Shown here piece by piece: positions 1 to 64,000 of a stretch of DNA of 64,000 nt. The stretch is from Dromaius novaehollandiae. Its lineage: Eukaryota > Chordata > Aves > Casuariiformes > Dromaiidae. Position numbers and translations under genes: made by a program. Each line of letters begins with the position of its first letter. Positions within the stretch are counted from its first letter, which is position 1. The stretch is from NCBI RefSeq assembly GCF_036370855.1, contig NC_088106.1, positions 32,626,501 through 32,690,500 on the forward strand. The letters are read 5' to 3'. Below the pieces are notes generated by a model, which saw only the letters and a program-made list of their open reading frames with translations, was not told where the DNA came from and did not search any database.

Positions 1-2681
1 TTCCATTCCTCCCTGCTTCCTAACTGGTTGTGCTGCTGAACCTCACTGGGCAGATGTCTGCCTTGGAGTGCTTTCAACATAGACCTTCTGTCTGACAGGA
101 AAAAGATGTCTATAGCCTGTTCTGCTGTATGAGCAGTGTCAACAGTGCTAATATGCCATATGCGTGCACTTTTCTTGCATTGATAACGCTGCATGGCATC
201 TGCCATCACCTTACTCATTTATCTAAGTCACATCCCATCAGACCTCCTCACTCCCTCTGCTTGTTTTGACCAACCTACATGCGATTTCCCTCAGTCTTGT
301 TTTGCAGAGAATTAGCAGTTCTAAATACTGGCCTTCTTTGTAAACTTTGGGGAACTATTGCAACACTAAACCCTTGCCAGAAATCAGTTTCTCCTCCTTC
401 TCATCTGGTAACTGTTTCCTGCATAGTTTCTGAGCTCCAGCAGAACCTGACAGCTCCTTAGCTTCCAAACACCACCAGGAAAGGAATGCCATTCAAAACA
501 TTTTCTGTTTCAAGAATGGAGAAAATGCAGGGTTTTTTAATATTTCAGCAGCTTTAGTCTGAGCATTTCTTCTCACTTATGTTTCTCTCCATCTCTTTTC
601 ATATTTCTCCTTTCTGTTGCGAGTTCCAGACCACCTTAGCCCCCGTGTTACTCTCTGGACAGTTGGCTCTCTCATAAAGTCAGTGATAATAAGCTGTCTT
701 ACAGTCTCACATCCTTACAGCATCCCAGGGCGAGGCAGAGGCACCAAAGAATGTATTGACCCTACCTAGCTGTGTGTCCAAGCTCCAAGAGAAAACTCTG
801 CATCAGAGGAGAAGAGCCCTACATCCTAATGCAACTACAGAATACAAGCAAACACTGGTGGGACAGGACTCGTCCAAGGTGTCCTGCCAGCTGCCTGAGG
901 GCAGAAGACACAAAGGAAAAGTCGGGACTCAGCATGAGAAGGAACCATAACGCATGCACTTGAGCAGCAAGGGGAGAAATAAATGGCCCAGAGGAAGACC
1001 ACTCCCTAATGCTTGGCGTATAGCAGAGAAAAGGATTCAAAGCCAAGGCAGTGAAGGAGCGAGGGAATAAGAATTGTAGTGCACGTAACCCTGAACAAAG
1101 TGCAACCAAACTGCAGCCTAATGAATCCCCTCTGTGCAAACAGCTGACTGCTTGCTAACCAAACACACCTACTGCAGCTCCAGCTGCCTCAGATGCATAC
1201 AGGCTCTTTTGAAAAACCCCTTCCGGAAAAGTGAATGTTTCAACAGCTGCAAAGAGCCAGTATTTGGACACCTTAAAAAATTGTGGCTTTGGGGGTGCTT
1301 TCACCTGCAGCCACAGTATATCCCATTTTCCACAATGAATTATCATTATCATCCATCTTCAGAGATGCAGCCAGAAATGCCCCTTCTCTGCTGGAAGAAG
1401 CATGGAGACAAGAGAGTCCACCAGTAGGACTAGGGAAAACATCCTTGTCCAAACCCACAGAACACCAGGGGGTCCATCCTCATCTTCTTCAGCTCCGTCT
1501 TTGCTTTCTGTAGGACCATGCTTGTGGCACGCAACCACAGCAAGTGCACACTTGCTGTGCAGGTTACAAGTGCCAAGCTTGTGGCACCTAACCACAGCTC
1601 AGGAGCAAGCGCACTGCGACTGTACACTTGGTCCCTCTGGGACAAACGTGCCCTGGGACCCTGCTAGAAGAGAGAGAGAGGAGCTCTCTAGGCCTGGGAG
1701 GGAGACAAGAAAGGACATCAGAGATGTCAAGACAGGAGAAAGGAATGAAAGCAGCGAAGGAGATGGTGCAAGAAGCAGAGTGTCAGTGCTCAGTGTGTAG
1801 GAAGGAAATGAGCTGATTGTGCTCCCCTTCCTCATCACATTCCCCGGATCCGCTGCATTCCTCCTTGACCTCTCTTCTCCTCCCATCCCAATTCTCTACC
1901 ACCAAAAACTCACTCTGGTCCTTGCCTTGAGACCATAGCACCAGGCTGTCATCCACCCCAGACCCTCTCGCATATCTGATGAGTAAGAGCTCTCATCACA
2001 CATAGACTCTGGACCTGAATCTGTCCCTCTAAACCTCTGACCCACTGCCAGTGAGAAACGGCAATAGCAACCTTGGCCCAGCACATAGTGCTGTTTGCAC
2101 AGCCCTTGCTCAAACACAATGGCTGGAGCTGGCTCCGTACTGCATGCAGCTCTCTGCAAGAAGTGCTGTGACCTTACTCCCATAGTGACCCGTTGCTTTA
2201 GCATGATTACAATGCTGCATTGTGTGCATGCTTTCTCCAGTTCAGCACCTGGGGAGATCTGCAGACTGATGTTGTCCATGTTTCTGCTATGGAAGCCGAA
2301 GGCTCACACTCCCTCTATGACTTGCCTCATCACTCTTCAACCAACCCACATCTCTCAGAGGGCACTGACTACAGAATCAGCTCAATTTACATACCAGAAT
2401 ATGGCAAGCAAGCATGGCCACTAAACCTCAGCCAGTATTGGACTGTGGGGCTTTGCTAGTCTTGAGGAAACCAACAGTGACTTGGCCAGTCTTCAAGCCC
2501 TAGATGACTTCTGGGGCAACACTGTGCAGATGCCAACTGAGCTGCAGCAGAACCAAGCAGAAAGCTTGGGAGCCCCAACAGGATCCTGACCTGTAGCTGT
2601 TGCTCTAAGCAAATGCTCCCCATTTGTATGTCAAGGCATGAACCCCCCGGCTGTGGCAGCACTGTGCCATGCAGGAAGCAG

Positions 2682-2697
2682 AAAAAAAAAAAAAAAA
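2682..2697. repeat. A16 homopolymer
   Basis: Uninterrupted run of 16 A residues. There is no flanking retroelement I can recognise. Confidence 0.9.
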
Positions 2698-5600
2698 TCT
2701 GCCTGCAGGCACTGGGTCTCCAAAAGGAACAACTGCCCCCGATAGTAAAGCTTCAAGTCCAGAGTCCTTTTGGCCGAAGGGAGAAGTGTAAGGGAGCAGC
2801 AGGGAAGCTGGAGACCCCCCACCTTTTGTGGATGTTCTGTGTGCAACAGAACAACTTGTAGGAAATGAGCGTCAACTTTACACCCTCAGTCACAGGTGTG
2901 ACACGCTCACTTGTGGAAGCTCCAGGGACCCAGACCAACAAGCTTGTGACACCAGCATGGCTTAGTCTGTCCTTCACCCTGGAGACTGAAGCAGCATTGC
3001 ATAGATTTGTTTGGATTGGTTTGGTAAATCCCAAGTCCCAGAGCAGTCTGAAAAGGAGACTTTGACCTTGGGCTAGCTTGAGCCACGTAAATAGGAGGCG
3101 CATAGTGTCCAGCACAGTCAGAGCTGAGCAACACAGCACCCCTGACAAACCAAGCCTCAGCTCTGAATGCCTTTCTTTAGAAATTTGACTTCAATTGTCC
3201 TTCCATCTTGGGGTGAAGAGGTTGGTGGCAAAGAAACCAGAGCAGAACAGACCAGCATGAGCTGGAAGAAAAGCAGAGGGGTTTTGCATTCTCAAGAGCT
3301 GAAAGGGGCAAAGTGGCACTTCCTGTGAACTTCTTCAGCTTCTCTGCAGGCTTCGAAGGCACAAATTATTTGTCTTTCCCTGAAAGCTTTTTGGAAAAGT
3401 CATCAAATTCCTCCAAAATCCACAACTGAGGATTGAAAAAGCGTTGCAAGGTTTTTTTTTTTCCTACAAATGGTAGCTCTGATCTGGAAATACTGTATTG
3501 CGCCGATGCAGAATTTTGATACTATTTTCCTTTTTTCTTTTCGAAATGCTACTGTCCAATTTATTTTTAATTGAAAAAAAAAATCAAACTGACAAAACCT
3601 TCACTTTGAAAAAGAAATCTTTAGATGACTTCCAAACTTTTTTATTTGAAGATGTTGCCAAAAAGAACTCCTCCCCATTAAGGACGGAGGTGTCAGTGAA
3701 TCCAGCTGTTCCAAAGAAGAAGATACTCTGTCAAATACCTGCCAGCCCAGCTGTGTTGGGGCACCATATCTAGCCATGGTACAGAGAGGCTCAGAAGGAT
3801 AAGCAATGAAGGGTAAGCCTGTCCACAACAGAAACTGCAGCAGAGTTATCTTGAGCCTGGCGCTGGGGCATGGAGCTTTTGAGCGGTCCCAGCCATTTAC
3901 TGGGATTCTAGGCAGCCACCTGCAATTTTCATGCTGCTTCGATGACCCCTACAGGGACAAGCAGAAAAAAATCCAGAGGTTTTAATGTGTTGTTCACCTA
4001 GAAGACCTGTGGTGGGGACACCAGCACTGCCTGCAGTTATTGTAGGGGACAGCTATCAGGCAAATGCCAATAAGCCTCTCCTCCCTCTGGGGAGCAGAGA
4101 TTTAACACTTGCAGGAAGCTCTGGGAATTTAAGATCTTCATGCATGGAAGAAGGACTGTTCTGAGTAGCATCTGACTGCAGCTCTGCCTGGCTAGAAGGC
4201 TAAGATACAGTGTCTGCTGCATGGAAATCACTGCCGAAAAGCCAAAATATGAATGTATGCACTTTGCTAGCAACACAGAGTGGTGCTGGCTATGTCCAAG
4301 GACATCTTCTGGTGTTTGCCTTCTTTCCCTTGAGCTCGACATGCAGAGGTCCTGCATCCCTCACATAACTGCCACATCTCTGGATACTTGTTTTTCAGCC
4401 TCAACCTTCTACCTAGCCACTGTTTTTCACTTTCTTCCAGACGGCATTCTTCCTTCTCCATATCCTTCAAGGATGTTAGCATTGATCCTCTTGTTCTCCT
4501 CCTTGCTGGTCAGATACCACCATCAAATTCCCAACAAAAAACATTTACTGTTTATGTCTGACACAGCCTCACACAAAGTCTCTCACACTCAGTGCATGAG
4601 GAGGCACCTCTGCAGCAATGGTTTAAGTGCAAATATGACTGCAAACCCATAACTTTGCAGTCCTTTTTTGTTACTGTACTGAGGTTCATTTGCGAGCAGC
4701 TGGGACATGGGGAGAACAAAGCAAGCCATTACATCTCAGAGTGCATGAAGAGAAGATACAAAAATCTGATTTAACCATGTACACCTCCTCCAGCGCTATC
4801 TGACAATGATACACACAGTAATTACATTTCACCATGACTGCAAGTATCAAACTGAACCAATATTTTAAGAGGTCTTAGACACAAGGCTGTTAAATGAATA
4901 GTGAAGGAAGCCCCTTCTTAGTCTTGCAGTGGGCAGACTACCAGGCTCTTACCTAGCAGAATTTAGACTTGTTTCAAGTGTGTTTACAACATGCTGCATG
5001 CATTTTTTTTTAAAACAAGGTACAGATTCTGGTCCCTGGTGGTTGGGAATCCCAATCCAACACTGCAAATAGCAATTTTCTTCCAGATTAGTGTCCTTGA
5101 CTCCCAGTCCTCCCTGCTGTCTGCTCCCAAGGGCACATCCTGGTGTCACACCCCTCCCTTGCAGGGTGCACACGAGAACACGCTGCAGAACCTCTATGCT
5201 GGCCCTCCATCACTGCTAAAATTTTTCTTCTTCCCATCTCAGCCTCATACGCAGAAGGTAGGACACTGGCTATGGCATGACCAGTACAGTCATGGTGTGG
5301 TTCTGGGACCCCATGAGACCATGTTTCCCAAGGCTGCCCCATAGCTCACACTGAAATAAAGGACCAGACTTCATCAAATCCAGGATACTCAGTCCCCCTT
5401 TGGATGTGGGCCCAGTGGTTGTACAGGGTGCCAGGTCTCTGTTGAATCACAGCTGTCTTGGCAAGAAAGGGGAAATTCTCCATCCTGGCTCAGATCTTCA
5501 GAGGAAGGCAAGTCCTTGGCTTTTAATTATGCTGCCCAGCATATCCCTGTGGTACGTGATCTTGGGCCCTTCCTTGCACGTAGGGTAGGGAAGCAGAGGA

Positions 5601-8600
5601 ATGATGAGCACTCAGTGGTAGATGGGGTTGGGTCCCAGCATTTGTAGACCCCAAACTGCCCTGCCGTGGGCCAGTCCCCATCAGGTGGTCAGCTCAGCTC
5701 CCTTCACCCCTGGAGATGGAGGATGAGGAGGGTCCAGCCTGCCAGGAGGAAACTTGCCTATGCTGCAGGATGGTCATGGACCCCATGAGGCCAGGAATGA
5801 GCTATGCTTTTACTAGGCAGTTGTGCTAAAGGGGGCATGGCCTGCTCACACATGACTACCGCCACTAAAAGGTCACCCTCAGCGTCCCTCCATAACCCAG
5901 GGAATATCCCTCTGTGAGAAGTGAGGCGAGGGTAATTAGCCTGTCCAGGCAGAGTGAAAATAACAGTGCCCCGGCAGATGGTTTAAGTATCAGAGATTTG
6001 ACTGTGTAAAATGGCATTTTCTTCAAGGTGCGGAAATATCTCTACACTACCAAGATAGCCCTTTTTCCCTTCCCACCTGCGGCTTGAGAAGGGGACAGAG
6101 GCAAGCGGTCTGCGATTACTGACACAAAATCTGCTGCAAGAAACTTCCCCGACACTATGTTGTTTTTACCTTGTGGTCCCAATTTGCACCTTACTGCTCC
6201 CCTGGAAAGTGTGGCCATGAGGGAGAGGCCAAGGGAGCAAAGGGGGAGGGGAGGGCACACAGCAGAGGTGCCTGTCAGGGAGGGAGCACATCCGTCCTCA
6301 CCACTCCTCCAGATGCCAGACCACCGAGCGCAAATCCAAACCTTCTGGGTAGCTATTTAACATTCACGTGTTGCAGTTTTCCTACAAAACATAAATACAG
6401 CAATTTCCTCAATTTCACTACAGGTTTTTTTCCCCATATGAGCCACCAGCATTTGTCTAGGTTGCTTGTCATGCTTTCCATAAATAGGAGGTGGCCTCAG
6501 ACCTTAGGTCCCCACCCTGTTTGCATGCTGATCTGTTTCAAAGGCATTTGCTCTGTAAATGTCTGCTCCACCTGGTTTCACTGGGTTGATATGACTCTTC
6601 CATCCAGCCTTCATTTGAGCACCATTTCTGCTATTTTGTTGCATGCAACAGGTGCCGGACAGGGCAGAGACAGGGCTCAGCCACCTCACCCAGCTCTGTG
6701 TGAGGCTGTACCTGCTCCTCTGGGTCGGACACAGCTACACACAACTGCCACTGTCCACAGAGAGTCCTAAAGACACCACAGCATTTCCAGCAGCAGGACA
6801 AAAACACACAAACTATTTGCAACCACAGCACAAAGGCTGAGTTATCCCAGAGCCCCCAAGGAACATCATTTTCCTATATCAATTGTTTCTCCTCTCTTTC
6901 TCCTCTGTCCTCTTTTCTCTATCACACTGCATTCAGTCCTTCCCATTTGCATTTCTGTTCCCATTCAGCTTTGGCCTTTTCTAGGCTAAACACAGCTTCC
7001 CTAGCTTGGCATCAGCCTCATTTTGCATTAGCAGCACTCCAGAAGACTTTGGGAGCACTTGCACCAAGCCTATTCACCAGGTCCTCCAAAAAAACTCCAG
7101 CCACGAGTGAGCATTTCAGAACGCCTTGCTGTGGGTCAGGGCCAGGACAGACTGTAGAGGCAGCATGCCCAAAACACAGGCCGTAAAGTGATTACACCCC
7201 CAGAATAAAATGCTGTAGGATGTCTTCCGTAGATGGAACTAGTTAGTGAAGCCCTGCCTGTTTTTTTGCGCTGAGTAACTGACAAACATGGCGAGAACCA
7301 AACAGTACCAGGCTGGGTAATAACACCTTCAAACAAGGGGCGCTTGAGAGACCTTGATTGAGGGGTGAGGGAAGACACCTGGCTGAACACCAGCAAAGCA
7401 ATCACTGGCAAGCCCCATGTGCCTCATCCTTGGCAGAAGTGGGTCACCCATGGCTGCCGGCGCTCTCTACCTCCATCGAGGGGAATGCAAGGCTACTTGC
7501 AGTTGGGATGCCCACTTTTCCTGCTGTTATTAGGCACCTACAAACAGACTAGCAAGAACTCCCAGTAACCTCGTGTTCTGGTTTGGAGATGAAGACACAG
7601 ACAGCCCTCAGGAACTGCTTCCTTCAGAAGATCCTGGATCCTACAAGCCCTTGGCAATATAGTCTAATGCTGAAGCCATCCTAAATTATACACTTCTTTC
7701 AGGTCTGCTCCTTGCTATCCTACAGTTCAGGAGCTCAGACAGGACAAGAGAGAGCCCACAGATGATTTTTGGTTTCCTACTGTGCTCCTGAAGGGATGAC
7801 AGATAGAGTTAGATGAGCCAAGCCCCTACTCGATCTGCTCTCCACTGAAGTTCCGGAGAAGTTCTACCTGCATGGCTAAGATAGAAGCAGAAGCTAAAGG
7901 AAGAATCAGTGTCCTGTTATTGCCACTGTTCCCCTTATCATCTGAAACGGGACATGAGGCATAACCTGCAAGACACATCTCTGCCTTGCCACAGACGGAG
8001 GCTGGGATGTCAGGGCAGACCCACACTGCCAGCCTCTCCCATGGCCAAAGAGAAGCTGGATGCCCTCAGACTCTGTGGGAGCTAAGAAAAGGGCTGGGAA
8101 GAGCAAACATATCTCCTGCACCTCCACCCGTTCCATCCTGTGAAGAAAAGGCAAGAACTGGCTCCCAGAAGCAGCCAAGACCCCACCAGCATTGAAGTAC
8201 TGCTGGCATTACAGACTTCAGAGGCTGCAAGACAATGCCCGGGTTTGTGAGAGATCACTCTAATCTCTCAGGTCTCTGGCAAGAAAACAAAACAAACCAA
8301 AAAGAAATCACAAAACCTGTTCCCAAGGTGAGTGGAGATGTTTTTGGTTGTTCAAAGGCTTCTGATAAGGTGACCAAGATTAAAGAACAAGTAAGTGTAC
8401 AGTTAAGGTCAAAGTCCCAGTGCAAGCCAAAAAGCATAAAGCCAGCAGCAACAATGTGCTTCTCACCAAAACCTCAGCACATCCACCTGCTCTTCCACCT
8501 TCACTGTAAAGTCAAGTGCGGTCTGATGCTAGCAAAGGCCCTGCCTTAACCCCCCTGCATAGCCAGAGCATGCCTCCTCCCATTAGCAAGCTGGGAAGAT

Positions 8601-11494
8601 ACTCAGAGGAATATATTCCATCACTACACCAGAGGGGATCCCCAGTAGCTCAGAATCCACAGCATGTCAGTACCAGTCCTAATCACAGCTGGTCTACAGC
8701 AACACTTTGCTCCTGACTTCACAACTTGCTGCATTTGCTCTCATTGGGTTCATGAGAAGTAAGCACACATTACCCACAGCCTTTGGAAGGGAACTGGTAA
8801 CTATGGGTACCTCACCACAGACTTCAGGGAGGCCTCGTTTACCAGGAAAGCTCTTAAAGTCAATAGGAACTAATTAAATTGCTGTACCCCACTCAGTCTG
8901 CCAAGTGTAAAATTAACTAAATATAAATTTAAGTAGGCACTAATGGAATGGCGGCTGCTGCCCAGAAACAAAGGTGAGGCCCTGTCTGTGATAGACCTGA
9001 ATGACCTGAGTGACAGAATGACTTGAAAAGCAAACTGGCACATTACTGATAACAGGGTGTGCTGGATTCCCTGAGGAAAGCCATCTAGAAATTATCGCAG
9101 GTCACTTCATGGATAGGTCTGTCTGGAAACTGGTCTAAAAAGCAAATGGAAAAGCTGCATTAAGAGTTTGCTGGAGGAGAAAAACTCCTTCTTTCATGTT
9201 ATCTGCAGGAAGTATTGCAGAGCTAGGAAAGTGGAATTTCCCAGACCCAGATTCCCCACCCTGTCACTGCTTCTGGTGCCATAACACTGCTGCTAGAGAA
9301 AGGCACATACCCCTCTTGATCTTTTCAGCCGCCCTGAAACCTTGCAAACGTGTTTCAGCTCTAGGCTCTTTAAGATCTTACTGTAAAAGCTGCCGGGTTA
9401 CAAATGATTTGGTCAAGCTGACCATGGGTAAGCAGAAGATGATGCAGCTAAGTCCCTGCTTAAGCAAAGTACAAAGTCACAAAATAAAGAAAGTGAAAAA
9501 AATGCCTAGGTGGATGAGAACAGGAATGGGCCCGACAGCCTCAGCGGGGCGCAGGACTCAGCACGGCTCCTCTCTCTGGCTTGAGCTTTTGGTCATACTT
9601 GGTGAGGAAATGGACCCAGTCAAACGGTGGATGTACCTGCTGCGATTTCTCCTTGTGGGAACGACCTCCAGGTCCTCAAAGTCCAGCTACCTGCACGGAG
9701 CAAAGGAACACCAGTCTCAAGCCGGGGGCTCCCACTTCAGCTGCCTAGACTCCTACCAGAGACACAGCCCGTGCCACCTTCAGTCCTTCCTTGCGGGAGG
9801 ACTCATCACCCCCTCCCACCAGCCAGCCTCCAGCCGGCTTCTTTGGAGGTCTGCCCCACCATCATGGCACTGCCACTCCCTGCTAACATGAGACCATTAC
9901 TAATTTTACTCCTGGCCCTTCCCAGGTGAATTTTAACCCTGGGTATGGCTTTTCTGTGGCACTCTGGTATCATTTTTCCCCTCCAGCTAATGGCTTCCCT
10001 GTGAATCTTAAGGCTGCCAAACACTTCTTTTAGGCAAAAAGAGGCTTTCGTTTATGTTGCAGATGATCTGTTTTGACTTAAAAGGAGGAAGCCATTTCCA
10101 CCAGGAGATCCATCACTCTCCATTCCCTCCTAACGAAACTCCTGAGCGACACTGACATGACTTAGTAGGAGATCCTTGGGCTGCCAATTGCACTCATTCC
10201 ACAAAAAAATTTTCACTTCCCACTGATTGCATCAGCAACTCCAAATGCCCCTGCAGCAGCACTGAGCTGCACAGACATTTTTAATCCTGAAACTTGCGAT
10301 TTTGGCCATGAACCACACCCTTCAATGTTGGCCTTTGCTATCTGCACTCTAGGTAGCCATAGATATACAGAATAATACACGTGAAACAAGAGAGGTGTTT
10401 GCAGGAGAATGTTTTAACTTAGCTCCTTATGTAAGCAACTGCATTAGCAGTTCCAGAAGCCAAGGACTAACCTTTCTCACCCTGGGCCACAAGAGATTTC
10501 TGCAGATAGCATTTTGCCCCATCCTGTTCGCACCATGCCATTTTGGCCTGCCCATTTGTGGCTCTTTCCAAAGGTTTGAGCAGGCATTGCAACCCCTTCA
10601 CTCTGGCAGCACAGCAAAAGCAATGCAAACTAGCCAGTCCTGAGCAGCTCCTGCAGAGCTCTTGCCTCAGCAAAGACATCAACCAGTCACACATCAGTCT
10701 GTCTATCCCAGGAGATCCCCAGGGGTTGTCCCTAGCCTGCATACTCAAAGCTCTTGTCCTAACTCCTGGACACCTTGGGATGCTGCAAACACCTGCTTGA
10801 ATAGGTCTTTTGTGGTTCACAACAATACTTACGTTTTCTTTCCTTAGAAATGATCTCGCCAACTGATACTAGCTTTCCTTCTTTAGCCTAAGCAGCTAGA
10901 TACTCATTCTGGTTAGGGAGAAAAAAAAAGATAATGCTGATGCTGTCCATTCTTAGGCAACCAACAGCACTTGTCTGCAAGGAACCATTGGAAAGCCTCT
11001 TTTCCTGAACACAGGCAAAGCAAAGTCCCAGAAGCAGCTTCCTCCTTTCAGTTCCCAAGCCTGCCCCAGGATCCCAGTCTCCCTGCTCTCTACAAAGATG
11101 CCTCCTTTGCTGCCTGTAATCTCCAGACTACAGCTGCCTCCTTCTTGCCAACACGTGCAAGGACACCAATTCTGTCCGTATTAGCCAAGCAAAGCATTGC
11201 CCCGTAGAATGTGGCCTTTTTCCTGCTCCTTACTTTCATAGCACCCTCCCCACACCCACCCATCACTCTGGCTCCACTACCTTCCTGTGCTGGCACCCAT
11301 CTCACCCAGACAGCAGAGGGAACGGAATCAGCAAACACCAGGCCTACAAAGGTTTTCCTTCAGTTTAATCCCTGACAAGGATTACTGGGCGCCAGGCTAG
11401 CATCAGTGCTGGTGCAAGGGAGAAGGAGCTAGGTGGGAAGGAGGCTGCTGCTAAAGGAGCAGCACCTGCCGCTAGCGGGGCTTACTGAAGGGTG

Positions 11495-11580
11495 AAGCCA
11501 CACCCTTCCTAATACATTGGCCTCATTGTGAAGTGGAAAGAGAACAAGATTGGCCAATCAGCATTTGATAAAAACCGGGA
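11495..11580. promoter_or_regulatory. Promoter-like block with NF-Y palindrome
   Basis: A CACCC-type motif at about 11498-11505 is followed by a perfect 12-base palindrome GATTGGCCAATC at 11548-11559, which puts a CCAAT box on both strands back to back. A GATAAAA element follows at 11568-11574. CCAAT boxes bind NF-Y and CACCC boxes bind KLF/SP factors in vertebrate promoters. No coding exon lies close by, so this could be a distal promoter of the gene at 14810, an enhancer, a non-coding RNA promoter, or chance. Confidence 0.25.
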
Positions 11581-14500
11581 CTGAAGAAAAGAAAAAGGTC
11601 CTTTCAGCACTCAGCTGTTTGTTTGAGGAGGATATGGTTAGTAATTCAGGACTCGCCTGCCTGCGTTAGATATTAACAACACAGCATGGACCTTTATGCA
11701 ACAACAGGAGTTGTGACAAATGCATGCACTCATGGGATGCTGTCTCCATGTAGGCCATGTAGCTGTCCCCGTGCTATGGGGAGTCCTTGCTGGGTGGTCC
11801 AACAGCAACAGCCAGAGGTTGGAGATCCTGGTCTCAGTACTCCTTTCCCCCTCACCTTTCCACATGTCGCTGGACACATCAACTCCACATTTAGGCTTGA
11901 AAAGGGATTACAGAACCCTGCTTTTCAAGCATAGGCACAGTTTGCCCCACAACCCTAGGAAAAGACCACTCACAGTCCCAAGAGCCTACGGACAGACGCC
12001 TCAGGAAAGACTGTGTGTGACTGCTCTGGCTAGAGAATAGCAGTGGCCCTGAGTACCTTGAGGCAATCTGAAGCCTCTTGGCTCATCAATTCAGATGGCA
12101 ATGGGAACGCAAGAAATGGGACTGGAAGGAACTAGAGGCTTCTGCTATTACCTGTCTTCCTCATCTGCCTTCCAGTGAGATTAGCCTGTCCCCAAGCAGT
12201 GAATATGCCACCACCTTTTAGGGTCATACTGTTAGCAACAGGTGCTTGGGGTAGTTCTGTGCTAGCAGGACAGTCCTCACATACACACAAACGTGCAGCA
12301 AGACCACTAGCTTGGTGTGTCAGGAAAGATTTGCCCAGCAAGCAGAGACAGAGCCCATTCCCGCTTATGAGGGCATCTTCCACTTCCTGAGAGAAGCTGC
12401 TGCAAAAGACCTGTTTGTCGCCACTCAAAACATCCTGGAAACAAGCAGCAGGAAATCACCATCATGACCCTCTCAGTAACACTTGCAGCCACGTTGCCAC
12501 ACTCCGAAATGGTCTCCCTGGGATGCAGTTTGCAAGGTAATGGATGCAACCCAGTGCCTTCCAAAAGAGCTGCTTGCACACAGACGACAGCATGCTGTGC
12601 TTCCCATCACCAGACCCCACTGAGAGCAGACAGCTTTGCCTTTTGAATTTCTGTTCCGCAGATGCATCAAGTTATGCCAGGGAAAGAGGCTGTGAGGAAG
12701 CAAATGGGAAGACAGGAGACCCTGAACTCAGCTACAGACCAGAACTGGGTCTCGTGATGAATAGGCTTGTCCTTATGGAAACAACTGAGCTGAGAACTGA
12801 CAGATCCCACAAGCTCTTCTAGAAAGAGGGAACAACCAGATAGGATCAGGATCAAGCCTGCCTGAGCACCCTCATGTTCCTGAGCTGCTCATTCCCAGTG
12901 TGCCTATGTGGATGCTCCCAGGAAGGGGTACCCCTTGCCCTGCAGCAATAGGACCTCCACATCCAAGTCCTGCCTGAGATGCTCACAGACGCCAAGCCAC
13001 CTGGCCCACAGCACCATGGTTCCACAAACCAGGCTTATCCATCTCAGACTGTGTGAGACATAGTTGTGACTGCAGTGAAGAGAAGGAGGGGGAAGAAACA
13101 CTGACTCCCAGTCCAGACATCCCATTTAGCAAAAGGCAACAGCAGAAAGGGATTTGAATCATGCAAAAGGTAAGCTAGTTCATGCCTCTCACCCAGCCCC
13201 CGGCTCTGAGATAAGCTACCAACCACAGTAGATAGCAGGAGCACAGGATGGGTGGAGAACACAACAGCCCTACAGTAAACTTGTGGTTTTGATGAGGTGG
13301 ACAGGGAGAGGCGGCACCTACCTGTGCCAGGAAAGGGGGGCAATGACCTGCCTCCCTGCTGTGCTCCCTGCAAGGGTGAGGGGAGGAAAAATGACACTAT
13401 TGTAGCTAAAGCAGGATGACATTTTGGCTGAAAGGGAGGTCAGACAGGTGTATCTACCTGCTGTGCTCTTCCTGACACACACACAGGCACCAGCAAAGGC
13501 AGAACACACCCTGGCTGGGTTTTCAGCCAGTGCCAGGCCGTGTACATGGGCAGCCTGGTCTTGCGATAACTCCCAAAGGCAGAATGGGTGTCTCACAGCC
13601 TGCCCTGATGGTCCTCATCACAAAAGTCACAACCACATCCTCCATCTCCACCACCCCTTAGGCACGTGGTCCATTGCCATCCTGCCATCCAAGCTTAGCA
13701 TCCTTGGTCACACAAAGCCATGGCTGGGTCCTTGCTGATGCTCTGTGAGATGCTGGGATGAGCCTTGGAAGGGAAGGATGCAGAGAAAGAGCTACTGAAG
13801 AGAGAAGAGACCCTGGGGAAAGGACCAGCTGTGGATCTTGGTCATGGAGGGCAGCCTCCCAGCTCTCTATCAAGTTGTCTTACACTGTCCATCAGCCAGA
13901 AAGAAGCAGACCCTGTGACCCACTTTTCTGCTGGTACTGGCACTTGGGAGGGAGAACTGGCTTCCTACCAGGTGTGCCCCACTGCTGGTCATCCCGATAC
14001 AGCACAGTCCCAGCATGGGAGGGAGCTGGCTAGGGACAATGTAGGAGGCCAGTCTGAAGTGCTTGGAGTACAAAACGCTTCTCAAACATGGTTAAAGGCT
14101 GTGAGGGGAAGCACAGGGAGTGAGTCAGGGCTTGCTTCAAGCACAGCCCAGCACGGATGAAGCCTAGCTGCTTTGGAGAGGGTTAGCCCTTCACCATGCA
14201 TGCGTCATCCAGTCTCCACAGACCTCTCCACAACACAGACCCAAAGACTGCATCAGTGTAGCAGCTATCCAGGGATAGGCACTTGCCACCTCAGCTTTGT
14301 CAAGAAGGGAAAGAAAAAGGGAAAGCACATGAGAAGCAATAAAAAAGGGCAAAGCTAGCTCAGGAAGAGCAGAGCAGGGAGGACACAAGCGGCCAAAGCA
14401 GAACAACATGCATTGACAGCTTTATCCTCGAGTGAACCTAAGGGGGAGGACAGGGACACAAACACGAGTGGCACAGCCACCACCTGCTCCTTCCTGCCAT

Positions 14501-14809
14501 AAAGGCTTCCAGGACAGTCAATCCACTGCCTACATAAAATGGCAATGATCTGCAGAAGGCTGCTGAGTGCCAGCAGCTCCCCAAGGCCCACTGTGTAAAT
14601 TTGCTACTCCAAGTGAGCGATGTCTGCCTGGGGGCAGGCACTCCAGAGTGGGGCACCAGTGGGAAGGTCTGCACCACGCCAGGTGCCCTGGGGAGGGGCC
14701 AGCGGATGCAGGAACACAAGCCAGGCACTGCGTATTTGCGTTCCATTCTCCCAGTCTCTGCACTGACCTCACGATAACCACTCGCTCCTCGGCCAAAGCT
14801 CCACTCACC

Positions 14810-14838
14810 ATGCTGAAATTCAAAAGGTACCTGATCAT
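14810..14838 (+). CDS. GAL3ST2: GAL3ST2-like proposed first coding exon
   Basis: The ATG at 14810 sits in a good context (CACCATGC) and encodes MLKFKRYLI plus two bases of the next codon. It is followed by a perfect GTAAGT donor at 14839. The two leftover bases (AT) join the first base (G) of the next exon to make another Met codon, so phase 2 matches exactly. The basic N-terminus suits a type II anchor. The frame is also open upstream to 14567, so the start itself is an inference; no TATA box was seen. Confidence 0.5.
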
Positions 14839-17800
14839 GTAAGTGGATTTTTTTTTTTTTTTAAGTAAAATACTATTTCCTTTGAAGAAAACAAAAAGCT
14901 TTTACTGATGTGAGGCTATCCTCTCCCCTCCCCAGATCTGGTCACATCCCTGTAGGTCCCTCTGTGCTAAGAAATGGTTGGAGATTGAAGTGATGATGGT
15001 AATTGGCAGGGCAGCACTTCAGCGCTGTGTAAATGCAGGAGAGCTTGGATCGACTGAGCCTACCAGTAATCCGCTTGCTGGGTGAGAGCATTTCCAGGCC
15101 AGAAAGCAATACCCCACATATATGCAGTGTCTGATGCTCTGGACACACTGCTGCCAAGATGCAGGGGGGAGGGGGTTGTTCTGGGTGGCTTTCCCAACCC
15201 GCTGGTTTCAAGGGTAGGCTGGGCACTAACACAAGCAAGCAGTTCTGCCGCTGTTGAAATGAAAGAGACTGCTACCTTATCTTCTTGTGAGAGTCCCACA
15301 GACTAGCGTCCCTGTTTTCTGTTTGCTACGTGAGTGAAGAAAGTAGCTCTAATTGCTATTCGGAGGAACCAGGCTTTTGTTCTCATGTAAGTTAATTCCC
15401 TGTGCAACATCTCTCACTGCCTGGAGCATATCTAGCCACAGCAAATCAGTGAAGTCATTTTCTACCGCCTGTCCACCTAGTAAAATCAGCTTCGGCCTCC
15501 TCCCGCAGCAGGAGGGAGACGGCACAGGCTGAGACCCAGAGACTGCATTTGAGGGACAGCAACAGTTTACTAAACACCAGCCTACCGCATAGTCCATCCC
15601 AAGTGGTGCATTCAAAGTTTGCTGTCTCGTTCAGGGGAAGGGAACAGAGCAGAGCAAAGCTGATCACCGTCTCTGCTTCAAGGGGGGGAAAATAGAGGGG
15701 AAGTCTGAGTTACCAGTGCAATCAAGCAGTGCCTGCTTCCAAGCAGCACCTCATGCAACCCCTCCCCTGCCAGGAGCAGACAGTAGAACATGACTGAGGT
15801 CTCACTGCTTGTAACTAAACGACAGACAGACTGGCTTTTGATGAAACCCGCTGAGCTAACTTCGAGGTTCAGCTGCTGTGGCTCTATGGCTGAGAATTTG
15901 GCTCAGCTTTCCCTCCACATGGCCAGAGGCACATTTGGGATGCTGCATCCACCTTTTCACCTTGCTTTTCCATTTTTGGAGACGATAGCATGCAGTCCCT
16001 GACTGTACGGGGATTCTCGCTTAAAGCCCACTGGCAGCTGGAGGCGTTTCCCGAGACTCTCCCTCCCAGCATTCGCGGTCTGACCCACCCTGCAGAGCAG
16101 CTTGGGCCCCCTCAGACATTCATCTTCCCAGTACTTTGATCTCAATGATTTATCACTGCCCCGATGTGCCAGCACCCATGATCTCATCCTGTCATAGTAA
16201 AGCAAGGAGAAAGGAGGAAACTACATGAAGTTCTTGCAGATAAAACTGTAAATTGTTCAATTGCTGCAGTCTCCAAGAAAAAGGCTTCTTATTCTGTGTG
16301 TGCCATTTTACTCATTTCTGCTGTCTCTAGTGCAACTTCTTGGCATCCTGCTGAATTTCAGTGCTTCCACAGCTCTTCCTTTCTCAGTGTATGTTTCTTG
16401 ATCTTTATGCATCCCACCATAGCCAGACAGACTATGCAAATAGCCAAGCCTGATCCTACCCAAACAGTCAGCAATACATTGCATGTTCATCTCCAAAGAA
16501 GTGGCAGACTAGCAGCAAAATGACCTTGGATCTTGCACAGAATCTGAATCTCTACAGGTTCAAAATTTAGTACTGCCCAGGAATCCCTTTAGAAGCAAGT
16601 CCAGAAGTGTAAGTGCATAAAATACTTATATAGGAGTAGTGCATGGTGCTGCTCAGCTCTGTACCTTTTGCCAGGGAAGTGTTGCATCATTCTGCCTTTG
16701 CTACTGTGTGTTTGTGCAGATGTCCCAAAGGTCTGCCACCAGCAGGCACAGAGGACATTTAGGTGTATTGGTAAATACCACAAGTCTTGATTCCCTTCTT
16801 GCCCCTTTTCTTGGACTCGCCAGGCTGCACCTCGAGTGATGGGAGAGTTGGATCAAATCTCAGATCTCTACAAGGGCTTTTCAGCATCAGCACTATCTGT
16901 TATTCCAGCCAAGACTGAAACTGAGAAAGATTATATTGCAACTGTGACAATTAAAAACTACTTCTGCTTGCAGCAGTTGTTGCTTCATCTGGGAGCAACT
17001 CATCCTTATCCCGCAGGCAGTAAAAAGTCTTTCTGAACATCAATGATCTTCCCTACTGGGATACTTCAGCAAGCACTGCCTTGCAACAGCTGTGTGGCAA
17101 CCCCAGTTCTCCAGAACAGATGAGTGGCCTGATGAACTGTGGCAGCAGTACAAAACTATCGTTGAATCAATCAGCTGCTCCAGGCCATTGTCACTGTGAA
17201 GTGTCATTACTCAGCTGTTTTCAGCACCACGAACCGTCTATACCTTGGCACTTTAAGCACTGTTTAAGCATTTGGCATTTTTCTGATCCATTTTTCTGAT
17301 CCATTACTTGTAAAATCGATTTATCTTTGATGACACAAGGCTCTCCTTGTGCTGCTTTGCATAGCCTAGCAGCAAGCCATTTGTATGCTTGCCAGCTGCT
17401 CATCTCTCAGCTGAGCGTTTCAGTGCCCTGGTGCAGATGCTGCTAGCAATCCAACAGTTTATTGGATTAGGACTGATATTCACACCACATGTGGCCAAGA
17501 CCCTAGACAACACATTGTGTCTCATTTTTTTCAGTCTAATTTGGCACATACAGTCTGCTTTTTGAGTTGAAAACGAGCAGCACAGAGCATGATCTCCAGT
17601 CATTTCTTGGCTTCTGCCACGAAGTAACTCAACGTTTTATCTCAAATTAAGTTTGAGTTTTGTACAGCCAGTGACTTCTGCCTCTTCACTGGTGGTGCTC
17701 AGACCAGTCAGCTGATTCCTCCCTGGTCCAGGTAGTTCTGCCATCACCAGTGCAAACCACCACATAGCAACAACCAATGAGATGCCCATGGATAACTCCA

Positions 17801-20800
17801 GGTTATCATCAGATTTTGGAGATGCTGTGCTGGTGACGACCAACTTGTTCACTGCACAGTGATAGTAATTACATGCCTTTTGAACCTTCCTCAGCAGCAC
17901 TGTCATGACCTAAGACTTCTCAGACTTCACTGTCCCAAATGCTTTAGGCATTAAAAGTCTCCCAGGAGTCTGTCATTTCAGCTCAGTGATTGACATTGGA
18001 CACTCATGGGTACAATTCTGCTCTGATCTCAACGATCTGGTGCACAACTACTGAAGTACTGTTGTAACAAGCAAACCACAGTTAGTCATAGCATTCAGTC
18101 AATCAACCAACCATTTTTCTGGAGCAAATCCATTTTTCAACAGCAAACCCAAATCCCTTACCAATATCAATGGGATGCAAGTGATGACTTCAGATAGCCC
18201 TTGTTTGTGTTAGCTTATCGGGCAGCAATGATAGCCAATGTACTTCCTCCACATGTCAAAAAATTGCCCAGCATAGCAGACAAAGTGCTAGAGATGAAGA
18301 ACTTATGAAAAGTCTGTGTGGTCCCAGGCCCACTCTCTTGTCCAAAACTGTCCGCTGATAAAAGCATGTGAAGGAAACGGGTAGCATCAGTAGATGTGGA
18401 TCGGCTGTTGGAATGTGGCTAATGGGAAGACTCTACCCAGATTTCTGCTTTCCTTTGGTCTTCCTATTTAGAGCCCTCCATTTCAAGCTCAGCAGCACCA
18501 ACGAAACATCTAGTGCCTGCCCTCTCCCTCTGAGAGGTTGACAGCAGACAGCTGGGTCTTGCAGGCTGGATGCCCACTCGAGGAATAATCCACAATAGAG
18601 GTTTTAACCATATTTTTGGTACAAATCAGCTCCTATTAGGTAACAATAGGTCCCTGAGTAGAAATTAGTAGAAATGAAATGCAAACTAATCATTTTTCAG
18701 GAAGCTTAGCCCTCCAACAGCTCCACTCTGCAGAGTGACTGATTTGTGTTAGCAAGTTTAAGGTCAAGCTCCACTATGGTTTGCAACACCCCTTACGAAC
18801 AGTAAGAATCGTGCGGAGAAGTTTTTCAGGGCCTGAAGTTGCTGACACACAACAGAGAGACCCAAAGCCCCATTGCACAGTGCCAATGACTCCCTGAACA
18901 GTGCTAGGGAAATCAGGGAAGACTCTGTGCTGCCATTATGGACTCAGAGGACAGGCTTAAAAATAGGCTTCAGGGCTCACCCCCAGATCCCTGCAGTTCT
19001 GATCTGGCTTGGAAATGGTCCCCACAGCAGATCAGAGCAGAAGCCAGAGGTCCCAACCAATTCTTCTCCCTTCTCAGGCAAAGCCATACTGCCCACTGGA
19101 GAGGCACAGCTCACCACCCACAAACAGCCCTTCATGACACCATCTGTAAAGAACTGATCTTTAGTGTATAACAGGTTTTAGTTAAAACACTGCTGCTCAA
19201 CTCTGGAACTGTATCTGCTCTAGCTTCCCAAGAGAGACAAGACCCCCCCTCCCCTCCCCTCCCCATCATGTCTGCACCCACAACCAGAGCCTACACTTGA
19301 TTAATCACCGCCCAAGAGCATCTCCAATGACAGAAATACAGAGATGTGGGGCATGGGGAAAATAAAGATTTATCATCTCTGTTTATAGAGATAAGGCCAG
19401 GATACATCTAGGCCCTGCAGGGCAGGGCAGATATAAGCAGCACCTATTCCTGCTGAAGTCAGTGCCCAGGCCATGGTGGTGAGACACTCTTGAGCAGCCA
19501 AGTGACTTTATCACTGTTTACCTTTTGGTGTGATATTCGTGTCGCAGCTGGAAATTTCCACAAGGCTGCACTCCTTGAGCATAGCATTTGAGATTTATCA
19601 GTTATTGCTGCCTCTGCACCTCCTTCCATCCATAAAAATGTGACCTTATCCTTAAAAAAAAAAAAAAAAAGGAAAAAAAAAGAAAAAAAAGACTAATTTC
19701 TGACAGGAATCATGCCCTTTGTAGGAGATTCAAGGCCTCTTTCCCCTCTCGTTTGTGCCTCACACAAATGTTCCTTCTACCCATACAATGTGACTAATGG
19801 TCTGAAACATCTGCTTCCTTGCAGGAAATTGAAAGCAATATGTAGATGTCAGCTAAGTCGGCTCTGGATCTCCTTCAGCCTCCTCATTCTCCTCCTGGTC
19901 ACTCTTCAAGTCGTGGAGAAGCTACAGCCTGCCAAGTAGGTTCCAAGCAGGACTGTAAACCTGCACCTCTGTCTTCCAGTCTTTTACTGACAGCTGAGAT
20001 CGGCTCAAAACTGCCATCCTCAAAACCACCCAAAAATCTCTTCTTTAGAATTGCAGAATCATTCAGGTGGGAAGGAACCTCCAGGTATATCTTGCCCAAC
20101 TCCTGCCCTATACAGGACCTGTTCCAGGGCCAGATGAGGCTGTTCCTGGCTTTCTCGTCTTGAAAAACCTCTGAGGATAGAGGACTGCACAACCTCCTCG
20201 GGTGACCTGCCCCACAGTGTGACCGTTCCTGTGGGGACAAAGTTCCTCTTATACCCAGTCTGAACCTCTCTTGTTTGAGCTAATGCCCATTGGCTCTCAT
20301 CCTCCCACTGTGCACCAGAGCCTGGCTCTGCCTTTCTCATGACCTCCCTATAGGCACTGGCAGGGTGTTGTTAGGTCCCTGAAGCTGTTTCTTCTTGAGG
20401 CTGAACGAGCTCTAGTCCCTCACCTTCTCCTCACAGGGCAAGTGCTCCAGCCCCTGGCCATCTTGGTGGCCCTTTGCTGAACTCACTTTCTTTTAGCCGT
20501 GTCTTCCTTGTATTTGAGAGACCAAACCTGTATCCATCATCTAGATGTGGTCTAACAAGTGCTGGCCGGAGGGCGTAATCAGTTCCCTGGATCTCCTGGC
20601 TGTGCCCCTGTTCATATAGCCCATGATGCTGTTGGCCTTCTCTGCTGTCCGGGCACACGGCTGGCTCATATTCAGCTTCTGGCTGTGAAGATCCCCAGGG
20701 CCTTTCCAGCAGAGTTGCTCCCTAGCCAGGCAACCTACAGCCTGTATTGTTACCAAGGGCCCTTCCTTCCTAAGGGCAGGAATGGACATTTGTCCTTGTT

Positions 20801-23800
20801 GAATTTCATGAGGCTCCCGTGGGCCTGTTCCTCCAGCCTGTCCAGGTTTCTCAGAATGGCAGTCCTTATTGACTACCAGTTCAAGGTGGTCTGAAAACTT
20901 TCCTCCAGCTTCCCCAGGCCTTGTCTTACTCTTTCTTCTCCCTTCCTCTTGCTTTGTCTCTTTCCTACAGCCCACAGTGCTCCACAGGGACAGAGTCATT
21001 GCATAGCTCTCAACTTGGCCTTCTCTTCCTACATCTTCCCCAACTTCCCAAGGCAGGAGTGCAAAGTGGTCAAGTCCTGCACCCATCTGCTGTGCCTTCC
21101 ATCCCAGGAGAAATGGAAGAACCCTTTTCAAGATCTCTGCAGGGTGGTTTTGTTGGGGTGCAGCAAGGCTAACTTCTTTATGTGTTCCTTCCTTCCTTTG
21201 TATTTTTGCAGCTCTCAAAGGCACTGGGTGCTGTGGGGTCCTGCTCCAATGGAGGCTGAACTCCCCACATGCTTGGGAAGAATCATGATGGGCTCAGGCA
21301 GTTTCCAAGCAGCAGAGCAAACCATCTCTGAGCAGCCTGTCCATTGCCCGAGCTTAGAGGTCACTTGCCTTGGGAGCTACACAGGGCATCCCAGAAGCAG
21401 TGGGTCATTTTCCCCAGCTCCAGTGCACCTCCAAAACTCTGCCATAGCAGTGCATTCACTGCTCCCAAAACAAGTCCTCACTGCCAGCTGTCCCCTACTC
21501 ACATGATGGGTGCAATAAAGGCCACTCCCACCTCACAAGCAATTAGATAGTATCAAGACCAGGAGCTAAAATATATTTCTTAACATCACTAGCTTTGTAC
21601 CCCAGAGTTCAGAGGCAGAAGGACCCACATGATGGTCCAGTCCTTGTGTGTCTGAGACTGTTCAGTTCCTCCTGTGCTTCATTATGCTGATCCTTCCAGC
21701 TTATGCCAGACTGTACATAGCATTTCCACCCCCGGGAGACTAAGCTGCGTTCTGGATGGGGTGAGGCTGAGGGACTGCATGTTGGTGACAATCCATGGCC
21801 TCCCTTTTACAGAAACTGCCGGTGTGAACTGAAAAATGCCCTGCAGCAGACCACAGGGAAGAACCAGAAGAGGCCCAGCTATATCGTACAGATTCCTAAG
21901 CCACTGGGGAAGGATGTTCCCCCACACAGGCAGAAGAAAGCCATGCCAGATCCCACCTCAACAAAGAGCGCACAGTACATTTTTCAGCTGCAGCCAAGTT
22001 TCAGCCAGACAACACTGCTGGAAAGCAGCCCAGTCAGTCAAGAGGAGCCAAGTTTCAGCCAGACAACACTGCCGGAAAGCAGCCCAGACAGTCAAGAGTG
22101 GTTCTGGACAAAGCAACCTGTAGAAAGCAACAAGATGATGAAAACCTTTCTTTCATTCAAGACATTGAAATCCTACCTTCTTGGCCCTAGAAAAGCAGCC
22201 AAAGAGGGTCCTTCTCCAAGTATTCTCGGGAGCATCTCCACAGTTACGAGAGAGGCTGACGACAGCATCAGGAATACACTAACCTTTGCAAACAGCATCA
22301 CTGCAGAGGAGCATACGAGAACAGCATCACCCAGGACAATGCAGGTGTCATTACAAAGCCAGTTTCAAGCCACAGGTTCTCCCCCTCATAGATTGGTCAG
22401 CTCACCTGACCATGCTATGACAAAACCAGCAGAAGACCTATGGGCAGAAGAGTTTTACAGGACAGGTCTGAAAAGGGGATTGCTCCCAAGCTGGACAGAA
22501 GTGCCTATGGTTGAAAAGGCAGAACTTGGAGAAGGCCAGAAGGTCGAGGAAATCTCTTCTCAGGAAGCCACGTGCAAACCCAAGACCAATGTTGTTTTTC
22601 TGAAAGTCCATAAGAGTGCCAGCAGCACTGTCATGAACATCCTCTTCCGCTTTGGTGAGATGCACAACCTCACCTTTGCCTTCCCCGTCAAGGGTGGCAG
22701 CCAGCTCTTTTACCCACACCACTTCTTGGCAAGGTTTGTGCAAGGGTTCTCTGCTGAGAGTGCTCCGCAGTTCAACATCCTCTGCCATCACATGCGGTTC
22801 CTACGGCCAGAGGTAAGGGGCAAAGCCTGAACACTTTGGGAGGGAGGAAATGGATAGGGCAAAAGAGGCTAGCATGGAACGAGGTGGGACAGCCTTAAGA
22901 AACGTAGGCTCTTCAAGGATGAAGCTAAGGAGACAGGATTGCCCACTGGTACCCTAAGTATTATCTCCAGCTCCTGAGAGCTTCTGTTAACAGGTTTGAT
23001 AGATCATTGGGCTGTAAACTGAGGCACATTCCTGAGAGAAGCCAGAGGAAGGTGTCTGTAGCAGTCAGCAACTATCATCTCATTCTTTTCCAGTGGTACT
23101 TAGAGGAAGTCTTGTTACCTAGACAGGACTGGAGGGTACCAGCTACAAGAGGAGAACAACTTAAAGGCATCACACTTGCTAGCTCAGGCCAGCCATGGCC
23201 AGCATCCACCCTCTGACTACCACTTGAGATCACGCAGGTCTGGTGAAAAGCAAGAAAATAGGATCTGCAGTCCCATAGTGATAGGACACCCAGCTGTGGC
23301 AGCACACAGGGTGTGTTTTGGCTTTGGCTGCTCCCGTCCCCAGGTACCTCTTATAGGGCTCCCCACAGCTGACACAAGCACTCCTTTGATGAGTCATTCC
23401 CTGAAACCCTCTCCCAGGCCTCCGCAGCAACCACCATCTCAAACTCCTGAGCAAGCATTATGGGAACGAGCAAACAAGCCTACCCTCCCTCCCTCCCAAC
23501 CTTTAAACCTCCTTTCCTCCCTGCACAGGTGCAGAGAGTGATTCCAAGGACGGCCATATATTTCTCCATCCTGAGAAACCCAGTGCAGCTCATGGAGTCC
23601 TCCTTCACGTACTACAAGGGCACATCAGCCTTCTCCCGCGCCCACAGCCTGGAGGAGTTCCTCAGCCAGCCCTACCGCTTCTACAACCCTGCAGTTGGCG
23701 ACAGCCACTATGCCAGGAACCTCATGACCTTCGACTTTGGCTTCAATCCTGATGCAGACATCTCACCAAAGCGGGTGCACCTGATGCTGAAGGCCATTGA

Positions 23801-24386
23801 GGCATCCTTTGACTTGCTCCTTATCTCTGAGTACTTCGATGAGTCCATGGTGCTGCTGAAGGAAATAATGTGCTGGGACCTGGACAGTGTCGTGTCCTTT
23901 CCACTCAACAGCAGGCATAACAGTACCAGGTCCCCCCTCTCAGACAGCATGGTGGAGAAGATAAAGAACTGGAACAGGCTGGACTGGGAAATTTACAGCC
24001 ATTTCAACAAGACCTTCTGGGAGAGGATTGATCGAGATATCGGCAGGGAACGCATGCAGCAGGAAGTAAGGGCACTTCAGGAGAGGCAAGCAGAGCTGGC
24101 AGAGATCTGCCTGCAAGGAAGAGGAAGCGTATCCCCTAAAGACATCAAGGATTCTTCCCTGATGCCACTGCAATTTGGCAATGCCAAAATCTTAGGCTAT
24201 AACCTCAAGCAGGGCTTGGACAAGAAGATGGAGCACATATGCCGGCGGATGGTGACACCAGAGCTCCAGTACAGCAGCGCTTTGTACAAGAAGCAGTTTC
24301 CCCAGAAACTCTCGCAGATCCACAAGCCAGTTCCCTCACTGCAGGGCATGCAGCAGCGCAACACCCTCAGGAGACCTGTGGCATAG
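14810..24386 (+). CDS. GAL3ST2: Galactose-3-O-sulfotransferase, GAL3ST2-like (4 proposed coding exons)
   Basis: Golgi type II membrane sulfotransferase that transfers sulfate from PAPS to the 3-hydroxyl of terminal galactose on glycoproteins or glycolipids. Proposed coding exons are 14810-14838, 19825-19935, 21813-22812 and 23529-24386. All junctions keep frame (phases 2, 2, 0), giving about 665 residues. Residues 1-23 are basic and cytosolic, about 24-40 form the membrane anchor, and about 48-300 are a Ser/Thr/Pro-rich stem. The catalytic domain carries the 5'-phosphosulfate loop LKVHKSASST (about 310-319), the 3'-phosphate motif SILRNP (about 393-398) and the family C-terminal motif GYNLKQGLD. 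Sequons NLT, NST and NKT are present. The exon-4 sequence resembles human GAL3ST2 best, for example PELQY and the QFP block. Human GAL3ST2 is about 398 residues, so the stem here is exceptionally long. Family membership is firm; the exact paralogue and the first exon are less certain. Confidence 0.82.
19242..19264. repeat. (CCCCT)n pyrimidine repeat
   Basis: A C7 run followed by repeated CCCCT units. The complementary strand has four or more closely spaced G runs and could form a quadruplex. Confidence 0.8.
19365..19445 (+). promoter_or_regulatory. Possible alternative promoter/enhancer with GATA and TATA-like motifs
   Basis: TTTATC at about 19370, AGATAAGG at about 19390 (GATA-factor type motifs) and GATATAAG at about 19430 lie roughly 400 bases upstream of the membrane-anchor exon. 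If used as a promoter, translation could begin at the in-frame ATG at 19712, giving a longer cytosolic tail. This is motif evidence only. Confidence 0.2.
19654..19690. repeat. A-rich simple repeat
   Basis: A17, GG, A9, G, A8: an A-rich simple repeat in the proposed intron 1, without a recognisable retroelement body. Confidence 0.85.
19825..19935 (+). CDS. GAL3ST2: GAL3ST2-like exon 2: membrane anchor
   Basis: Acceptor CTTCCTTGCAG precedes 19825. The exon encodes KLKAICRCQLSRLW and then a hydrophobic segment (ISFSLLILLLVTLQVV), the type II signal anchor. It ends with two bases of a Lys codon before a GTAGGT donor at 19936, and the next exon supplies the third base. The frame is also open upstream to an ATG at 19712, an alternative start if this exon is not spliced at 19825. 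Confidence 0.72.
20050..20920 (-). mobile_element. 5'-truncated CR1 LINE fragment, antisense to the host gene
   Basis: The plus strand reads like the reverse complement of a CR1 element. It starts with the 3' end (AGAATCATTCAGGTGGGAAG) and continues through the 3' UTR into the reverse-transcriptase C-terminus. Translated on the minus strand, broken pieces recall the CR1 RT tail: EKANSIMGYMNRGTARRSRE (about 20610-20670) and ALVRPHLDD (about 20540-20570). Frames are interrupted by stops and shifts, so it is dead. The 5' end is lost near 20920. It lies in the intron before the long stem exon. Confidence 0.88.
21813..22812 (+). CDS. GAL3ST2: GAL3ST2-like exon 3: long stem and PAPS-binding loop
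   Basis: Acceptor CCCTTTTACAG is followed by one base completing a Lys codon and 333 codons, ending with GAG before a GTAAGG donor at 22813. The first 250 or so codons encode a Ser/Thr/Gln/Pro-rich, probably extended and O-glycosylated stem with a tandem 18-residue duplication (21994-22101). The catalytic domain begins near 22586 with NVVFLKVHKSASST, the 5'-PAPS loop, followed by the sequon NLT (MHNLTFAF) and CHHMRF. The human family members have a far shorter stem. Confidence 0.9.
21994..22101 (+). repeat. 54-bp coding tandem duplication (2 copies)
   Basis: Copies 21994-22047 and 22048-22101 are nearly identical and in frame. They encode PSFSQTTLLESSPVSQEE and PSFSQTTLPESSPDSQEW. Each unit is 18 residues with many Ser/Thr positions. 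The few differences (Leu/Pro, Val/Asp, Glu/Trp at the end) indicate a fairly recent duplication. Confidence 0.95.
22813..23528 (+). other. GAL3ST2-like intron 3
   Basis: GTAAGG donor at 22813 and a pyrimidine-rich acceptor (TTTCCTCCCTGCACAG) ending at 23528. No other feature was recognised. Confidence 0.85.
23529..24386 (+). CDS. GAL3ST2: GAL3ST2-like last exon: catalytic core
   Basis: This phase-0 exon of 285 codons plus stop encodes the rest of the sulfotransferase. It starts VQRVIPRTAIYFSILRNPVQ, which holds the 3'-phosphate binding motif. It continues with ESSFTYYKG, FDFGFNPDAD, LLISEYFDES, the sequons NST and HFNKTFW, and the C-terminal GYNLKQGLD and TPELQYSSALY blocks. These match human GAL3ST2 in order. 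A run of basic residues ends the protein (TLRRPVA). Confidence 0.93.
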   Translation: MQRVIPRTAIYFSILRNPVQLMESSFTYYKGTSAFSRAHSLEEFLSQPYRFYNPAVGDSHYARNLMTFDFGFNPDADISPKRVHLMLKAIEASFDLLLISEYFDESMVLLKEIMCWDLDSVVSFPLNSRHNSTRSPLSDSMVEKIKNWNRLDWEIYSHFNKTFWERIDRDIGRERMQQEVRALQERQAELAEICLQGRGSVSPKDIKDSSLMPLQFGNAKILGYNLKQGLDKKMEHICRRMVTPELQYSSALYKKQFPQKLSQIHKPVPSLQGMQQRNTLRRPVA

Positions 24387-25157
24387 GCTGGAGGGAACCC
24401 ACAACTGACTGACCTTGTCCTCCTCAGGCTTCATTCTCCAGCTCTCCTCTGCTGAGTACAGCAAGGCACCAAGCTGTGGTGCACCTGTCCAGCCATGAGG
24501 AGGGAGCTCGAGCTGCTGCTCACCTAATGTGCCCTAGGGTTTAAGTAAGGTGTTTCTCTCCCCCAGGGAGTGACCAAGTTGGTGGGCTGGTGACCATGTG
24601 CTCTGTCAGAGCCCCTGGAAACCTCTGTCTCTGCAGGATTATGCAAGTCCTTGGGTGTTATGCACTGCTCTTGCTGCAAAGCAGGGCAGGGCTCAACAGA
24701 GGCTCTGCACAGTGACAGGTCCCAGGGGCTCATCTTGACAGGGCTCTCCCGGGGTAGGTCCTGAACAAGCAGGGCAGGAATCCCTGACTCACAACCAAAG
24801 CATCAGAGCAGCCAGTTCAGGGGATGGAAGCAGACGGAGCAGATGCCAGGAGGCTTCAGGCTGTAGCAGAGCTGAACACAGCTGGGGGGAGCAGGAGAAA
24901 GGACAGGCCACACTCAGCCAAGTCCACCATCATAAGGGTGCTTGTCACAGCAGACAAAACCACAGCTCTCCACCGTGGGGTGTATGTTGTTCTCTGATGG
25001 CTCTGCCAGGGTGCTGTCTATTCTGTCACACATATGATGTTTGAGAGGAATTAAACACAAGGCATGTGGAAACACCACCAAGAGTCCAGTTCTTACCCTA
25101 CAGACCAGGGAGGTGAAGCGGAAGCTATGCTGCCACTTCCTGAAGTATTTCATACCC
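24387..25157 (+). other. GAL3ST2-like 3' UTR / intergenic
   Basis: No coding signal was seen. An ATTAAA poly(A) signal variant at 25050-25055 would give a 3' UTR of about 0.68 kb; no AATAAA is closer. Confidence 0.4.
25050..25055 (+). terminator. Possible poly(A) signal ATTAAA for the sulfotransferase gene
   Basis: First reasonable poly(A) hexamer variant after the stop at 24386. It is inferred from position only. Confidence 0.3.
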
Positions 25158-25437
25158 CTAGGCAAGGCCCCCCCCACACACACTCCCAGAAGAGCTGTGC
25201 CCAACCTTAGGCTTTGTGCTTTGCAGCACTAACTGCATCAGCTGAGGAGAAAAGTCATCAGGATAACCATGCAGAGGCCAGTGCTCAGAGGTGACGCCCT
25301 CCACATACAGCTCCGTATTGCGCCAGATAGCACACTTCATGCGCAAGGCAGAGGAAAGTGGCTGGGACCAGTCTTGCTCCCAGACATCCACATCTTCATC
25401 CATGCGCATAGCAATTTCCAACCACATTCTCCAAATA
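25158..25437 (-). CDS. Candidate exon of an unrecognised minus-strand gene (D)
   Basis: A pyrimidine-rich acceptor (CGTACCCTCTCCAG) precedes 25437 on the minus strand. It is followed by an open frame of about 90 codons rich in Trp, Met and acidic residues (MWLEIAMRMDEDVDVWEQDW, then HWPLHGYPDDFSPQ), ending at a TAG at 25158. Codon usage (many CTG, GAG, AAG) looks coding. I do not recognise the family. It needs a phase-2 upstream exon. A weak donor exists after KPK, so the true 3' end may be earlier. Upstream of the acceptor the same frame has a TGA at 25455-25457. Confidence 0.35.
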
Positions 25438-25870
25438 CTGGAGAGGGTACGGTTTCAGCTGACGCCTGGCATCACCTCATTGCGACAGCTGCCTTTTGCC
25501 TGGTGCTCTGGGCAGCTGGAGGCTGCAACGGCTCAGCGACTTGGCCGCAAGGGACAGTGCTCCAACACACAAAGCCAAGCTGTAAATCAGACCAACACAA
25601 CCAAGCAGAGCTTGATTTACAATTTGGGAACACTTCTGTCTGTCCAGCTGCAGATCTCTTCTGCGAAGCCTTAACACTCATGTGCTGGAAAAGCAGCCTC
25701 TTGTTAATTAAAAATAACAATATTTACCGTGACTCCTATCAAATTCCCCTTAATTACATCAGTCTTCCCAGTCGATGATCTCCCCAGCAGCCCAAAAGAA
25801 AGACACCTCAGTCAGACATCTGGAAACTCTGGGGTTTTTTTGTTTGTTTGTTGAATTTTTTGGAGGGGGA

Positions 25871-25894
25871 GTGTGTGTGTGTGGGGGGGGGGGG
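25871..25894. repeat. (GT)n followed by a G12 run
   Basis: Alternating GT for about 12 bases running into 12 G residues. It is likely length-variable and prone to non-B DNA. Confidence 0.9.
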
Positions 25895-27081
25895 ATCATC
25901 CTTCTTTTCCCTAACTCTGCGATGATGTGCTGATTGCAGACGCTGAGCTAGTACAACGCATTTATAGAGGATAACCATCCTGCCACAGGGCTCACAAGCC
26001 ACACGGAGATAGCAGTGCCAGACTGCTAGTTAAATAGACACAAATCAGGGGGCTGTGTCATGAACATCTCTACTGCTGAACATACCAACCCACCACTTGG
26101 AGCATTTGTAGGAAAATTCTATGCTCTTCTTGGGAAAGATACCAAAAGAATTGGTCATGGTGGGCTAGTCAACCTTATTTTGCACTTCCCACACTTATCC
26201 TCAAATCAAAAGCAGAGCTAGGCAAACCAGTTTGGATTAAATGGAGATCAAATTCAAACCTCAAATCATTTTTCTTATAGACTTTTCAGAGCTTTATACT
26301 TTCATGACTTTGCTCTGGGCTCTGCAGTATCGATCTGAAACATCTCTAGAGCCACCAAATAGTATTTTTTGTCTCAGACAAAATTGAGAAATGGAGAAAA
26401 TCTAACAAGGAGGCCCCATCTCAAGATGTTCAGCTTGATTTTCCAAACCAAAGAGGTTCAGAAAAAATTGGCTGAGGATCTGAGCTTTTCAAGCTTCATT
26501 TTGGCCAACCATACAGAGGCTAAGAGGTTTCAGTTTCCATCCAAAGATGCCCTGTCTCCAATAGAAAGCTCACATTTTAACCAGGATAAAAAACAAAACA
26601 AAACAAACACAGATTGTGTTCCCAGCTGCCCTTTCCCAGAAGAGACTGGGTAGTGCAAAGTTTCCAGCTGGACATGATACAGAGGCTGGTCTAGGGTACT
26701 GGTGAAATACTGGTTTTGTTTGCTGCATTATTTTCTAGGCATTTTTTGTTCCATAAACTTTCACCTCTAAGGCACATTGAAGTGTTGTTGCATTGGTTGC
26801 TTCCCTGATTTTTTTTGTTGGGACTCACCATTTCCAGTGGTCCAATTCCTCACTTGATTCCTGGGCTTTCGTCTCTGGCTCATCTCAGAGGGCAATCCCA
26901 CAAGTGAGCAAGAGTGGCAGGCACACCACAGACAACACATCTAGGCTTGCTCTCCATAAACCCACAGGGGAAACACGGAGAGGGCACCACTTGTCCGGGT
27001 ACCAAACCTGGATCTCTCACATTTGCAGGCTCTTAACTCATTCAAAATCTCATGCAACTTAATCAGGTGCCGTTTACTTAC

Positions 27082-27271
27082 TCACTGTTCATAATTAAAA
27101 TAAATAGGACCAGGTCTTCGCTGCTGTTGCAAGGGAAGAGTCTTTGAAGGCAGGAGTGGGTCCCCAGCTCCCCTAACCTCCAACTCAACCAGCTCAGCTC
27201 CTATGGAGACAACCCAGGTAAGGGACCCGTTTATGACCACAGTGTCATGTTCTCCTGTGCCCACTTGCTCC
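27082..27271 (-). CDS. Possible exon of the same unrecognised minus-strand gene
   Basis: The acceptor-like sequence AAAGCCTTTCAG precedes 27271 and the phase-2 frame stays open for 62 codons to a TGA at 27082. The translation begins EQVGTGEHDTVVINGSLTWV and contains LVELEVRGAGDP. A weak GTTAGG donor lies inside it. Its phase does not directly match the candidate exon ending at 28186, so the assignment is weak. No family is recognised. Confidence 0.2.
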
Positions 27272-28185
27272 CTGAAAGGCTTTGGGAGGAGCACAGCCAA
27301 AGCTGCCTAGGCCTTGGCTGGCAAATGGAGAGCCTGGCCAGGGAGAAGAGCAGGAGCAAGACAAGATCCAGGGAAGGCCAGGCAGGAGCAGGGGTTGCCT
27401 GCACAGGCCAGGGAGTGAAATGCCCTGATTCAGGACAGCCAAATGCACCGCTGCAGTCATCTGTGCTGAAGCAGGAAGCTCAGATGTTTCTATGCAGAAT
27501 TTTTTCAAAGCACTTCATGCAGAATTGGTATTTTGTTGTTTTTCACCCACTCAGGGATGGAAGCAGTCAGTCGAATTCCCCGCTCAGTGGAGGTGTCCCT
27601 ATTTTTTTGTCTGCCCTCCCAAGATCTCCAAAGATCTCACGAGGCTGCAGGACTGAGCCCTCAGGAAACACTGTATACAGACAGCAACTGGATCCTCTCA
27701 GCTACCTCTACATGACCACCAGGGATGAGCTGGTTTTTGAAAGAATATACATCATTTACATCCTAAATGCAGCTTACAACAAATTCTTGCTTGCCTCAAA
27801 GGGAAAGCAAGACTTCTCTTCACAAGGAGTCACTGAGATTCAATACTCAGGAATGCTGAACACACACAGAACTGCTCCTACCTCCCCCCCACCAAGCAGG
27901 ACTCGCCCCACATCCCCTTAATGCCTTGTCAGGATAGTGGGTTCAGCCTTTTGCTCCTTGCTCTGCTCCGCAATTATCAGACATTAGATTATACCCTTCC
28001 AGAGCAAGTGACATTTGGAGCATAATCAGTTAGAAAACCTCTTTGGTGTCTCCCATTCAGAGAGGGGTACACTGGAGATGAGCTTAGCTCGCCCCAAATG
28101 GTCACGTTCAGCACAGCTCAGACACACAGGAGCCATATTGCAATTTTGATGCCACATCCTCCTCCAGCAGCCACAGTTCATTCAC

Positions 28186-28376
28186 CTGCTTGCCCAGAGA
28201 CCCCACGGAAAGTTTCTTAGGGACCCCCCAGCAAGCTTGAAAATCACTGTTCTGTGCCAGCAAACGGGGAGCTGGGTCTCCAGTGAAAAAAACCGCAGGA
28301 TGGGGACAGTAGTATGAACCAAGAGGTTTTTCCTTCCAGAAGCATGGTTTTTGTACTCCATCATTACACAAAGTGA
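28186..28376 (-). CDS. Candidate second exon of an unrecognised minus-strand gene (B)
   Basis: Acceptor TTCTCCCTCTCAG precedes 28376; the exon ends with CAG before a GTGAAT donor at 28185. It is 191 nt long. Read in the phase left by the candidate exon ending at 29314, it encodes an open 64-codon stretch: VTLCNDGVQKPCFWKEKPLG followed by SYYCPHPAVFF and LLAQNSDFQACWGVP. Five cysteines and many aromatics suggest a folded domain. I do not recognise the family; extracellular or enzyme-like is only a guess. Confidence 0.38.
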
Positions 28377-29313
28377 CTGAGAGGGAGAACTGACAAAACA
28401 AGCATCTTTGCTTTGGAAGATACGTATCAAATACTCACCCGCAACGGGAACCCCACAGTGCACATTTCCAGAGTGAAACCAAACGCATGGAAAAGCAGAG
28501 CAGGAACTCAGCTCTTCCCAGCACTTTCCATCCAGCAAAAAGGCAAGGTGCAACCACAAGGAATACAGCTCAAGGGCTGTCATCCTCTGGACAGTTTTTC
28601 CTAATCCAGCATTATGCAAGCAAGCGAATGGGTGAGAAATGGCAGGGAGCAAGTGAGTGAGCTGGGAAGGATCATAGACCCTGCTGGGAAAGAAAGAATC
28701 CCCAGGACCAGATTTCTTTATTTTTTGCTTGGTAGCTGAGGTATGGCAAGGAATGACACCACTCATCTAAACGTTTTTAATCATTATTTCACTAACCATA
28801 GTTTTATCATTAGAAATGTTTCATTTAGACACTGAGAGCAGCCCAGGGCTGGATCCCTCTGACAGTCTGCAAGTGCTCACACATATTTGCTGGGTTTTTA
28901 ATTAAAAAAAAAAAATTAATGCACCATTTCTTGATGCCTTATAGCTCACCAGCAACACATGAAACACAGGCTGAACAACCACCTACTTAGGGGAGGAGGG
29001 CCTCTAAACTATGACTGCATCCAGTATGGTTATTGGTTTTTGTTCTGTTTTTATGACTGCAAGAGACATATTCAGATTATTTCAAGCGCTGAACAATGCA
29101 ATAAACTCAAAGTTGCTCAAGCATACCCATGTAATGGTTCTCAGTTTCTGTACGCTTCCTGAATACAGGAGACAATGAGCTACTTATGCAAACATATTCA
29201 TTTTCCCCACTGAGCCAACACTGCATGTTTGAAATTTTCCAGGCTCACCAGCCTTAAAAAGAAAAGCCATTTTTAATGAAGCCTAAGGGATTCAGACATC
29301 CTGTTAAGATTAC
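28377..29313 (-). other. Proposed intron of the unrecognised gene; AQP12 3' flank
   Basis: No coding feature was seen. It contains an ATTAAA hexamer (minus strand) at 29272-29277 that could end the AQP12 transcript, and an AATAAA (minus) at 28717-28722. Confidence 0.35.
29272..29277 (-). terminator. Possible AQP12 poly(A) signal (ATTAAA)
   Basis: The hexamer lies about 320 bases past the AQP12 stop codon, a plausible 3' UTR length. It falls just beyond the donor of the overlapping candidate exon. Confidence 0.35.
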
Positions 29314-29593
29314 CTTGTCCAAATCCCACAGGATGCTTTAAAAAATCTCCTCCTGCAGCTGTGCCTGTAGCAGTGACCACACAGCCAGGACTGGTGCTGG
29401 GCAAGATGCACAGGGCCCGCACATCGTATCGCAGCTCTTGGGCCTGCAACGTGGCCAGCTTAGTCCAGAAATCTGCAGCAATGGGTGCACATCCTGCGGC
29501 AGAGCGGGAGGCCTGAGCATGCAAAATCCTCTGTGCCAGGAAACCCACTCCCATCACAGCGGCTGCAAGGGCCCCCCTGAAGCCTACGTGCAT
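29314..29593 (-). CDS. Candidate first exon of an unrecognised minus-strand gene (A)
   Basis: An ATG one base after the AQP12 TGA opens 93 codons ending with CAAG before a GTAATC donor. The product starts MHVGFRGALAAAVMGVGFLA, a possible signal peptide or membrane anchor, and continues with ADFWTKLATLQAQELRYDVR and VVTATGTAAGGDFLKHP. Codon usage is strongly coding-like. Phase 1 at the donor matches the candidate exon starting at 28376. Either this is a separate gene whose start abuts AQP12, or an exon reached by splicing from upstream, or a chance ORF in the AQP12 3' UTR. Function unknown. Confidence 0.4.
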
Positions 29594-29594
29594 C

Positions 29595-29779
29595 TCAGGC
29601 GCTCAGCTCCAAGTTGCTCTTCTCCCCTTTCTTCTTCCACCTCTGTTCTCTGCTGTCTCCAGGTACATGCACCACTCTTGCCTTGGGTATCCTATATTTG
29701 CTCTTCTGACTGTAAAGCAGGTTTTTCTGGAAAAGTCTTGGGATGTTCCCTTGGTATAGCAAGAGGGCAGCAAGCATTC
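29595..29779 (-). CDS. AQP12: AQP12 exon 3
   Basis: Acceptor TCTCCTTGCAG. It encodes the last membrane segment end and the basic cytosolic tail (GMLAALLLYQGNIPRLFQKN to NLELSA) and stops at 29595. The tail is Lys/Arg-rich. Confidence 0.95.
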
Positions 29780-32266
29780 CTGCAAGGAGAGGAGGCCATT
29801 TCCTTTATGTTGAATGTACGCCTTCAATGTGCAGCATCAAACGTGCCCACCCTCCCCATGGCTAAGCAATTATTCTGGAGACCCTTGCCACAATGCTGCT
29901 CATGACCAAAAGCCAGCTCAGCACAGCAAAAGTCCCCACCAACAGTATCTAGAAGGCCCTTGCTATGTTACTTTAAGGAGAGTTCAACCATCATGGCCTA
30001 AAAGTAAAAGCAAGGCTTGTTTTGGCTCAAAAGGGTTAAACCACACCAGTTCTTTGACAGTGGTCATCTTTTCCTGCTTTCTGCATTCCAGGCAGCAAGT
30101 ATACAGTTCACTGTGGTCTTCCTGAAGCTGCAGACAACCTCAAAAACATAGCTCAACCTATCATTTCCTAAAACATCCTAGCTTGATTCTCCCCAAGCTT
30201 GGCAGACTTTGGCCTGAGAGAGATTTTGTCTGTTTTGTCTATGTTCCATATAGAAATTGGATAAAACATAGTAAAAGCATGACTCAAGTGACAGGAAAGG
30301 AATATGAAAAAGGGCATTTGCCACTGGCAAGGCTGAGGTTCAGCCCTTCATCAGGAACAGTTTCTATTAACAGCATTTCCTCCTTGCAGGCCACCAGCGG
30401 ACACAGGGGAAGTGCCCAGTCCTCCCTAAACCTCCCACCCCCAACTGTCCTTTGCACTGTGGAGCAGTACCTCCCGGGCAGATCTCACCTGCAAGGGGCC
30501 CCAGCCAGTAAACTTGGATATACTCTTGCAGGCTGCTCCCTGAGCAGTGGAAGGTAACAGCTGTGGCAAGGACAGGATTGAAAAAGGCCCCTGTGAACGG
30601 CTCAGCTGCATGGGAAAGAAGCAGAGCAATCAGTCTCACTCACACGTGTAATTTTAGAGATTTGCACTGATAAGGACTATTGCATTAGTGGCAGGATCAG
30701 AGCAGCCTTGTTTCTGTACTGCTCTGGAAACAGATCCCCCAACCCTCCTTCTCTAACATCTCACATTCAGGTGGCTTTTGCTCTGCCTTTCCAGGACCTG
30801 CTTTCCAAAGAGCTTCCCACCATTCCCACCTTCCTGTCCATTTCCCCTGGGGATACTTTCAACCTTTGCAGTAGCTCACTAAGCCACTGGTGCCTTAGCA
30901 GCTTGACCAAGCCAAGTGTGGCAGACGTACCAAACCACAACCAGTGGGCTCCAGGAGATCTGCAGGGGGTACACTGGCAACCCCTCTCACCTTCCAGGAG
31001 AATTTGCAAGCTCCCTGCCAGCTGCAGACTCCACAGTCCTCTGCTAGCCATCCCCAGCTGCTGTGTCTCCTTGATTGTATAACAAGGGTAGCCAAAGGCC
31101 CCGCTGGCAAATCCCACCCTTGCTGCCCTGGGTCAGAGCTTTACAAGAAACAGAAGAGCTCATTAGGGCATCACGGAGGGGTTGCATCAGGGGAAATTCA
31201 ACGACTGTGCTCCCAGAGTCTTTGGGCAAGCTTCAGCATCGCTTGAGCCCACACTTCGCTTGTGAAATGGGGGTGAGAGTTTTACCTGCTTCACCTGGGC
31301 AGAACTGAGACAGTCAGGGCAGCAGTGAGGAGCCACAGAAGTGCAAGAGGAGAGAGGCATTCCCTAATGTTTTCCATAGCTGCCACTTAACATCCACAAT
31401 GTCCCTCAAGACCTCTAGCCTAGGAGTCAGGCTAGTTTCAGCATAGGCTGCCTGCTGCCTAGATCTCCTAACAGTTGTCTCCATCCAGCAGGAATACTCT
31501 CCAAAATGAGTAGAAAAAAAGTTTAGTAATCACCATCTCACACCTCAAGTCCTGGGTCTTGACTGAGACTGTTCCTTCCCCACAAATAAGGTGTTTTTCT
31601 GACATTTTTTTTTTATCTATGTGACATTGTAGAAAAGAAAAAAGGGAGGAGTTACTCACCTATATAAGCCAGCAAGGTGACAGTTGCTGCCAGGGCAGGG
31701 ACCCGGTACATTGGGCGACTGTGGTGGAACTTGAGAATCGCTAGGTGGAAAAGAAAAGAGCAGACACCTTCCACGAAGACACCATGAGACAATGACGTAC
31801 GGAGGGAGGAACTGCACTCCAAAGACATTAGGTTCTGGATGAGGTGGAAATCCGTCAGCTCCCAGGACCAGTAGTACTTAGTGATAACCTGGCCCATGCC
31901 CATGCCTATAAACTGGGCCAGAAGCTTGGCAGCAGTTGCGGCCAAGCCGGAGTCCAGGATCAGGAATTCTTGGAGAGAGACGGTCAGATTAGCAGATGCT
32001 CCATCGAATGAGGCGCCATGAGCCACAAAAAGAAGGAAGAGCAGAGTCAGGGCCACATCTGGGCCAAAGCCACCACCCCACAGGCCAATCTCCATCAGCA
32101 TCCTCAGTTCAAGGCAGCCTGCACACAACTGTAATGAGCCAACAAGTTCTCTGGCAAGACAACAGTATGCTCCAAGAGACAGAAGTCTTTTGGAAAGTTG
32201 CCTGCCTACCTCACAGATGCCCACAGTCAGGAAAAGAAAAGCAATAGAAACATTCAAGCCTGCCAT
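29595..32266 (-). CDS. AQP12: Aquaporin-12 (three coding exons)
   Basis: Superaquaporin of intracellular membranes; in mammals it is made in pancreatic acinar cells. Exons: 31660-32266, 30489-30605 and 29595-29779, joined with phase-1 introns to give 302 residues (human about 295). It opens MAGLNVSIAFLFLTVGICEV, as the family does, and has about six hydrophobic segments. The first pore box lies in GASANLTVSLQEF, so the usual NPT is NLT here. The second lies in FTGAFFNPVLATAV, so NPA is NPV. The superaquaporin cysteine nine residues after the second box is present (TFHC). The C-terminus FQKNLLYSQKSKYR matches AQP12 and not AQP11. The frame is intact with canonical splice sites, so it is not an obvious pseudogene. 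Confidence 0.95.
29780..30488 (-). other. AQP12 intron 2
   Basis: Canonical GTGAGA donor and TTGCAG acceptor. No other feature was recognised. Confidence 0.9.
30489..30605 (-). CDS. AQP12: AQP12 exon 2 (second pore box)
   Basis: 117 nt, phase 1 to phase 1. It encodes EPFTGAFFNPVLATAVTFHC and then EYIQVYWLGPLA. The NPV box is at 30571-30579 and the conserved cysteine follows nine residues later. Confidence 0.95.
30606..31659 (-). other. AQP12 intron 1
   Basis: GTGAGT donor, acceptor CTTTCCCATGCAG. Nothing else was recognised. Confidence 0.9.
31660..32266 (-). CDS. AQP12: AQP12 exon 1 (start and first pore box)
   Basis: Starts at the family-typical MAGLNV. An in-frame ATG at 32338 would add 24 residues, but it lies only seven bases past a TATA box and so is probably not transcribed. 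The exon holds LLFLLFVAHGASFDGASA, the NLT box (31982-31990) and VCSFLFHLAILKF. It ends in phase 1. Confidence 0.95.
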
Positions 32267-32344
32267 ATCAAAGGCCACGCGAGGAAGAGATTGGAGCACT
32301 TTCACCAGCCAGAAAGAAAGCTGGGAAGGCTTCTGCACCTCCTC

Positions 32345-32350
32345 TTTATA
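32345..32350 (-). promoter_or_regulatory. TATA box of AQP12
   Basis: TATAAA on the minus strand inside CTTTATAAAG, 79 bases upstream of the AQP12 start codon. Transcription would begin near 32315-32320, leaving a 5' UTR of about 50 bases and excluding the ATG at 32338. Confidence 0.6.
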
Positions 32351-33218
32351 AAGCTGTATTTAAGCAAACGTGGCATAGTCTGAGAGGCACCCAGTCAGCT
32401 GCCAAGGGAGTCCTTGCGAAAAGCCACACATGCTGCCCTCCAAACAGAGGGAGCTGCCAGTACGGCACCTACAATATCACCTGCAAGAAATATCAGTGCC
32501 TGCTCCTCTCTATCAGCCAGAACCTCCTCCCCCATCAGAAAGATGACATCCTTCAGGTCACAGTAACCTCTCCTTCATGGAGCAATGCCTGCTGCTCACC
32601 AAGCTGGTGGACTTATCTGCAGCTAGATCAGCAGACAGCTTCCTATTTGCTGCAACAAGGAGATCTACACGTCATCTCCACCTAGTAGTCACTGACTGAT
32701 CCCCCTCATTCCCCCCAACATGTTTATCTGAGAGCTTGTGGCAGTTCTCTGGAGCTGTTCAGGTTTTAAAAAAGGAGCAAAAAAAAATTGTTCTCACTGG
32801 AGACCATAAACCACAACCTACTCCCCCACCCCAAGCCTGGGAAGCAAAGGGACTTTTCTTGGAAAGCCAGGGTGGGCTGAGCAAGCCTTGCTCAGGGCAG
32901 GCAAGAAGTTCACATCCCTCCTTTACTGGCCTTCCCCTCGCATTCAAGAGAAGGCTCACAGTGCTGCAGCAAAAGAGCAGAGGAGTCCCCCAAAAATCAG
33001 CTCATGGATTTCACGGCCTCTCCTTCCAAATGAGTCCAAGGAGAGGCGTGGGGGTGGGCGTGAGGGACCGCCAAAGACAATTCAGCAGCTCCAAAGTTTA
33101 GGAAGGTGGGACCTCGAGAGCACTGATCTGCCCCAAGGCAGAGCCAGCTCTACCTACATTACTCTTTACAGGATTATGTTTGCCAAATCTGTGTTTAAAG
33201 TGCTCTCTTGACAGGCAT
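32351..33218. other. AQP12 upstream region
   Basis: No gene recognised; probably holds AQP12 regulatory DNA. Open frames here (32736-33101 plus, 32888-33211 plus) look like chance. Confidence 0.5.
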
Positions 33219-33231
33219 CCCCCCCCCCCCC
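33219..33231. repeat. C13 homopolymer
   Basis: Thirteen consecutive C residues at the edge of the old CR1 tract; likely length-variable. Confidence 0.9.
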
Positions 33232-34200
33232 TTAGTAAATCTATTCTAGTGCTTCACAGCTTTACATTAAGAAGTTTTCTTTCATGTCTAACCTGAACTT
33301 TTCCCTTAAATTTCAGCCTGTGACTTCTAATGCTGTCCCAATAGATCTGTGATCAAAAACAAGTGACCTTTTCAGTTGCTGGCATCTGCCCTGAAACACA
33401 ACGCTGCGCACTAGAAGCGGCACTGCAGCAGGCCGAGGGCCAGAAGAGCTGGCAGATGCTCCTCGCATCCGTACATCTTGCCGTGACATTTGCTCTGCAA
33501 CTCGCAACCCAGCTTGCATCCACCAGCCGGCAAGTTCAGCCCCTTCCATTTCAACTGCATTCAGCCTCTTTCAAACCACTTCTTTGCTTTATCAAGATCA
33601 CTTCAAACCCTCTGGTCTCTTTTCAACATGCAGCTCTCTTCATACGGGTGACACCTGCTTAACACATGCTCTGTGTACTGTAATCCAGGCTGTTAACGAG
33701 TAACTGTGATACAGCTCTGCACAGGCTTTCTGGGGCCCCACTTAATAGGTCCTAGACAATGAATCCTTGACAGCAACAAATCCATGCTGACACTATTTTT
33801 CTCCCTGTCATCTTCCAGGTGCTCACCAATTACTTGACTCAGTATTTTTATGAGAATGGAAGTTAAAACCTAGCTACATAGCTTCCCTGCTCCTTTTTTA
33901 CAGGAGCAATAGATTTACCTTTCTTCCAGCATTTTGGGCACACTCAAAAATAGCACAGAACCAGTATAAGCCACAGAGAAGTTCATCAACTTCAGTGAAT
34001 TTGAAAGCCTCACTTGCTTAAAGTTCCCTAGTCTCTGCCTGAATAAGAACTCACCTTGTTTGTTGTCGGCATGAACCACACTTGCCGTTTGCTGCAGGCA
34101 GCATTTTAACAACGAGGAGCCAAAAAAATTAAACATTTCAACACTTCCTGCTGATAACACTAACACACGTTCCAGCGACAGGATCCAAGACACTTTCCCA
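33232..34200 (-). mobile_element. Old, decayed CR1-family fragments
   Basis: Two blocks read like diverged reverse-complement CR1. At 33240-33370 the text (TTCATGTCTAACCTGAAC) resembles the CR1 3' region. At 33780-33930 (CATGCTGACACTATT ... GGTGCTCACCAATTACTTGA) it resembles the internal reverse-transcriptase region. Both fit sense on the minus strand. The stretch between is not clearly repeat. Confidence 0.5.
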
Positions 34201-34324
34201 ACTCACCAGGCAGCTACAGAATGGCTGTGCCTATCATAAACATAGGGAATACTTCTTTGTAAAAGAGTATGAGAAAAAGAGTCGTGGTTTCATTATCATC
34301 CAACTTTTGAAACCCAAACCATCC

Positions 34325-34488
34325 TTAACACATATGGCTTCGATCTTTGAGCCCATGATGGATCTGACAAGCAACCGTAGGTGACAAGATGCACAGCTGC
34401 TCCACGCACAACTCCGGAGGTTGAGTTCTCTGCCCCAGCGACTGGCAGGGGTTACTGGTGACACAGAGATTCCCACTGATCGCAGGCT
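34325..34488 (-). CDS. Possible minus-strand terminal exon, unrecognised
   Basis: A very strong acceptor (CCCTTTCTTTCTACAG) precedes 34488. One downstream frame is open for 53 codons to a TAA at 34325 and is cysteine-rich (SGNLCVTSNPCQSLGQR, ELCVEQLCILSP). A second frame is open even longer, to 34234. No upstream partner exon was found. It could equally be a non-coding 5' exon of AQP12 or chance. Confidence 0.2.
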
Positions 34489-34680
34489 CTGTAGAAAGAA
34501 AGGGGACAGTAAGTGAAGGAAAGAACAGAAGCAGCATAGGGTATACTATGCTGGGTATACTATGCCCACAGCAAAGCCTGTTCTCTTACCCTGGCACAGG
34601 AAGCAACAGCAAATAGGCAGACTCTTTTCACCATGCAATCAACAGCTTAACACACACAAGGAATGCAAGGAACCAAAATC

Positions 34681-34702
34681 CAACAGCTTTTATTTATTCA
34701 AT
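34681..34702 (-). terminator. Cluster of AATAAA signals on the minus strand
   Basis: The plus-strand text TTTTATTTATTCAATTTTATT gives several overlapping AATAAA hexamers on the minus strand. It could end a minus-strand transcript coming from the PAK2 side. Confidence 0.25.
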
Positions 34703-35595
34703 TTTATTTTCCCTCTAGTAGTTTTAAAAAAGAAATCTCCAGGAGACACAGGTTTGAATCAAACTTGAGCCGAGGATTAGGCACTTAATGCAGTTCAAAA
34801 CAGCTACTTTGTTAGTCTGGCAATGCAGATCCACCCCCAAAAACAGGGAATGCTTCTAGCACACTGGAGCTGCTTGGTCTTTCTCCCTCACAAGCCTTAC
34901 TGCAGCAGATAGAAAACTAGACATTTTGGTAAAAGCACATCAGGGCATTTTGGAGGTTTTTTGTGGCAGTCAGACAACCTCAAATCTCTCCTCCTTCCAA
35001 CACTAACAGCAATAGCAGCACTTTCTCCCATTGCAATCTCCCTCCCGCTAGTCATTTCTATCACAAGTGCCCACCGGACGGTGCTCCCGGCAAGTGCTCA
35101 GTGCTCCCTTGCGGCAGCAGCCCACAGTACTTGCTTTGCAAATCTTTACAAGCCAAGCAGGGAGAGAGATCACACTCTGAGTACCCCATCCTCCAAGCCC
35201 ATGACCTTCGCACCAAAACTGCCCTTTCTTGGTCTGCCTGCCCCAAAACGTATCACAGTTTTACACAGGGTAACCTACTTCTCCCTCCAGAATGCAGTAC
35301 AAGTGTGCACCTTTGGCCTCACATGAACAAAAGACCTTGCCCTAATAAAGGGCAATGAAACATACTTGACAGGATTCATAAAATTAGTTATTTTGGCTAA
35401 GTGAAAACTCAGTACCGGTGGTAGTAAAGTATCAGTTAGACTAAGCTGCTCATCACCACAAAAAAGTCCACAATAAATAAACATCAAACACCAAATAGTT
35501 TTTCTGTCCCTCCTACCCCAGCCCAAAGTGGTGTTTCTCCAAAACTCTCGTCTTTAGAAGCAGAACCTTAAAAGGGCCTAGCAAGACTAGCCTAA

Positions 35596-35985
35596 ATGAC
35601 CAAGTCCCTGCAAGAGAACACCTATGTCACTGGGCACAGGAAACGGGCAACTCAGAGGAACGGCCAAAATATTTTCCCCCAACCATGTCTCAATCCTTCC
35701 TATCAGCATTTGGAGTCTTTGTTGCAAGAGACAGAGTTCAATAGGCCTGACAAGAGCTTTTCAACAGGTCCCTCTATATTCCCACCTGGAGAACGGCTCA
35801 ACCTCTCTGTGACACACAGCAGGTGGTTACCTCCCAATTTGCAGCAAGCAACGCCTTACTCCATGTCCTTTCCCCAGCGACAGCGAAGGGAGCAAGGCAA
35901 GCACTACGGACAGGAGCTGAATGTAGAAATTCCCAAGCCTCCTGTTGCAAAGAAGCCGTCAGAGGGCTCAGGCTCCCCATTTTAG
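35596..35985 (+). CDS. Unrecognised 129-codon ORF, possible terminal exon
   Basis: Plus-strand open frame from ATG at 35596 to TAG at 35985, with coding-like codon choice throughout (AAG, CAG, GAG, CTG, AAC favoured). The product is hydrophilic, Pro/Gln/Ser-rich and basic, with no membrane segment (MTKSLQENTYVTGHRKRATQ at the start, then NPSYQHLESLLQETEF, PGERLNLSVTHSRWLPPN and VEIPKPPVAKKPSEGSG). A stop immediately precedes the ATG, but internal acceptor-like sites (for example GTCACTGGGCACAG) would allow it to be a last exon. ATTAAA follows 18 bases after the stop. No family recognised. Confidence 0.4.
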   Translation: MTKSLQENTYVTGHRKRATQRNGQNIFPQPCLNPSYQHLESLLQETEFNRPDKSFSTGPSIFPPGERLNLSVTHSRWLPPNLQQATPYSMSFPQRQRREQGKHYGQELNVEIPKPPVAKKPSEGSGSPF

Positions 35986-36002
35986 TTCATGTCTCTCCGC
36001 TT

Positions 36003-36008
36003 ATTAAA
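36003..36008 (+). terminator. ATTAAA poly(A) signal behind the 35596-35985 ORF
   Basis: The hexamer lies 18 bases after the TAG stop, which would give a very short 3' UTR. It supports, weakly, a plus-strand transcript ending here. Confidence 0.3.
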
Positions 36009-37092
36009 GATCCACACTACACAGAGTAGCGCCTATTCAAAACACCCAGCTCTACTGCACTGGCTTAAGCTTTCAGTGTAAGCACAGCCACTGAGGAAGG
36101 TTCATATGGATCTAAAAAAATGGGTTTTAACGCACCCTCTTTAAATCAAAACATTTCCAACTACTGCTATAAGAAAAAGCTATACAAAGATAGATTGCCA
36201 TATGCTAATGTCTAAAAAGCAAGTAAACACCACAGCTATGACATAGAAAACCGTTTCATGACATACATGCTGAAAACTGAAAAGGTAAGAATCCAGTATC
36301 TGTTCCTTCCCATAGGAACCTATTTCACCTTTCACTTTTAAAAGTAAAACTGTGTTGCGGCTTAGGAAGTAACTGCTCAGAGGTCTTTAAAATCTATTGC
36401 CTGTACACAGCCTGCAACTATGCCCATGGCACACCCTGCAATTACACGACACTGAAGCCAGGCTTGAGAGAGGAGCTGTAAACAGTTGCTTATGAATATA
36501 ATTACCAAATCAAATAATGACAATGACTGAGATACGCAAGCAGCTGGTTTACTCCCATTAAGTTTGTGCCGGTTTTTGCTAGGGATTTGAATAACAGCAA
36601 TGGATCAGAGCATTCGGCACTGCAGGAGCTCACAGCACATGGGAAGAGTTTACTAGATTCTCTGTCCGTTTTCCTGGGACGTTGCTGGATAAAAAAAGAG
36701 GCATTTGAGATGAACACAAGTTGCTTTCTTCTGAGGCTTTTCCAAATGCATTTTCCAGAATTAATAAATAAATAAAATAAAATAAAATTAAAAAAAACAT
36801 GGTCAGGACATCATTTTCCATTCTAAATCAAATTTGCTTAGGGCTGTCAAGAACTACAAGAGCGTCAAAGCCAGATATTTTACATGCTTATTTTAGCCAT
36901 AAGGTGGTGATATGAACAAGTGGCAAATGGTAGGGGCATTTCCGCAGGCAGTTAAACAACATAAACACTCTCCGAAAATGTTGAAGGGTAACAGCACCCA
37001 AACTGTAACACACTAGCTCCCCCTACCATGCTATTTTCACACTCAATAATAATTACAGCTGAAATAAGTTTACATTGAGGTTATTGAAGATT
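36009..37092. other. Intergenic stretch without a recognised gene
   Basis: AT-rich; holds an (AATAA)n simple repeat at 36760-36798. No coding signal. Confidence 0.5.
36760..36798. repeat. (AATAA)n simple repeat
   Basis: Repeated AATA/AATAA units ending in an A run. Confidence 0.85.
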
Positions 37093-37098
37093 TTTATT
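37093..37098 (-). terminator. Candidate distal PAK2 poly(A) signal (AATAAA)
   Basis: AATAAA on the minus strand with a CA and a T/G-rich stretch downstream. It is inferred from local context only. Confidence 0.3.
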
Positions 37099-40000
37099 GG
37101 GTAGGAAAATTCTTCTCCAAAACCCAACAGCAGCTCCACCGGTGATCAGGCACTGTGATGAGGTATCAGAAACCTGCGATCAGGTTTCCTCATACACACG
37201 AATGTCTTGCCACCCATCTACAAGGCAGCACGACACAAAAAAGGGGGTCGAGTACAGCCACAATTCATTTGGCTTCGTGCAAAGACCCAAATTCTGAGAA
37301 CAAACATTCTCTGTGAGGAAAAATTAACAAAGATGTATGCTACTTGGCTCTGGAAACCTTGACTTCAAGGGAGAAGTCTGTCCACAGGAACACCCAGCTC
37401 ACGTTTAGAAGACTGCTGTACCCAATATGGAAAAAGAGCATCTATCCCCCCCACCGCCACCCCCAAACATCCCACATAGGGTGCAGAGAGCAATGCAAAG
37501 GTTTTGCTCCCCTTCTACTCCAGCACAGAAGACGCTATTAGCAGAAGCATCAGCCACCATAAAATGCCTTTATCCGAACCAAGAGATTCAAATACTTGGT
37601 GATAAAAAACCCCAATGTTTTCTCTTTTTTTTCCTCCAAAACACTGGAATTTGCTCTGAAAGACACTTAAGTTGCCAACACAGAGACCACTTGACTACCG
37701 TTTGAAACATCAGTTCTTTTCAAATACCTAAAGCCCTTGAAGCCACAGGATCCTGCATAGCACAGCTCGTATGGAGCCACAGAGGTAGGCAATTACTACG
37801 CAGAGACGGCCAGTCCCTAGTGCACAGTGGAAATTAATTACATGGGAGCCAAGGGCTGCCCTGAGTCATACAAGCTGCTTCTCCTTTGATCTGGAGTTAT
37901 CCTGAGCCAGATTCTTTACTCCTAAATCCTGCAGAAAACACCAGCAGCTTGAGTTTATGCACTGAAACGTACTGTGCCAGCTAATCCAGCCAGTCCCATC
38001 CTCCTCGCTACTGATTCAATGCATCTTCTCCAAATCATTGGATAGTGCCAGAGAAATTTTTGAGGAAGCAGAAGTCTGGTGGCTTTTTTGTGTCCTAAAG
38101 AAAATGAACAATCACTGTTAACTTCCTAGTGGGCAAGCCCCATCAAAAATATCATCAGTTCCTACAGGCTGTCTCAATAACCAGGTCAACAGGTAAATGG
38201 ATTCCTAAAAAGTTGTACTGTGCTGGAAGATACTCTCCCTTCAGACACTGGCTGACAGACAGGAAAGGAAAAAAGCAGTACCATCACTGCAATGCAACAG
38301 GTAAGATAGTAAGAAAAGCTGCACCGCTGCTACCCTCCTCCCTCACAACAGATTGCAGTTTTCTTTCTTGGTAGCCAAGCTATAGTAAAATTACAGTCAC
38401 AAATTCACTGTTTTCACTTGCTACTCTTCCTCAGAAAATGCTTTCTTAGGTTGGAGTTCAAAGTAGGGCAAAGAACACTCTTGGAAAAATCTGCTTCATG
38501 CACACATCTGGAGAGCAACCATCAAGAACATAGCTCAGCTCAGTGAAATCTCACCTACCTTCTTCACGTAAGTGAGGGCTGTAGGATGTTGTCAGGCCTG
38601 ACCAGGATGACTACTTGCACTAAGAACAACCATCACAGAGATTCAAGTGATCAAATATTCAGCAAAATGAAAGTTATAAGAATAGGGGGGAAAGTAGCAG
38701 CTGCACGAATCACTGCAAGCAGTTGTGTGGACCACTGCTGTGATTGTCTATGAGCCATATAATTACACTTGAAACCCAACACTTGTCTTCAAGCACCACT
38801 GCAAAAATTCTAATTAGAAATGAAGACACTTTTTCAGTGTTCACCTATTACTGCTGGTGTAATTCAAATAATCCTGATCAGTTTTGTGATGAAGTCACTG
38901 CAACCAAAGTGCAGCCACGAAAGTGAAAAGTCATTTCCTCTGACTTTACAGCAATACTGTTGTGCTTTAACTTGATTTACCATTTTTAAATATTTTGAAT
39001 AAACTGACCAAAAAGATGTGGCTGTTCTTGTTATTAGCTTAGACTAGATATATGCAAGTAAAAAGCAAGTTCACACAAGACTTAAACCACTACATTACAA
39101 CTACGTTATGAACTTATCAAGCAGGAAACTAGAAACTTTTCATTTGTGCAAACTGCATTCAGCCAAAATCCTGCTCAGCTTAAAGCAGCACAAGTACTAA
39201 TATCCAGGTGAACCAGTGAGTTCCACTAAGCAATTTCTCTTTCCTCTTGTTGACTTTTTCCCCAAAAGATTAAATACAAGCATCACTTAAAGGCAGTGTT
39301 AGAGAACATCAGTTTAAATGCACAAAGGGTCAACTATATATAAACACAAAGATACTCCAACAAGGTAATGAACCTGAAGAGATGGTGCTTTGTGCAAAAT
39401 AACATTTTCATATCTGGTCAAAAAGGCTGCTGGAGATGAGCTGTTTCTTCATTTCCCTTTGTCAGTGGTATGAGCAAATCTTGTATGACATCTAAGTAAG
39501 GGGAGAGATGATTTCCCAGTGTCGCCACATGGGAAATACACAGTATGATGAGATCTTGACATTCACAACCGAGAGGGAACTTCATCTGTTTTTCAACTGA
39601 ACCAATCTTAACCCCAAAGTAAGTTCATTTACATGTCCTTTTCTTTAGCTAGATTGCAATGCCAACACAATCACTTTTGTAGTAACATTTAGATGAAACA
39701 CATGAGAAAGTCCCCAAAGTCTACCAACAGGCACTATCAATCTCATCCCAAAACCTAGGTCACTTGTCCACACCCAACTTCCTCTCTCGGTTCAGCTCTA
39801 CCAGTCAAATGCTGATCAGAGGGGATGGTGCAGAAGCAGTAGTCAAGTCTTCCAAACAGATGACAGGACAGCTCATTCCCCATGGTCATTTGTTTCCTAC
39901 ACTGTAATATTTACCAGCAGGATATTATGATGTTCATAGAGCAATAAAGCAGTCTTGGAATGGTTACTGGAACATCATATTGCCAGAGCCTGATCCCAGT

Positions 40001-43000
40001 TTACTGGCCCATCAGTTCCGAACCCGGTCACTAACAAAGCACTATTTATGGTGTCTGGAAGTTGAAAGATGCAATGCTGCCGAACTAGCCTGTTCTTTGA
40101 GCAGTTGCTGCTTTGCTCCACAAGTAAAGGGAGCAAGAGATATCTGGTCCATGATGGGTAAAGAGGATGTTTCAAATCTGGCTCTCCTCATTCAGTGGTC
40201 TGGAACATTTTGCAGGAGGCAGGACCGACTGCCAGCAATGCGTGGCAGCCAGGAAAGCTTGCAGGTATCCCAGAAGCTTGGTACAGACACTGAGAAGTGA
40301 TAAAATTTAAGGAGAAACAGGATAGGCTAGCATAGCATAAAATTATATCCATCATAATTAAAGTGTTGGTAAGAAGCCTAATTACAAACAAATACATTCT
40401 GCTGATCTCATTAAAACATCTAAACATTTTCTCTTCTCAGCTACTCTAAAAGATATAAAATCATGAAGGGGATGGGGAGGGGAAAAACGAAACATTTTTT
40501 AAAAGTTTATTTCTAGCCCTGAAAGAACAGTTATTAAACAGTCAACAAATACAGTAGTTAATATTGCAGTAACAATTAAATAACATAATGGGATTAAATT
40601 ACACAAAAGGCAACATTAAAATCTGAAGACAGATTTAAAAAAAAAAAAAAAAAAAGCTTGCACCTGCTTCCGTTTCCATTGATTATGTGAGGAACAGAGG
40701 GAAAACAGACCAGAGACATTTATTCAATTGCAGCTGTAGAGACCTTTAACAATCTCCTTGCTCCCTTCCCAGCCCACCCCCCATCCCCTCTGACAAAGGA
40801 ACCCGATTTCTCAGACCTGGTCTAAACACACCTTTTGCACCTCCCTGCATTTGGCGGGGAGGAAAACACATCCCACAACTCATCTTGCTAACATCTAGGC
40901 AGATCAAAGTGCACATTCCCAATGCCATGCTTACTTCCGATGGGAAGCCTGGTTTATTCTATGATATGGAAAAAAACAGGAATCACACATTAGATGTAAG
41001 CCGTAAGCTGCCCAGCACCCTATATACAACTAATCATGCCATTGTACATAACGCTTTGGCTATATTACTGGCATGGATATTTGATTACAATCTGATTCAG
41101 GATCTTATGCTGGCACCCGAACAAGAAAGCGAGACATCTAGGACTCCTAGCACTTTCAGAAGCAATGCCCTCCTTTTCAGCAGCTACCCCATCTCTGGCT
41201 ATTCTCTATTCGTCTGCCCTAGTTACACAGCTGGGATGAACAGCACTGCAGCAAGTTTTATGAATGCTAATCTGCTCCCCTTCAGGGAAAAAAATATAGC
41301 TTGTATTTCTGGATTTTGTGCACACATACAGCTGACATCGCTGGAAAAGCGATGCCCAACCCACTAACGCACAAAAACACAGTACAGCATCCTCCTCCGT
41401 ACTTTCCTCTTCTGCCAACTCAGTTACTATCTAACTCCATCTCTGACCCTAATTTCTGGCAACAGGTGTTAAGAAACCTAACGGTATAGCAATAAAAATG
41501 CTGTGTGGGGAAGGGGAGAGATGTATACTTTCCAAGTGCAATGCTAAATACTATTCCCGATCATATAGCAAGCACTGAGATATGTTTTGGTAACTCCTCA
41601 AACAGGCTAAGTTTTGTTTGCTAAAATGACTTCAAGTTCAGAAATTACCTCCTAAGTAGACTCCTAATCATCTCCTAGCAAACAAATATTGTAATACAAG
41701 ATTAAAAACATTCTCATTTATCAGTAAAAGTGAACTAATAAGTTAAAATTATTTATGATTTCATGTTTTTCTATTTAAAAAAATCTAAATTCAGCACAAG
41801 TTATACTTATCTTGCTGCCTAGAGTGTGCCATCCAAAGGGGGGTGGGGGGAGGAAGCTCCCAGTTTAACTCTGGCAGAAGGAGTTTCAAAAAGTCCATTG
41901 CCAGCAACGGACAAAGAGGGAGCCATCAATCAGAAAGGATTTTTTTTTAAATCTTAGCCAAGCCTCCTTGTTACTTTCTTTTCATCAGGAAGCCAGATGC
42001 ATTCAAACCAGTGGCATTGCCATTATAGTGTTGACGGTGTCCTTAAGGCATTTTGCCTGGGAAGCACATCTTAGAATTATTTTCCTGGAAAGCGACCCTT
42101 TCTTGAATTTAAAAATCAGGAATGTTCTCGTGCTTATAGCTAGAGGGATATTTATTCCTTTAATGGTAGAGTTAGCAATTTACTTGGGTACCTATCACAG
42201 AAGAGTTTGCCAGAATACAAACTGAACCGTCATACTGTGGTTCCTTACAAAATAAGGCATCCTGTTGGTACAAAGCAATTTCCTAGCAGCTAGTGAGCAG
42301 CAGCAAAAACTGAGACCCTTGCCTCACTTCTCCTTCCTCACAAACACAAACAGGCTCAGCTGTTCTGGCCCAGCCACTTGCACCTGGAAGTTAGTTTTGT
42401 CATATCTTGGCTACCAGTCCCCAAAACATCTTTATTTCTATCTCTATATGAATACTGAACTTATCTAAAACAACAACTTTATCTTCTGCCAGCAACATTT
42501 GTAAAAGTGCATGCAAATTTTAATTTGGGGTCCTCCTCTGTCCATACCCAGCCGTAACCCTACCCATCTAAGAATCCGCCCCCTGGGAACGCGACAAAAT
42601 GTGGATTCCCACTAAATGAATGGCTGTTCTTTCACAGAATCATTTGGCACATTGTAATTACAGTTGGCTCTTCATTAAACTGTTCTGGAGGTTGAAATGC
42701 ATGGACTGCGGCACTAAAAGAAGCCGGGGCCATAGATTCTTCTACAGGTGCCTCTGTTAATACCCCAAGAACTCAACCACTTAAGTTGTTCACTGCCTCT
42801 AGAGGGAGGCAGTTTTTCTTGCATTGAATATTTGACTTCAGCGATTCCAGCTGGTAAAATGTCTTTAGTGAGAAAGGACCAGTGTAACATATCGAGTCTC
42901 TTCAGCCTCGAACCAGCCACTCAAATAAGCCCCATTAACATCTGACAGCACTGTTCTCCACTCTCAACCTTTATCTTCACAGGACAGCACTTCGGCATTC

Positions 43001-44152
43001 CCAGGTGTTTGTAATCTTCTGTTTGAACTGTATTTTAAAAATCCTGTATCTTCAGTGACCTCAGATCTGATTATTTGTTCTTTTGATTTCATTAGTACAA
43101 ATGGAGCACATACAAAAATGGAAAAAATAGCTCTAATACTTAAATTCTGACAACTCCATAGGTTGATGCATTATTTGCTTGGGAAAAAATTACAACATAT
43201 ACAAAAATGTATTTGATACAAAGAAGGGAAATGTAAAATAAAAAAGTCAAAGGCACCAGCATAACTCTCAAAGCCCAAGTCAGAATACAGATACGTGTCT
43301 TTGAACCGCTCACCACACAAAGCAAAATATCCCTTAAGCTTCTGGCCGGCAAGTCTAACGGGAAAAAAAGAGCAGACAGGAAGACAGCTGGAATTTTCTT
43401 CTTGCCCTGACTTTAACTGACCATTTGATCATAAATGAAGTATCTGACCCCTCTCCATATATCCGTAACCTGACATCCAAAGACTTGACCAATCATGAAG
43501 TTTCTACAAAGAGGTCACACCTTTGATCAGAAGTACACAGAACACAGGCATGTAAGAAATAGTGAATACTTCTCTTCCCCCTCTCTCCTTCTTAAAAGAA
43601 AGAAACGTTTCAACACATTATGATTTCTTAAGTAGCCAAGCTGTTAATTTTACAGTACAGTAACAGCTAATCTGTAAAAGGAAGAAGAGGCAAGATGTAC
43701 CTTCACATTTGTCACACTTGCCGTTAATCTAGTCATATGGGGGCTTACTAAAGCAATTTAAAAGTCAATAGGTAGAGGGGAGGAAGAGGAGAATGAAAGA
43801 GATCAGCAGGTAAAATTAGTGCTGCTCTCTGAAAGCTTGAATCTTGTCATTCAAGTATTGAAAGTACCCAGAAGGGTACAATGAATGGGAGTTGTTACAG
43901 CAAAGTCATCAAAAACCCTTAAAACCCTGGGCACAGTAAGTGGCTTTCCTTGGCTGTCTGCAAAAAAAAATAAAAGGCCAGTAATTCAGTCCTCAATTCC
44001 TTCTGGACCGCAGAAAGGGTTCACTAGAGTCACCACAATTTATTTTGGGTGTCTTCTGGATAAGAGTTTCTTCCCTTTTGCAGACTTCTTTTTCCCCAAA
44101 CCCCTTCCCTCCCACCAGAAGTGTAACAATTTCATATATTATAAAGATTTGT

Positions 44153-44190
44153 AAAAAAAAAAAAAAAAAACAAAAAACAAAAAACAAAAA
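44153..44190. repeat. A-rich (A6C)n repeat just past the PAK2 stop
   Basis: A run then AAAAAAC units on the plus strand; in the PAK2 mRNA this is a U-rich (U6G)n tract starting about 33 bases after the stop codon. Confidence 0.85.
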
Positions 44191-44223
44191 CACCACAAAA
44201 AGATGAAGGCCATAGCAATAATG

Positions 44224-59603
<15,380 letters not shown>

Positions 59604-60751
59604 CTGAAAAAGGCATTGAAAGATCTACTGAGTAGAGATTTAAAGTCCTATTTTCCCCATATAATACAACAAACCCAAACGTTAAAACATTTCAGGTGAA
59701 TATAACTATTATTCTGTTTAATGGGCACATGCATTTATATATGCAAAATGGTAATTTGATATTTTCAATTTGGCATAGACTTCACAGAAGAATCAAAAAT
59801 TTCTTTTATTAAAATCTTTTATAGTATGGCAGAAGTCAAATAAGAGAATAAGAATCCCACAATGCAAGAAGCTCTACAACACATACGAAGTGCTCACAAT
59901 GCCAGAAACAAAAATTCAATACAGATTAAAAATAACATTGAATATAACTTTAGTTTCAACTTCAAGTTCACCCTAAAGACAGTTAAAATTCAGTTGTGTT
60001 ACTGCTTCAATTCAAGTTAGTTAATGCAAACTAGGACTTCCTGCAATGAAGATAAGATCTTATAGCCACAGACTAATTGCCTAATTTAAATTAAAAGAAA
60101 AAAGCAACCATAATAAGTACCAGAAGTGTGGACAGATAATAAGAAGGACCGTGTGAACAATCCTATCTAGATTCAATTAAATTTGTAAGATATTTTATAA
60201 TGCATGGGGCTGGGTCTTTTTTTCTCCCCCATTTTTCTGACAAAGAGAATATAACTGCAAAGCATCTTCCATTTTCATTTATTTTAACTCAAAATATGAA
60301 ATAAAGTTATCATTAATTATAAGCCCTTATGTTCCCTTTAACTCTGAACCTTTTCTTTTGAGTAAGTTAGGTCCCAGGAACCTGTCCTCCTGCTCTTGCA
60401 AAAAAGCCCAAGCCCTGTTTTCTTTCCTTGCTCTCCAGGTGGAAAGCTGATGCTCCAGGCCCCATCTCACAGCCTTCTGCTGGAAGGAAGAGACCTGGCA
60501 GTGAGCTGTGGCATACCTAACCCGAGATCGACAAACTGCAGGCTTTCCTAGGGTTACGCAGGTGGGCTCAGAGAGGACATGCAGTTACTACAGCACGCAC
60601 GAAGCCAGCAAGAACAGCAGAGCGCTCCTAAGAACAAATGAAAGCAGCACACCATTCTAAGATCCTTCTTTACCCTGCAAGTCACCTTCGCTAAGCAAAG
60701 CTTATTTTGGAAATGTTTTGAAATACTACAAAAAGGCATCAATTTTTCTTT

Positions 60752-60783
60752 AAAAAAAACAAAAAAACAAAAAAAACAAAAAC
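60752..60783. repeat. A-rich (A7C)n repeat
   Basis: Runs of A separated by single C residues, similar to the repeat at 44153-44190. Confidence 0.85.
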
Positions 60784-60879
60784 ACCTTAACAGTAAAAGC
60801 CACAAAGTTTCAGTGCAGGGAAAGATCTGCTAAAAAAGCGGCCTCGTAGCTATAACAAGGTGAAAAGGTACAGACTACG

Positions 60880-61150
60880 GGGGAAGTAGCTCTCTCACTC
60901 CTCGAGCAGAGCCAGAGGGTCTTTCCGAAACACCCTCCTATGGGCGGGAAAGGAAGACGAGGGAGCTGGAGACAATACGTAGAAATGGAAAGCCACACGG
61001 GCCGCCTCGAGCCGAACAATGCAGTGGAAAGACACTGCTCTTATAAACAGGATATCTTGAACATGGCCGCACCGGCCAGAGCCAACAGGCAAGTGGGCTG
61101 TCAAACGGCCTCATTAACATATTTCCGTCGCGGGATGGGAGAAACTTGCT
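60880..61150. promoter_or_regulatory. CpG-rich block, possible internal promoter or enhancer
   Basis: About 16 CpG dinucleotides in 270 bases, in a region otherwise poor in CpG. It has GGGCGGGAAAG at 60942-60952 (SP1/E2F type), AACATGGCCGC at about 61060 (like YY1) and CTTATAAAC at about 61040. It may be an alternative PAK2 promoter or an intronic enhancer. Motif and composition evidence only. Confidence 0.35.
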
Positions 61151-61379
61151 TACGTGAAAACATTTAAGGAAAGTGCTGTTTCTTCCCGACCTTTTGCAGT
61201 TGTTTATGTGAAAGCAGGAAAAAAAAAAAATTGTATTGCTCAGGAAGATTCATGTCCTGAAGCACTTGGGCTTCCAGGGAACAGGAGCTGGTGCTCAAAT
61301 CCTCAGGCATGTGCTGCACAAATAAACCCTCGCCTTTCAAAAACACACATCAGCTTAGTACAGTAGGCAGGGAGTCTTT

Positions 61380-61403
61380 AAAAAAAAAAAAAAAAAAAAA
61401 AAA
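61380..61403. repeat. A24 homopolymer
   Basis: Uninterrupted A run; no retroelement body recognised next to it. Confidence 0.9.
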
Positions 61404-64000
61404 TCACTCTTCTGGGCCGACAGGAATATCAGATCACAGAGGCACTTAAAACAGACGCAAGCAGCAAACTTCAGTCGAGAGGCAGGTCCAGTGAGTCATG
61501 TCTTGGCAGCGTGCACTTGTTCACAAGGCTGCTGGGAGGCCACGCTATTTCTGAACCTCTGGTGATGTTTGTATCACAGCTCCGTATTTACATGGGAATC
61601 CCGTTCATAAAGGGCGCCGCTTGTGTCGAACCACAAACGGATCTCAGACGTGGTCCCTTGCTCCTGTAGTTACGGCAGGCTCTCAGGCCCTGCAAAGGGA
61701 GCAGCAAACAGCTCTGTTTCAAGCAGCATGGGGGGGGGAAATGCAGGCTCCTTTCAAAAAAATAGGGGATTTGCTCTCTCTGATTAAGAAAATGCCTCAA
61801 ATACAGCTCTGCTCTGCCCCAAATGAAACCACAGCAATTCAGAAACGTATTAGCCAAGGTGCTTCACATACCTGCCTGCATCACAACCCAACCTCAACGC
61901 ACCACCCGATCCATTACTCCCTATCAACATGCAAAGTCACTCGCCTAAAGCGTGCTCAGGCCAACCTCCATACACACACCAAGAAACAGGGAGGTTTCTC
62001 AACAGCCTGGGTGTAGCAGGTAGATGGCTGAAGATGGGATGCTTTGCATTACTGAACCCCAGCTGAAACCACACTGAAATCCACTCCGAGCCAGAGATCT
62101 TGAGCCTGTCACATGCGTGTCCCCCTGATCTTGGGCTAGACCCCATAGAATCTCCTTTGATAAGTTCTGGTCTAAGACAAACATCTCTAGTTTTAGAGCA
62201 CTTTTTTAGAGCTTTCCAAAAACACGTGCACATTCATTTGACTTCAGAAGTCTAGCCAAGGAGCTTCACGGCAATTAAGTACCGTAGTAAAAAGATGACT
62301 ATCTCATCATTTATTCTGAACTAGGAAAAAAGCCTCCGTCCCTAGGTCATTAAATAACATCTTCAAACTCTTATGATTAATTCATTGCAGAACGAGCTCT
62401 GCCTTGGGGCAGAAATTCTGCATTTGAAATATCTTAAACCTCACTGTGTGCAGTTAGTCCCCCAAATCTCACCATCTCCCCAACTCTACCTCCTAGAGGT
62501 AGAGAAACCTCCCAAGGGAGTACTAGCAGAGAGGGGGGAGAGGCAAAGTTGTAGCAATAGATAGGATGATATTATCGGTGGATCTAGCAGCTGGAAGGGG
62601 AGGCATCAAAACAGCATAGGAAACTGTGGGCCGAAAAGGCAAAAAACACTACAGCAGGCTCCAGCACAGAAGCTGCTATGTGCGTTAGCGCAGCCACCTA
62701 ACAGGAATCAGACAGATGCGAGAGATTGCTAATGCAAAGCTATGGTGTTTCCTGAGCAATTTAACAACATCTACAACCCAGAAAAAGATGGAACTCATTC
62801 AGACACACACAAGAAATCAAGCTGTGAAAGACAACAAAAAGCAGTGGCATATCTTAGTGCTAACTAGCCTATCTGGTTATTCATGGATGCTAAATCCGGA
62901 AGGGATCTTGCAAATCACACAGACAGAAATCTGCAGAGCAAAGCCAAACAATTTTAGCCAGGTATTCCTGTATCAAGTCTAAGCACCTGCAGCAGCCTTG
63001 TATATCTCCTAGTAAGACATGCCTTCACTTTATGAAAAGGAGAATTTACCATTTCTGTTACAACTTGTCAACTTTTGTACTGGAGTCAGGAGAAACGTTT
63101 CCCTCAAAAAAAGCCCTCTACTTTAAATACAAAGTCAGGTTAACAATCCAATTGGCATATAATCCAAATTAAAAAAAACAAAAAAATCAAGCGGGAATCT
63201 AATATTTCTGTAAAGTTTACCACCTGCAGAATAAAACAAATATATTTGAACAGGCATTTCTGGTGAGAGTGCATCTCAGCCATGCTAGTGAAAAAAACAA
63301 CAGCGAACTATCGTTTCAGTGCCAGAAAGTCACTGTGTCCATTTATATTCTGCTTACGTTTGACAGCCAATTTGGCAACCATGAGGGCTGAAAGCATTTC
63401 TTCAGATGTTTACATTATCTTCGTTGTGCGTCAGCCAATTGACAAGTTTTTCCGAAACTAAAAAAGACATCTTTCAGATAGTTTCTTTCATCCGGATAAT
63501 TCAATTACTATTTTTCTATTATCTTGCCATGCCATAAAACCTTCCACTTTTTTCACAATAGGACATTACTTTAAAAATTTTTTAACATTTAGAAAAGTTA
63601 AACTGGTACGATGGTCTCAAAAATGCCCTTTTCTTAGCTGAAATGACTTCTTTCATTTTTAGTTTGCATCACTGGCTATACAGACACACGCTAAACAAGT
63701 ATGCAAATAACTTCCATAAATTTGGTACATGTCATTATCTATAGAGTGGTCTGCAATAAGTAACTGGATTTTTAAAAAATTCTAGACGAGTCAGCACAAC
63801 TTTAGACAAGTCTTCATGCCGCTGCTTGAGGTACCACCTTTCCGGTCATTCCAGCAGTGAATAAACCCATCAGAGATGGGCACAGGGAACACCTAAGGAG
63901 AAGTAAAGGCACTATAAAATGCCATAAGGCTATCCAGCTGCCCTGCACCCACTTGCATTCTTAAAGAAATTCTTAAAAAATACAAACCAACTACATAGAC

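Follow-up and report, generated by a model that had tools for sequence, protein, structure and literature searches.

The AQP12 gene and its two pore boxes

The window, a stretch of 64,000 nucleotides of emu (Dromaius novaehollandiae) DNA, carries a complete AQP12 gene on its minus strand (29595-32266). The gene has three exons and encodes 302 amino acids with no internal stop before the terminal TGA. Its parts are the following:

31660..32266, minus strand: exon 1 from the start codon at 32266, covering residues 1-202 plus the first base of codon 203; donor AG/GTGAGT
31982..31990, minus strand: box 1, AAT CTG ACC, Asn93-Leu94-Thr95, NLT in place of NPT
30489..30605, minus strand: exon 2, with box 2 (NPV) inside; acceptor ...CAG, donor GTGAG
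30571..30579, minus strand: box 2, AAT CCT GTC, Asn212-Pro213-Val214, NPV in place of NPA; the next residue is Leu215
29595..29779, minus strand: exon 3, C terminus and TGA; trafficking motif NLLYSQK (residues 261-267)

A preliminary description of this DNA had placed NLT and NPV at these same positions. Its letters and coordinates were right on re-reading of the codons, which are AAT (31990-31988), CTG (31987-31985) and ACC (31984-31982) in box 1, and AAT (30579-30577), CCT (30576-30574) and GTC (30573-30571) in box 2. The span that it gave for the feature, 30571..31990, runs from one box to the other and is shorter than the gene. Its statements that the frame is intact and that the cysteine following box 2 (C223) is kept also hold. 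Both introns are canonical (GT..AG), and no lesion was found in the frame or at the splice sites, so that a lesioned pseudogene was rejected. The intact frame of 302 codons, together with two altered boxes that both keep their asparagine, indicates that this is not a chance reading. The CpG observed/expected ratio is 0.15 for the whole gene and 0.23 for its coding sequence, and the Leu94 codon now reads TpG; the earlier suggestion that CTG arose from CCG by a CpG transition is compatible with these values, as a plausible origin only.

Searches with general models added little. Pfam returned no MIP match for exon 1, its only hit being DUF1176 (E 0.22) under its cut-off, and Rfam gave no match at gathering scores. 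A bacterial promoter scan upstream of the gene was empty, a type of scan that is uninformative for a vertebrate gene.

The closest solved relative of the protein was AQP11 9vxw (phmmer, E 1.1e-29). In this alignment NLT lies over NPC and NPV over NPA, which shows that Leu94 occupies the usual proline position; Gln118 of helix 3, aligned with 9vxw, is kept as well. The motif NLLYSQK fits the AQP12 C-terminal targeting consensus NL-phi-Y-X-zeta-[+], or YPD motif, drawn from 473 vertebrate AQP12s (PMC13344155). The disulfide-type cysteines of loops C and E, C151 and C223, correspond to human C139 and C211 with a constant offset of 12. At the same offset, Leu215 after box 2 corresponds to human Leu203, the leucine that replaces the filter arginine (LE.53) in AQP11/12-type channels. 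Both pore asparagines, N93 and N212, which are invariant in human AQPs, are present. Identity to human AQP12A was about 54% across 285 aligned columns, with a single gap of 12, for a human sequence whose numbering agrees with the published one. A separate AQP11 with NPC/NPA lies on another contig, C1, of the same genome. Judged by these sequence marks (C-terminal motif, Cys151, Cys223 and Leu215, and the separate AQP11), the gene is AQP12, as had been proposed, and not AQP11.

With exon 1 as query, the 1.47 Gb genome gave matches to AQP12 itself and AQP11 only. The gene is thus apparently single-copy, and the idea of a second copy was rejected. No relative was confirmed among 37 pattern matches in genome_contigs and 42 in viral_contigs, a search made with a single protein query that reaches close relatives only. 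A fragment of KIF1A, a neighbour of AQP12 in human, found no match in the window, and synteny with the human AQP12 region is therefore not shown.

Box sequences in other AQP12 and AQP11 proteins

A 2009 comparison of predicted transcripts gives box 1 of AQP12 as NPT for mouse, rat, chicken and one human transcript; a second human transcript is without the box-1 part, and box 2 is NPA in 5/5 sequences (PMC2966333). This bears out the earlier view that the boxes are altered relative to the usual AQP12. It also disposes of the objection foreseen there, that NLT/NPV might be normal across all birds: as chicken has NPT/NPA, a general bird state was rejected. The emu protein shares with chicken and mammalian AQP12 the threonine of box 1, and differs from them in having Leu instead of Pro at residue 94 (box 1) and Val instead of Ala at residue 214 (box 2). 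It has in common with human AQP12 the C-terminal targeting motif, the two loop cysteines and the leucine in place of the filter arginine, whereas Ser9, a PKC site in human and rat, is replaced by Ala. Ser7, the position of a PKA site in zebrafish, is present. Ser25 (RQLSKR), also in exon 1 near 32266-32190 (residues 7-25), may be an alternative kinase site.

Changes at the same two positions are reported in frogs. Xenopus AQPs2 is reported to have NSA/NPT or NSA/NPM, is expressed in pancreas and is linked to human AQP12 by the synteny text of the source; Xenopus AQPg2 is reported as NSA/NPA (PMC7392679). Like the emu gene, AQPs2 is an AQP12 that lacks the proline of box 1 and has box 2 altered at its third residue; the residues differ, with Ser and Ala in frog against Leu and Thr in emu box 1, and Thr or Met against Val in box 2. 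Thus both positions had been altered earlier within AQP12, and the NPT/NPA pair, which the emu gene lacks, is typical of AQP12 rather than defining. In gobies, the first box of AQP11b is replaced by SFI (PMC10295795). AQP11 (9vxw, NPC/NPA) belongs to the same superaquaporin branch as the emu protein, of which it is the closest solved relative, but retains both prolines and the box-2 alanine. A description of NLT/NPV in AQP12 was not found in the accessible parts of the open-access literature on avian and reptile AQP12, pseudogenes and selection. What is new here is this motif pair, the AQP12 protein itself being already known.

Association of changes in box 1 and box 2

A PF00230 search of the emu genome gave 32 exon matches, which were assigned to genes by position. 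This search listed neither the AQP11 nor the AQP12 exons, so that the count of aquaporins in the genome is a lower bound. Both boxes could be read in 12 genes, including AQP11 and AQP12 and counting the copies on contigs C33 and C35 once: 9 NPA/NPA, AQP11 with NPC/NPA, an AQP7-like gene with NAS/NPS, and AQP12 with NLT/NPV (the names of the paralogues are inferred). The third residue of box 2 is changed in 2/2 genes without the box-1 proline and in 0/10 genes with it, a split that simple arithmetic puts at 1 in 66, for small numbers and related genes.

Some of these genes have features of their own. The first box of the AQP7-like gene, NAS, is unlike the NAA of human AQP7 (L092, L094, L096, L097). 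Two contigs of sex-chromosome size carry an AQP3-like and an AQP7-like gene, at C33:61722069-61804012 and C35:75525624-75607589 (L082, L083, L090-L092, L094, L096, L097). These contigs (71.8 and 86.0 Mb) are 99.6-99.9% identical over four compared stretches of about 3.2 kb. They could be the two copies of the Z, or a Z with a W that has diverged little, as it has in ratites. This pair of contigs, and the mixture of very large with very small contigs, point to a bird genome. A 13th aquaporin-like match, C28:5268444-5268990 (L101), adjoins an NPA/NPA gene. Its box 2 is NPA, and box 1 is not clearly recognisable; read straight on it gives APA at that place, with a stretch resembling the first helix in a different frame. 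It may be a tandem copy that has diverged or decayed.

Bacterial channels gave a second view of the association. The DNA pattern G-(A/G/R/P)-H-x-N-(L/F)-A-V-(T/S) retrieved 69 loci, namely 39 NFA channels, 3 NLA channels and 27 loci that were not channel-like by eye. In the NFA channels (L005, L010 and 37 others), box 2 was NPN in all 35 readable genes; the 4 other genes were incomplete in the stretch read, and one of them proved to be NPN through its genome. Most of the records with this unusual paired motif bear names such as Arthrobacter, Cellulomonas, Actinotalea and Tersicoccus. Nearly all the records are named as Actinomycetota genera, and one Vibrio cholerae-titled record carries the same gene type. 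The 35/35 may represent one actinobacterial group and a single event. As for the NLA channels, that of Niallia is NLA/NPA in an open frame, that of Accumulibacter is NLA/NPA with two stops in frame, and that of Acidobacteria is NLA with one stop and an unreadable box 2. Two of the three are thus in broken frames, which fits the change of proline to leucine as a mark of decay.

A sample of an actinobacterial order comprised 59 searched genomes, 53 of them with a match; the 70 loci read are the upper part of the match list, and the matches outside them, many of which are partial, were left out. Among these 70 loci, 66 were NPA/NPA (two read by eye), 3 NPA/NPV and 1 NFA/NPN, and two further NPA/NPV genes (L107, L108) lay outside the sample. 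The NLA/NPA of Niallia and the lone NPA/NPV genes indicate that a partner change often accompanies loss of the proline without being required, and that NPV also arises on its own. Strict coupling of the two boxes is therefore only partly borne out, with 2/2 in the emu genome and 35/35 NFA/NPN on one side, and Niallia and the 3/70 plus 2 NPA/NPV genes on the other.

Probable consequences for the pore

Loss of the box-1 proline is compatible with function in other aquaporins. Human AQP7, with NAA/NPS, passes water and glycerol better than GlpF, and its structure has other packing in place of the proline-proline contact (PMC7339978). The aquaglyceroporin of Plasmodium falciparum, PfAQP, has NLA/NPS, with the same leucine as the emu gene, and its structure is solved (PMC7339978; PMC3787859). 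On the basis of the PfAQP structure, the amide thus freed was proposed to form a hydrogen bond with the serine of the opposite box in algal MIPBs, and the helix-3 glutamine normally points at the nitrogen of the box-1 proline position (PMC3111385). On the strength of AQP7, PfAQP and frog AQP12, proline loss alone does not imply loss of function, and it was rejected as proof of a lost function on AQP7 and PfAQP. The loss is rare; the alarm that the preliminary description raised was too strong in view of these three precedents.

The emu pair differs from these precedents in detail. As in PfAQP, Leu stands where box 1 usually has proline, and box 2 has a partner change at its third residue. However, PfAQP is an aquaglyceroporin and not a superaquaporin, and its Ser can hydrogen-bond the freed amide, which Val214 cannot. 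Human AQP7, a functional channel, and the AQP7-like gene of the emu genome (NAS/NPS) also lack the box-1 proline and have the box-2 alanine replaced, but belong to another subfamily and use Ala and Ser. Leu94 thus replaces the proline as in the compensated PfAQP/AQP7 type, while Val214 is not a Ser-type residue. Being non-polar it could act by packing only, and for this reason the emu AQP12 was not filed with that type.

In our reading, with a probability of about 0.6, AQP12 is here a complete, working intracellular channel whose central NPA pair has drifted into NLT/NPV, a derived state. The loss of the box-1 proline and the box-2 alanine, rare but with precedents, probably leaves a working and slightly altered channel. 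N93 and N212 would both still line the pore, and with both of them kept, water can still be oriented at the pore centre. The contact between the prolines of the two half-helices would be lost with Pro94, and packing of Leu94 and Val214 would replace the stacking, with the bulk of Val214 facing the lost contact. With leucine here, the backbone NH of residue 94 would also be free for Gln118, the glutamine kept in helix 3. Such an arrangement would be like that of AQP7 (NAA/NPS) and PfAQP (NLA/NPS), but with a hydrophobic Val where those have a hydrogen-bonding Ser. As NLLYSQK is intact, trafficking is expected to be intact, so that the protein should still reach zymogen-granule membranes and water and small solutes should still pass, perhaps at an altered rate.

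An early relaxation, in which this lineage no longer needed AQP12 and its pore motifs drifted first, before any stop or frameshift, is an unlikely explanation, yet one with several observations behind it. Both boxes are altered at once, leucine stands at the box-1 proline position in the two broken bacterial NLA genes, and the mammalian PKC site at Ser9 is an alanine. Moreover, AQP2 P185A, a substitution of the box-2 proline, is listed with diabetes insipidus (PMC6032259). As a point against the working-channel reading, one paper expects helix stability to be affected by any change of a proline in the boxes (PMC10010469). Against decay stand the 302 codons without internal stop, the canonical splice sites, both pore asparagines and the identity to the human AQP12A sequence (about 54%, 285 columns, one gap of 12). 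So do the trafficking motif, the cysteines of the two loops, the leucine of the filter and the glutamine of helix 3, whose retention speaks for a functional, partly compensated AQP12 rather than for decay. The choice posed in the preliminary description, a changed pore or an early step in loss of function, is thus not fully separable, and the retention of most functional marks (Ser9 excepted) tips it towards a working channel.

We regard as rather doubtful a bolder reading, according to which the two boxes changed in a coupled way and NLT/NPV became fixed in a single bird lineage, where a hydrophobic Leu-Val pair replaces the proline-proline clamp between the two pore half-helices and tunes the passage of solutes in zymogen granules. 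If true, Leu-Val would be a third way to keep the pore open, beside Pro-Pro stacking and the Ala/Leu-to-Ser solution of AQP7 and PfAQP. The working-channel reading itself, if true, would mean that the central proline of box 1 is dispensable in a vertebrate intracellular aquaporin with most functional marks intact, and the emu gene would be a natural double mutant for testing the paired evolution of both boxes. Transport and trafficking functions have recently been assigned to AQP12 (PMC13344155), so that the question is directly testable in oocytes.

A base-calling error or private allele at the Leu codon (31986) or the Val codon (30572) is improbable. A single C to T change would be enough for each codon, and people carry missense SNPs at the same box-1 proline, to Leu in AQP1, AQP10 and AQP11 and to Thr or Arg in AQP12 (PMC10010469); but the whole pattern needs two separate substitutions in two exons, and the contigs are chromosome-sized, with ordinary motifs in the other aquaporins save the AQP7-like gene and one unclear match. 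Least probable of all is that a larger bird clade, for example one order, has NLT/NPV as its fixed ancestral state, selected for another solute or rate in zymogen granules: the boxes changed as a pair with most other marks kept, and AQP12 of human and zebrafish is permeable to water, urea, H2O2 and methylamine (PMC13344155), which provides a function to tune, but the NPT/NPA of chicken means that the state is not common to all birds (PMC2966333).

Elsewhere in the window, a 54-base unit is present in two copies with a 96% match at 21992-22098, within a long open frame of the plus strand (21721-22827).
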